A stretch of DNA of 45,020 bases from a virus. The notes beneath the pieces were generated by a model that searched no databases, had not been told where the DNA came from, and saw only the letters and a list, made by a program, of their open reading frames with translations. Each line of letters starts with the position of its first letter. Within the stretch, counting starts at the first letter, position 1. A program made the position numbers and the translations under genes. The stretch spans positions 1 through 45,020 of IMG/VR virus record IMGVR_UViG_3300034061_004859; one strand, given 5' to 3'. Shown here in pieces: positions 1 through 45,020 of this stretch.

Positions 1-130
1 GTCGGGGTGGTCGGGGTGGTCGGGTTGGTCGGGTTGGTCGGGTTGGTCGGGTTGGTCGGGTTGGTCGGGTTGGTCGGGTTGGTCGGGTTGGTCGGGTTGG
101 TCGGGTTGGTCGGGTTGGTCGGGTTGGTCG
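1..130. repeat. 9-bp tandem repeat at window start
   Basis: Fourteen head-to-tail 9-bp units fill 1-126, followed by four bases of a fifteenth. The first two units read GTCGGGGTG and the other twelve read GTCGGGTTG. The array starts at base 1, so it may extend upstream. Bases 131-262 hold no gene that I can support; the only clear signal there is the ribosome binding site of the gene at 263. Confidence 0.95.
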
Positions 131-262
131 CCTAGCTGGCCATGGCGGAACCTAGTGTACGGTACCGCGCGGCGTTGATTTGACGGGCTAAGATTTAGCT
201 TTCACCGCCTGGCCGGACCAGTTAACAAGGCGATACACGAAATACGGGAAAGGGTTCGCCAA

Positions 263-526
263 ATGGCCAGACGCTACACGGTTTCCGATATCGCTCATCT
301 CAATCGGCAAGCCGGCTTTCACTTTTTCAGCCCGTCGACCATGCGGTTCTGGGGCGACTCGCTCAAATCGTTCCGGGTGGATCACATGCCAGATGGAACG
401 GTTGAGATTGTCAGGACGCACCCGTACCGCGGCGTCGACGGACAACCGTACATGCCCAGCACGGGCGCGCGGTACACGGTCGACCTGGAAACGGGTTCAG
501 TTATCAGCAAAGGGAATCAGACATGA
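263..526 (+). CDS. Small phage protein with FFSPSTMRFWG motif
   Basis: Function unknown, 87 residues. It starts at ATG 263 behind a purine-rich GGGAAAGGG ribosome binding site. The N-terminal half contains FFSPSTMRFWG (residues 21-31), which resembles a motif I know from many short uncharacterised phage proteins (FFSPxTMRFF type). The C-terminal half has RYTVDLETG, which looks like a small beta sheet. There is no signal peptide or membrane segment. It is the first gene of the coupled run 263-4293, and its stop overlaps the ATG of the next gene (ATGA at 523), so the two are probably co-translated. The family assignment is from memory of the motif only. Confidence 0.75.
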   Translation: MARRYTVSDIAHLNRQAGFHFFSPSTMRFWGDSLKSFRVDHMPDGTVEIVRTHPYRGVDGQPYMPSTGARYTVDLETGSVISKGNQT

Positions 527-939
527 ACAACGAGTCCGCTGCGCGTACCGCTCAAATCGCGGTTTTGCTTTCGCAGCATTACCCGTGTGCGACTCCGCAT
601 TGTGCGGCTGATATGGCGGTCCGGCTGTACTCCGCCGCGCGGACCGCGAAGGCTTGGGAGGAAGCCCGTTGTAACTACGCTATGACTGAAGCGCAGGAAG
701 AGCGTGGCACCAAACGGATTGACCGGATGGAGGCCCGGCTTAACGCGCGCCTTGCGGTCCGCTCGCTCCAGGCTATCGGTCCGAAAGATCCGGATTGGAT
801 GAAAACGATTCCGTCAAACGGGCCGCACGATAAGCCCGCGATAATCCGGCTTGGCGGCGATCCGCGCGGACCGTGTGCGTCTCTCGACATTCCGGGTCTG
901 AAGGGTGACGGCTGGGGTGACGGGTTCGCTATTTACTAA
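523..939 (+). CDS. Hypothetical phage protein
   Basis: 138 residues, not recognised. ATG 523 overlaps the previous stop by four bases (ATGA). The first half is helical and alanine-rich, with cysteines at HYPCATPHC (residues 19-27) and a charged EEARCNYAMTEAQEERGTKR stretch that could form a helix. The second half is richer in Gly, Pro and Asp (GDPRGPC, KGDGWGDGF). There are no recognisable catalytic motifs and no transmembrane segment. Gene status rests on the coupling, the length without stop and the coding-like composition. The next gene starts 13 bases downstream with its own ribosome binding site. Confidence 0.75.
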   Translation: MNNESAARTAQIAVLLSQHYPCATPHCAADMAVRLYSAARTAKAWEEARCNYAMTEAQEERGTKRIDRMEARLNARLAVRSLQAIGPKDPDWMKTIPSNGPHDKPAIIRLGGDPRGPCASLDIPGLKGDGWGDGFAIY

Positions 940-952
940 GGGAGTCTGGCTC

Positions 953-1366
953 ATGTTGGACAAACACAACCCTGATTGCGGCCAGTGTGGCGGGCCGTTC
1001 ATCCGGATTGGCGGTGCGCCGGGTTATGGCACGCGACAGGACGGAGTCCGGGTTTGCTACGATTGCTGCGCCCTCGACGATGAACGGGACATGATCGCCA
1101 CGGGTAAGGCTACGTTGTACCTCGTCAAAACGGGGCGCGTTGACCGCATGGCTATGGGGTTGGACAAGCCTTTCGTTTGGGAAGTGACAAACTGGCCGGG
1201 AACTTGGCGACGTCGCACATTCGGCGCGCCCCGTTCGTTCCGCCACCCGTTCACCCGTCACGCGGTAATCGCCTATTTCGCTGGTCCGGACGGGTTCGTC
1301 TGGTCCGCTCGCAACATTGGCGACAGTGAGATTGCACACTGTCGCAGGCTGAAGGAAAGGGTCTGA
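953..1366 (+). CDS. Zinc-finger-like phage protein (CxxC...CxxC)
   Basis: 137 residues when started at ATG 953, chosen because AAGGGAG sits at a good distance upstream; an in-frame start at 905 would overlap the previous gene. It carries CGQC (residues 9-12) and CYDC (near residue 38), a likely four-cysteine zinc knuckle, followed by DERDMIATGKATLYL and, further on, VTNWPG and a late CRR. The order (CxxC, GYG, VCYxCC, ATLYL, VTNWPG, HCRR) matches a widespread family of uncharacterised phage early proteins that I recognise by pattern. The family function is unknown. DNA or RNA binding is possible but is only inferred from the cysteines. Confidence 0.8.
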   Translation: MLDKHNPDCGQCGGPFIRIGGAPGYGTRQDGVRVCYDCCALDDERDMIATGKATLYLVKTGRVDRMAMGLDKPFVWEVTNWPGTWRRRTFGAPRSFRHPFTRHAVIAYFAGPDGFVWSARNIGDSEIAHCRRLKERV

Positions 1367-1368
1367 TC

Positions 1369-1653
1369 ATGCTGAAACCGGAAATTGATACCGGACCGGA
1401 CTACAAGGGGCGCGTGTACCGTGATTTCTACGTTGCGCGCGGGTCCCATAGCGCAACCGGGTGGGTTGTCTACGGGCGCGCGGTCCCGGGTATCGGGCGC
1501 GACTCTTACGGTCCGGTAGTCAAGGTTGTCGCGCACCTTGGCCAACATACCCGGAAACCGCGCCTATGGAATGTCAGGCCGGATAGGGGTTGGCGTACGA
1601 AACGCGAAGCAATGGCCTTCATGGCTACAATGAACAAGGATTCCGCACCATGA
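1369..1653 (+). CDS. Hypothetical phage protein
   Basis: 94 residues, not recognised, starting at ATG 1369 two bases after the previous stop; the GAAAGG at the end of the preceding gene is a plausible ribosome binding site. It is basic overall (many Arg and Lys, e.g. RPDRGWRTKREAM near residues 70-82) with aromatic-rich beta-like segments (YRDFYVARG, GWVVYGR). The C-terminus overlaps the next ATG (ATGA at 1650). A small nucleic-acid-binding protein would fit the charge, but nothing in the sequence proves it. Confidence 0.7.
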   Translation: MLKPEIDTGPDYKGRVYRDFYVARGSHSATGWVVYGRAVPGIGRDSYGPVVKVVAHLGQHTRKPRLWNVRPDRGWRTKREAMAFMATMNKDSAP

Positions 1654-2204
1654 AAGACGATTACGAATCAATCCCGCGGCATGGGTTTTTCGATACCTTT
1701 GCTGACAGGTTCATCCGGACTCCGGAACGGCAGGAGTCCGGGTATTTCGGGTACATGATTCCCAACCCGTTGCGGGATCTGGACTACGAATCCGCCCGTG
1801 ACGCGACTCCGGAATGGTTTGGCGTGTCATCTGGCAACGGGAACGATGGAGTCTCTCATCGGTACCCGGATTATTATGTCAGGACGGCCGATCCGTACCG
1901 GTTGGCAGAGTTGGCCATGGTCGACTCGTTCAAGGCCGGCGAGGGTATGGTCTGGGCTAAATCCGCATTGTTCGTCGACGGCGAACGGGACTACACGATA
2001 TCCGCCACGATTCTAGAGGACGAGGACGGTTGTCCGGCTTATGGTGGCGGCGCTTGGCTGATCATGGAAGTCTTTCCGGCTGATCTGGACGAGGTAAAAA
2101 CCTGGCAAGCTGATCCATACAAAAGAGGCTCCTGCTATGACCGGCTGGAGTCCGCTTTTTCGGCCGAGGCATTGGCGATTGTGCCTAGGGAGTCCGCACG
2201 ATGA
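1650..2204 (+). CDS. Hypothetical phage protein, acidic
   Basis: 184 residues, not recognised. ATG 1650 overlaps the previous stop (ATGA), which is why I prefer it to the upstream in-frame codon at 1590. It is acidic and rich in Asp, Tyr and Trp, with segments such as DTFADRFIRTPE, HRYPDYYVRTADPYRL and DYTISATILEDEDGC, suggesting a compact alpha/beta fold. There is no membrane segment or known motif. It is the largest of the thirteen small left-arm genes. The final codons form another ATGA overlap with the gene at 2201. Confidence 0.75.
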   Translation: MKDDYESIPRHGFFDTFADRFIRTPERQESGYFGYMIPNPLRDLDYESARDATPEWFGVSSGNGNDGVSHRYPDYYVRTADPYRLAELAMVDSFKAGEGMVWAKSALFVDGERDYTISATILEDEDGCPAYGGGAWLIMEVFPADLDEVKTWQADPYKRGSCYDRLESAFSAEALAIVPRESAR

Positions 2205-2500
2205 CCGCGCCGCACAACACGCCCGACCCTGGTTGGATGGGTGACCGTAGGCGCGGCGCTGGCATGGGTCGGCCCAGCGTCAAGCCTGAACCGTCTACCG
2301 CGCGGGTTTACGTCGCCCTGCAACGCGTCAAGCTGAACTCTGGAGGGTACGACCAGGGAGGCGCGTATTGGGGTTTTTCGCAAATCCTGTACTGGGCAAA
2401 CCTGGACGGTTCCGATGGGTGGTATTTCCGCGCGCCATCTCGTGACGCCGCAAAGGCTATCGTGCGAGAGACGATTCCTAACGCCAGGTTTGCCCGATGA
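2201..2500 (+). CDS. Conserved phage protein (LNSGGYD...YWANLDG type)
   Basis: 99 residues. ATG 2201 overlaps the previous stop and is preceded by GGGAGTCC. The core VALQRVKLNSGGYDQGGAYW followed by a YWA segment and a late YFRAxxRDAAKA segment resembles a recurring family of small uncharacterised phage proteins with the order LNSGGYD, G-x-YWG, lYW, YFRA. The function of that family is not known to me. The protein has a Pro/Arg-rich N-terminal 30 residues and a folded-looking remainder. It ends in an ATGA overlap with the 33-residue reading frame at 2497. Confidence 0.8.
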   Translation: MTAPHNTPDPGWMGDRRRGAGMGRPSVKPEPSTARVYVALQRVKLNSGGYDQGGAYWGFSQILYWANLDGSDGWYFRAPSRDAAKAIVRETIPNARFAR

Positions 2501-2598
2501 TCCGTGCCGCGCCCCTGGTTGGACTCGGGTTGATCCTGGCCAGTCTCCGGCCACGGCAGGATGCGGAGCTTATTTCCGAGTTTCGGTTTATCAGATAG
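2497..2598 (+). CDS. Possible 33-aa hydrophobic peptide
   Basis: A short open frame coupled by ATGA to the stop of the preceding gene. It starts MIRAAPLVGLGLILASL, a short hydrophobic segment (residues 3-17), and ends with the charged tail RPRQDAELISEFRFIR. It stops 12 bases before the next start, leaving room for that gene's strong GGAGG site. It fills what would otherwise be a ~110-base gap in a run where all genes touch, which is the main argument for it. It could encode a small membrane peptide. It is too short for composition to be decisive. Confidence 0.45.
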   Translation: MIRAAPLVGLGLILASLRPRQDAELISEFRFIR

Positions 2599-2610
2599 GA
2601 GGATCAAAGC

Positions 2611-2928
2611 ATGACAGACAAGCGGAAATTGTGGAAGCCGGACGGCACGCCTAGGTACATCCAGTGTCGTGACGCCGCCGATTGCGGCGACCGTTACACG
2701 GTATGGTTTACCGGCCGGCCTCCTCTTCGCAATGATGAGTGGGTTCAGTACCGTGCCATGTCGGAACACCCGTTTAACCCGCAAGGTATCGGATTGTGGG
2801 GCGAAATTGAGAGGTACAAGCTGCGAAGTTATCCGGGTGGCAAGCGGATCAGCTTTGCCGATCTACCGGACGATTGCCGGAAGTTGGTTCTTCGCGACTA
2901 TCGCGATATTTGGAGGATCAAAGCATGA
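2611..2928 (+). CDS. Conserved phage protein (DRYTVxFTGR type)
   Basis: 105 residues starting at ATG 2611 behind TAGGAGGATCAAAGC, the best ribosome binding site of the left arm. The segments DRYTVWFTGRPP (residues 27-38), YRAMSEHPFNPQGIGLWGE and GKRISFADLPDDCRKLVLRDY match the order seen in a common uncharacterised phage protein family (mass-abundant in siphoviruses). The last residues RIKA are encoded by the same GGATCAAAGCATGA cassette that provides the ribosome binding site and start of the next gene. The function is unknown. Confidence 0.8.
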   Translation: MTDKRKLWKPDGTPRYIQCRDAADCGDRYTVWFTGRPPLRNDEWVQYRAMSEHPFNPQGIGLWGEIERYKLRSYPGGKRISFADLPDDCRKLVLRDYRDIWRIKA

Positions 2929-3185
2929 GAGTTACGCGCGTCACGGACTCCGTATCCCGCGCCTTCGCGGAGGTCCGGCCGGTCTCGTCACCCAATGCTG
3001 TAGTCGAGACCGTGGCCCTGGCCATCGGTCTCATGGGTAGCGGTGAACTAGCTCCAGCTTGGGCGCGGTGCCTCGTTCTGGGCTACGCCATGGGACGCCA
3101 CGACAATCCGGAAGTGATTTCGGCGCTATGGGCAATGGTGTTCAGACCGCCCGCGCCGGTCAAACGCAGGGGGATCAAAGCATGA
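2925..3185 (+). CDS. Hypothetical phage protein
   Basis: 86 residues from ATG 2925, which overlaps the previous stop and follows GGAGGATCAAAGC; an upstream in-frame start at 2874 would lie deep in the preceding gene. A central hydrophobic and small-residue helix (ETVALAIGLMGSGELAPAWA, roughly residues 26-45) is followed by VLGYAMGRHDNPEVISALW. It could be a weakly membrane-associated or helical-bundle protein. No family is recognised. It ends RGIKA through the repeated stop/start cassette. Confidence 0.7.
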   Translation: MRVTRVTDSVSRAFAEVRPVSSPNAVVETVALAIGLMGSGELAPAWARCLVLGYAMGRHDNPEVISALWAMVFRPPAPVKRRGIKA

Positions 3186-3487
3186 CGTACCGTTTCGCGT
3201 TCATCTCGCACTATATGGATGTTTCCGACTATCTCGTGTCGGGTGACGGTCCGGACTATCGGGTGAGCGTACGCCACGCGGCGCACGATGACATGCGCCG
3301 ATATACGCGATACACGGAGTCCGAATGGAAAGACTTGATTGTTCCGACAATCGGCCTGATGCGAAAGGTTGGTGGTGACGAAACGTCGGAATCAGTCCAG
3401 GCAGCGTTTTCCGCGTGGCATCTCAAAACGAGAGGCACTAACCCGCTTGACGTCGAGGGCGATTGCAGGCTAACGGTTAGCCCGTAG
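3182..3487 (+). CDS. Hypothetical phage protein
   Basis: 101 residues from ATG 3182, the third gene that begins inside the repeated GGATCAAAGCATGA cassette. The protein has aromatic-rich N-terminal strands (FAFISHYMDVSDYLV), then a helical acidic/basic region with SEWKDLIVPTIGLMRKVGGDETSESVQAAFSAWH. The pattern DxxxxSVRHAAHDDM (residues 28-41) shows alternating histidines, but I recognise no active site. It lies between other small unknowns and is not coupled to the following gene (16-base gap). Confidence 0.7.
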   Translation: MTYRFAFISHYMDVSDYLVSGDGPDYRVSVRHAAHDDMRRYTRYTESEWKDLIVPTIGLMRKVGGDETSESVQAAFSAWHLKTRGTNPLDVEGDCRLTVSP

Positions 3488-3503
3488 ACACGGAGTCACG
3501 CGT

Positions 3504-3788
3504 ATGCCCTTCTATGACAAACCCCTAAAGCTGTACCGTGACGGCCAGCAAGACGGACCTGATCCTTCAGACTATCCCTACGCGTGGCAGAATGCGCCGA
3601 AATGGCTTGGCGACGAATCGGGTGATCTGGATTGGCTACAATCGCAGTATGGCGCGCCGGTCACGGTCCGTTGCGCCATCCTGTACGGTAATGAGGACTC
3701 CGCTACCCGGATTGAGGGTTGGAACACCTACAACCCGGACAACGGGACGCCGCCCGATTGGACCTATGACGCGCCAAAGGAAGATTGA
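3504..3788 (+). CDS. Hypothetical phage protein, acidic
   Basis: 94 residues from ATG 3504, with GGAG eight bases upstream (ACGGAGTCACGCGT). It is strongly acidic and rich in Asp, Tyr, Trp and Pro (DGPDPSDYPYAW, GDESGDLDWLQSQYG, YNPDNGTPPDWTYDAP). Low pI and high aromatic content are typical of small phage inhibitors and DNA mimics, but also of many inert phage proteins, so I make no functional claim. No domain is recognised. The next gene follows two bases after the stop. Confidence 0.7.
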   Translation: MPFYDKPLKLYRDGQQDGPDPSDYPYAWQNAPKWLGDESGDLDWLQSQYGAPVTVRCAILYGNEDSATRIEGWNTYNPDNGTPPDWTYDAPKED

Positions 3789-3790
3789 TC

Positions 3791-4078
3791 ATGCCCTACA
3801 TCTTCAAATCGTCCGCCGCCCGTATGCCCTCGACGTGCAAGGGCCGTTACCGCCGCGTTGCGGTGATGGAGGTTGACCCGGATACGTGGCCAGCGATGAT
3901 CTCGGCCCGCGCGCGTGGCGTTCGCCGGATCGTCCAGACATGGGAGCGGTGCAACGTGGGTTTGACGGACCGTTGCGCGTTCAAACGCGCCATGGTCGAA
4001 GCGAGTAGGCTTGCCGCCCAGCTTAACGCCATGGATGAACATGCCGCGGATTGCGTGGCGCAGATGGGAAGGGAATAG
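3791..4078 (+). CDS. Conserved phage protein (MPYIFKSSxARMP type)
   Basis: 95 residues from ATG 3791, with AAGGAAGA upstream; a TTG two codons earlier is less likely. The N-terminus MPYIFKSSAARMPS, the basic GRYRRVAVMEV segment, and SARARGVRRIVQTWE then NVGLTDRCAFKRAM match a recurrent small phage protein family that I recognise by this order. The family function is unknown. It is basic and probably binds nucleic acid or an acidic partner (inference). The C-terminal third is a helix (MVEASRLAAQLNAMDEHAAD). Confidence 0.8.
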   Translation: MPYIFKSSAARMPSTCKGRYRRVAVMEVDPDTWPAMISARARGVRRIVQTWERCNVGLTDRCAFKRAMVEASRLAAQLNAMDEHAADCVAQMGRE

Positions 4079-4083
4079 GGCAG

Positions 4084-4293
4084 ATGAAACCTGATTTGCG
4101 CTATCGCTTGCCGGTCCGGCCGGAAGTCGAGACCGTTACCTATCACCGCAACCCGACTCCCTATGAGATCAAGCTGGGCTATGACGCGGTTCACTTCCGA
4201 GACTTTGACGTCCTAGAGGCTTGTCACAAAGGGACTCGCATCCTGAAACGATGGTTCAAATCACCGGATGACGGATTGCGGTACTACCGCTAA
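4084..4293 (+). CDS. Hypothetical phage protein, last gene of left-arm run
   Basis: 69 residues from ATG 4084, chosen over an upstream in-frame codon at 4051 because the AGGG ribosome binding site lies just upstream and 4051 would overlap the previous gene. It is basic with several aromatics (DLRYRLPVRPEVETVTYHRN, TPYEIKLGYDAVHFRDF). A late segment, RILKRWFKSPDDGLRYYR, ends the protein. No family is recognised. Four bases after its stop the sequence enters a textbook terminator, so it closes the transcription unit. Confidence 0.7.
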   Translation: MKPDLRYRLPVRPEVETVTYHRNPTPYEIKLGYDAVHFRDFDVLEACHKGTRILKRWFKSPDDGLRYYR

Positions 4294-4296
4294 GCG

Positions 4297-4323
4297 AACC
4301 GCCCGAAAGGGCGGTTTTCTTTT
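4297..4323 (+). terminator. Rho-independent terminator of left-arm operon
   Basis: An 8-bp perfect stem AACCGCCC/GGGCGGTT with a GAAA loop is followed directly by TTCTTTT. It starts four bases after the stop of the gene at 4084 and ends the run of thirteen rightward genes. This is the clearest intrinsic terminator I see in the window. Confidence 0.92.
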
Positions 4324-4361
4324 GTCGAGCGTTATATCCAACCGGGTATAGCGACTCGGGT

Positions 4362-4378
4362 TAGCTAAGGGCGGACTA
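4362..4378. repeat. Left copy of 17-bp direct repeat
   Basis: TAGCTAAGGGCGGACTA here recurs at 4673-4689 as TAGCTAAGGTCGGACTA (16 of 17 bases identical). The two copies bracket the 30-bp tandem array and an AT-rich island. They may mark a duplicated or inserted segment, or be protein binding sites. Confidence 0.8.
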
Positions 4379-4396
4379 GATACCTGGTCGCATGTG

Positions 4397-4576
4397 GCCA
4401 GCCCTCCGCCCTAGCTCGCCACCCTGGCCAGCCCTCCGCCCTAGCTCGCCACCCTGGCCAGCCCTCCGCCCTAGCTCGCCACCCTGGCCAGCCCTCCGCC
4501 CTAGCTCGCCACCCTGGCCAGCCCTCGGCCTGAGCCTGCCACCCTGGCCAGCCCTCGGCCTGAGCCTGCCACCCTG
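4397..4576. repeat. 30-bp tandem array, six copies
   Basis: Six contiguous 30-bp units begin at 4397, 4427, 4457, 4487, 4517 and 4547. Units 1-4 are identical and contain CCGCCCTAGCTCGCC; units 5-6 carry CGGCCTGAGCCTGCC in the same place. Each unit begins GCCAGCCCTC and ends GCCACCCTG. The same two anchors frame the 29-bp units at 4774-5350, so the arrays are related. The period is a multiple of three, so open frames run through it, but I see no sign of a real gene. Confidence 0.95.
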
Positions 4577-4587
4577 GCCAGGTCGAC

Positions 4588-4607
4588 TTGACATAATAAG
4601 TCTTATG
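4588..4607 (+). promoter_or_regulatory. AT-rich palindromic island, possible promoter
   Basis: TTGACATAATAAGTCTTATG is an isolated AT-rich stretch in GC-rich repeats. It contains a perfect TTGACA (-35 type) and the short palindrome ATAAGTCTTAT. No good -10 hexamer lies at standard spacing (the best is GATAAC about 19 bases downstream), so an operator or protein binding site is equally possible. Confidence 0.3.
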
Positions 4608-4672
4608 CGGCCGATAACCCAAGCCGTTCGGATGGCCGTAAACCCAACGGGCAGGGTTCCCGCGGCCTAGTC

Positions 4673-4689
4673 TAGCTAAGGTCGGACTA
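4673..4689. repeat. Right copy of 17-bp direct repeat
   Basis: This is the second copy of the element at 4362-4378, differing by one base. Bases 4690-4773 between it and the next array hold no supported gene or signal. Confidence 0.8.
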
Positions 4690-4773
4690 ACCCGCGCGCC
4701 CATGTCACCCGCCCGCCAGGCTACCCCAATCCCGTGCGGCCGCTCCGCCCCGTGGTTGCCCGCTGAACGGGGT

Positions 4774-5355
4774 GCCACCCTGGTCAGCCCTCAGCCCAGG
4801 TCGCCACCCTGGTCAGCCCTCAGCCCAGGTCGCCACCATGGCCAGCCCTCTGCCCAGGTCGCCACCGTGGCCAGCCCTCAGCCCAGGTCGCCACCATGGC
4901 CAGCCCTCGGCCCAGGTCGCCACCATGGCCAGCCCTCGGCCCAGGTCGCCACCATGGCCAGGCTACCGCGATCCGGCCGCCACCATGGCCAGCCCTCTGC
5001 CCAGGTCGCCACCGTGGCCAGCCCGTCAAGAAAAGACCGCGGCGTACCGTACACTATGTCGCCACCGTGGCCAGCCCTCTGCCCAGGTCGCCACCATGGC
5101 CAGCCCTCAGCCCAGGTCGCCACCATGGCCAGCCCTCGGCCCAGGTCGCCACCGTGGCCAGCCCTCGGCCCAGGTCGCCACCATGGCCAGCCCTCTGCCC
5201 AGGTCGCCACCGTGGCCAGCCCTCAGCCCAGGTCGCCACCGTGGCCAGCCCTCAGCCCAGGTCGCCACCGTGGCCAGCCCTCAGCCCAGGTCGCCACCCT
5301 GGTCAGCCCTCAGCCCAGGTCGCCACCGTGGCCAGGCTACCGCGATCCGGCCGCC
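4774..5355. repeat. 29-bp tandem array, 19 unit starts with two interruptions
   Basis: Nineteen GCCACC unit starts occur, mostly spaced exactly 29 bases (4774, 4803, 4832 ... 5322). Two positions vary between units: the base in CC[A/G/C]TGG and the base in CTC[A/T/G]GCC. The regular pitch breaks at 4948-4979 (31 bases, containing GGCTACCGCGATCCGG, which recurs just after the last unit at 5335-5350) and at 5008-5061 (53 bases with a unique insert). Because 29 is not a multiple of three, no repeated peptide is encoded, so this is DNA-level structure. There are no unique spacers of constant length, so it is not a CRISPR array. Confidence 0.95.
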
Positions 5356-5694
5356 CCGCTGCGCCCACAGGCGGCCCGCTGACAGGGGTGCCAGGCTAAC
5401 GGTTATCCGCGGCCATCCTGTACCCCTGGGCACGTGTACGGGGCTGTACGGGGCGGCAAGCGGCAGGCTAAGGCTTACCCACGGGCAAACGGGTCCCTTC
5501 CGCCACCGAGACGAACGGGCGGCGGCGCAGAGTCCCGATAGACCGCCCTACGACCGCCTCTATAGACAACATTTAGCCTTAACTGTTTGCCAGATTGCCC
5601 AGGCTAACGATCATAGAGACGAACATTTCGCCTTAGAGGCTAATCGTGTAGACAATAGTTAGCCTAACCCGAAAACACTGATTTCTGCTAAGTC
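5356..5694. other. Intergenic stretch with short degenerate repeats, no gene
   Basis: I see no supportable gene here. It contains GTACGGGGC twice in tandem (about 5438-5456), GAGACGAAC at about 5507 and again near 5614, and a ~20-bp imperfect repeat of the form TAGACAAYA-TTAGCCT at 5563-5583 and 5649-5668. GC content falls steadily from left to right towards the AT-rich block that follows. It is probably part of the same replication or control region. Confidence 0.6.
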
Positions 5695-5998
5695 GTTGAT
5701 ATCGTTAAAAATAAAAACGCATCAATTTTAATGGGACAACCGTTTTAGCGTTGATATCATTAGATTCTCTACTTACTGTCCCATGAAGATCGTTACAAAA
5801 GTTCATGGGACAGCTTCATGGGACAACCGTTCTACCTTTGATTTTCCTACACCTTTTACTTACTGTCCCATGAAGCCCATGAAGAAGGGGGAAATTAGAT
5901 TCCTGGACGAACTTTCCGTTTTTTGTTTTTCTGGCGCCGCAACCCGGTTCTCGTTTTCATGGGACAGTAAGTAAGTCAACGATTTCTAACCAATCGGG
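5695..5998. other. Candidate replication origin with iterons
   Basis: This AT-rich stretch carries six copies of ATGGGACA or its complement TGTCCCAT, at 5731, 5777, 5805, 5818, 5864 and 5959, in both orientations. An 18-base version, ACTTACTGTCCCATGAAG, is repeated exactly at 5771-5788 and 5858-5875 and appears inverted (17 bases) at 5956-5972. GTTGATATC followed by RTTA occurs at 5695 and 5750. Iteron-like repeats plus AT-richness, immediately beyond the end of the primase/helicase gene and next to long tandem arrays, are the usual signs of an initiator-bound origin. An operator cluster or transcription-control region is the alternative. The 63-codon frame across it is probably not a gene. 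Confidence 0.6.
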
Positions 5999-8410
5999 CT
6001 AAAGGTCCAGCGCGTCCCGGATAAGCTGTTCCCGGTCCTTCTCAAACAGACGTGGCGAAAGGGTCCAAAACCGGCGACGAGCGCCGCTCGCATCACGTAC
6101 CCGGCCCAGGTTGGTAAACCCGAGAGCGGCCAGCGCGCGGCCGATCGAACGGGCGTCCGTGACATAGCCGTGGTTGTCCGTCAGCGCCTCGCTCAGCAGG
6201 ACCGGGTCCAGCAGCAGGCGGCTCAGCAGCGGGTCGCGGCTGTCATCCAGCGCGTCGTTGATCAGGTCGAATACCTCTGGCCTAGCCAGGGTTACGGCAT
6301 GAGCGTGTTCGATGGACCTCGGCGCCCGCGCCCGCGGATTGAAGTCGGCGGCCAACGGATACTCCAGCATCCACCGGCGGAGAGCGCCTGGCTCCTCGTT
6401 GATGACCCCGTAAAGCCGGGAAAAGTAACCAGGGTTTTTCGCCAGGAAGGCGTCCAAGTCCGCCTTGGTCTGACGCGGCGAGGCAACGATGAAGTAGCGC
6501 GTGTCGCCTTCGCCGACAGGCAAGGCGTCGCGGTGATTGGTCAGCAGCAGATACGCGGTCGTGTTCTTTGCCGCGTATGGCGATTCCTTTTTGACGTGAA
6601 CCTGGACCACGTCGTTGGTGATAAGCGGCTGGAGGCGGTCAAGAATGACGTGACGATTTTGGCTGTGCTGCTTGACCTCCTCGATCACCGTAAGCAACGT
6701 CCCGTCAGCCCAGGACGTGAACGCGCTCTCTTGGATCACCGATGCCGACAACGTGCCGACATTCTCTGACCCGAGGACCGCCCCCATGAGGGTCGCGACA
6801 AACGTCTTGCCGTCCCCCTCTGGGCCTTGCAGCACGACAGCCCAGTTCGGCCGGGTCTGGGTCTGCACGATCGAACACAACCAGGAGAGGACCAAGGCGC
6901 GCTCCCGGGGGTCGCCAATCAAGTGGTCGAAGTGGTCCTCGACTACCTGTATCGCCGCCCGGCCTGCGGGGGTCCATACGGCCGGGAGAGGGGGCTGGCT
7001 GGCCGCGCTGTAGGAGTTCAGGTAGCGGGACCCCTGGAACGTGAAGTAGACGTCCTCCCCCGGCAGGTACATCCGGCCGTGAACCTTGGGTATCTGGTAG
7101 CGGTTAAGCGCGGCCTTGGACGGCAGGGTCTCCGGTTCGGCCCGGCCCTCGGCGATGTCCTTTGCGGTCAGCATGTGAACCGAAAACAGGGCGTCAAACG
7201 CCTTCGCGGTGATCAACTCGGTCGTGCCCGACTTGAAGAATTTGTCGTCCCTGGCGCAATAAACCCAGCCTTGCAGCCAGCCCGGTAGGTCGGCGACGTC
7301 CGGGTTCTCGTAGCGGATAAGATTCCTAGCCATGCCGATTGGCATAATGGTGCCGGTCACGGCTTTGAACTGCGCTCGGATTTGCCCGGCCAGAGCCTCT
7401 CGGGTAAGCGGGTCCAACTCGGTCCGTTTGACCTCTGTCGCGACCGCCTTCAGCCCTGCGGCGTCGGCCGCGGCGGCGATCTTCGCCCGTAATGTCGACT
7501 CGGCCTCCGCGGCCTTGGCGACCTTGGCGTCGTTGGCCAGCTTCATGACCCAGCGGAACGTCGTCGGCGCCCGGCCCTTGCCCTGGATGTCCAGAGACCG
7601 CCAGGACTTCTCGAACCGTTCGTCGGTGTGCTTCATGGCCTGGCTCGACCACTCGTACGCCAGGTCGCGGCCCTCGATCGTCCCGCCGGTCTCGTGATAG
7701 ACGCCGGCGATGACGTTCAACCAGTCGTCATAGGCCCACTCGTCGTCCCCGGTGTTCGGAACGGCCATCAGGATCTCGCGAATCTTGGCCTCCGACAGCC
7801 CGACGATCGGCGTGTCCTCGCGGAACGGGTCGTCATCACCCCCGTGGTTGACGTCCGGCGCCTGGCCGGCCCGATCGAGCGCCCAGGGCGGCAGGTAGGT
7901 CAGCAGGTCGATGTTGCCAAACGGGGCGGCGCCCTCAGCCCACCGATAACGGGGTCCGTCGGGGTGCAGACTCGGCGGCAAAATGATGTAGCCGTTGAAC
8001 TTCAGGTCGATCCCGCCTTTTGCGGGGCCGAGCCGGCCCGGAGCCGAGCGGAGGCCGGCCGGAGCGGCGAACAGGCGGTGTTCACCCCCTCCGCCCGTCA
8101 GGCCCGTCACAGGGCTGTCCAGCGGCCCGTATTCGGCCGTCAGTTTGTCCAAGGTGACCGGCCCGCCGTGCCGGGGGTCGATATCGACCACAATCAGGCC
8201 GGAGGCGGCGCAATGCAGACCGATCCCGGCCGTCGGGTAGCGGGTCCACCACCCGCGAATCGTCTCCGAGTCGGTCGTCCCGTGCAGGTGCCCGCCCTCT
8301 TTACCGAGGCAGGGATGCGGTCGTTTGATGTCGCCCGTCGTAGCCAACGGAAAAACGGGCCACCCAAGCGCCGCGTACCGCAGCGCCGCCTTCAACATTC
8401 TATCTTGCAT
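5999..8410 (-). CDS. Primase-polymerase / SF3-like helicase replication protein
   Basis: 803 residues on the minus strand. Start at 8410 with GGAGAGGGAC just upstream. The N-terminal PrimPol domain (about 1-180) has catalytic VVDIDPR (D77, D79), GGGGEHRLF (H111) and GIDLKFNGYIILPPSLH (D135). A PriCT-2-like region follows (about 200-290, with WLNVIAGVYHETGG). The C-terminal DUF5906/D5-type helicase has Walker A GPEGDGKT (529-536), Walker B TVIEEVK (E577-E578), sensor LLLTNHRDAL (N625) and an arginine-finger-like GDTRYF (R638). It should synthesise primers and unwind DNA at the origin. It is encoded leftward behind the small regulator at 8441, and its 3' end abuts the candidate origin at 5695-5998. 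Domain identity is strong; the operational role is inferred. Confidence 0.93.
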   Translation of the reverse strand: MQDRMLKAALRYAALGWPVFPLATTGDIKRPHPCLGKEGGHLHGTTDSETIRGWWTRYPTAGIGLHCAASGLIVVDIDPRHGGPVTLDKLTAEYGPLDSPVTGLTGGGGEHRLFAAPAGLRSAPGRLGPAKGGIDLKFNGYIILPPSLHPDGPRYRWAEGAAPFGNIDLLTYLPPWALDRAGQAPDVNHGGDDDPFREDTPIVGLSEAKIREILMAVPNTGDDEWAYDDWLNVIAGVYHETGGTIEGRDLAYEWSSQAMKHTDERFEKSWRSLDIQGKGRAPTTFRWVMKLANDAKVAKAAEAESTLRAKIAAAADAAGLKAVATEVKRTELDPLTREALAGQIRAQFKAVTGTIMPIGMARNLIRYENPDVADLPGWLQGWVYCARDDKFFKSGTTELITAKAFDALFSVHMLTAKDIAEGRAEPETLPSKAALNRYQIPKVHGRMYLPGEDVYFTFQGSRYLNSYSAASQPPLPAVWTPAGRAAIQVVEDHFDHLIGDPRERALVLSWLCSIVQTQTRPNWAVVLQGPEGDGKTFVATLMGAVLGSENVGTLSASVIQESAFTSWADGTLLTVIEEVKQHSQNRHVILDRLQPLITNDVVQVHVKKESPYAAKNTTAYLLLTNHRDALPVGEGDTRYFIVASPRQTKADLDAFLAKNPGYFSRLYGVINEEPGALRRWMLEYPLAADFNPRARAPRSIEHAHAVTLARPEVFDLINDALDDSRDPLLSRLLLDPVLLSEALTDNHGYVTDARSIGRALAALGFTNLGRVRDASGARRRFWTLSPRLFEKDREQLIRDALDL

Positions 8411-8440
8411 GTCCCTCTCCGAGCGTGTTGTCGTCAGGGA

Positions 8441-8704
8441 CTATTCGGCGCGGGTCATACCTGCGAAGACATCGGGGGAGAATGCCTCCCGCGGAATGCC
8501 GGCCAGGCGCTCGATCGCCGCGGCGTCTTCCGCCGGCACCCGTCGTCCGCGAATCACGATGTTCGTAAAGTAGTTGCGGTTGCGACCGACGGCCTTACTT
8601 AGCGTGTAGAGTGTGCCGCCCTGTGCGTGACGGATCGCCGCGTGTCGCAGCAAGTACTCGGTCTGGCGTTCGGGTGTATCGGCCCACGGCGGTAGATTGT
8701 TCAT
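8441..8704 (-). CDS. YdaS/Cro-like HTH transcriptional regulator
   Basis: 87 residues on the minus strand, started at 8704 because CAGGAAATCGAC precedes that ATG; a longer frame upstream would cross the operator. The helix-turn-helix lies in the pattern GGTLYTLSKAVGRNRNYFTN (residues about 28-47), followed by IRGRRVPAEDAAAIERLAGI and a late REAFSPDVF. This order (LAxxVG, xGxRxVPAExAxxIE, xPDxF) is typical of the YdaS/Cro-type phage regulators. It probably binds the symmetric operator at 8721-8767 directly upstream, controlling itself, the PrimPol gene behind it and the divergent rightward genes. Whether it acts as Cro or as a lysogeny repressor cannot be read from the sequence. Confidence 0.85.
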   Translation of the reverse strand: MNNLPPWADTPERQTEYLLRHAAIRHAQGGTLYTLSKAVGRNRNYFTNIVIRGRRVPAEDAAAIERLAGIPREAFSPDVFAGMTRAE

Positions 8705-8728
8705 GTCGATTTCCTGTTGTCTAGGGTG

Positions 8729-8758
8729 TTGACAACCTAGCGGCGACCCGCCTAGGGT
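8729..8758 (+). promoter_or_regulatory. Rightward early promoter (TTGACA / TAGGGT)
   Basis: A perfect -35 hexamer TTGACA at 8729-8734 and a -10-like TAGGGT at 8753-8758 are separated by 18 bases. Both lie inside the operator palindromes, so a bound regulator would block it. It would drive the gene at 8802 and the replication block beyond. Confidence 0.6.
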
Positions 8759-8763
8759 GTCAA
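8735..8763 (-). promoter_or_regulatory. Leftward promoter overlapping the operator
   Basis: On the minus strand, TTGACA (8763-8758) and CTAGGT (8740-8735) are spaced by 17 bases, mirroring the rightward promoter. The -10 match is weak. The geometry fits transcription of the regulator and PrimPol genes under the same operator. Confidence 0.45.
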
Positions 8764-8801
8764 CACCGACGGCAAACACGCCGATCGGAAGGAGACGCCC
8801 T

Positions 8802-9149
8802 ATGAGCCTGGAACAAGCACTCGACGCCAACACCGCCGCGATCAAGGACCTGACGGCGGCCATCACGGCCGGCGGCAAGACGACCGCCGCCAGCACGCCG
8901 GCCGCGACCGGCGGCAAGCCGCCCAAGGCCGCGAAGCCGAAGATCACCACGGAAGCCTTGATCACGTTGGCTAAGGAGACCCGGACCAAGATCGGGCCGG
9001 ATGCCTACAAGACGCTGCTGAAGGAACAGACCGGCGTCGACGCCCTGAAGGACGTGCCGCCCGAGAAGATGGACAGCTTCGCCGCGGCGCTGATCGAGGC
9101 CCGGGACGCCGAACCGGCGGAGACCGGGGGTGACGACGACGACGTCTGA
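8802..9149 (+). CDS. Hypothetical early protein, Ala/Lys/Pro-rich linker
   Basis: 115 residues from ATG 8802, chosen because GGAAGGAG lies just upstream; a GTG at 8757 falls inside the operator. A short N-terminal helix (EQALDANTAAIKDLTAAITA, residues 3-22) leads into a low-complexity linker of Thr, Ala, Gly, Pro and Lys (about 23-60). A helical C-terminal domain follows with LAKETRTKIGPDAYKTLLKE and KDVPPEKMDSFAAAL, then an acidic tail ending GGDDDDV. The tail recalls acidic C-termini of ssDNA-binding partners, but I cannot assign a function. It is the first gene under the rightward early promoter. Confidence 0.75.
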   Translation: MSLEQALDANTAAIKDLTAAITAGGKTTAASTPAATGGKPPKAAKPKITTEALITLAKETRTKIGPDAYKTLLKEQTGVDALKDVPPEKMDSFAAALIEARDAEPAETGGDDDDV

Positions 9150-9170
9150 CCGCTGAACTGACTGTAAGTA

Positions 9171-9194
9171 ACCCGGGCGCCGACGCGCTCGGGT
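9171..9194 (+). promoter_or_regulatory. mRNA hairpin before the gene at 9212
   Basis: ACCCGGGCG pairs with CGCTCGGGT (one G-T pair) around a six-base loop in the gap between the genes at 8802 and 9212. There is no T-tract, so it is not an intrinsic terminator. It sits just before an AGGAG ribosome binding site and could protect mRNA or modulate translation. Confidence 0.4.
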
Positions 9195-9211
9195 AGAGGA
9201 GAATACGAAAA

Positions 9212-9412
9212 ATGGCTGACAAATACGTGCCCAAGTTGGGCGACACCGTTACCGACAACGTCACCGGCATGGCCGGAATCGTGATCGGGGTGCTGACCCG
9301 ATTGCACGAAACGAAGACCTACGACATCCAGCCCGCGATTCTGAAGGACGGGGTTTCGCAACCGACGATCTGGCTGCCCGCGGGCCGGCTGGACCACGTT
9401 CCTTTCGACTGA
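9212..9412 (+). CDS. Small phage beta-barrel-like protein (KLGDTVTD type)
   Basis: 66 residues from ATG 9212 behind AGAGGAGAATACG. The opening KYVPKLGDTVTDNVTGMAGI resembles a KOW/SH3-like strand-turn-strand module. The rest (VIGVLTRLHETKTYDIQP, then LKDG and WLPAGRL) matches a family of short phage proteins of unknown function that I recognise by the order LGDxVxDxVTG-xxGIV, yxvQP, LKDG. It is probably a fold-only small regulator or accessory; no catalytic residues are evident. It lies between the early gene at 8802 and thyX. Confidence 0.75.
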   Translation: MADKYVPKLGDTVTDNVTGMAGIVIGVLTRLHETKTYDIQPAILKDGVSQPTIWLPAGRLDHVPFD

Positions 9413-9438
9413 CCGCCTGACGACCCGGAGGACGCGCA

Positions 9439-10323
9439 ATGACCACCCGACCCTGTTCACCCGGCCTGGAGCCGCTGCTGAACGTCACCTATCCGATCCT
9501 CGACCACGGCTTCCTCCGGGTCGAGGACTACATGGGAACCGACGCTTCGATCACCGAGGCGGCCCGTATGTCGACCGGATCGCAACCGCGGTCTGAGGCG
9601 GACGAACGCGGGCTGCTGAACTACCTGATGCGGCACGGACACACGTCGCCGTTCGAAATGTGCGAGATTCGGTATCGCGTGAAGGTCCCGATCTTCGTTG
9701 CCCGCCAGTGGGTACGGCACCGGACCGCCAACATGAACGAGTACTCGATGCGGTATCGCCCGGCGATCACCGACGTCTACCTGCCCGCGCCCGAGAACCT
9801 GGCCCGCCAGGACACCGAGAACAAGCAAGGCCGCGGCAAGCTGCTGACGTCGGAGGAAGCTGACTCGTTTCTGGATACGCTGGAAGCCTCGTGCGACATC
9901 GCCAAGGAAGACTACCAGGTCGCGATCGCCGACTACGATCTCGCCAAGGAACTCGCTCGGATCGGCCTGACGCTGAACACCTACACCGAGTTCACCTGGA
10001 AGACCGACCTGCACAACCTGTTCGGCTTTCTCCATCAGCGGGCCGGCCGGCACGCCCAGTATGAAATCCGGGTCTACGCCGAGAAGATGCTGGAGATCAC
10101 CAAAGCCTGGGTCCCTTGGGCCTACGCGGCCTTCGAAGAGCATCGGCGCGGGGCGTTCCTGCTTTCAAAGACGATGATCAATGTTGTCCGGCATGTGCTG
10201 GAGTCTAACGAACTTCAGATTAAGGGCGCGGACATCGACTGGCTGGGTAATACTTTCGGCGGGCTGGCTCTGACCAAGCGCGAACGGGCGGAACTGAGTT
10301 CCGCTCTTGGCGGGACTGAGTAG
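9439..10323 (+). CDS. thyX: Flavin-dependent thymidylate synthase ThyX
   Basis: 294 residues from ATG 9439. It makes dTMP from dUMP using FAD, NAD(P)H and methylene-tetrahydrofolate. The ThyX signature RHRTANMNEYSMRY lies at residues 93-106, and the flanking HTSPFEMCEIRYRVKVPIFVARQWV and, later, LFGFLHQRAGRHAQYEIR are typical of the family (substrate-binding arginines). Its length is slightly above the usual 220-290. The ribosome binding site CCGGAGGACGCGCA is the same 14-mer found before the DNA polymerase start at 12264. Phages often carry thyX to raise dTTP supply during replication, and the block of polymerase and nucleases behind it fits that role. Confidence 0.97.
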   Translation: MTTRPCSPGLEPLLNVTYPILDHGFLRVEDYMGTDASITEAARMSTGSQPRSEADERGLLNYLMRHGHTSPFEMCEIRYRVKVPIFVARQWVRHRTANMNEYSMRYRPAITDVYLPAPENLARQDTENKQGRGKLLTSEEADSFLDTLEASCDIAKEDYQVAIADYDLAKELARIGLTLNTYTEFTWKTDLHNLFGFLHQRAGRHAQYEIRVYAEKMLEITKAWVPWAYAAFEEHRRGAFLLSKTMINVVRHVLESNELQIKGADIDWLGNTFGGLALTKRERAELSSALGGTE

Positions 10324-10327
10324 GCCG

Positions 10328-11590
10328 GTGTCTGAAGCCGAGGACATCGTTCGCGAAGAGGCCAACGGACACTCCATATTCGGGGCGTCCGGGTCCTCTC
10401 GATACCTGGCCTGCCCAGGGTCGGTGCGTGCGTCGTTCGGGCTGCCGGACACGGCGCGGTACGAGGCAGCGGAGGGCACGGTCGCCCACGGCCTAGCCGA
10501 ACAGTGGTTGCGGTCAGGCGTAAAACCGATTGAGCGGTTGGGCACGACCGAGACCGTCAAACTGTTCACCGGGACATACGACATACCGATTGACGCCGCG
10601 ATGATGGCGTTCGTCGAGCAATACGTCGACTGGTGCAACGAGTCGCCGGGTGACCACTACCACGAACAGCGGGTCGACTATAGCCGGTTGACACCAATCC
10701 CGGACCAAGGCGGCACGGCGGACCACTTCGCCGCTCGCCCGAAGTGGCTGGTCCTGACGGACCTGAAGTACGGGGTCGCCGACAAAATCACCGCCTACCA
10801 CAATCCGCAGGTCAGCTTGTACGCCCTGGGTGTGATTTACGAATGGGACGACCTGTACGACTTCGACAAGGTGACGATCCGGATTTGTCAGCCGCGCCTC
10901 GGGCATTTCGACGAGTGGCACACGACCAAAGAGGAACTGCTACAGTTCGCCGACTGGGCGAAAGGCCGGATGCACCAAGCGTGGGACCCTAACCCGCCGT
11001 TCGTGCCCGGCGAGAAACAGTGCCGGTATTGCAAGGCCCGGCTGACGTGTGACGCGGCGATCCGGTGGGCCGAGCGGCTGATCGACGACACGTTCGACGA
11101 CGAGACGTTCGACCTGCTGGCTACGCCTTCGCTGCCGGACTTCAAAACGGATCACTTCGCCCTGGCGCCGGTCGAGCCGATGTCGACCGAACGACTGGCC
11201 AACCTGGTATCCTGGCGCAAGTGGGCCGAGACCCTGTTCGCCTCGGCGTTCGAAGAACTGGACCGCCGGGCCAAGGCCGGCGACATAGCACCCGGCTGGA
11301 TGCTGGCCGAGGGCAAGAGTAGCCGACGGGTCGAGGACCGGGAGGGCGTCGCCGAGACGCTGGACATCCTGGGCGTGCCCGAGGAAGATATGTGGGACCG
11401 CAAGTTGAAGTCTCCGGCGAAGTTGGAGAACCTGCTGGTCACACAGGCGAAACGGACCGTCAAGGAGGCCAAGGCCCTCTTGAACCCCTACGTCCGGGTT
11501 GTCCCGGGCGGGTCCGTCTTGGCCCCGATCAGTCGGGGCAAACGCGCGGCGACCGATCCTACGGACGACGTGTTCGAAGACGAAACGTGA
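10328..11590 (+). CDS. DUF2800-type PD-(D/E)XK exonuclease (Cas4/RecB-like)
   Basis: 420 residues from GTG 10328 (an in-frame TTG at 10307 is the alternative; neither has a strong ribosome binding site). The nuclease core shows GGTADHF, then LVLTDLKYG (the D...DxK catalytic pattern) followed by KITAYHNPQVSLYALG, which matches DUF2800 proteins of phage recombination modules. A cysteine cluster CRYCKARLTC lies further on (around residue 240), as in Cas4/AddB-like Fe-S nucleases, though I can see only three of the usual four cysteines nearby. It is immediately followed by a DUF2815 ssDNA-binding protein, the common partner. The likely role is processing of DNA ends in recombination-dependent replication. 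Confidence 0.87.
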   Translation: MSEAEDIVREEANGHSIFGASGSSRYLACPGSVRASFGLPDTARYEAAEGTVAHGLAEQWLRSGVKPIERLGTTETVKLFTGTYDIPIDAAMMAFVEQYVDWCNESPGDHYHEQRVDYSRLTPIPDQGGTADHFAARPKWLVLTDLKYGVADKITAYHNPQVSLYALGVIYEWDDLYDFDKVTIRICQPRLGHFDEWHTTKEELLQFADWAKGRMHQAWDPNPPFVPGEKQCRYCKARLTCDAAIRWAERLIDDTFDDETFDLLATPSLPDFKTDHFALAPVEPMSTERLANLVSWRKWAETLFASAFEELDRRAKAGDIAPGWMLAEGKSSRRVEDREGVAETLDILGVPEEDMWDRKLKSPAKLENLLVTQAKRTVKEAKALLNPYVRVVPGGSVLAPISRGKRAATDPTDDVFEDET

Positions 11591-11606
11591 AAACTGGAGA
11601 ACGGAA

Positions 11607-12215
11607 ATGGCTGAACGTAGTGTAGTGAAGAAAGTCGAGAACGCTGTTCTGTACAGCGACGGCACTATTCTGTTGAAGAACTTGCGGGCGTCCTACCCGC
11701 ACGTGCTGGTGCCCCGTGAACAGGACAACGACGACGGGAAGAAGACGAAAAAGTGGGACCTCGTGGGCCTGATGCTGAAGACCACGCATCGGGATGCCAA
11801 GGATCTTGTGAAGGGCGAGATCGACCGCATCCTGGCCGAGAAGAAGGCCAAGGTCGCGGCGGACAAGCGGTTCTTGAAGAACGGCGACGACGCCGGCAAG
11901 GACGGCTACGAGGGGAACTACACGATCTCCGCTTCCGAGACGAAGAAACCGATCGTCAAGGACCGCGACAAGCGGAAGATGACGGACGACGAGGACGATC
12001 GGTTCTACGGCGGCTGCTGGGTGAACGCCCTGATCCGGCCTTGGTATCAGGACAACAAGTACGGCAAGCGGGTCAACGCCGGCCTCGTGGCTGTTCAATT
12101 TCTCAGGGACGGCGAGCCGATGGGCGAAGGTAGCCGGATCAGCGAGGACGACGTCGACAACTCGTTCGACGACGAGTCGCAGGGCTGGGAGGACACGGGA
12201 GGCGACGATCTGTGA
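11607..12215 (+). CDS. DUF2815 ssDNA-binding protein
   Basis: 202 residues from ATG 11607, with GGAGAACGGAA upstream. The N-terminal region runs LKNLRASYPHVLVPRE (about residues 22-37) and the central part has RFLKNGDDAGKDGYEGNY. It continues with GGCWVNALIRPWYQDNKYGKR and NAGLVAVQFLRDGEPMGEG, the DUF2815 pattern. Family members behave as OB-fold ssDNA-binding proteins of phage replication modules (gp2.5-like). The acidic C-terminus ending DTGGDDL is a usual protein-interaction tail of phage SSBs. It sits directly between the DUF2800 nuclease and the DNA polymerase, the standard arrangement for this module. Confidence 0.88.
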   Translation: MAERSVVKKVENAVLYSDGTILLKNLRASYPHVLVPREQDNDDGKKTKKWDLVGLMLKTTHRDAKDLVKGEIDRILAEKKAKVAADKRFLKNGDDAGKDGYEGNYTISASETKKPIVKDRDKRKMTDDEDDRFYGGCWVNALIRPWYQDNKYGKRVNAGLVAVQFLRDGEPMGEGSRISEDDVDNSFDDESQGWEDTGGDDL

Positions 12216-12221
12216 GAACGG

Positions 12222-12241
12222 CCCCGGGCTTCGGCCCGGGG
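12222..12241 (+). promoter_or_regulatory. UUCG-capped hairpin before the DNA polymerase gene
   Basis: CCCCGGGC and GCCCGGGG form a perfect 8-bp stem closed by TTCG, an exceptionally stable tetraloop. It lies in the 48-base gap between the DUF2815 gene and the polymerase GTG start, upstream of GGAGG. No T-tract follows, so it is more likely an mRNA stability or translational element than a terminator. Confidence 0.6.
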
Positions 12242-12263
12242 GACTACCGGAGGACGCGCACCC

Positions 12264-14366
12264 GTGACTGACACCCTGGAACTCGACTGGGAATCCTACA
12301 GCGATATCGACCTGACGAAACTCGGGCTTGACCTGTACTCGGCGCACCCGTCGACCGAAATCCTGATGGGCGCGTACGCGTTGAACGGAAGTAAGTTCCG
12401 GCTATGGGAGGCCCACAAGGGGCCGCCGCCGCGTGAACTGGTCGAGGCGCTGGAGGACCCGCATGTCGAGAAATGGGCGTTCAACGCCCAGTTCGAGCGC
12501 GTGATGGCCCGACGAACCGGTTTGGCCAAGACGCCCCGTAAGGGCTGGCGGTGTACGGCCGTCCTCGCCGGCCTGGCGGCGTTCAACGGCCCGCTGGGTG
12601 AAGTCGGCGAGCGGTTGGGCTTGTCGGCGGATAAGCAGAAGGACAAGCGCGGCAAGCAACTGATCCAGACGTTCAGTATGCCGCAGAGGATCACCAAGTC
12701 GAACCCGCACGCGCGCCGGGACTGGCGCACCAATCCGGGCGAGTGGGAGGAGTTCGGACAATACTGTGTCCAGGACGGCTACTCCGAACGACCGGTCCGA
12801 CAGCGCCTTCTTCCGTACTTCCCGGACCTGTCGTTCGAATGGGAACTGTACGAACTCGATCAGGAGATCAACGACCGCGGGCTGCCGGTCGACTTGGAGT
12901 TCTGTCGTCAGGCCATCGCCATGTCGAACCGCCGGAAGGAGGAACTTACTTCCGAGATGCGGCGGATCACTGGCCTGGCGAACCCCGGATCGGTCTCGCA
13001 ACTCCTGCCGTGGTTGCAGGACCGTGGCTACCCGTTCAAGGACATCCGCAAAGAGAACGTCGTCAAAGCCGAGGCGCTGAACGTCGCGGCCGAGGAAACT
13101 TTGCTGGAGGATGACGCCCCGAAGGTGTTGGAACTCCGTAAGTGGCAAGCCAGGCTGAGCGTGCGGAAGTACGACGCCCTGCTGAACACGACCGGCAAGG
13201 GTGATAGCGCCCGTTTCCTCTATCAGATGGCCGGCGCGGGCCGGACCGGCCGCTGGGCCGGCCGCCGGGTGCAGGCACAAAACCTCGCCCGTACGCCGAA
13301 GTCGCTTGAAGGCGACGAGGCGATGGAAACCGCGAACCGGCTGATCCGGTCCGGCGACTACGACGGCCTGTCAGTGTACATGGGCGAGCCGATGGAGGCC
13401 CTGGTTGGTTGTGTGCGAAGCGCCTTCCGCGCCAAGGACGGCGAGGAGTTCCGGGTCGCCGACTTGGCCTCGATCGAAACCGCCGTGATCGCCCTGTTGG
13501 CGGGGTGCGAACCGTTGTTGGACGTCTTTCGGGAAGGCCGCGATCCCTACAAGGACTTCGCCACCCACTTCTACGGGAAAGCCTACGACGAGGTCACCAA
13601 AACCGAGCGCGGCATATGCAAGCCGCCGATGCTGGGGTGCGGCTACCGGCTGGGCGGCGGCACGTTGATCGACGGCCAGAAGACCGGACTGTGGGGCTAC
13701 GCTGAGAACATGGGCGTGAACATGACGCAGGCCGAGGCGCATCGCGGCGTGAAGGTCTACCGGGCAACGTATCCGGAAGTCCCGGACTTCTGGAAGCGTC
13801 TGGAGGTCGCCACCGAGCGGGCGATGGACACCAAGCGGGAAGTCCGGTGCGGCTTGCTGCGGTTCCAGTTCCGGTCGCCGTTCCTGCTGATGTACCTGCC
13901 GACCGGCCGACCGATCTTCTACTACCGGCCGAAGATGGAACTCCGGAAGGTGCCGACCGGCGAGATGATCGAGAAGCGGTCGCGCGGATGGGACCTGGAC
14001 GGAGCGCCCGAGGGCGAGAAGATCATGGTCGAGCGCACCTGGACCAAGCGCACACTGACATACCTCGGCAAGCACCAGAAGACCGGCCAGTGGGTCAGGA
14101 TGGACACCCACGGCGGCAAGACGACCGAGCAAGCCACGCAGGCGACCGCGCGCGAGGTCCTGGCGATCGGCATGGTCCGGGCGAAGAAAGACGGCTTTCT
14201 GATCGCCGGCCACTCGCACGACGAAACGATTTCCGTCGCCCCGGTCGGCGACAACTATCACACCTGGCCACGGCTCGCCGAGGTCATGACGCAGCCGATC
14301 GACTGCCTGCCTGGCCTCCCGCTCGGCGCCGCCGGCTTCTCGTCACCCTTCTACAAGAAAGACTGA
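12264..14366 (+). CDS. Family A DNA polymerase with 3'-5' exonuclease domain
   Basis: 700 residues from GTG 12264, with CCGGAGGACGCGCA upstream. The N-terminal proofreading domain shows the ExoI pair D8/E10 (LDWESYS), ExoII N74 (AFNAQFE) and ExoIII Y167xxxD171 (YCVQD). The polymerase domain has motif A ADLASIE with D400, O-helix motif B R449-G-I-C-K453 ... L457 ... Y461, and motif C HDE at 652-654. No 5'-3' exonuclease domain is present. L457 aligns with E. coli Pol I F762. It should be the phage replicase, acting with the PrimPol/helicase at 5999-8410 and the DUF2815 protein upstream. Confidence 0.96.
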   Translation: MTDTLELDWESYSDIDLTKLGLDLYSAHPSTEILMGAYALNGSKFRLWEAHKGPPPRELVEALEDPHVEKWAFNAQFERVMARRTGLAKTPRKGWRCTAVLAGLAAFNGPLGEVGERLGLSADKQKDKRGKQLIQTFSMPQRITKSNPHARRDWRTNPGEWEEFGQYCVQDGYSERPVRQRLLPYFPDLSFEWELYELDQEINDRGLPVDLEFCRQAIAMSNRRKEELTSEMRRITGLANPGSVSQLLPWLQDRGYPFKDIRKENVVKAEALNVAAEETLLEDDAPKVLELRKWQARLSVRKYDALLNTTGKGDSARFLYQMAGAGRTGRWAGRRVQAQNLARTPKSLEGDEAMETANRLIRSGDYDGLSVYMGEPMEALVGCVRSAFRAKDGEEFRVADLASIETAVIALLAGCEPLLDVFREGRDPYKDFATHFYGKAYDEVTKTERGICKPPMLGCGYRLGGGTLIDGQKTGLWGYAENMGVNMTQAEAHRGVKVYRATYPEVPDFWKRLEVATERAMDTKREVRCGLLRFQFRSPFLLMYLPTGRPIFYYRPKMELRKVPTGEMIEKRSRGWDLDGAPEGEKIMVERTWTKRTLTYLGKHQKTGQWVRMDTHGGKTTEQATQATAREVLAIGMVRAKKDGFLIAGHSHDETISVAPVGDNYHTWPRLAEVMTQPIDCLPGLPLGAAGFSSPFYKKD

Positions 14367-14368
14367 CG

Positions 14369-14689
14369 ATGTCCGTCGACAACCTGTTGCGAGAGATCGC
14401 GGCCTCCGGGTTCCTGTTGAACAACCTGTTCCAGCTTACCGACGGCACCTGGCGGGCGAACCTGCGGAAGCGTGGCGTAGCACGCACGCCGGGCGCCCTG
14501 GGCGACTGGCAACACGAGTATTGCGACGGCGAGACGCCCGAGGAGGCGCTGGCCGGAGCGGTCGCGAAGCTGGGCGGCGGGGTGTCCGACTGGAACCCAC
14601 CGACAACCGGCCTGCTGCCGGCCCTGGTCCGGAACCGACTGGCGCGCGAGGAACTGACGGAGGCGATCAATGGCAGACACCCGTTCTGA
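14369..14689 (+). CDS. Hypothetical protein
   Basis: 106 residues from ATG 14369, two bases after the polymerase stop. It opens with a helical MSVDNLLREIAASGFLLNNL, has FQLTDGTWRANLRKRG, then a Trp/Asp-rich middle (ALGDWQHEYCDGETPEEALAGAV), and ends in a basic helix. The pattern W-R-A-N-L, E-Y-C-D-G-E-T-P-E-E-A-L suggests a small single-domain protein of a type common in phages, where a conserved strand precedes a P-E-E-A-L helix. I do not recognise a function. It overlaps the NUMOD3-repeat gene by 20 bases. Confidence 0.75.
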   Translation: MSVDNLLREIAASGFLLNNLFQLTDGTWRANLRKRGVARTPGALGDWQHEYCDGETPEEALAGAVAKLGGGVSDWNPPTTGLLPALVRNRLAREELTEAINGRHPF

Positions 14690-15077
14690 GAAAATGAAAC
14701 GGCGGTGGCAGGACCCGGAATACCGGGCGCGCATGGTCGCCGCGGCGACCGCCAGCGCGAAACGCCGATGGCAGGACCCGGAGTATCAGGAACTCATGCG
14801 GGCTTCGAACTCCCGGACCCGGAAGGGCCGGCCGCTATCCGAGAAGAACAAGGCGGGCATCTCCGCCGCGAAGACGGGCAAGCGCCTGTCCGATGCCCAC
14901 CGGGAGGCGATCTCCCGAGGACAGAAGACCCGCCAGATGACCCCGGAACACCGGGCGAAATTGTCCGCCGCAGCGAAGGGCAAACCGAAGTCGCCGGAAC
15001 ACCGGGCCGCCATATCCAAGACGATGCTGCGGGTCATGGAAGACGAAAACGAACGGATGAAACGAGGCAGGACATGA
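14670..15077 (+). CDS. NUMOD3-repeat DNA-binding protein (no nuclease domain)
   Basis: 135 residues from ATG 14670, overlapping the previous gene. Residues 8-43 hold two RRWQDPEY motifs. The remainder is a run of NUMOD3-type modules: GRPLSEKNKAGISAAKTG, GKRLSDAHREAISRGQK, QMTPEHRAKLSAAAKG and KPKSPEHRAAISKT. NUMOD3 modules are DNA-binding units of homing endonucleases, normally attached to GIY-YIG or HNH domains. I find no GIY, YIG or HNH motif here, so this is a DNA-binding array alone: a regulator, a domesticated remnant, or a homing partner of the neighbouring genes. It ends in ATGA overlap with the methyltransferase gene at 15074. Confidence 0.85.
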   Translation: MADTRSEKMKRRWQDPEYRARMVAAATASAKRRWQDPEYQELMRASNSRTRKGRPLSEKNKAGISAAKTGKRLSDAHREAISRGQKTRQMTPEHRAKLSAAAKGKPKSPEHRAAISKTMLRVMEDENERMKRGRT

Positions 15078-15655
15078 CCCCGGCACAGCGGATCGCCGCG
15101 TACGAGAAGACGACCGGCTGGCGTGATAGCCTGTGGCTGCACGGCGACCAGATCCTTGGCATGTGGGTCATGGGCGCCAACTACCGCGTGAAGTCCGGCT
15201 ACTACGGAGGCTATCCGGCGGGCTACCTGAGCCGGATCAAGGCCCTGTTTCCGGACAAGCCGCGCGCCCTGCACCTGTTCGCCGGGAGGGTCGATCTGGA
15301 GACTTTTCCGGGGGTCACGGTTGACCGTGACATTGACTTGGACCCGGACTTCGTTGATGATGCGGAGACGCTAACCGACACGCCGGTAGCGGATTTCGAT
15401 CTGGTTCTCGCGGACCCTCCGTACTCGACCGAGGACGCCGTTCACTACGGCTCTCCGATGGCCAACCGGAACAAGGTCATGCGGGCGCTGACACAACTGA
15501 AGCCGGGCGCGCATGTCGTGTGGCTTGACCAAGTACTCCCGATGTACCGCCGCACCGACTGGATGATTTTGGCGCGGATCGGGATGGTCAAGTCGACCAA
15601 CCACCGGTTCCGGGTTGTGACGATCTTCGAACGGGCAGGGGATGACGATCTATGA
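15074..15655 (+). CDS. Putative DNA adenine methyltransferase (DPPY type)
   Basis: 193 residues from ATG 15074, which overlaps the previous stop. Residues 67-74 (LHLFAGRV) fit the SAM-binding motif I, TVDRDIDLDPD near 83-92 fits motif II, and LADPPYSTEDAVHYG has the catalytic DPPY at 114-117. The remainder (LKPGAHVVWLDQVLPMY, then WMILARIGMV and FRVVTIFERA) is compatible with a small Rossmann-fold methylase of the type common in siphoviruses. Target specificity cannot be predicted. It is flanked on both sides by NUMOD3-repeat genes, coupled by ATGA overlaps. Confidence 0.82.
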   Translation: MTPAQRIAAYEKTTGWRDSLWLHGDQILGMWVMGANYRVKSGYYGGYPAGYLSRIKALFPDKPRALHLFAGRVDLETFPGVTVDRDIDLDPDFVDDAETLTDTPVADFDLVLADPPYSTEDAVHYGSPMANRNKVMRALTQLKPGAHVVWLDQVLPMYRRTDWMILARIGMVKSTNHRFRVVTIFERAGDDDL

Positions 15656-15936
15656 AAACGGGATCTACACACACAGAAGAGTCTAAGGCCCGGATATCGG
15701 CCTCGCTTAAAGGCCGACCGATGTCCGCCGAATCGAAGGCGAAAATGATCGCTTCGAAAACTGGCGTGCCGTTGTCGCCGGAACACCGGGCCGCGCTGTC
15801 CAAAGCGAAAAAAGGGAAGCCTGGACGCCCTGTGACAAACGAAACCCGGATCGCGATGTCGGCCGCTAAGAAAGGTCGGCCGCTATCTCCGGAACACCGG
15901 GCAGCGATTTCTCGCGGTCGGAGGGCCAGAAAGTGA
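15652..15936 (+). CDS. Second NUMOD3-repeat DNA-binding protein
   Basis: 94 residues from ATG 15652 (ATGA overlap). The whole protein is NUMOD3-like modules: EESKARISASLKGRPMS, ESKAKMIASKTGVPLS, EHRAALSKAKKGKPG and EHRAAISRGRRARK. It is very basic and lacks any nuclease motif. Its modules resemble those at 14670-15077 (shared SPEHRAA and KGxP patterns), so the two genes are probably paralogues separated by the methyltransferase gene. It could be a stand-alone DNA-binding protein, or the decayed half of a homing endonuclease. Confidence 0.83.
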   Translation: MKTGSTHTEESKARISASLKGRPMSAESKAKMIASKTGVPLSPEHRAALSKAKKGKPGRPVTNETRIAMSAAKKGRPLSPEHRAAISRGRRARK

Positions 15937-16421
15937 CGCAACAGGAACTCGACGACTTGGCTTCCGCGTACGACAGGTTTGTCTGCCGCGGGGTCGACCT
16001 GCTGAGCGATACGGGATTCCCCGTAACGACCGGCCTGCGGACGGCGGTCCTGGCAACGGGCTGGGCGGAAACCCGTTACGCTTGGCGTACGCACCCTTCG
16101 TATTTTCGCACCGGGTTCTGGTCGATCACGACGCCGTTGTTGCGGACGTTGCAAAGCATAAATAGCTTGCCGCTGGACCGGGTGATTGACGTTCTTGCTC
16201 TTCGCACCACGGAGCGCAACGTCCTCCGGGAAGCCTGCAAATGGAACGACGAACTGGCCGCCGCGGTCGCCGGCTTGGCGATCTACCCGGCCCTGCCCCG
16301 GACGCACCCGACGACCGCCTGGGACGACCTGAACGTCGCCCGCAAGCTGGCGTGGGGACGAGAGGTCACCCCGGTCACCGAGGATCTATGGGACGCCTGT
16401 GCCCGGATTGCCGCAGCATGA
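15933..16421 (+). CDS. Hypothetical protein
   Basis: 162 residues from GTG 15933, overlapping the previous stop (GTGA). It appears all-helical: an N-terminal ELDDLASAYDRFVCRGVDLL helix, a middle region with Trp and Arg (ATGWAETRYAWRTHPSYF) and a C-terminal segment DDLNVARKLAWGREVTP, then a last helix. I recognise no domain. It ends in an ATGA overlap with the intein-containing methyltransferase, so the two are probably co-translated. A modulator or partner of the methyltransferase is possible but unsupported. Confidence 0.75.
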   Translation: MTQQELDDLASAYDRFVCRGVDLLSDTGFPVTTGLRTAVLATGWAETRYAWRTHPSYFRTGFWSITTPLLRTLQSINSLPLDRVIDVLALRTTERNVLREACKWNDELAAAVAGLAIYPALPRTHPTTAWDDLNVARKLAWGREVTPVTEDLWDACARIAAA

Positions 16422-18853
16422 CGGCTACATATCATGGAGCCGAGATACGGCATGGTGATTGCCGGGACGTCCTGGCCGTCGCGCGACAGGCCGGGGAGTT
16501 GTACCACGCGGTCGTCACCGACCCGCCGTATCATCTGCTGAGCATCACCAAGCGGTTCGCCAAGACTGGCGGCGCCGACCGGACGCTACATACGAAGCAC
16601 CACCAGTACCACCGGCTGTCCAAGGGATTCATGGGGAAGTCTTGGGATGGGGGCGACGTGGCGTTCCAGCCGGAGACCTGGCGTCGGGTGTGGGACGTGC
16701 TGCACCCTGGCGCCCACATGGTCGTCTTCGGAGGCACCCGCACCTATCACCGGCTTGTCTGTGCGGTCGAGGATGCGGGGTTCGAGGTTCGGGACTGCCT
16801 GCAATGGATGTTCGGATGTCTGGATGCTATAACTCAGGTCGCTACGCCGAACGGGGTCAAATCTTACACGGAATTGAATCCAGGGGACCTCGTAATTTGT
16901 TACGACGTAGCCACAGGGGCCTACAGCCTGCAACCGATCTTGGACATAGTGGAATATGACTACGAGGATACCGCCTACCGAATTGTCGGAGATTTTGGGG
17001 AGCAAGTCGTCAGCCGAAATCACCGTTGCATCGTTGAACGCGGCGGAGTGGAAACATTTCAGTTTGCAGAAGACGCCGCACAAGAACACGAAACGCGCGT
17101 ACCCGTTCTGGAAAATTTGCGAACGCTGCAAAGCGCCCTTTACGGTGTCGAATCGGACGCAGGCTGTGCGGAACCGTCTGTGCGGCAAGACGTGCTTGTC
17201 GGCCGTAATCTCGGCCAGCCAGACCGGCCGCGAGAAACCGTTGGCCAGTCGCTTAGGGGAATCGACGCCGTGTTCGGTGTGCGGGACCGCGGTTTGGCGG
17301 TTCAACTCCCGTCTACGCCGGGTAGCCTCTGTGAAGTGCAGCTATCAATGCAACGGAGTGGATCGGGGCCGCGAATGGGCGACGCACGCACACAAAGGCC
17401 GGGCGGCGTGGACTCCGCAAAGCATAGCCGCGCAGGTTGCGCGGTGGACAGGGCCGGCGAACCCGTCTTGGGTAGGCGGGATAACTTACCGGAACCGGAG
17501 AGGCGCCTACGCGAATCAAGCCATAAAATACGTACGGTGTCCGCCGGAGTTCCTGACGATGGCGCGGAAGGACGGCTACGTGATGGAACATCGCCTCGTA
17601 GTGGCGCGGTGTTTGGGTCGGCCGTTGCTACGGACCGAGTGTGTGCATCACCGGGACCACGATGCGACTCGGTCCCCGCCGGACAACCTGATGTTGTTTG
17701 CGACGAACGGCCAGCACAAAGCGTACGAGAATGGCCGGGCCATAAAACCGCTATGGTGCGGATTGTGCCATTTCATTACACTGGAAAAGTCTGGTGTTTG
17801 CGTGTGCCTACCGGGGCGTTCGTCGCGGTCCGTAATGGCGTAGCGTTCCCGACGGGCAACAGCGGCTTTCCTAAGAGCCACGATGTCAGCAAGGGCGTTG
17901 ACAAGGCCCTTGGTGCGGAACGAGACAAAGTTCGCCCGCGTAGCGTCATTTCGCACTCACGGTCTATCGGCAACGTCCGCCCGTATATGTCCGACCCAGA
18001 CCACATGACGGTATCGGACGTCCCCGCCACTCCGGAAGGCGAAGCCTGGACCGGCTGGGGCACAGCGATGAAGCCCGCCCATGAAATGATCCTCCTCGCC
18101 CGTAAGCCTCTGATCGGTACCGTCGCACAGACTGTACTGGCGACCGGGTGCGGCGGACTGAACATAGACGGGTGCCGCGTACCAGGTAACACCCCAGACA
18201 GTCGCGAAGGCGAACCTTCCGCCGGTCGTCGGTACTCCGAGAAGGGGGCGACAAATTTTGCGGCGACTCCCGGGCCGCGAGGAGGCGATCCAGCGGGCCG
18301 TTGGCCTCCGAACGTCCTGCACGACGGATCGCCGGAAGTGTTGCAGGCGTTCGGGCGGTTCGGAGAAACGAAGTCGACCGCCCAGGTTCGACACAACGGA
18401 GCATTCAAGTCGGTCGCCAAGGGCGCCGAGACGCCGCGCGACAGTCACGGGTTCTCGGACTCCGGCACAGCCGCCCGCTTCTTCCCGGCCTTCCCGTACA
18501 CGGACGAGGACTACCGGTTCCACTACAGCAGCAAGGCGAACAAGGCCGAGCGGATCGGCAGCCAACATCCGACCGTCAAGCCGATCGGGCTGCTGAAGTG
18601 GCTGGTCCGGTTGGTGACGCCGCCCGGCGGGCGCATCCTCGATCCGTTCGCCGGCACCGCGACGACCGGGGCCGCGGCGCGGGCCGAGGGCTTCGACTTC
18701 ACGGGAATTGAGATGACCGACGAGTATGTCGAGGACTGCCTGCGCCGGCTGCCCGAGGCCACGGTCGACCGGGGGCCGTGGGGCCTCGACCTACGGGACA
18801 CCTTGGCCCGCAACCGGGCTGCACACGCACGACTTAGGGAGATTCTACCATGA
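16418..18853 (+). CDS. Intein-containing beta-class DNA methyltransferase
   Basis: 811-residue precursor; the spliced product would be 463 residues. ATG 16418 overlaps the previous stop. The N-extein carries the catalytic DPPY at 35-38 (VVTDPPYHLL) and ends WMFG at residue 133. The C-extein resumes SGFPKSHDVSKGVDKAL, the block that directly follows WMFG in intein-free relatives, and carries the SAM motif ILDPFAGTATTG near the end. DPPY before FxGxxT is the beta-class order (N4-cytosine or N6-adenine). An intein fills residues 134-481 and lacks an in-frame homing endonuclease; residues ~235-447 of the precursor look like a shadow of the HNH gene in the next frame. It is probably active only after splicing. 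Confidence 0.93.
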   Translation: MTATYHGAEIRHGDCRDVLAVARQAGELYHAVVTDPPYHLLSITKRFAKTGGADRTLHTKHHQYHRLSKGFMGKSWDGGDVAFQPETWRRVWDVLHPGAHMVVFGGTRTYHRLVCAVEDAGFEVRDCLQWMFGCLDAITQVATPNGVKSYTELNPGDLVICYDVATGAYSLQPILDIVEYDYEDTAYRIVGDFGEQVVSRNHRCIVERGGVETFQFAEDAAQEHETRVPVLENLRTLQSALYGVESDAGCAEPSVRQDVLVGRNLGQPDRPRETVGQSLRGIDAVFGVRDRGLAVQLPSTPGSLCEVQLSMQRSGSGPRMGDARTQRPGGVDSAKHSRAGCAVDRAGEPVLGRRDNLPEPERRLRESSHKIRTVSAGVPDDGAEGRLRDGTSPRSGAVFGSAVATDRVCASPGPRCDSVPAGQPDVVCDERPAQSVREWPGHKTAMVRIVPFHYTGKVWCLRVPTGAFVAVRNGVAFPTGNSGFPKSHDVSKGVDKALGAERDKVRPRSVISHSRSIGNVRPYMSDPDHMTVSDVPATPEGEAWTGWGTAMKPAHEMILLARKPLIGTVAQTVLATGCGGLNIDGCRVPGNTPDSREGEPSAGRRYSEKGATNFAATPGPRGGDPAGRWPPNVLHDGSPEVLQAFGRFGETKSTAQVRHNGAFKSVAKGAETPRDSHGFSDSGTAARFFPAFPYTDEDYRFHYSSKANKAERIGSQHPTVKPIGLLKWLVRLVTPPGGRILDPFAGTATTGAAARAEGFDFTGIEMTDEYVEDCLRRLPEATVDRGPWGLDLRDTLARNRAAHARLREILP
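16817..17860 (+). other. Intein (348 residues) in the DNA methyltransferase
   Basis: The intein starts with Cys (16817-16819) after the extein WMFG and ends TGN (Asn 17858-17860) before Ser. Hint-N shows block A (CLDAITQVATPNGVKSYTEL, then PGDLVICYD) and block B VVSRNHRCIV with the conserved His at intein residue 69, ending near RVPVLENL (~17116). Hint-C (from ~17759) has block F YTGKVWCLRVPTGAF and block G RNGVAFPTGN. The penultimate residue is Gly rather than His. Cys1, terminal Asn and +1 Ser are the three splicing residues and all are present. The ~640 bases between Hint-N and Hint-C encode no recognisable protein in this frame. Confidence 0.93.
16956..17843 (+). CDS. HNH homing endonuclease nested out of frame inside the intein
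   Basis: 295 residues in the +1 frame relative to the methyltransferase, wholly inside the intein coding sequence. It has two zinc-ribbon-like pairs, C55xxC58 with C76/C80 (ICERCKAPF ... LCGKTC) and C106xxC109 with C128/C132. An HNH core follows: EHRLVV (211-216), LGRPLLRTECVHHRDHD with HH at 231-232, N244 and H254 (NGQHKAYE), then a CGLC pair at 268-271. This is the architecture of phage HNH homing enzymes. ATG 16956 has only a weak GTGGA upstream, and downstream TTG codons (e.g. the L of ASLN) are alternatives. It overlaps Hint-N at its start and Hint-C at its end. Confidence 0.88.
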   Translation: MTTRIPPTELSEILGSKSSAEITVASLNAAEWKHFSLQKTPHKNTKRAYPFWKICERCKAPFTVSNRTQAVRNRLCGKTCLSAVISASQTGREKPLASRLGESTPCSVCGTAVWRFNSRLRRVASVKCSYQCNGVDRGREWATHAHKGRAAWTPQSIAAQVARWTGPANPSWVGGITYRNRRGAYANQAIKYVRCPPEFLTMARKDGYVMEHRLVVARCLGRPLLRTECVHHRDHDATRSPPDNLMLFATNGQHKAYENGRAIKPLWCGLCHFITLEKSGVCVCLPGRSSRSVMA

Positions 18854-19257
18854 GCGGTATCTATGTTGCGAGCCGGGCCAGTTTGCCCGCGCGCCCGGCC
18901 ATGTGGCGGGGTTACCGGGACAGAGGATTCCCGATCGTCTCGTCGTGGATCGACGAAGCAGGCGATGGCGAAACGGCCGACTTTGAAGACCTCTGGAGTC
19001 GCATTGACCGGGAGATAGCGTCGGCTTCGGCTTTGGTTTTGTACGCCGAACGAGAAGATTTCCCGTTGAAAGGCGCTTACGTAGAGGCCGGCATGGCGTT
19101 GGCACGCGGTATCCCGATTTTGTGCGCCTTTCCGGGTGTCGTTCTTGACCCCCGGAGCGCCCGGCCGGTCGGGTCTTGGTTACATCACCCTTTCTGCCAG
19201 ATTTTCATTACGTTGGACGCGGCGATGTCCGCTGCGAAGCGTCTTGCTACCCCGTGA
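18850..19257 (+). CDS. Nucleoside 2-deoxyribosyltransferase-like protein
   Basis: 135 residues from ATG 18850 (ATGA overlap with the methyltransferase). The pattern IYVASRASLPARPAMWRGY, VSSWIDEAGDGETADFEDLW and a late GAYVEAGMALARGIPI resembles the nucleoside 2-deoxyribosyltransferase superfamily. In that family the ...DxxxxGxxxExGxAxAxGxPv element binds the substrate, with Glu (in YVEAGMA) as nucleophile candidate. Phage members often have uncertain chemistry. In this block with ThyX and methyltransferases it could act in nucleotide salvage or base modification, or bind nucleotides as a sensor. The family call is moderate; the activity is inferred. Confidence 0.72.
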   Translation: MSGIYVASRASLPARPAMWRGYRDRGFPIVSSWIDEAGDGETADFEDLWSRIDREIASASALVLYAEREDFPLKGAYVEAGMALARGIPILCAFPGVVLDPRSARPVGSWLHHPFCQIFITLDAAMSAAKRLATP

Positions 19258-19558
19258 GCGCCTGGAGTCCGCCGACGAGGCCGACCTGCGGAAATGGGCA
19301 CTCGCTGACGGCTGGGAAGTCATCAAGGTCGGTCACAACGGCTGGCCTGACCGGTTGTTCGTCAAGGGAGGCCTGCACGTGTGGATCGAAGTGAAGCGGG
19401 CCAAAGGCGGCCGGCGAGCCGTCCTCCAGGAGCGCCGGATCAAGTCGCTCCGGGACCACGGCGCCCGCGCCTGCTTCGCGAACGGCCGGAACGAAGCCTG
19501 GGCGATCCTGCAAGCCGAGTGGCAGCGGCACACCGAGATCCTGATGGGGGACCTGTGA
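19244..19558 (+). CDS. VRR-NUC domain nuclease
   Basis: 104 residues if started at TTG 19244, which gives the usual VRR-NUC length and a 14-base overlap with the previous gene; GTG 19136 in the same frame would add ~36 non-homologous residues. Key pattern: ESADEADLRKWALADGW, then KVGHNGWPDRLFV (catalytic PD), WIEVKRAKGG (ExK) and LQERRIKSLRDHGAR. This is the VRR-NUC variant of the PD-(D/E)XK fold, found in phage nucleases cutting structured DNA. It sits directly before an SNF2-type helicase, a very common phage pair acting in replication or recombination. The start codon is uncertain. Confidence 0.85.
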   Translation: MLPRERLESADEADLRKWALADGWEVIKVGHNGWPDRLFVKGGLHVWIEVKRAKGGRRAVLQERRIKSLRDHGARACFANGRNEAWAILQAEWQRHTEILMGDL

Positions 19559-21027
19559 AGTCCTCGACCGACCTGAACCCCTACCAGTGGACCGGGGTCG
19601 AGTTTCTGGTTCGGACGCCGTTCGGGGCCTATTGGCTCGACATGGGACTCGGCAAGACGGTGACCGCCCTGACGGCGATCGTCGTCCTGAAGGAACTGGG
19701 CCTCGTCCGTCGGGTGATCATCTTCGCCCCGTTACGGGTTGCCGCACAGACCTGGCCGACCGAGATCACCAAGTGGTTGCATACGCACGACCTGACGTAC
19801 ACTGTCATCCGGGCCACGCCAGACCATCCGCGGGCCAAGGCCGCCCGTCAGGCCGCCCGGCGGGCCGCCCGGCGCCTGGGGCTGGCCTCTGACGTCGCCT
19901 CGCGGCTGGCGGACCGGGCGGGCAAGGCGACCGAGGAAGCGATCCGCCTGGAGCAACTGGCGGAGCCGACCGACCTGCATATCATCAACCGGGAGCGGAT
20001 ACCCTGGCTGGTCGAGACTTGGGGCCGCCGTTGGCCGTACGACACGGCAGTCTATGACGAGGCGTCTGGTCTCCGGGATCACAAAACCCAACGGGTTCGG
20101 TCCCTGGTCCGGGTGCGGCCGAAACTGGAACGGCTATGGGAACTCACGGGCACCCCGGCGCCCGAGACCTACATCGACCTGTTCGCCCAGGTATACCTCC
20201 TTGATCGCGGCGAACGGTTCGGCCGGTTCGTCACCAAGTTTCGGGAAAAGTATTTCGACTATAACGAATACAAGCGTATCTACAAACTGAAAGATGGCGC
20301 TGCCGACGCGATCATTGAGAGGATCGGCGAACTGGCGCTCGTCATGCGGGCCGAGGATCACCTTGACCTGGAAGACCCGGTTGTCGTCGATCGGGTGATC
20401 GAGTTCGACGAACCGACGATGGCCCAATACCGGAAACTAGAACGCGACCTTGTCCTCCGGATCGGCGATGTTGAAGTTATTTCCGAGACCCAGGGCGCCC
20501 TCGGCCAGAAACTTCTCCAGTTCGCCTCGGGGGCCGTGTACGACGAGAACAAGAAAGCCGTCCCGGTTCACGACCACAAGATCGACGAACTCCGGGAAAT
20601 CCTGGACGAAGCCCAGGGTGCCCCGGTGATCGTGGCATATTGGTTCAAGAGCAATCTGGCACGGCTGCAAAAGGCGTTCCCGCAAGGCAAGGCGCTGGAC
20701 AAGGACGCCCGGCTAGAGAAGGACTGGACCGCCGGCAAGGTGCCGCTGATGTTCGTCCATCCGCAGTCGGCCGGCCACGGGCTGAACCTCCAGTACGGCG
20801 GCCACATTCTGGTGTTCTTCGACGTGCCGTGGTCGCTGGAACTCTACCTCCAGATGATCGGCCGCATCGCCCGCCAGGGACAGACTAAGGTCCCGATGAT
20901 CTTCCACCTGATCGTCAAGGGCACGATCGAGGAAGGTATCGTCCCGCGGCTCCGTGAAAAGGAGCAAGGGCAGAACTACCTTAAAGCGGAAGTTCAACGC
21001 CTGTACGAAGAAAGAAAGGCTGCCTGA
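19555..21027 (+). CDS. SNF2/DEAD-like DNA helicase
   Basis: 490 residues from GTG 19555 overlapping the previous stop (GTGA). Motifs: Q-like LNPYQWTGVEFL (7-18), Walker A DMGLGKT (29-35), motif Ia IIFAPLRVAAQTW, Walker B VYDEAS (DEAS at 168-171 in place of DEAH), motif III LTGTPAPE, motif V HPQSAGHGLNLQ and motif VI QMIGRIARQGQ. Between Ia and II lies an unusual Ala/Arg-rich helical insert (about 93-135). It should be a dsDNA translocase remodelling forks or recombination intermediates, in tandem with the VRR-NUC nuclease. It ends TGATG with the methyltransferase at 21027. Confidence 0.92.
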   Translation: MKSSTDLNPYQWTGVEFLVRTPFGAYWLDMGLGKTVTALTAIVVLKELGLVRRVIIFAPLRVAAQTWPTEITKWLHTHDLTYTVIRATPDHPRAKAARQAARRAARRLGLASDVASRLADRAGKATEEAIRLEQLAEPTDLHIINRERIPWLVETWGRRWPYDTAVYDEASGLRDHKTQRVRSLVRVRPKLERLWELTGTPAPETYIDLFAQVYLLDRGERFGRFVTKFREKYFDYNEYKRIYKLKDGAADAIIERIGELALVMRAEDHLDLEDPVVVDRVIEFDEPTMAQYRKLERDLVLRIGDVEVISETQGALGQKLLQFASGAVYDENKKAVPVHDHKIDELREILDEAQGAPVIVAYWFKSNLARLQKAFPQGKALDKDARLEKDWTAGKVPLMFVHPQSAGHGLNLQYGGHILVFFDVPWSLELYLQMIGRIARQGQTKVPMIFHLIVKGTIEEGIVPRLREKEQGQNYLKAEVQRLYEERKAA

Positions 21028-21797
21028 TGTTGGGGATTCGACCGTTCTGGCGATACTACGGCGGGAAATGGCGGGCGGCGCCACGCTACCCGGCGCCGCT
21101 GTACGACACCATCATCGAACCGTTCGCCGGGTCGGCCGGGTATAGCCTGCGGTATCCTGAACGGAAAATCCTGTTGATCGAAAAGTATCCTGTGATAGCC
21201 GAACTGTGGCGCTATCTGATCGCGGTCAAGGAGAGTGAATTGCTCGCCATTCCGGAAGTAGAGTCGGTCGACGACTTGCCGTCTTGGGTGCCTCTTGGTG
21301 CGCGGCACTTGGTCGGTTTTTGCATGAACGACGCTGCTGCCGCGCCGTCGAAAACGCTATCAGCAGGGATGCGCTGGATGCAAACCCGAGGGCAAACAAA
21401 CGGCTGGACCGAACAACGGAAATTGAACATCGCCGGAAACCTGTCCCGTATTCGCCACTGGGCCGTCATCGAAGGGGACTACTCCGATGCTCCGGATATT
21501 TCCGCCACTTGGTTCATCGACCCGCCCTACTTCGGCCCGCCAGGGCGGCACTACAAACACGCCGACGTCGACTATTCTCGGCTGGGCGGTTGGTGTGAAA
21601 CCCGCCCCGGCCAAGTCATCGTTTGCGAGAACGCTGGGGCAACGTGGCTGCCGTTTCGGGATTTCGCGATGCTCAAAGCCGGGCTTAACGGCAAAGGTTC
21701 GGCGGAGGTCATCTGGACGTCCGGCGATCTCATGGGCGCGATGCGGCGAAACGCCGACGCACAGGCCGCGCTACAAACCGCACTGAGGGCTGCCTGA
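21027..21797 (+). CDS. D12-class (Dam-like) DNA adenine methyltransferase
   Basis: 256 residues from ATG 21027, which overlaps the helicase stop. N-terminal RYYGGKWRAAPRYP and EPFAGSAGYSL (31-41, SAM motif I) and catalytic TWFIDPPYFG (DPPY 165-168) are the D12/alpha-class N6-adenine methyltransferase signature. Motif X (the YYGGK block) precedes motif I, the Dam/DpnM order. It is the third methyltransferase in 6 kb. Possible roles are protection from host restriction or timing marks; which sequence it methylates cannot be inferred. It ends TGATG with the small terminase gene, linking modification and packaging genes in one transcript. Confidence 0.92.
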   Translation: MLGIRPFWRYYGGKWRAAPRYPAPLYDTIIEPFAGSAGYSLRYPERKILLIEKYPVIAELWRYLIAVKESELLAIPEVESVDDLPSWVPLGARHLVGFCMNDAAAAPSKTLSAGMRWMQTRGQTNGWTEQRKLNIAGNLSRIRHWAVIEGDYSDAPDISATWFIDPPYFGPPGRHYKHADVDYSRLGGWCETRPGQVIVCENAGATWLPFRDFAMLKAGLNGKGSAEVIWTSGDLMGAMRRNADAQAALQTALRAA

Positions 21798-22390
21798 TGG
21801 CCCGCCCGGCGACGATGACACCGGAACTCCGGACGATCCTCTACCAAGGGGCGACGGCCCGACAACTGGCGCTCATGTTCGGCATGGAACAGACCGCCGT
21901 CGAGCGGCGCCTGGCGGGCGCCCGGAGCGCCGGCGAGAGGGAGGGCCGGACGATCTGGCGGGTCAAGGACGCCGCGGCGGTCCTGGCGCCCCTCCCTGCC
22001 GACGTGGTTGGCCGGGTCATCCGCATGAATCATATGGACCTGCCGCCGGTCCTCAGAAAAGAGTATTTCGACGGCCAGTTGAAGCACCTGAAGGTGTTGG
22101 AACTGGAGGGCCATATCTGGCGGACCGAAGCGGTCCAACAGTACGTCGGAACTGCCTTCCGCGATATCAAACTGGAGATCCAGTTGCTTTCGGATATCCT
22201 GGAGCGGAGTACCGAGTTGTCGGAACGCCAACGCCAGATCGCCGCGGAGGCGATTGACGGCTGTCTCCGAGGACTGCGTTCCAAACTATTGAAACTGTTC
22301 GACAACCTGAAGGATGATACCGTTGGGCGAGGCGCTCTCGAAATCCTCGACAGTCCTGGAGTCGAGGACGACCCATGGGACGGGCTATAA
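21797..22390 (+). CDS. Small terminase subunit (Nu1-like)
   Basis: 197 residues from ATG 21797. The N-terminal part (TATARQLA type: QGATARQLALMFGMEQTAVERRL, residues about 17-39) is the winged helix-turn-helix of Nu1-like terminase small subunits, followed by IWRVKDAAAVL. The middle and C-terminal parts are helical, with a DILERSTELSERQRQIAAEAIDG helix suited to oligomerisation. It should recognise the packaging site and load the large terminase. Its position immediately before a GpA-type gene supports the call. The two genes overlap, since the large terminase frame begins inside this one. Confidence 0.88.
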   Translation: MARPATMTPELRTILYQGATARQLALMFGMEQTAVERRLAGARSAGEREGRTIWRVKDAAAVLAPLPADVVGRVIRMNHMDLPPVLRKEYFDGQLKHLKVLELEGHIWRTEAVQQYVGTAFRDIKLEIQLLSDILERSTELSERQRQIAAEAIDGCLRGLRSKLLKLFDNLKDDTVGRGALEILDSPGVEDDPWDGL

Positions 22391-24431
22391 CCACTTGGCG
22401 GAAGTCTTCGCCGGACTGGCGGCGATTTTCGATCCGCAACTCCGATACACGGTGTCAGAGGCGGCCGAGAAGTTCCGCTATCTGAACAACCCGGGATCGT
22501 ATGTCGGGCCGTGGAAGAACTCCGAAGTCCCGTACATGGTCGAGCCGTCGGACACCCTGCGGTCGCGCGAGTATGCCGGCACGGTGTTCGTCGGGCCGGC
22601 CCAGTGTGGCAAGACCGACGCCCTGATCCTGAACTGGATCGCCTACATGGCGACGGTCGAGCCGGGCGATATGGCCGTGTTCCTGCCCACGATGGCCATG
22701 GCCAAGGACTTCTCGACCCGTCGTATCGACCGTCTGATGCGGCACAGCGAGGACGTCGGTCGGATGCTGCTGGGCGGCCGATCGGCGGACAACCTATTCG
22801 AGAAGCACTTCTCCAACGGCTCGATGCTGTCCCTCGGGTGGCCCTCGGTCAGCCAGTTCGCGTCGCGGCCCATCATGCGGTGCGCCCTGACGGATTACGA
22901 CCGTATGGACGACGATATCGAGGGGGAGGGCGCCCCGTTCGACCTCGCCCAGAAGCGCAACACCACGTACGGGTCGTTCGGCATGACGCTCGCCGAGTCC
23001 AGCCCGTCCCGGGAGGTCACGAATACCCGGTGGCTGGCGTCCAGCCCGCACGAAGCCCCGCCCTGCGAAGGTATCCTGAGCCTGTACAACCGTGGCGATC
23101 GGCGACGGCTCTATTGGCCTTGCCCCCGGTGTCACGAGTTCTTTCAACCGGACTTCGAGCATCTGGTGTGGGACGAGGCGGACACGTCGGCCGCCGCTGC
23201 GGCGACGACCCGTCTGGTGTGCCCGCATTGTGCCTACCCGATCCGGTTCGCCGAACGGGACGATATGTACCCGGAGTCGCGCTGGCTGAAGGAAGGCCAG
23301 GCGATGTCCCGTGGCACGTTGATCGGCGAAGGCCGCAAGAGCAACACCGCCTCGTTCTGGCTGTTCGGCCCGGCCGCCCGGTTCACGACCTGGGCGAAAC
23401 TGGTCGAGACCTACCTGGACGCGGAGAAGGACTGCGAACAGACCGGGTCCGAGGAGACGCTAAAGAAGTTCTGGAACACGGATATCGGCCGCCCTTACGT
23501 CCCCAAGCGAAGCCAGACGCAACGGTTGCCCGAGGTCATCAAGGCCCGGGCGGAGCCGATGGCCGATCGGGAGGTTCCGCCGGACACCCGGTTCTTGGTT
23601 GCCCAGGTCGACGTCCAAGCCAACCGGTTCGAGGTCCAGGTTCTCGGGGTCTTGCCGGGCGACCCGTTCGATCTGGTCGTCGTCGACCGGTTCCAGATTA
23701 TCAAGTCGATGCGGACGGACGGTGACGACGACCGCCTCTGGGTCAAGCCGGCCGCCTACCTGGAGGACTGGGACGTTCTGATCGAGAACACCCTGAAGAA
23801 GACCTACCCGCTCAGCGATGGCAGCGGCCGACGGATGCGGGTCAAGGGGGTCGCCTGTGACTCCGGCGGCCGGGCAGGGACGACGACCAACGCGTACGCC
23901 TTCTATCGGAAGCTGAAGGGGCTGAACTTGGCGGCCCGGTTCACCTTGGTCAAAGGTGACTCGTCGCCAGGGGCGCCGCGGACCAGGATCAGCTACCCGG
24001 ACGCCCAGAAAAAGGACAAGCTGTCGGCCGCCCGCGGAGATGTTCCGGTCCTGCTGCTGAACCCGAACGTCCTGAAGGACGCGGTCGCCGGACGGATCGA
24101 CAACATCGAACCGGGCAAGGGGATGATCCGGTTCCCTTCGTGGTTGCCGGACTCCTACTATTCCGAACTGTGCGCCGAGACCCGGACGCCGAAGGGCTGG
24201 GAGAACCCCGGCCACTACCGGAACGAGGCCTGGGATTTGTGCTACTACGGCCTCGGCTATCTGGTCTCGTCGTACGTCCAGGCGGAGGCGTTGAACTGGA
24301 GCCGTCCGCCCGGCTGGGCCGCCCCGTGGGACGTCAACGACCTGGTGTTCGCGACCGAAAAGGATACGTTTGCGCCTGAGAAGAAGGCGGAGTATGATTT
24401 CCGGGCACTCGGCCGGCGGTTGGCCGCGTAG
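22314..24431 (+). CDS. Large terminase subunit (GpA-like)
   Basis: 705 residues if started at ATG 22314 (overlapping the small subunit), or 678 from TTG 22395, which matches where family homology seems to begin (AEVFAGLAAIFDP). The ribosome binding site of either is weak. ATPase domain: Walker A VGPAQCGKT (94-101), Walker B ALTDYD, and the family block YTVSEAAEKFRYLNNPGSYV. A zinc-binding pair CPRC and CPHC lies near the middle. The C-terminal nuclease domain has VAQVDVQ (metal-binding Asp) and further acidic residues. It translocates and cuts phage DNA, in the lambda GpA family that makes cohesive ends, so cos-type packaging is likely. Confidence 0.93.
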   Translation: MIPLGEALSKSSTVLESRTTHGTGYNHLAEVFAGLAAIFDPQLRYTVSEAAEKFRYLNNPGSYVGPWKNSEVPYMVEPSDTLRSREYAGTVFVGPAQCGKTDALILNWIAYMATVEPGDMAVFLPTMAMAKDFSTRRIDRLMRHSEDVGRMLLGGRSADNLFEKHFSNGSMLSLGWPSVSQFASRPIMRCALTDYDRMDDDIEGEGAPFDLAQKRNTTYGSFGMTLAESSPSREVTNTRWLASSPHEAPPCEGILSLYNRGDRRRLYWPCPRCHEFFQPDFEHLVWDEADTSAAAAATTRLVCPHCAYPIRFAERDDMYPESRWLKEGQAMSRGTLIGEGRKSNTASFWLFGPAARFTTWAKLVETYLDAEKDCEQTGSEETLKKFWNTDIGRPYVPKRSQTQRLPEVIKARAEPMADREVPPDTRFLVAQVDVQANRFEVQVLGVLPGDPFDLVVVDRFQIIKSMRTDGDDDRLWVKPAAYLEDWDVLIENTLKKTYPLSDGSGRRMRVKGVACDSGGRAGTTTNAYAFYRKLKGLNLAARFTLVKGDSSPGAPRTRISYPDAQKKDKLSAARGDVPVLLLNPNVLKDAVAGRIDNIEPGKGMIRFPSWLPDSYYSELCAETRTPKGWENPGHYRNEAWDLCYYGLGYLVSSYVQAEALNWSRPPGWAAPWDVNDLVFATEKDTFAPEKKAEYDFRALGRRLAA

Positions 24432-24446
24432 GCGGGAGATTATCGA

Positions 24447-24668
24447 GTGGCGACCACCGCGCAACTGCTGGCCCAGGCCGAAGCCGCCTATCATCAGTTG
24501 ATGACGGGCACGTCGCCGCGTGTCGTCGTCGACCAGAACGGCGAGCGGATTGAGTACACGGCGGCCAACCGAACCGGCCTGTACTCGTACATCCAGGAAT
24601 TGAAGGCGTTGATCGCCGCCCCGACGGTCAACCCGGCAATCCGGAGGCCGATGCGGATATGGCTTTGA
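24447..24668 (+). CDS. Head completion protein gpW-like
   Basis: 73 residues from GTG 24447 with CGGGAGATTATC upstream. It starts with the helix TTAQLLAQAEAAYHQLMTG, followed by RVVVDQNGERIEYTAANRTG and a second helix YIQELKALI, the compact helix-strand-helix arrangement of gpW. The protein plugs the portal after packaging and forms the platform for the tail. Its position between large terminase and portal is the lambda order (A, W, B). It overlaps the portal gene by ten bases. Confidence 0.9.
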   Translation: MATTAQLLAQAEAAYHQLMTGTSPRVVVDQNGERIEYTAANRTGLYSYIQELKALIAAPTVNPAIRRPMRIWL

Positions 24669-26293
24669 AACGCTCCCGCCGTACGGCGGTCACCGTCACG
24701 TCGGCGGCACCCGTCGCCCTGGGCGGCCTGGAGGGGGCGGACACGACGTCCCGTCGTCTGGCATCCTGGCGGGCGCCGTCCGGCAGCGCCGACGTCCTGA
24801 TCAACCGCGCAAAGCCCGTGGCGGACGACCGCGGGCGGGACTTGGCACGGAACGACCCGACCACAGCGAACGCCGTCAAGATCCACCAGAACAGCATCGT
24901 CGGGTCCCACTACCGGCTGTCGGCCATGCCGAACTGGTTGGTCCTCGGGGCGACCGAGGCGTGGGCCGACGAGTTCCAGAAGGTGATCGAGGCCCGGTTC
25001 ATGCTGCTGGCCGAATCTCCGAAAAACTGGCTGGACGCCAGCCGGAAGTTGACGTTGACGGACAAGGTTCGCCTGGCCGTCGCCAGTTTCGTCGTGACCG
25101 GCGAGTCGCTCCAGGTCGCCGAGTGGATCAAGGACGCCGACCGGCCCTGCCGAACGGCCATCCAGCACGCCGCGCCGGCCCGATTGAATAATCCAAACGG
25201 CGTGTCCGACTCCAGCACCATGCGGCGCGGGGTCGAGATCGACGCCCGCGGCCGGCCGATCGCCTACCACGTACAGGCCAACAACCCGGGCGATTTCGGG
25301 GTCAATTTCGACCTTTGGACGTGGAAACGGGTGCGGGCTGAATTGCCGTGGGGCAGGCCCCAGGTGTTGCACATTTTCGACCCGCTGGAGCCGGGCCAGA
25401 ACCGAGGGTTGTCCGACTTGGTCGCCGCGATGGAGACCATGCAGATGACCCGGAAGTTCCGGGGGGCCACGCTGGAGAACGCCATCGTCAACGCCACCGT
25501 GGCTGCTGCGATCGAGTCGGAACTGCCTTCCGAGGTAATGGTCGCCGCTATGGGCGGCGGCACGGACTCTTCGGCCTGGGTCAGCCCTATCGGCCAATAC
25601 CTGTCCGCTCTCGACGGCTATGTCGGCGAGGCCAACGGCCTGCGGATGGACGGGGCGATGATCCCCCACCTATTCCCGGGGTCTAAGCTGACCATGAAGC
25701 CGGCCGGCACACCGGGCGGAGTAGGAACGGATTTCGAAGGATCGCTGCTACGGCACACGGCGGCCGGCCTCGGCGTGTCGTACGAAGAACTGTCGCGAGA
25801 CTATGCCCGGCTGTCCTACTCCGGCGGCCGGCTGTCCCTTCAGGCGACCGAGCGGTTTATGGCCGCCCGGAAGCGGCTGGTCGCGGACAAGACGGCCAAC
25901 TTCGCCTATACCCTCTGGTTGGAGGAAGAAATCAACCGGATGGAGAACATCCCGTCGCTGCCTGGCAAGAGCCGTGTCCAGACCCGAGACGCCTTCTACG
26001 CCCCGCTGGGCCGGGAGGCGTTCTGCCGGGCAACGTGGATTGGCGCATCGGCCGGCCAGACCGACGAGATGAAAGAAACCCAGGCCGCCCTCATGCGGGT
26101 CAAGGCCGGCCTGTCCACCCGAGAGGCCGAGTGCGCCAAACTGGGGAAGGACTACCGGGAGGTCTTCGAACAGCTCGCCCGCGAGGATAAACTGGCGGAG
26201 TCGATGGACCTGGAGTTCAACCTCGACGCCACCAAACAGGGCAAGGGCGAACAGCAGGCCACGCTCCGCGACAACCAGGATGACGAAGCATGA
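24659..26293 (+). CDS. Portal protein (lambda gpB family)
   Basis: 544 residues from ATG 24659, overlapping gpW. The N-terminal segment has RAKPVADDRGRDLARNDPTT, typical of lambda-type portals, then AVKIHQNSIVGSHYRLS. The middle shows VLHIFDPLEPGQNRGLSDLV (the HxFxxxrpgQxRGvs block that identifies this family) and YEELSRDYARLSYSGGR. A long C-terminal helix region includes QAALMRVKAGLSTREAECAKLGKDYREVFEQL, diagnostic of gpB. Twelve copies form the ring through which DNA enters. It is followed by the S49 protease gene with an ATGA overlap. Confidence 0.95.
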   Translation: MALKRSRRTAVTVTSAAPVALGGLEGADTTSRRLASWRAPSGSADVLINRAKPVADDRGRDLARNDPTTANAVKIHQNSIVGSHYRLSAMPNWLVLGATEAWADEFQKVIEARFMLLAESPKNWLDASRKLTLTDKVRLAVASFVVTGESLQVAEWIKDADRPCRTAIQHAAPARLNNPNGVSDSSTMRRGVEIDARGRPIAYHVQANNPGDFGVNFDLWTWKRVRAELPWGRPQVLHIFDPLEPGQNRGLSDLVAAMETMQMTRKFRGATLENAIVNATVAAAIESELPSEVMVAAMGGGTDSSAWVSPIGQYLSALDGYVGEANGLRMDGAMIPHLFPGSKLTMKPAGTPGGVGTDFEGSLLRHTAAGLGVSYEELSRDYARLSYSGGRLSLQATERFMAARKRLVADKTANFAYTLWLEEEINRMENIPSLPGKSRVQTRDAFYAPLGREAFCRATWIGASAGQTDEMKETQAALMRVKAGLSTREAECAKLGKDYREVFEQLAREDKLAESMDLEFNLDATKQGKGEQQATLRDNQDDEA

Positions 26294-27585
26294 GCCAGTA
26301 CACCGCCGCCCGGGTCCTCTCGGAGTTCAACACCCGCCCGGCGTATGTCGCAAGCGGGTCGGCCACCCAGAACCGGGAACTCGAATCCGCCGTGATGGCC
26401 GCGGTCCGCGTGCTGAGCGCCGCCGACTCGGACGCCCAGGAGCGCGAGTTCGGCGCCCGGATGACGGCGACGTTGGCCGCCTACGGCCTCGGGTCGCCGG
26501 CGCCAAGCAAGCCGTTCGCGTTCGCCAGCGGCGTTGCGGTCATCCCGGTTCACGGCGTCCTGATCAACCGCTTCCCGAGTTCGTGGGGCTTTGTCACCGG
26601 CTACGACTTCATTCGCCGACAGACGGCCGAGGCCGCCGCCGACCCGGACGTCCAGGTGATCGCGTACGATGTCCATTCACCGGGCGGCACGGTCGCCGGG
26701 TGCCCGGAGACTTATTCCGCGATCCTGTCGCTCCGCAGCGCGAAGAAGACCGTCGCTATCGTCGACTCGGCTGCCTACTCCGCCGCGTACTATCTCGCCT
26801 CCGCCGCCGACCGGATCGTCGTCACGCCTTCTGGCGGGGTCGGCTCGATCGGCGTCGTCGCGGCACGGTGGGATATGACCAAGATGGCCGAGGACGCGGG
26901 CGTCAAGGTCACGTTCATCTATGCCGGGAAGCGCAAGCTGGACGGCAACCCGATGACCGAGATGTCGGACGACGAGAAGAAACGGATCACGGCGTCCGTA
27001 GATTCGGCCTACGACGGGTTCGTCGCCGCCGTGGCTGCTGGGCGAGGGATTTCGGAAGAAGCCGTCCGCGCAACGGAGGCGGCCTGCTACGACGCGGAAG
27101 AAGCATTGCAAGCCGGCCTTGTTAACGATATCATGACGCCCGACATGGCCTTGCAGGCCGCTCTTGCGTCCGAGGAGGATGATGACATGACCGCACAGGG
27201 TTCGCCCGCCCAGCCTGCCGCCGCCGTCGAGACCGTCGACACGGTGGCGATTGCGGCGCAGGCCACGACCGCGGAGCGCGCCCGTATCTCGGGCATCCTG
27301 GCGAGCGACGAAGCGAAGGCCCGTCCCGCGATGGCCCTGCACTTGGCCACCAAGACCGGTATGTCGGTCGACGATGCGAAGGGCCTGCTGGCCGTCGCCG
27401 CTGTCGAGACCGCCCCAACCGCCCAGGTGACGAACCCGCTGGAGGCCGCGATGACCGCCGCCGGCACCCCCGGTGTCGGAGCCGATCCGGCGAACCTCGC
27501 CGGCGCGGACACCCCGGAAGCGAAGACCAACGGTCTGCTGGCCGCGTACGCCGCCGTGACCGGAACCAAGTTCCTGGTCAACTGA
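26290..27585 (+). CDS. S49-family head maturation protease with C-terminal scaffold
   Basis: 431 residues from ATG 26290 (ATGA overlap). The protease core has VIPVHGVLINR, then YDVHSPGGTVAG (oxyanion region) and VDSAAYSAAYYLASAADRI with catalytic Ser164. A following YAGKRKLDGNP carries the candidate general-base lysine (about 214-216). This is the SppA/lambda gpC type. From residue ~293 the protein becomes Ala/Glu/Thr-rich and helical, the scaffold part. An internal Met300 with a strong GAGGAGG ribosome binding site would express the scaffold alone (see 27187). The protease should cleave scaffold and capsid during maturation. Confidence 0.94.
   Translation: MSQYTAARVLSEFNTRPAYVASGSATQNRELESAVMAAVRVLSAADSDAQEREFGARMTATLAAYGLGSPAPSKPFAFASGVAVIPVHGVLINRFPSSWGFVTGYDFIRRQTAEAAADPDVQVIAYDVHSPGGTVAGCPETYSAILSLRSAKKTVAIVDSAAYSAAYYLASAADRIVVTPSGGVGSIGVVAARWDMTKMAEDAGVKVTFIYAGKRKLDGNPMTEMSDDEKKRITASVDSAYDGFVAAVAAGRGISEEAVRATEAACYDAEEALQAGLVNDIMTPDMALQAALASEEDDDMTAQGSPAQPAAAVETVDTVAIAAQATTAERARISGILASDEAKARPAMALHLATKTGMSVDDAKGLLAVAAVETAPTAQVTNPLEAAMTAAGTPGVGADPANLAGADTPEAKTNGLLAAYAAVTGTKFLVN
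27187..27585 (+). CDS. Nested scaffold protein (Nu3-like), internal start
   Basis: 132 residues in frame with the C-terminal part of the protease. The start is ATG 27187 preceded by GAGGAGGATGATGAC, a good ribosome binding site inside the protease gene. Composition is Ala/Thr/Val-rich with helix-forming blocks (ERARISGILASDEAKARPAM, VDDAKGLLAVAAVE), as expected of a capsid scaffold. In lambda the scaffold Nu3 is made from an in-frame internal start within gene C; the same layout is seen here. The same segment is also translated as the protease tail. Confidence 0.72.
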   Translation: MTAQGSPAQPAAAVETVDTVAIAAQATTAERARISGILASDEAKARPAMALHLATKTGMSVDDAKGLLAVAAVETAPTAQVTNPLEAAMTAAGTPGVGADPANLAGADTPEAKTNGLLAAYAAVTGTKFLVN

Positions 27586-27595
27586 GGAGACCCCG

Positions 27596-28336
27596 ATGAC
27601 CACCGTACTCGACTCTGATCTGGCCAACAGCGATCTGTCGGCCGGCTCCTTCTCCCCCTCTCAGTTCATCCTGAACGGCCCGGTCGTCACGGCCTCCGTC
27701 GTCGTCCTGACCGGCGAAGACCTTGCCAAGTATCAGGCCATCGGGATCAACGCCGCCGGCAAGGCCGTTGCGTGGTCGCCGACCGCGACCGCCCAGACCG
27801 GCGACACCTACGCCCGCGGCACTCTGACGTTCGGCGGCCAGCCGACCGCCGACGACACGGTGACCCTCAACGGCACGGCGATCACGTTCAAGGCGTCCGG
27901 CGCGACCGGCGCACAGGTCAACATCGGCGCCACGGCCACCCTGACGGCGACTAACCTGCTGACGTACATCACCACCAACACCGTCGCCCTGGGCATCAAC
28001 GCGGCGCAGGCCGGTACGGTTCTGACGGTCGAGGCCAACGCGGCCGGCGCCGTCGGCAACGCGATCACCCTGGCGAAGTCCGGCACCTACCCGTCCCTGT
28101 CGGCGGCCACCCTGACCGGCGGCGGCGACGACACGACCGTCCTGGCACCCGAGGCCCGGCTGGCCGGGTTCATGGCGCAAGCGGCCGACGCTGATGGCGC
28201 GGACCTCGAAGCACCGTACTTCCGGTCCGGCACGTTCAACTACGACCTGATCGACTGGAACTCGGCGGTCGCCTCGCTCGCGGCGGCGCAGGCCCATTGC
28301 AGCGGGTCCCCGCTGTTCGTCGACCAGCCGAAGTAA
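27596..28336 (+). CDS. Head decoration protein (gpD-like) with inserted domain
   Basis: 246 residues from ATG 27596, with GAGGAGAC upstream. Residues 1-65 and 178-246 form a decoration protein: the N-terminal SPSQFILNGPVVTASVVVL and the C-terminal PEARLAGFMAQAADADGADLEAPYFRSG and SGSPLFVDQP match HDPD/gpD-like proteins. About 103 residues (74-176) are inserted between them, beginning GTLTFGGQPTADDTVTLNG and ending LTGGG. The same domain occurs in the tail-tube protein (31360) and, split, in the tail-tip genes (39177/39604). It should bind the capsid surface, with the insert facing outward (inference). It lies between the protease/scaffold gene and the major capsid gene, as D does in lambda. 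Confidence 0.88.
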   Translation: MTTVLDSDLANSDLSAGSFSPSQFILNGPVVTASVVVLTGEDLAKYQAIGINAAGKAVAWSPTATAQTGDTYARGTLTFGGQPTADDTVTLNGTAITFKASGATGAQVNIGATATLTATNLLTYITTNTVALGINAAQAGTVLTVEANAAGAVGNAITLAKSGTYPSLSAATLTGGGDDTTVLAPEARLAGFMAQAADADGADLEAPYFRSGTFNYDLIDWNSAVASLAAAQAHCSGSPLFVDQPK

Positions 28337-28373
28337 CCCGCCGTTTGGCGACCTGATGGAAGGATTCTGAACG

Positions 28374-29417
28374 GTGGAAATGTACGATACCCGGACGCTG
28401 ATCGGCGTCATCCGCGTAATGAAGCCGCTGACGCCCTACTGGCTTCAGTACTTCCCGCGCACCCTGACGTTCGACTCCATGGACATCCAGTTCGACATGG
28501 TGGCGGACAGCCGCGTGTTGGCGCCGTTCGTGGCGCCGAACGTCCAGGGCCGCGTCATGGCGCAACTCGGCCACACGGCCAAGGTGTTCCGCCCGGCGTA
28601 TGTCAAGCCGAAGCACGCGGTCGACCCGTCGCAGGGCCTTCCGCGTATGGCCGGCGAGGCGCTCGCCGGGGAAATGTCCGCCGGTCAGCGTGTTCAGGCG
28701 ATCATCGTCGAGAACATGCGCCGCGAACGCGAGATGATCGAGCGCCGCTGGGAGTGGATGGCCGCGAAGGCGATCATCGACGGCCAGGTGACGGTGTCCG
28801 GCGAAGACTATCCGGCCGTGACCGTCTCGTTCGGCCGCCACGCCGATCTCGCGGAAACCCTGTTGACGACCGAACGCTGGTCCCAGACGACCGCCACGCC
28901 GCTCGCCGACATCGCCGCCAAGCGCAAGCGGTCGTTTGAACTCGCCCGGACGCCGATCACCCGTCTGACTTTCGGCGCGGACGCCTGGGAATACTTCAGC
29001 ACGCACGCGGACGTGACAGCCCTGCTGAGCAACCAGCAGCGCGGGTCGACGACCGACTTCTCCCTCGTGGCTGCTGACCCCGGCCCGTTCGAGTATATGG
29101 GCCGTCTCGCCGGCTCCGCGGGCACCGGTGGGCTGGAATTGTATCGCTACAGTGATCAGTACGACGATGACAGCGGCACGGCGACCGACGTTCTGGACAC
29201 GAACACCGTGGTCGGAACCGGCCCGGGCATCCAGGGCGTTCGCTGCTTCGGCGCGATCAAGGACCTGGACGCCGGCCCGAACGGCCTGGCGGCGTTGGAG
29301 ATGTTCCCGAAAATGTGGACCGTCCCCGACCCGTCGACGGCCTACACCATGATCCAGTCCGCGCCCCTCATGGTGCCGGCCCAGCCCAACGGGGCGTTCA
29401 AGCTGAAGGTGCATTGA
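28374..29417 (+). CDS. Major capsid protein (lambda gpE family)
   Basis: 347 residues from GTG 28374, where GGAAGGA lies nine bases upstream; ATG 28380 (two codons on) is an alternative. The N-terminal TRTLIGVIRVMKPLTPYWLQ, FPRTLTFDSMDIQFDMV and the LAPFVAPNVQGRVM segment are diagnostic of gpE. The middle has KAIIDGQVTVSGEDYP and the C-terminal portion contains EMFPKMWTVPDPSTAY and IQSAPLMVPAQPNG. It builds the HK97-fold shell. The short upstream intergenic gap and strong signals fit very high expression. It is not visibly fused to a scaffold. Confidence 0.95.
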   Translation: MEMYDTRTLIGVIRVMKPLTPYWLQYFPRTLTFDSMDIQFDMVADSRVLAPFVAPNVQGRVMAQLGHTAKVFRPAYVKPKHAVDPSQGLPRMAGEALAGEMSAGQRVQAIIVENMRREREMIERRWEWMAAKAIIDGQVTVSGEDYPAVTVSFGRHADLAETLLTTERWSQTTATPLADIAAKRKRSFELARTPITRLTFGADAWEYFSTHADVTALLSNQQRGSTTDFSLVAADPGPFEYMGRLAGSAGTGGLELYRYSDQYDDDSGTATDVLDTNTVVGTGPGIQGVRCFGAIKDLDAGPNGLAALEMFPKMWTVPDPSTAYTMIQSAPLMVPAQPNGAFKLKVH

Positions 29418-29418
29418 T

Positions 29419-29661
29419 ATGCCGACTCGCGTCGCGCTCCAGCGCATCACTACGTCCCGGGACGGCAAGCGGGTGACCGTCGCCCCGGGAGAAGTTTTCG
29501 ACTTCACGGCCGAGGAGATCACATCTTTGGCCGGGCAGACCCCGCCCGCGCTCCGTCGGCCGGTGCAAGAGGAGATTCCGCCCGCGCCGGAACCCGTCGC
29601 CGCGGCGAAGCCCGCCGCCCGCAAGACCGGGAAGGCGGCAATCCTGGAGGCCGACCTATGA
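29419..29661 (+). CDS. Small head protein, first of two tandem paralogues
   Basis: 80 residues from ATG 29419, one base after the capsid stop. The N-terminal 45 residues (ITTSRDGKRVTVAPGEVFDF, TAEEITSLAGQTPPALRRP) form a beta-hairpin and helix unit. A Pro/Ala-rich tail follows. The unit aligns with the one in the next gene, where TRGRKVIQLRAGDEFDFTES and EIVMLTGQ fill the same positions. The placement after the capsid gene suggests a head-tail connector accessory (lambda FI-like position). The function is unknown. Confidence 0.75.
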   Translation: MPTRVALQRITTSRDGKRVTVAPGEVFDFTAEEITSLAGQTPPALRRPVQEEIPPAPEPVAAAKPAARKTGKAAILEADL

Positions 29662-29864
29662 TCCGAACCGCCGCCAATTCGATTGACCTGACGCGGGGCC
29701 GCAAGGTCATCCAGCTTCGGGCCGGCGACGAGTTCGACTTCACGGAGTCGGAGATCGTCATGCTGACCGGCCAGAAGGCCCTCCGCCCTCTGCCCGGCGA
29801 GGCCGCGGCCCCGGCGTTCAACCCTTGGCCGGCACCGGCGGCGCAGGCCGCCGCGGACGAGTGA
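29658..29864 (+). CDS. Small head protein, second of two tandem paralogues
   Basis: 68 residues from ATG 29658 (ATGA overlap). Residues 8-45 (SIDLTRGRKVIQLRAGDEFD, FTESEIVMLTGQKALRPL) repeat the layout of the preceding protein: basic strand, GxxFDF, helix starting EEI/SEI and ending GQ. A low-complexity Pro/Ala tail ends the protein, as in its neighbour. A tandem duplication followed by divergence is the simplest explanation. The next gene starts on the overlapping GTGA. Confidence 0.75.
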   Translation: MIRTAANSIDLTRGRKVIQLRAGDEFDFTESEIVMLTGQKALRPLPGEAAAPAFNPWPAPAAQAAADE

Positions 29865-30232
29865 GCTTCCTCGAAGCCAAGCTCGCGATGCGGAGGGCCG
29901 TACACTCTACGTTTGCGGCCTCCGCCCTCTATTCCGACACCCAGACCGCCTCTGCCGTCCCGCTGACCGTCCGTTGGCACTCGGCCGACGCGAAGGCGTA
30001 CGGCGATATCGAGAGCGTCGGCTACGCCGAGGTCCTGGCCCGTGTCGACCGTCTGGTGTTCAGCCGGGACGAACTGACTTCCGCACAAATCCGCCTCCGT
30101 CGACTCGGCCGTGTGGTGTTCCCGGACTACGGGAACGCCGTGTTCGTGCTGGACACCGAGGACCCGCCGGACGGCCCGATCACCGTGGCCTGGACCGTGA
30201 GCCGCCCGCCGCAAGACGGGGGGTCGGCGTGA
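29861..30232 (+). CDS. Head-tail joining protein (gpFII-like)
   Basis: 123 residues from GTG 29861 (GTGA overlap; earlier in-frame codons lie inside the preceding gene). The opening SFLEAKLAMRRAVHSTFAAS with a following YSD, then LTVRWHSAD, YAEVLARVDRLVFSRDEL, the strand-rich RLRRLGRVVFPDYGNAV and VLDTEDPPDGPITV fit the head-tail joiner family placed after the capsid in lambda-like phages. The position before a gpZ-like protein supports this. It should sit between the portal/gpW complex and the tail. Recognition is by pattern and context, not a unique motif. Confidence 0.7.
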   Translation: MSFLEAKLAMRRAVHSTFAASALYSDTQTASAVPLTVRWHSADAKAYGDIESVGYAEVLARVDRLVFSRDELTSAQIRLRRLGRVVFPDYGNAVFVLDTEDPPDGPITVAWTVSRPPQDGGSA

Positions 30233-30819
30233 GCATCGAGGTCGACCTTTCCGACGTACGCGACCTGTCCGACTATTTCGCCCGGGCGCCCGACGCCGCC
30301 CGCAAGAGCGCTCGCTTGGCGCTGAACCAAGTGGCTGATCGAACCGGGTTGAAGAAGTCCCGCGTCCTGATGCGACAGCAGGTCGCCTTTCCTCCCGGCT
30401 ACCTGGAGGACCCGACTCGGTTCTTCATTAAGAAGTACGCCCAGGAAACCGATCTGGAGGCCGTGATCGCCGGCCGGACGGAGCCGACATCCTTGGCCCG
30501 ATTCGCCCGGTTCGGGGCGACCAAGAGTGGCGCCACGGTCACCGTTGCGCCGGGCCGCCCGCGCCGCATGAAGCGGGCGTTCATGGTCAACCTGAAGAAC
30601 GGCAACAAGGGCCTCGCGTTGCGTCTGGCGCCGGGCGAGGAACTGGTGAACCGCAAGCTGCCGGCCAAACGGTTCGGCCCGGGCGTCGTCCTGCTGTACG
30701 GCCCTTCGGTCGACCAGGTGTTCCGCACGGTAGCGGCTGACGTGGCGCCCGAGGCGTTGGACAAGCTGTCCGAGGAGTTTCTTCGACAATTCGTCCGACT
30801 GAGCCGGTCGCCGACATGA
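30229..30819 (+). CDS. Minor tail protein Z-like
   Basis: 196 residues from GTG 30229 (GTGA overlap). It begins with a short strand and helix (DLSDVRDLSDYFARAPDAARKS), followed by ARLALNQVADRTGLKKSRVLM, the KSxRxALNxxA block of gpZ. PPGYLEDPTRFF and a late RRMKRAFMVNLKNGNKGLALR complete the family pattern. gpZ is needed to complete the tail end that joins the head. Gene order (joiner, Z-like, U/terminator-like, tube) matches lambda-type modules. There is no signal or membrane segment. Confidence 0.82.
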   Translation: MSIEVDLSDVRDLSDYFARAPDAARKSARLALNQVADRTGLKKSRVLMRQQVAFPPGYLEDPTRFFIKKYAQETDLEAVIAGRTEPTSLARFARFGATKSGATVTVAPGRPRRMKRAFMVNLKNGNKGLALRLAPGEELVNRKLPAKRFGPGVVLLYGPSVDQVFRTVAADVAPEALDKLSEEFLRQFVRLSRSPT

Positions 30820-31352
30820 AGGAGCCGATCGCCCTGGCGGCGCTGAAGGCGCTGACGACCCACCTGGAAGGGATCAAGCCGACGAACGGCTACGACTTCG
30901 ATCTCCAGGGTCGCGTGTTCCGCGGCCGGGTTCGGTTCGGCCACGGTGAGCCGTTGCCGATGCTGTCGATCCTGGAGGCGCCCCGGCCCGAAGACGGCCT
31001 GCTGCTGCCCGTGGCTGCGGAGAACAACCGCCGTAGCGTGCGGGAGTGGGGTCTGCTGATCCAGGGCTGGGCGGTCGACGACCCTGAACACCCGACCGAC
31101 CCCGCCTACTACCTGATGGCCGCCGTAGAGCAACGCCTGTCCGACATCGTGGCCGTCCGGACGTCCGGCCAACCGGTCGACCCGGCGGTCTACCGCCTCG
31201 GCAACAGTGCCGCCGGCAAGCCGCGGATCTCCGGCGCCACGATCGGCCCGGGCTTGGTCCGACCGCCGCAAGAGGGAATCAGCGACACGGCTTTCTTTTA
31301 CCTGCCGGTTTCGCTACAACGCACAGTAGACCCCGCCAACCCGTACGAGTGA
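30816..31352 (+). CDS. Probable tail terminator / minor tail protein U position
   Basis: 178 residues from ATG 30816 (ATGA overlap). The N-terminal half has a helix (IALAALKALTTHLEGI), then DLQGRVFRGRVRFGHGEPL and LSILEAPRPEDG. Later segments are EWGLLIQGWAVDDPEHPTDPAYYL and RLSDIVAVRTSGQPVDPAVY. Proteins of this length directly before the tail tube are usually tail terminators that stop tube polymerisation. I call it by position and by the alpha/beta character, so the assignment is moderate. No catalytic motif is present. Confidence 0.6.
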   Translation: MKEPIALAALKALTTHLEGIKPTNGYDFDLQGRVFRGRVRFGHGEPLPMLSILEAPRPEDGLLLPVAAENNRRSVREWGLLIQGWAVDDPEHPTDPAYYLMAAVEQRLSDIVAVRTSGQPVDPAVYRLGNSAAGKPRISGATIGPGLVRPPQEGISDTAFFYLPVSLQRTVDPANPYE

Positions 31353-31359
31353 GGCAACC

Positions 31360-32442
31360 ATGGCCAACAATTACGTCCTCGGACGTGGCAAGCTGTATTT
31401 CGATCGGTTCGCCGCCGACACCACGACCGGCACCGGTGAACGGTATCTCGGCAACACGACCGAAGTTGTCCTCGCCGTGGCTGTCGAGAACCTGGAGCAC
31501 TACTCCAGCGACGAGGGCATCCGAATCAAGGATATGTCCGTCGAGACCCAGCGGACGCGGTCCGGCCGGTTCACGACGGACAACATCACCGGCGACAACC
31601 TCGGCTTGATTTTCGGCGCGGAGCCGACCAACCGGACCACGACCGAGATCACCGACGACGGCGACACGCTGACCGTTCAGCGCGGGTATTACTACCAGCT
31701 TGGCACACGGGCACACCGTCCCGAAGGTGTGACGAACGTCTCGTCGGTCCTTGTGCGCGACAACACCGGCGTCAAGGCGACCGGCACGCTGACGTTCAGC
31801 GGCCAGCCGACGGCCGACGACACCCTGACGATCAACGGGGTCGTGATCACGTTCAAGGCGAGCGGCGCGACAGGCAATCAAGTCAACCTCGGCGGCTCGG
31901 CCACTCTCACGGCACAGGCCGTCAAGGCGTTTATCAACGACCACCCGGACGAACTCCAGGTCGTCGCGACCGGCGCCTCGACCGTCATCACCCTGACCGC
32001 CGTTACGGCCGGCACCTGGGCCAACACGCTCGGCATCGCCCGTTCCGGCACCCACCCATCGCTGTCCGCCTCGGCCCTGGCCAGCGGCACGAACGGCGGC
32101 ACGATTCCTTCGGCCGGCAACTGGACCGTCGACGAGACGATGGGCCGGCTGTACATCGAAGAAGACAGCAACATCGCCAACGACGACATCCTTGTCGTGT
32201 CGTACGATGTCGAGACCCACACCGAAGAAACCTTGACGGCGGACGACCTTCTGGTCGAGGGCGCCCTGCGCTACATCGCCGACAATCCGGAGGGCGACGA
32301 CCGGGACTTCTTCATTCCCCGGGTCAAACTGTCCCCGACCGGCGACCTGCCCATGAAGGGCGATACATGGCTGTCGGTCACGATGACTTTCGAAGTTCTG
32401 ACCCTCGGCACCTACAAGCAGGTCTACTGGCGGAAGCGGTGA
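31360..32442 (+). CDS. Major tail tube protein with inserted domain
   Basis: 360 residues from ATG 31360, with GAGGCAACC upstream. Residues 1-138 start NNYVLGRGKLYFDRFA and have HYSSDEGIRIKDMSVETQ; the remainder after ~248 has WTVDETMGRLYIEEDSNIA and a late GDLPMKGDTWLSVTMTFEVL. This is a known siphovirus tube-protein type. Residues 140-247 are a foreign domain (GTLTFSGQPTADDTLTING ... ASGTNGG) homologous to the insert in the decoration protein, similar even at DNA level. In tail tubes such added domains usually decorate the outside; here it interrupts the chain rather than following it. Confidence 0.88.
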   Translation: MANNYVLGRGKLYFDRFAADTTTGTGERYLGNTTEVVLAVAVENLEHYSSDEGIRIKDMSVETQRTRSGRFTTDNITGDNLGLIFGAEPTNRTTTEITDDGDTLTVQRGYYYQLGTRAHRPEGVTNVSSVLVRDNTGVKATGTLTFSGQPTADDTLTINGVVITFKASGATGNQVNLGGSATLTAQAVKAFINDHPDELQVVATGASTVITLTAVTAGTWANTLGIARSGTHPSLSASALASGTNGGTIPSAGNWTVDETMGRLYIEEDSNIANDDILVVSYDVETHTEETLTADDLLVEGALRYIADNPEGDDRDFFIPRVKLSPTGDLPMKGDTWLSVTMTFEVLTLGTYKQVYWRKR

Positions 32443-32445
32443 TCC

Positions 32446-32904
32446 ATGGCCCTCGCTGACTACAAGCCGGAGACGCGCAACATCGCGTTTCCGGGCGGCG
32501 ACTTTGATGTCCGCGGTCTCGGGGTCGCGGACCTCACGATTCTGTTCACGTCGTTCGTCGACGATATCGAGGCGGTCGAACGCATCCTGTCCGGCCAGAT
32601 CAAGGGCCGTACGCTGACTCCGCAGGCCGGTGTGAACATCGCCATGGACTTTGTCCGCCAGGCGCCGAATTTCGTGTCGGCGGCCATCGCGATTGCCGCG
32701 GCGCCGTCGACCGCCGAGTTCGACCCGTCGTTGGTCCGAAAGGCGGCAACCCTGCCGCTGCACGCCCAGGTGACCGCTCTGTCGGCGATCGGCAGCCTGA
32801 CGTTCCAGGACGTCGCGGGCCTGGGAAATATCTTGGCGACACTCCTCCAGACAGCCGGCGCGATGCTGCCGGCGGAGCCGTCGCCCGGGGCCGCCCTGCC
32901 CTAG
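32446..32904 (+). CDS. Tail assembly chaperone, short form (gpG-like)
   Basis: 152 residues from ATG 32446 after GTGATCC. It lies between the tube and tape-measure genes, the fixed place of the chaperone pair. The protein is helical with ADLTILFTSFVDDIEAVERI, PNFVSAAIAIAAAPSTAEF and LSAIGSLTFQDVAGLGNILA. A GGGAAAT slippery sequence at 32823-32829, in the right phase, allows a -1 shift to a longer form (32446-33140). Most ribosomes should finish here at TAG 32902-32904. The chaperone wraps the tape measure during tail assembly. Confidence 0.82.
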   Translation: MALADYKPETRNIAFPGGDFDVRGLGVADLTILFTSFVDDIEAVERILSGQIKGRTLTPQAGVNIAMDFVRQAPNFVSAAIAIAAAPSTAEFDPSLVRKAATLPLHAQVTALSAIGSLTFQDVAGLGNILATLLQTAGAMLPAEPSPGAALP

Positions 32905-33140
32905 TCTGGTACTGGCTACAGCGCGACTCGGCGTCCCTGCTGGTCGCCAACGGGTTCACCCGGGAGGAGGCACACCGGCTACCGTTGGGTGTGCTGTGGT
33001 CCGAGGCCCATCTCGTACAGCGTCGTGTTAGACAGGCGCACGCGACGGATGCTATCCTGTTCCATGCGGCGGCTGTCGATGTTCTCAGCACGAACAGCAG
33101 CCACTTCAAAACGACGCTGGAGCGCCTGACCAATGGTTGA
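32446..33140 (+). CDS. Tail assembly chaperone, frameshifted long form (gpGT-like)
   Basis: The long form is about 231 residues: the first ~127 are shared with the short form, then a -1 shift at 32823-32829 reads through the short form's stop. The added T part contains LVWYWLQRDSASLLVANGF, TREEAHRLPLGVLWSEAHL and HAAAVDVL, and ends TLERLTNG at TGA 33138-33140, overlapping the tape-measure start at 33133. No independent start is needed. The W-x-x-E-A-H helix is the usual style of T domains that bind the tail tube. Without the shift, 33132-32905 would be an unexplained 230-base gap in a packed genome. Confidence 0.82.
32823..32829 (+). promoter_or_regulatory. -1 programmed frameshift site GGGAAAT
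   Basis: In the chaperone frame the bases read G GGA AAT, the X XXY YYZ pattern required for tandem slippage to GGG AAA. Lambda uses G GGA AAG at the same place in gene G. From here the -1 frame is open to TGA 33138-33140. I did not find an obvious strong pseudoknot directly after it, but the downstream sequence is GC-rich. Confidence 0.85.
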
Positions 33141-36100
33141 TCGTCGGGATGTCGAACTGGCGATGCGGGTCAAGGACCTGGCGTCGGCCGACTTCGCGAA
33201 GATCAAGACCGCCGTCGACAACCTGAACACGTCGCTCGAAGCCCAGGTAGCCGGCGCTCGTCAAGGCAAAGTGGCTGCCGGCGAACTCCGCGAATCCCTG
33301 TCCAAGCTGGAGCAAATCGAGAAGGCGCTGGTCTCGCAGCAGGCGCTCCTCGACAGGTACCGCGACCTCGCGAAGAAAATGACCGAGTTCTCGGCCGGCG
33401 CAAAGACGGCGCGGGACGCATCCGAGGCGCTGGCGAAAAGCCTGACCGCCGGAGAAGTTTCGGCCGCCGCGGCGCGACGGCAGCAGGAGCAGCTTGCCAA
33501 GACCGCCGACCGCATGTCCGAATCTTACCACCGGACACGGAAATCGTTTTACGACACCCAGGTCGAACTCCTGAAGACGGGGATCGGCGTCAAGGACTTG
33601 GACGCCTCGCAAAAGGCGCTGATCAACACGGCGACCCAGGTCGGCCAAGCCAAAACCGTGTTGTCAGCGTCGCTGTCCGGGTACGCCCGAAACCTCCGGC
33701 TGGCGAAAGAGGAAGCCAAGGCTCTCGCCGCCGAGGAGAAGAAGCTGGCCGCCCCTGGCGGTGCGGCGCCGGCGCCCAGTCCTGCGCCAAGCCGCCCGGC
33801 CGCTGGCGGCGTCTCGTCGGCCGCAGGGCCATCCGGCCCCCGTCAGCGGCCCGGCCGCGGCGGCGACACCGGCCTGTTCGGCCTTCGCGGGTTCGAACTC
33901 CAGAACCTCGGCTATCAGGTAAACGACATCGTCACCCAGTTGGCGAGCGGCACCGGCATCGGCCAGGTGATCGGGCAGCAGGGCGGCCAGATCCTCCAAA
34001 TCTTCAACCGCAACCTGTTCGACTTGATCGGGTTGATCCCTCGCTACGCCGGCGTCATCGCCGTGGCTACGACAGCCACGTTGGCTTTCTTCGAGGCGGC
34101 CCGGCAGCAGGAGTCGACCAAGCAGTTCCGGGCGGACCTGTTGGCGACGACAAGCGGCCTCGCCTACCAGGCGACCCAGTTGACGGCGATCCGAGACAAG
34201 GTCCGGGATTACGGCGTGTCCTGGGCAGACGCCGGCGAGGCCATTCGGTCGGCGATCGGCAGCGGGGTCGCCCAGGATCGGATCGCCGGGTTCCTGAAGG
34301 TGTCGCAGGACATCGTCGACCGGGTCGGCGGCAAAGTGCCCGAGGTCTTCAAGGCGTTGGTCGAGGGGTTCGGGGCCGGCTACGAGTCGATCGTCAAGTT
34401 GAACCAGCAGTATCAATTCCTGACGGCGGCCCAGGCCGAGAACATCAGGGGGATGTTCGAGAGCGGCAAACAGGCGGAGGCCAACGCGACGGCGTTCGAC
34501 CTGTTGTCGGCCCGTCAGCGAGCGGCGGCGGAGGAAGGGCTAGGGCCGTGGGGTCGGGCGCTCCGGGAGGTCGGGGGCCTCTACCGGGACTTCATGCGTT
34601 GGCTCTCGGACACCGGGCCGATCTCCGTCGCCGTGGCTGCCTGGAACGGACTAGCAACCGTGGTCGAGAAGGTCGCCAAGGCTCTCCGGTCGGCGGGCGC
34701 CGCGAACGCCCAGGCCCAGCTTAAAGACGCACAGGGGCAACTCTCCGGTTTGTCGGCCCGGCAGCAGGCCGAAGGTCTGCCGCAAGAGATGATCGACCAA
34801 GAACGGGTGGCGCTCCAGATGCGGATCAAGCAACTGGAGGACTACCTGAACCCGCCAGCGGAAGGGGCGCCGGGTGCCCTGGCTGTGCGTACGGACGCCG
34901 GCCAGATCACGGTCAACGACTACGTTCGCGGGCTGGAACGCCAGAAAGAGGCGGTCATCGGCCTGACCGACGAGCGACGGCGCGAACTCGCGGTCATCTC
35001 GGCGCTGGAGAACGCCCAGAAAATGGGCGTCACGCTGTCCGACGCGGAGACTGCGGCGATCAGCAACCTCGCCCGCGAGACCGAAGACGCCAAGATCAAG
35101 ACGGAACGGTACACCGAGAGTCAGAGACGGCTCACGCAGGCCGTCAAGGATGGGACCAACGCCGCCGCCATCGCGGCTGCCGGCGTCGCGGGCGAGGGCC
35201 AGGCACGGGCCGCGGGGGTTGTGACCCGGGAGGGCCTGAAGGCCGCCAGGGAGCAAGCGGAGGCCCAGGAACGCGAACGTCTGGCGGAGGCCGAACGGGA
35301 GCGGAAAGCCGCGGCGGCCAAGGCTCGGTCCGCCGCCGCCGCAGGTCGGGCCGAGTTCGGCCGCGAGTCGAGCCTGATGTCGCAGTTGTCGGCGCTGTCC
35401 CGCGCCGGTGGCGCCCGGGGCTTGGTCGACCTGGAAGAACGTATCCGGGAGATCGACGATCGGTTCGCCGCGTTGGCCAGGAACATCCAGGCGTTCCGTG
35501 CGGCCGGCGGGACGGCGATCGGCGGCAAGTCGATCGGCGCCTTCGAGTCGCAGGCGGCCGAGGCCCGTGATCGGGCCGCCGCCTTGGAGACCGTACGGTT
35601 CCGCGAGGAAGATATCAACCGGATCATCGCGGAGCGGAATACGCAGGTCCAGACATACAACAACCTGGCTCAGACCGGCGCGGTCACCCTGGCCGAAGCC
35701 CAGGACCGCGTGGCTGCTGCCTACGCCAAGACGACGCCGGAGATCCTGGAGGCGGTAGCGGCACTCGAAAAACTGATCGGCTCGTCCGACACCGCAAAGT
35801 ACCTGAGTACCAACCAGATGGACTTGCTGACGGCGAAGGCCCAGCAATTCCGGTCGGAGGCCCGGTACATCGACCCGCTCATGGCGCGGATCGAGAGCAG
35901 CGCGTCGCAGGCGTTCACGTCGTCGGCCGTGGCGGGAATCCAGGACGTCACGAAGGCGATCGCTGAAGCCGCCACACAGACAGGTAAGTGGGGCGACGTC
36001 ATGCGCTCCGTCGGCAACATGGCGTTGAACGTGCTGGCCTCGATCGGGCAGGCCGTGGCTAAGGCCATCTTCGAGATCTACGCCGCCCGGGCCGCATCGT

Positions 36101-36612
36101 CGCTTGTCGCCAGCGCCTCGTCAGGAGTCGGGTTCCTCGGGACACTGGGCAAGGTTCTCGGTCTGGCTGGGTCGGTTGCCGGCGCCGGCGGGTTCCTTTC
36201 GGGCGGCGCCGGCGTAGCCGGAGCCGTCGGTACGGTCAGTATGCCGGGTGTCAGTTCGGCCAGTTTCATGGTGTCGCACAACGGCGGCATCGTCGGCACG
36301 CCCGGGCCTCGGTTCTCCGGGCCGGCTGAGTGGTTCGCCAACGCTCCGCGCTACCACAGCGGCGGAATGGTCGGCCTGCGGCCCGATGAACAGGCGGCGG
36401 TCCTCCAGAAAGGCGAGGAGGTCTTGTCCAAGGACAGCCCGCGGAACCGCATGAACGGAGGGGGCGCCAACCAGGACGTCAACATCCGGAACGTCCTGTT
36501 GTTCGACGAGGCGGCCTTGGCGGGCGCCCTGGCGACCCCGGCCGGCGAACGGGTCGTCGTGAACATCATCAAGCGTAACGCGGCCTCCGTACGGCAGATG
36601 GTCCGGACCTGA
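33133..36612 (+). CDS. Tail tape measure protein
   Basis: 1159 residues from ATG 33133, overlapping the chaperone long form. The N-terminus (DVELAMRVKDLASADFAKIK) is a typical tape-measure start. Long coiled-coil stretches fill ~50-200 and ~560-720 (Glu/Arg/Ala-rich), and a hydrophobic pair of segments, RYAGVIAVATTATLAFFEAA and a Gly/Ala/Ser-rich block near 985-1010, could reach a membrane. The C-terminus has YHSGGMVGLRPDEQAAVLQ and KGEEVLSKDSP, a signature of tape measures. At ~1.5 angstrom per residue a tail near 170 nm is expected (inference). It ends TGATG with the next gene. Confidence 0.94.
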   Translation: MVDRRDVELAMRVKDLASADFAKIKTAVDNLNTSLEAQVAGARQGKVAAGELRESLSKLEQIEKALVSQQALLDRYRDLAKKMTEFSAGAKTARDASEALAKSLTAGEVSAAAARRQQEQLAKTADRMSESYHRTRKSFYDTQVELLKTGIGVKDLDASQKALINTATQVGQAKTVLSASLSGYARNLRLAKEEAKALAAEEKKLAAPGGAAPAPSPAPSRPAAGGVSSAAGPSGPRQRPGRGGDTGLFGLRGFELQNLGYQVNDIVTQLASGTGIGQVIGQQGGQILQIFNRNLFDLIGLIPRYAGVIAVATTATLAFFEAARQQESTKQFRADLLATTSGLAYQATQLTAIRDKVRDYGVSWADAGEAIRSAIGSGVAQDRIAGFLKVSQDIVDRVGGKVPEVFKALVEGFGAGYESIVKLNQQYQFLTAAQAENIRGMFESGKQAEANATAFDLLSARQRAAAEEGLGPWGRALREVGGLYRDFMRWLSDTGPISVAVAAWNGLATVVEKVAKALRSAGAANAQAQLKDAQGQLSGLSARQQAEGLPQEMIDQERVALQMRIKQLEDYLNPPAEGAPGALAVRTDAGQITVNDYVRGLERQKEAVIGLTDERRRELAVISALENAQKMGVTLSDAETAAISNLARETEDAKIKTERYTESQRRLTQAVKDGTNAAAIAAAGVAGEGQARAAGVVTREGLKAAREQAEAQERERLAEAERERKAAAAKARSAAAAGRAEFGRESSLMSQLSALSRAGGARGLVDLEERIREIDDRFAALARNIQAFRAAGGTAIGGKSIGAFESQAAEARDRAAALETVRFREEDINRIIAERNTQVQTYNNLAQTGAVTLAEAQDRVAAAYAKTTPEILEAVAALEKLIGSSDTAKYLSTNQMDLLTAKAQQFRSEARYIDPLMARIESSASQAFTSSAVAGIQDVTKAIAEAATQTGKWGDVMRSVGNMALNVLASIGQAVAKAIFEIYAARAASSLVASASSGVGFLGTLGKVLGLAGSVAGAGGFLSGGAGVAGAVGTVSMPGVSSASFMVSHNGGIVGTPGPRFSGPAEWFANAPRYHSGGMVGLRPDEQAAVLQKGEEVLSKDSPRNRMNGGGANQDVNIRNVLLFDEAALAGALATPAGERVVVNIIKRNAASVRQMVRT

Positions 36613-37877
36613 TGGCCCTGCTGTCGATCCCTCTGTGGGCCGTGCCGCCGAACTGGGCCTCCCCTGTGGTCGAGAGCCTGGAGTGGCTGACGGGCGTGTA
36701 TGCCTCACCCACGGGGGCGGAACAGCGTCAGGTGTTGCGACTTGCCCCTCGCCGGGCGTTGGAGTTCGGTGTTACGCTTTCGAACGTCAACAGGAGCTTC
36801 TTCGATGCTTACCTGGATCGTTACGGCGGCGGCGAGTTCTATCTTCCGGTTTGGTACGAGGCCGGCCGGCTTCTGGCTTCCGAGGCGGCAGGGTCGCTCC
36901 GCCTGGTCATATCCGGCGAGCGGAAGGAGTTGTCTCGGGCGACCGCGGTTTGCGTACAAGGGTCGACGCCGTACGACTGGACGGTCGCTGAGGTATCGTC
37001 CGGGTCCGCGACCGGCGGGCTGACGACGCTGACCTTGGCCTCCCCCGGTCTGGCCGTCTTGGCCGCCGCAGGGGCCAAGGTCTACCCGGCAGCCCGCTCC
37101 CGTCTGTCGGAGGACGCGGTGTCGTTCTCCAGGGCCTCCGATGACGCGACCGTGGCTCAGGTCCGGTTCGACCTGCTGACTCCTGCCAACTGGGCCGACG
37201 ACCCGGGCCTCGATACCTACGACGGCTACCCAGTGATCGCCTTCCCGTTCAACGAGAGCCAGAACCCCGGCGGCACGGTCCGCCGGCTGTTCGTCGAGTC
37301 GGACAACAACACCGGCATCCGGTTGCGGCAGGACACGGCCGACCTGGCGTTCCCCGGGGTCACCGGCACGTCCAGTTTCGTCGGCCGCACGCGGGCCGAC
37401 TTCGCCCGGTCGCTGCTGTACGCGATGCAGGGCCGGGCCGCCCAAGCTTGGTTCCCGTCTCCCTCGATCGACTTCAAGCTGACCGAGAACGTGGCTGACG
37501 GGGAGAACCAACTGACGGTGCAGCGCAACGGCTACACCGACACCGGAGGGCCGGAGACCGGGCGAGACCAAATCGCTATGCTGTACCGCGACGGCACAAC
37601 GGCGTACCGCCAGATCACCGGGTCCACGATCATCGACGCCGGTAACACGGAACTGCTAACACTGGACGCCCCGTACAACCTCGGGTTTTCGAAGGACTGG
37701 GTCCGCCGGATCAGCCTGTTGATGCCCGGCCGGTTCGACCAGGACCGTTTCGAGATCAACCACCTGACGGACACCGACGGCGTTTGCGAGATCGCGGCAG
37801 CCTTCCGCCGGGTGCCTGTGCTACGATCGGCATCTGATTGGACACCGCTGCCGTTCCCAAACTCGACGGAGGTCTGA
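36612..37877 (+). CDS. Distal/minor tail protein
   Basis: 421 residues from ATG 36612 (TGATG overlap). It opens with IPLWAVPPNWASPVVESLEWL, then AEQRQVLRLAPRRALEFGV, a pattern I know from distal tail proteins of this tail type. Later regions are strand-rich: DWTVAEVSSGSATGGLTTLT, FSRASDDATVAQVRFDLLTP, and RRISLLMPGRFDQDRFEINH. It probably forms the ring below the tube. It is followed by a DUF2163 protein and the tip genes, the usual order. No enzymatic motif is seen. Confidence 0.78.
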   Translation: MALLSIPLWAVPPNWASPVVESLEWLTGVYASPTGAEQRQVLRLAPRRALEFGVTLSNVNRSFFDAYLDRYGGGEFYLPVWYEAGRLLASEAAGSLRLVISGERKELSRATAVCVQGSTPYDWTVAEVSSGSATGGLTTLTLASPGLAVLAAAGAKVYPAARSRLSEDAVSFSRASDDATVAQVRFDLLTPANWADDPGLDTYDGYPVIAFPFNESQNPGGTVRRLFVESDNNTGIRLRQDTADLAFPGVTGTSSFVGRTRADFARSLLYAMQGRAAQAWFPSPSIDFKLTENVADGENQLTVQRNGYTDTGGPETGRDQIAMLYRDGTTAYRQITGSTIIDAGNTELLTLDAPYNLGFSKDWVRRISLLMPGRFDQDRFEINHLTDTDGVCEIAAAFRRVPVLRSASDWTPLPFPNSTEV

Positions 37878-38723
37878 GTGACAACCGACGCCCAAGACCT
37901 GAGCAACTTCGACGGCGTCCCGATCACGCTGTACACGTTCGTCCGCAGCACGACACCGACCGTGTCGGGAACTCCGGTGACGACATACTACCGATACACG
38001 TCCGCCGACCGCGACGTCGTCGTCGGGGCGGACACCTACACAGCGATCACGATCTCGGACGAAGGAATCAAGCAATCCGGCGACGAGGTATCCGACCAGT
38101 TGACGGTGACGATGCCCGCCAGTTTGCCAGTGCCGCTGTTGTTCCTGGCTGCGCCGCCGGAAGACCCGGTTGGATTGATCATCCGCCGGGTTCACGACGG
38201 CGAGACCGACCCGTTCATCGTGTGGGCCGGCACGATCGGCGCGGTCCGCCGGGTCGACGAAATAACTTCCTCGCTGGTCTGCAACACCGCCACGGCCAGC
38301 CTGAGCCGCGGCGGCCTGCGGATGCTATGGAGTCGCGGCTGCCCGCACGCATTGTACGACGGCCAGTGCCAAGCGGGCCCGCTTGATTTCGTGACGACCG
38401 GGACGATCACGGCGGTCGGCGGCGGCACGATATCGGTCCCGGAGTTCGACGCCCTGGGAGACGGCTGGTTCGACGGCGGGTGGATCGAGAAGGTCGACGG
38501 CGACGGCCACGCGCTTCGCCGGGCGATCATCTCCCACACCGGGTCCGTCGTGTCCGTGCTGACGACGACATACGGGCTGGAGATCGGTGACGCCGTGGTG
38601 GGCTTCGCCGGGTGTGACCGGTCAGCATCGACGTGCAACACGAAATTCGATAACCTGTCGAACTTCGGCGGGCATCCGTACTTGCCCGGCAAAAGTCCGT
38701 TCGACGGCGAGATAGTTTTCTGA
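37878..38723 (+). CDS. DUF2163 / phage BR0599-type tail protein
   Basis: 281 residues from GTG 37878 with GGAGGTCTGA upstream. The C-terminal third has CPHALYDGQC and FAGCDRSASTCNTKFDNLSN then FGGHPYLPG, the cysteine-rich block typical of BR0599/DUF2163 proteins; the cysteines probably bind an iron-sulfur cluster or metal at the tail hub. The N-terminal part is strand-rich (TTYYRYTSADRDVVVGADTY, IRRVHDGETDPFIVWAG). These proteins occupy the hub region of tails related to gene transfer agents. Placement before the tip genes agrees. Confidence 0.88.
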   Translation: MTTDAQDLSNFDGVPITLYTFVRSTTPTVSGTPVTTYYRYTSADRDVVVGADTYTAITISDEGIKQSGDEVSDQLTVTMPASLPVPLLFLAAPPEDPVGLIIRRVHDGETDPFIVWAGTIGAVRRVDEITSSLVCNTATASLSRGGLRMLWSRGCPHALYDGQCQAGPLDFVTTGTITAVGGGTISVPEFDALGDGWFDGGWIEKVDGDGHALRRAIISHTGSVVSVLTTTYGLEIGDAVVGFAGCDRSASTCNTKFDNLSNFGGHPYLPGKSPFDGEIVF

Positions 38724-38732
38724 GAGGGTCCT

Positions 38733-38987
38733 ATGCCGGTATGGCTGGTTTACGTCGGTATCGCCCTGTCGGTCGTCTCGTTCGGCCTGCAACTGCTGAC
38801 GGCCAAGAAAACGCCCAGCAACGCGACAAAACCCGCCGCGTTCGAGGACTTCGACTTCCCCCAGTCCGCCGAGGGAACGCCGCAAATCGTGGTGTTTGGG
38901 GACGTCTGGATCGAAGACTGGACGGTTGCCTGGTACGGCAACTACCGAACCGAGGCTATTACGGCTTCGACCGGAGGGAAGAAGTGA
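38733..38987 (+). CDS. Tail assembly protein with N-terminal hydrophobic segment
   Basis: 84 residues from ATG 38733 with GAGAGGGTCCT upstream. The first 23 residues (MPVWLVYVGIALSVVSFGLQ) form a membrane-spanning or signal-anchor helix. Then FEDFDFPQSAEGTPQIVVFG and VWIEDWTVAWYGNYRTEAIT follow, a short conserved block found beside DUF2163 proteins in related tails (PxxVVFGxVxxxxWxVxWYG). It is probably a hub or tip assembly factor. It overlaps the next gene at GTGA. Confidence 0.75.
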   Translation: MPVWLVYVGIALSVVSFGLQLLTAKKTPSNATKPAAFEDFDFPQSAEGTPQIVVFGDVWIEDWTVAWYGNYRTEAITASTGGKK

Positions 38988-39184
38988 CCACGGTCCGGAT
39001 CAGTCACGTTCGCGCGGCCGGTGTTTGTTGCCGGGGCGCCCGTGCTTGGTTCGCCAAGACGGACTTGTCCTGGCAGACATTCCTCGACGACGGCTACCCG
39101 ATCGACGTGATCCGCGCCCAAAACTGCGCCATCGCCGACCGCGTGGCTGATGTAGCCGAGGCCCGGGCCGCCGCCCATGAGTAG
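38984..39184 (+). CDS. Small conserved tail-tip protein
   Basis: 66 residues from GTG 38984 (GTGA overlap). VRISHVRAAGVCCRGARAWF followed by SWQTFLDDGYPIDVIRAQ is a pattern that I know from short proteins beside the tip gene in related tails (VRxxxxxGxCxxGarxwf). Two adjacent cysteines (CC) and the GAR motif are notable. The rest is a single acidic-basic helix (AEARAAAHE at the end). The function is unknown. The first tip gene starts inside it at 39177. Confidence 0.75.
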   Translation: MTTVRISHVRAAGVCCRGARAWFAKTDLSWQTFLDDGYPIDVIRAQNCAIADRVADVAEARAAAHE

Positions 39185-39611
39185 CAAGGGCGGTGGCGGT
39201 AGCCAGGTCGTCGGATACCGGTATTATATGGCCGTCCTGATGGGCCTGTGCCGCGGCCCGGTCGACGAAGTTACCGAGATCAAGGTCAGCGATCGTACGG
39301 CCTGGACAGGCACAGTTACAGGGAATACCAACGTCGAAATTTCGGCCAGCAATTTGTTTGGCGGTGACGACAAAGAAGGCGGGGTCAGAGGCCCGTTGTT
39401 CGTCGCCATGGGCGCCTCCGATCAAGTTCTTGCCGACGGGCAGGCGGCCGCAACGCTGACGTTCGGCGCCCAGCCGGACCTCGGCGACACGGTGACAATC
39501 AACGGGATCGTCTACACGTTCGTCGAGCCGCTGCCGCCGGTAGAGGACGGCGGCGTATCGAGCGAAGGCGGGGCAGGTTCGGGCGAGGGCGGAGGGGAAT
39601 CTGATGATTGA
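39177..39611 (+). CDS. Tail tip protein (TipJ-like), N-terminal fragment
   Basis: 144 residues from ATG 39177. It begins SSKGGGGSQVVGYRYYMAVL and continues GPVDEVTEIKVSDRTAW, FGGDDKEGGVRGPLFVAMG, the start of a TipJ-like tip protein. At residue 91 it enters the inserted-domain sequence (ATLTFGAQPDLGDTVTING), becomes Gly/Ser/Glu-rich (128-141), and stops at TGA 39609. The downstream gene, in the +1 frame, continues the domain and the tip protein. Relatives probably have one continuous gene, so this is half of a split gene. Its last codons carry the strong GGAGGGG ribosome binding site for the second half. Confidence 0.85.
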   Translation: MSSKGGGGSQVVGYRYYMAVLMGLCRGPVDEVTEIKVSDRTAWTGTVTGNTNVEISASNLFGGDDKEGGVRGPLFVAMGASDQVLADGQAAATLTFGAQPDLGDTVTINGIVYTFVEPLPPVEDGGVSSEGGAGSGEGGGESDD

Positions 39612-41790
39612 CGTACCTCTTCGCGACGACGCCGCCGGCACGGCACAAAGCCTGCGAGCCGCGATCAACGCTGACACCGTCGCGGCGGGCGTGATAGCGT
39701 CCGGGGACTCGAACGTCCTGACGATCTCCGCCGTCGCCTACGGCCCGGCGGGCGCCGCCATCGGCCTCTCCGCTTCCGCCGCTCAGCCGGTCGTCTCGGA
39801 TGCCACGCTTCAGCCGACGAGCAAGATCAAGACGCTAATCGGCGGTCTGGTGTCCGACCTTCGCGGCGTCGTGACCCTGTTCTATGACGGCCTGATCGCC
39901 ACGAACAACCCGTACCCGAAGCCGTGGTCTGTCCGCGTCAAGCGGACAACGGCTGGTTGGTTCGGCGGGTCGCCCTGGTATTCGAACCGCGCGACAATCC
40001 GGCTGGCCGACAACACGATCCGGGCGATGAACCCGGCACATATCATCTATCAGTGTATGACGGACCCGACGTGGGGCCGGGGCTTGCCCGCCGCCAGTTT
40101 CTACCTACCCAGTTTCGTTTCGGCCGCGAACACGCTGTACACCGAGGGCTTCGGCCTCTGTATGAAGTGGTCGAAGCAGACCGACATTGACGAGTTCATC
40201 CAGTCGGTCGTGTCGCATATCGGGGCGGCGCTGTACGTCGATCGGTCAACCGGATTGTTCACCTTGCGGCTGATCCGCGGCGGCTATGACGAGGAAGCCC
40301 TGCCGGTATTTACCTACGACTCCGGCGTGCTGGAGGTATCGGAGGACGATTCAACTTCGGGCGACAACAGCCACAACGAAATCATCGTCAAGTGGAAGGA
40401 CCCGAACACCAACGACGAACGGCAGACCCGGTATCAGAACCTCGCGGCCATCCAGGCGTCCGGCGCCGTCACCAGTCTGACGGTCGAGTATCCCGGCATC
40501 CCGACATCCGGCCTGGCCGCCAGGGTTGCCCAGCGTGACCTCGCGGCCAAGGCGGGCGGCATCCGTCGCATGAAGCTGGTCCTCGATCGCCGGGGCCGGA
40601 AGATCGCCCCGGGAGGCGTGTTCCGACTGTCCCTGCCGTCTCGCGGGATATCGAACATCGTCCTCCGGGCCGGGTCGGTCGAGGAAGGGAAACAGGTCGA
40701 CCCCAAGATCACCGTGGTAGCGGTCGAGGACGTGTTCGCCCTGCCGTCGACCACGTACATCACCGAACAGCCGGGGACCTGGGTTCCGCCGGACGTCTCG
40801 GTATCGGCGCCCGGCACCCGGCGTTGGCGGGAACTGTCCTACCGGGACTTGGTCCGCGCCTTGCCGCCGGCCGAGTTGGCGGCAGTCCCGATCGACGCCG
40901 GCTACGTCGCGGTAGCGGCCAAGCAGCCGAGTCCCTTGTCGACCGACTACGTGCTGTCGACCGCCGGCGACGGCGAGGATTACGTCAACCGCGGCGTCCG
41001 CCCATGGACTCCGACGGCGACCCTGACCTTCGCGATCGGCGCTTACACGACCGACTTGGTGTTGACCATGCCCGGCGACTGGCTCGTGCCGCTCGGGACA
41101 ACCCCGCTTGCCGCCTGGATCGAGAACGAGGTCGTCGCGGTCACCGATTACAACCAGACGACAGGAATAATCACCGTCGCCCGTGGTTGCCTGGACACGA
41201 TTCCCGTGCCCCACGCCGCCGGCGCCCGTATCTGGTTTCCGGACCTCGCCTTGGGCAGCGACAACCGGGAGTACTCGCCAGGCGAGACCGTACGGCTGAA
41301 AGTGTTGACCCGGAGCAACGGGCAGCAACTCGACCCGGGTGACGCCTTCGAGGATGAGGTCGTGATCGGCGGTCGACAGGGCCGTCCCTACCCGCCGGGC
41401 AACGTCCGGATCAACGGCGAACGGTTCGCCGACGGTATCGAGGCGTTGGGCGAGGTCGTCTTGACCTGGGCGCACCGGGACCGGCTGCTGCAGTCGGACG
41501 TCCTGTTGGCGCACGGCGAAGCCAGCGTAGGACCGGAGGCCGGCACGACGTACACGGTTCGTATATACGACGGGGCGACGGAAATACGGGAGACGACCGG
41601 GATATCCGGGACAACTTGGACGTACACCTACGCCATGATGGACGCCGACGGCCCGATCGCCGACATGAAGATCGAGATTGAATCTGTGCGAGGGGGCCTG
41701 TCGTCGGCCTACCACTACCTGTGGGCACAGCCACACGCGGATATCGGCTACAGCCGGGGCTACGGGCTTCGATACGGAGAGGGTGTGTAA
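39604..41790 (+). CDS. Tail tip protein (TipJ-like), main C-terminal part
   Basis: 728 residues from ATG 39604, with GGCGGAGGGGAATCTG upstream. Residues 1-70 are the second half of the inserted domain (DVPLRDDAAGTAQSLRAAIN, then ISAVAYGPAGAAIGLS). The tip body begins at PTSKIKTLIGGLVSDLRGVV and contains YPKPWSVRVKRTTAGWFGGS, HIIYQCMTDPTWGRGLP, EVSEDDSTSGDNSHNEI and, near 600-700, a fibronectin-III-like segment (GEVVLTWAHRDRL, TYTVRIYDGATE). The protein contacts the host receptor or holds the fibres. Either re-initiation at 39604 or a +1 shift at GAT TGA C could join it to the upstream fragment. Confidence 0.88.
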   Translation: MIDVPLRDDAAGTAQSLRAAINADTVAAGVIASGDSNVLTISAVAYGPAGAAIGLSASAAQPVVSDATLQPTSKIKTLIGGLVSDLRGVVTLFYDGLIATNNPYPKPWSVRVKRTTAGWFGGSPWYSNRATIRLADNTIRAMNPAHIIYQCMTDPTWGRGLPAASFYLPSFVSAANTLYTEGFGLCMKWSKQTDIDEFIQSVVSHIGAALYVDRSTGLFTLRLIRGGYDEEALPVFTYDSGVLEVSEDDSTSGDNSHNEIIVKWKDPNTNDERQTRYQNLAAIQASGAVTSLTVEYPGIPTSGLAARVAQRDLAAKAGGIRRMKLVLDRRGRKIAPGGVFRLSLPSRGISNIVLRAGSVEEGKQVDPKITVVAVEDVFALPSTTYITEQPGTWVPPDVSVSAPGTRRWRELSYRDLVRALPPAELAAVPIDAGYVAVAAKQPSPLSTDYVLSTAGDGEDYVNRGVRPWTPTATLTFAIGAYTTDLVLTMPGDWLVPLGTTPLAAWIENEVVAVTDYNQTTGIITVARGCLDTIPVPHAAGARIWFPDLALGSDNREYSPGETVRLKVLTRSNGQQLDPGDAFEDEVVIGGRQGRPYPPGNVRINGERFADGIEALGEVVLTWAHRDRLLQSDVLLAHGEASVGPEAGTTYTVRIYDGATEIRETTGISGTTWTYTYAMMDADGPIADMKIEIESVRGGLSSAYHYLWAQPHADIGYSRGYGLRYGEGV

Positions 41791-42641
41791 TGCCAGGATC
41801 AGCGGGAAGCAACTTCGGCCTGACCTACGGGTACACCACCGGGGATGCGTGGACCTTTGCGGCGGACTTCGCCCGTCTGGACACGCTGGTCTCGTTGTCC
41901 GTCGTCTCGGCCTCGGTGACCGCTCCGCCCGGTTCGCCCGCCGCAGGCGACCGATACCTGATCGCCGCTACGGCGACAGGCGCCTGGACCGGCAAGGAGA
42001 ACCAGGTCGCCCGGTACACCGGATCGGCGTGGGAATACCAGACGGCGCCGGACGGCCAAGTCGCCTACGACGAGAGCCGGGGCGCTTGGCTGCTGTTCAA
42101 CGGCTCGACATGGTCGTTCTCGACCGACCTGAGCCTCGGCGTCCGATCGGCGTTCACGTCCTACTACTGTTCGGAGGCCGTCCTTCAGTCGTCGTCGACC
42201 GGCGCCGCGGTAGCCGATCGGGTCTATTATCAGCCGTTCAACCTGCCGAACGACACGGTTGACCGTATAGGGATCAATGTGACGACAGGGGCGGCAGGAG
42301 CGTGCCGGCTCGGGTTGTACGCCGCCGACAGCGTCGGGATGCCGGGCGCCCTTATTCTGGATTGCGGGACGGTTGACACGACGTCTATCGCGATGGTCGA
42401 GGCGGCGTTCACCGCTCTCCGACTCCCGCCCAAGCGGGTATGGGCGGCGGCTACGTTCAACGCCACGCCGACTTGCACTATCGGCGCGGCAGCCGGCAGC
42501 CACGTTTTAGGTTCCAGCACGCCGGGATCGGCTTTCCGCGGCCTCGTCGTGATCAACGCTTACGGTGTGCTGGCTTCTACGGCTGTCGCGCCCACCGGGT
42601 TCATCGCCCAGGCGCCGATGATTCTGTTGCGGAAGTCCTGA
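41790..42641 (+). CDS. DUF2793-type tail fibre-associated protein
   Basis: 283 residues from ATG 41790 (TAATG overlap with the tip gene). Residues about 37-110 have VSASVTAPPGSPAAGDRYLI, ATGAWTGKENQVARYTGSAW and a late WLLFNGSTW, the DUF2793 pattern of phage fibre proteins. The rest is strand-rich and Ala/Ser/Thr-rich (SEAVLQSSSTGAAVADRVYY, AAATFNATPTCTIGAAAGSH). It probably attaches to the tip or forms part of a side fibre that binds the cell surface. The DUF2793 domain is most familiar from alphaproteobacterial phages and prophages. Confidence 0.85.
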   Translation: MPGSAGSNFGLTYGYTTGDAWTFAADFARLDTLVSLSVVSASVTAPPGSPAAGDRYLIAATATGAWTGKENQVARYTGSAWEYQTAPDGQVAYDESRGAWLLFNGSTWSFSTDLSLGVRSAFTSYYCSEAVLQSSSTGAAVADRVYYQPFNLPNDTVDRIGINVTTGAAGACRLGLYAADSVGMPGALILDCGTVDTTSIAMVEAAFTALRLPPKRVWAAATFNATPTCTIGAAAGSHVLGSSTPGSAFRGLVVINAYGVLASTAVAPTGFIAQAPMILLRKS

Positions 42642-42658
42642 TACTGGAAACCAATTCC

Positions 42659-42688
42659 GGGGTGTGGTATCGCTACCATCGGCACCCC
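42659..42688 (+). promoter_or_regulatory. Intergenic hairpin
   Basis: GGGGTG-TGGTA pairs with TACCA-(TCGG)-CACCCC around a TCGC loop in the 61-base gap between the genes at 41790 and 42703. There is no T-tract, so an intrinsic terminator is unlikely. It could set an mRNA boundary between tip genes and fibre genes. Confidence 0.4.
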
Positions 42689-42702
42689 GTCGGGGATAGA
42701 GT

Positions 42703-44797
<2,095 letters not shown>

Positions 44798-44798
44798 C

Positions 44799-45020
44799 AT
44801 GGCCGCTCCGCTGCCCGCCGACTCGACGCTGACATTGACCCGGCTTACTGCGGAAATCGACCGCCGGATCGCCCTGGCGATCGCCGGGTTGGCGCCGGCC
44901 GAACCAGTGGCGGGGTCCGACGCGCCGCCGCGCCAACACCTGAGCGCCTACCGCCCTTCCGCCCGGTTCGGCCTTGCCGGCGGAGACGCCGTCGATACCC
45001 AGACCTGGCACCACGTCGTC
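44799..45020 (+). CDS. Hypothetical protein, truncated by window end
   Basis: Only the first 74 codons are in the window. ATG 44799 follows ATAGGAGCCTGAC, a good ribosome binding site, one base after the previous stop. The visible part is AAPLPADSTLTLTRLTAEID then RRIALAIAGLAPAEP and a Pro/Ala/Arg-rich stretch. The helix with RLTAEIDRRIALAI could form a coiled coil. Nothing is recognised, and it is likely another fibre-region or late gene. Confidence 0.65.
   Translation, partial: MAAPLPADSTLTLTRLTAEIDRRIALAIAGLAPAEPVAGSDAPPRQHLSAYRPSARFGLAGGDAVDTQTWHHVV

Follow-up and report, generated by a model that had tools for sequence, protein, structure and literature searches.

A phage DNA methyltransferase (MTase) gene is very probably interrupted by a mobile intein that uses two overlapping frames of one DNA segment, one for splicing and the other for homing. 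The gene lies in a 45,020-bp IMG/VR virus record, the whole of which is referred to here as the window. Sequence analysis established the recurrence of the arrangement, its fixed offset, the avoidance of stop codons, constraint in both frames and the predicted folds; splicing, independent initiation of the endonuclease, cleavage specificity and homing are inferred. In the proposed mechanism, reading of the segment in the MTase frame would give a Hint splicing domain split by a long disordered linker, and the intein would splice itself out to leave an active MTase. Reading one base over would give a zinc-finger HNH nuclease, translated separately, that would cleave MTase alleles without the intein at their SGFPKS site, after which the whole segment would be copied in. 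The linker would keep no sequence of its own, the sole demand upon it being freedom from stops. As the HNH start (ATG 16956) is inside Hint-N, about 200 bp would be doubly coding, each frame specifying a folded domain. A ribosome-binding site and a sigma70-like promoter belonging to the HNH gene itself may lie concealed within Hint-N in many relatives; in the window copy the predicted ribosome-binding site is weak and a promoter of this kind is lacking.

Intein endonucleases are taught as in-frame domains. This widespread family instead splits two functions by reading frame and not by domain, the price being stop avoidance, with one DNA stretch kept readable as two different proteins. Searches for in-frame intein endonucleases miss such elements, which constitute a well-populated system for the study of double-coding constraint, of nested-gene expression and of whether new domains arise when mobile elements are overprinted.

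Anatomy of the intein and the nested HNH gene

The MTase gene (16418–18853; all features described here are on the + strand) is an open ORF matching N6_N4_Mtase (Pfam PF01555, E 1.4e-22). The earliest ATG is at 16241 and the stop at 18853, with a probable start at 16418 inferred from overlap with the stop of the upstream ORF, and the intein frame is uninterrupted throughout. Just 5' of the gene are two small NUMOD3-repeat proteins (14670–15077 and 15652–15936; Pfam E 1.4e-8 and 9.6e-18), the genes for which flank an ORF with a DPPY motif; NUMOD3 modules are usual in homing endonucleases.

A preliminary description of the window had proposed a complete-looking intein with Cys1 at 16817, blocks B and F, a terminal Asn and a +1 Ser, and these coordinates and motifs were confirmed. 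Between an N-extein (16418–16816) and a C-extein (17861–18853), the intein extends over 16817–17860, from Cys1 to TGN followed by Ser+1, as defined by motifs and by an alignment of 73 same-site elements, and the insertion point in the MTase is W-x-Y/F-G followed by SGFPKS. Hint-N (intein aa 1–114; 16817–17158) contains block B (SRNHRCIV, 17012–17035), and Hint-C (aa 301–348; 17717–17860) contains block F (YTGKVWC, 17777–17797) and block G (FPTGN, ending at 17860 and followed by S), in which the penultimate residue is Gly in place of His in the window and every same-site relative. Residues C1, V65, H69, C327, F335, F344, T346, G347 and N348 are invariant in the aligned elements and the +1 residue is Ser in all same-site rows. 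The MTase of Mantra (gp64) is uninterrupted at this site (WLYG-SGFPKS) and represents an intein-free allele. Those criteria for an intein that can be judged from sequence and predicted structure are thus satisfied by Cys1, the block B His, blocks F and G, the terminal Asn, the +1 Ser, the Hint fold and the intein-free allele, but Pfam intein models match just 6/44 family members. A group I intron carrying an HNH ORF was not supported, no Rfam match to a catalytic intron RNA being found across 16400–18900 at E values up to 1.

AlphaFold2 (AF2) run on the intein-frame alignment predicted a confident Hint domain from aa 1–114 and 301–348 (pLDDT 88–98; 92–98 in Hint-N and about 88–98 in Hint-C), and a Foldseek search with this model matched inteins (6zgq, E 2.3e-5, prob 1.00). 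The linker between the two halves (aa 115–300; 17159–17716), previously proposed to be inert, was indeed predicted to be disordered, with pLDDT about 41–67 over most of its length and no secondary structure, and is deleted in mini-inteins L131 and L154.

The HNH ORF (16956–17843, 295 aa) is in the +1 frame relative to the intein and MTase, running from ATG 16956 to a stop at 17841–17843, and is the sole long ORF of that frame in the region. A TAG stop in the HNH frame (16947–16949) lies two codons 5' of the ATG. The two zinc pairs, EHR, HH and final H on which the preliminary description had based a full HNH enzyme were all located. Two zinc-binding modules (17118–17351), CERC/CGKTC at 17118–17195 and CSVC/CSYQC at 17271–17351, include residues C55, C58, C128 and C132 of the HNH protein, which are conserved in the family, and the catalytic core (17583–17720) consists of MEHR (17583–17594), VHHRDHD (17643–17663), NLMLF and QHK (17712–17720). 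The window protein matches PHROG HNH endonuclease families (E 3e-12) and is itself under the Pfam threshold; Pfam HNH_3 was detected in 42/44 HNH-frame family members. AF2 of the HNH frame, from the same DNA, gave a mean pLDDT of 89. Whole-chain Foldseek of this model returned no significant match in solved structures, with I-HmuI at E 5.2 only, and the identity of the protein as an HNH endonuclease thus rests on Pfam, PHROG and motifs. The intein frame stays open over the whole HNH gene, as originally noted, and through the MTase ORF.

Recurrence and constraint in both frames

A search of IMG/VR with the HNH frame yielded the best 80 loci, to which profile searches contributed further ones on contigs of IMG/VR and GTDB; when the pattern was taken from the window intein only, no relatives were recovered. 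At least 74 distinct elements (window included; GC 32–67%) occupy the same MTase site, W-x-Y-G followed by SGFPK in most. In 74/74 of these the intein frame runs without a stop from Cys1 through TGN and the following S, and an HNH is present at +1 with an identical offset. An HNH in the intein frame, which would have refuted the arrangement, was sought and was absent from all 74 (the +1 HNH of the window recurring in the 73 others), and none has an HNH in the remaining forward frame or encoded by the opposite strand. The criterion for a canonical HE-intein, an endonuclease in the Hint frame, is therefore not met. Besides the window, carriers comprise more than 70 phages, mostly uncultivated; the unrelated contigs sharing the +1 layout include LR756508.1, and the element was found in 1/50,697 public phage records, that genome being unannotated. 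How common a hidden HNH is among such elements cannot be read from this set without bias, since each scan gave only its 80 best-scoring loci and the query itself carried the overlap.

The preliminary description had the HNH frame open into both Hint halves. This holds for Hint-N, where in the window the HNH N-terminal domain overlaps block B, but the extension into Hint-C is seen only in the window and a small number of relatives, and the HNH frame of most relatives stops ~100 nt short of the intein end. In L037, L039, L051 and L151 there are HNH-frame stops within the N-domain region, indicating that this domain is not always needed.

When the HNH codons of the window were shuffled among synonyms a mean of 5.6 intein-frame stops resulted, and only 0.055% of 20,000 shuffles contained none. 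Across the linkers of 72 elements, no intein-frame stops were observed against 658.6 expected from HNH-synonymous shuffles, with 805 stops present in the third frame; these totals are not independent draws, as the relatives share ancestry. Stop avoidance was also seen among members with a GC of 32–45%. Eleven free-standing HNH genes, a control set of annotated or verified genes from which HNHs nested in Hint-less MTases were left out, contained 175 stops in the same relative frame against 177.3 expected, indicating no avoidance. Sequencing error and chance are excluded as the cause of the dual open frames.

Codon constraint switches from intein to HNH and back to intein along the element. Divergence at intein codon positions 1/2/3 (60 pairs) was.347/.293/.470 across Hint-N nt 1–139; the linker, at.499/.263/.214, showed an HNH-like pattern and Hint-C, at.185/.109/.571, an intein-like one. 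Since intein position 1 is HNH position 3, the linker has the evolutionary pattern of an HNH gene and Hint-C that of an intein. Intein-frame third-position variability, normalized to the exteins, was about 1.0 in both exteins, at intein nt 1–36 and in Hint-C, 0.64–0.75 at nt 37–90 and 0.91–0.97 at nt 91–144, then fell to 0.49 at nt 145–162 and remained at 0.26–0.82 thereafter. The drop coincides with the HNH ATG (nt 139), indicating that ~200 bp of Hint-N including block B are constrained in both frames. In the window this doubly coded stretch, a helical N-terminal domain of the HNH protein over Hint-N, is 16956–17158, and double coding hence exceeds that of an HNH over a linker. Intein-synonymous variability is also lowered at intein nt 37–54 (window 16853–16870), 5' of the -35 site described below, and promoter hexamers do not account for it.

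Expression, origin and alternative explanations

Signals consistent with a start of the HNH near nt 139 were present in the family. Shine-Dalgarno (SD) pairing for starts near this position was stronger than in intein-synonymous shuffles (-3.17 versus -1.61 +/- 0.26 kcal/mol), and the Tyr codon that creates the HNH ATG was TAT in 47/67 against 29.6 expected. A sigma70-like score averaged 9.07 over the family, above the 8.27 +/- 0.13 of the synonymous null, and control inteins lacking a hidden HNH showed no such excess. In 44/72 the best sigma70-like site fell at one shared place (-35 at nt 61, -10 at nt 84), within the nt 37–90 dip in variability, and two elements (L018, L113) have TTGACA-N17-TATAAT with an extended -10 inside Hint-N. 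These promoter calls are consensus matches and not evidence of transcription. The window copy had a weak SD (-3.0 kcal/mol), and no sigma70 promoter was found in it (score 5.0, P 0.98). There is no start near nt 139 in 30/72 relatives, in which the HNH must consequently begin elsewhere; where the nt 139 start is missing, there is a modest excess of ATG codons close to nt 97 (20 versus 14.3 +/- 2), which could reflect leaderless translation of the HNH. In the absence of translation data, it is inferred that the HNH is most likely translated independently of the MTase and intein.

Programmed frameshifting in the MTase/Hint-N message, producing an MTase-N/Hint-N/HNH fusion without separate initiation, would account for the fact that the HNH frame is open well 5' of nt 139 in many relatives, where one +1 shift enters it. 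This appears improbable, as 12 members including the window have an HNH-frame stop only a few codons 5' of the nt 139 start (in the window TAG 16947, just before ATG 16956, which argues against entry by an upstream frameshift), synonymous constraint begins at the ATG and not 5' of it, SD and start signals are above null and free-standing relatives start at about the same residue. Somewhat less credible still is an insertion that stays in the mature MTase, its Hint halves decayed and no longer splicing. There is precedent for this in the ShiLan domain, hidden-HNH inserts without splicing domains having been reported in the same MTase family (PMC11855218), and 26 rows lacking Hint were placed in the present tree; nevertheless, nine Hint residues (C1 to N348) are invariant across 73 same-site elements, all of which have the +1 Ser, a Hint fold is predicted with pLDDT 88–98 and Hint-C is under strong purifying selection of intein type.

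Very little weight can be given to the view that the HNH frame is not a gene in use but a defunct remnant or merely a consequence of base composition. The high GC of the window copy favors open frames, but stop avoidance extends to members at 32–45% GC, the linker shows HNH-type codon constraint and catalytic and zinc residues are conserved in relatives at 35–57% identity to the window protein. The preliminary description had also raised the possibility of two compensating indels, that is, sequencing or assembly errors in a normal in-frame HNH intein. Only the single-record nature of the window speaks for these, and as 74 divergent elements on unrelated contigs keep both frames open with the same fixed offset, none of them with the HNH in frame, this explanation is refuted with practically no residual doubt. 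An intein with splicing and homing in overlapping frames remains the preferred reading.

Two free-standing HNH genes (L233:3504–4286 and L252:3498–4277), the other two frames of which are full of stops, share with the nested copies the N-terminal domain that those encode over Hint-N (15.8 and 18.2 bits, against a maximum of 9.8 among 1000 shuffles) and are possible escapees from inteins. As Hint-N must be ancestral to the intein, the best explanation for the HNH N-domain is that it was overprinted on Hint-N and escaped afterwards. In the tree the two genes fall at two places inside intein-nested clades, and with support of only 82–91 overprinting followed by escape remains a hypothesis. It is thus conceivable, although we would stop just short of favoring it, that the HNH constitutes a complete gene in itself, with promoter, ribosome-binding site and ORF all superimposed on the intein, that its N-terminal domain was born by overprinting of the +1 frame of ancestral Hint-N and that on at least two occasions (L233, L252) such a gene subsequently moved out of the intein and became free-standing, taking the overprinted domain with it. 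If so, inteins would be a birthplace of new protein domains and a route for homing nucleases to become free genes.

Alleles at the same MTase site include intein-free, LAGLIDADG-bearing and mini-intein forms. The same-site mini-inteins L131 and L154 lack both HNH and linker, and L131 retains a piece of the overprinted tail (REWRGHRTA, cf. REWPGHKTA) and so looks like a deletion derivative. In a Liptonbacteria-binned contig (L160:4662–6164) the intein frame is open over the HNH and Hint-C is lost, possibly representing a decayed copy.

Comparison with known systems

In HNH-bearing canonical inteins the nuclease is nested in frame and translated as part of the intein. The window family shares with these the combination of Hint and an HNH homing nuclease in one mobile element, but its nuclease occupies a separate overlapping frame. 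The 'fractured genes' of Dassa et al. 2009 are reportedly split inteins whose halves are separated by a nuclease ORF, the gene being physically split and the nuclease without overlap. There, too, the nuclease is translated apart from the splicing domain, whereas the window intein is continuous and overlaps its nuclease.

The nearest relatives in arrangement are the ShiLan domain, a hidden HNH in a mycobacteriophage DNA methylase of the same MTase family (PMC11855218, 2025), and the Applejack gp54/gp55 pair (PMC12613952), in which, as in the window, an HNH is out of frame within an uninterrupted ORF. Their disjunct distribution has been taken as homing (PMC11855218, PMC12613952). The authors argue that the ShiLan domain is not an intein, there being no Hint or intein motifs (PMC11855218). 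It uses the other alternative frame (0 third-frame stops, +1-frame stops present) and a different MTase insertion site; the window element has intact Hint halves and sits at an intein site, and the ShiLan-domain criterion is not met.

Further combinations were observed in this MTase family. A second class of hidden +1-frame HNH (L038, L040, L042, L045, L048, L049, L052, L063, L067, L068, L070, L071, L077, L078 and L079) is inserted between SGFPKS and GTALKP without Hint, in a stop-free MTase frame and not in the ShiLan frame. Three metagenomic MTases carry the +1-HNH intein plus a ShiLan-type insertion with its HNH in the other alternative frame (L036:6490–6693, L039:6250–6432 and L051:5175–5369), and L021 and L034 have the +1-HNH intein plus an additional +1 HNH insertion.

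An MTase intein of mycobacteriophages ShiLan, Dorothy and others contains an in-frame LAGLIDADG endonuclease (PMC9957025). Its insertion site, between WLYG and SGFPKS, was found here to be that of the window family, and its Hint-N and Hint-C are homologous, with the C-terminus up to 82% identical; the ShiLan copy of this intein gave no HNH match in any frame. A literature search for an out-of-frame endonuclease inside an intein returned only the ShiLan work and Applejack, and a preprint from the same group on non-canonical intein architecture (Gosselin et al. 2025, 10.1101/2025.01.02.630785) was outside that search and could describe it. A hidden HNH in this MTase family was already known; new with respect to the searchable literature are a hidden-frame nuclease in an intact intein, its occurrence on the scale of a family and a doubly coded Hint-N.
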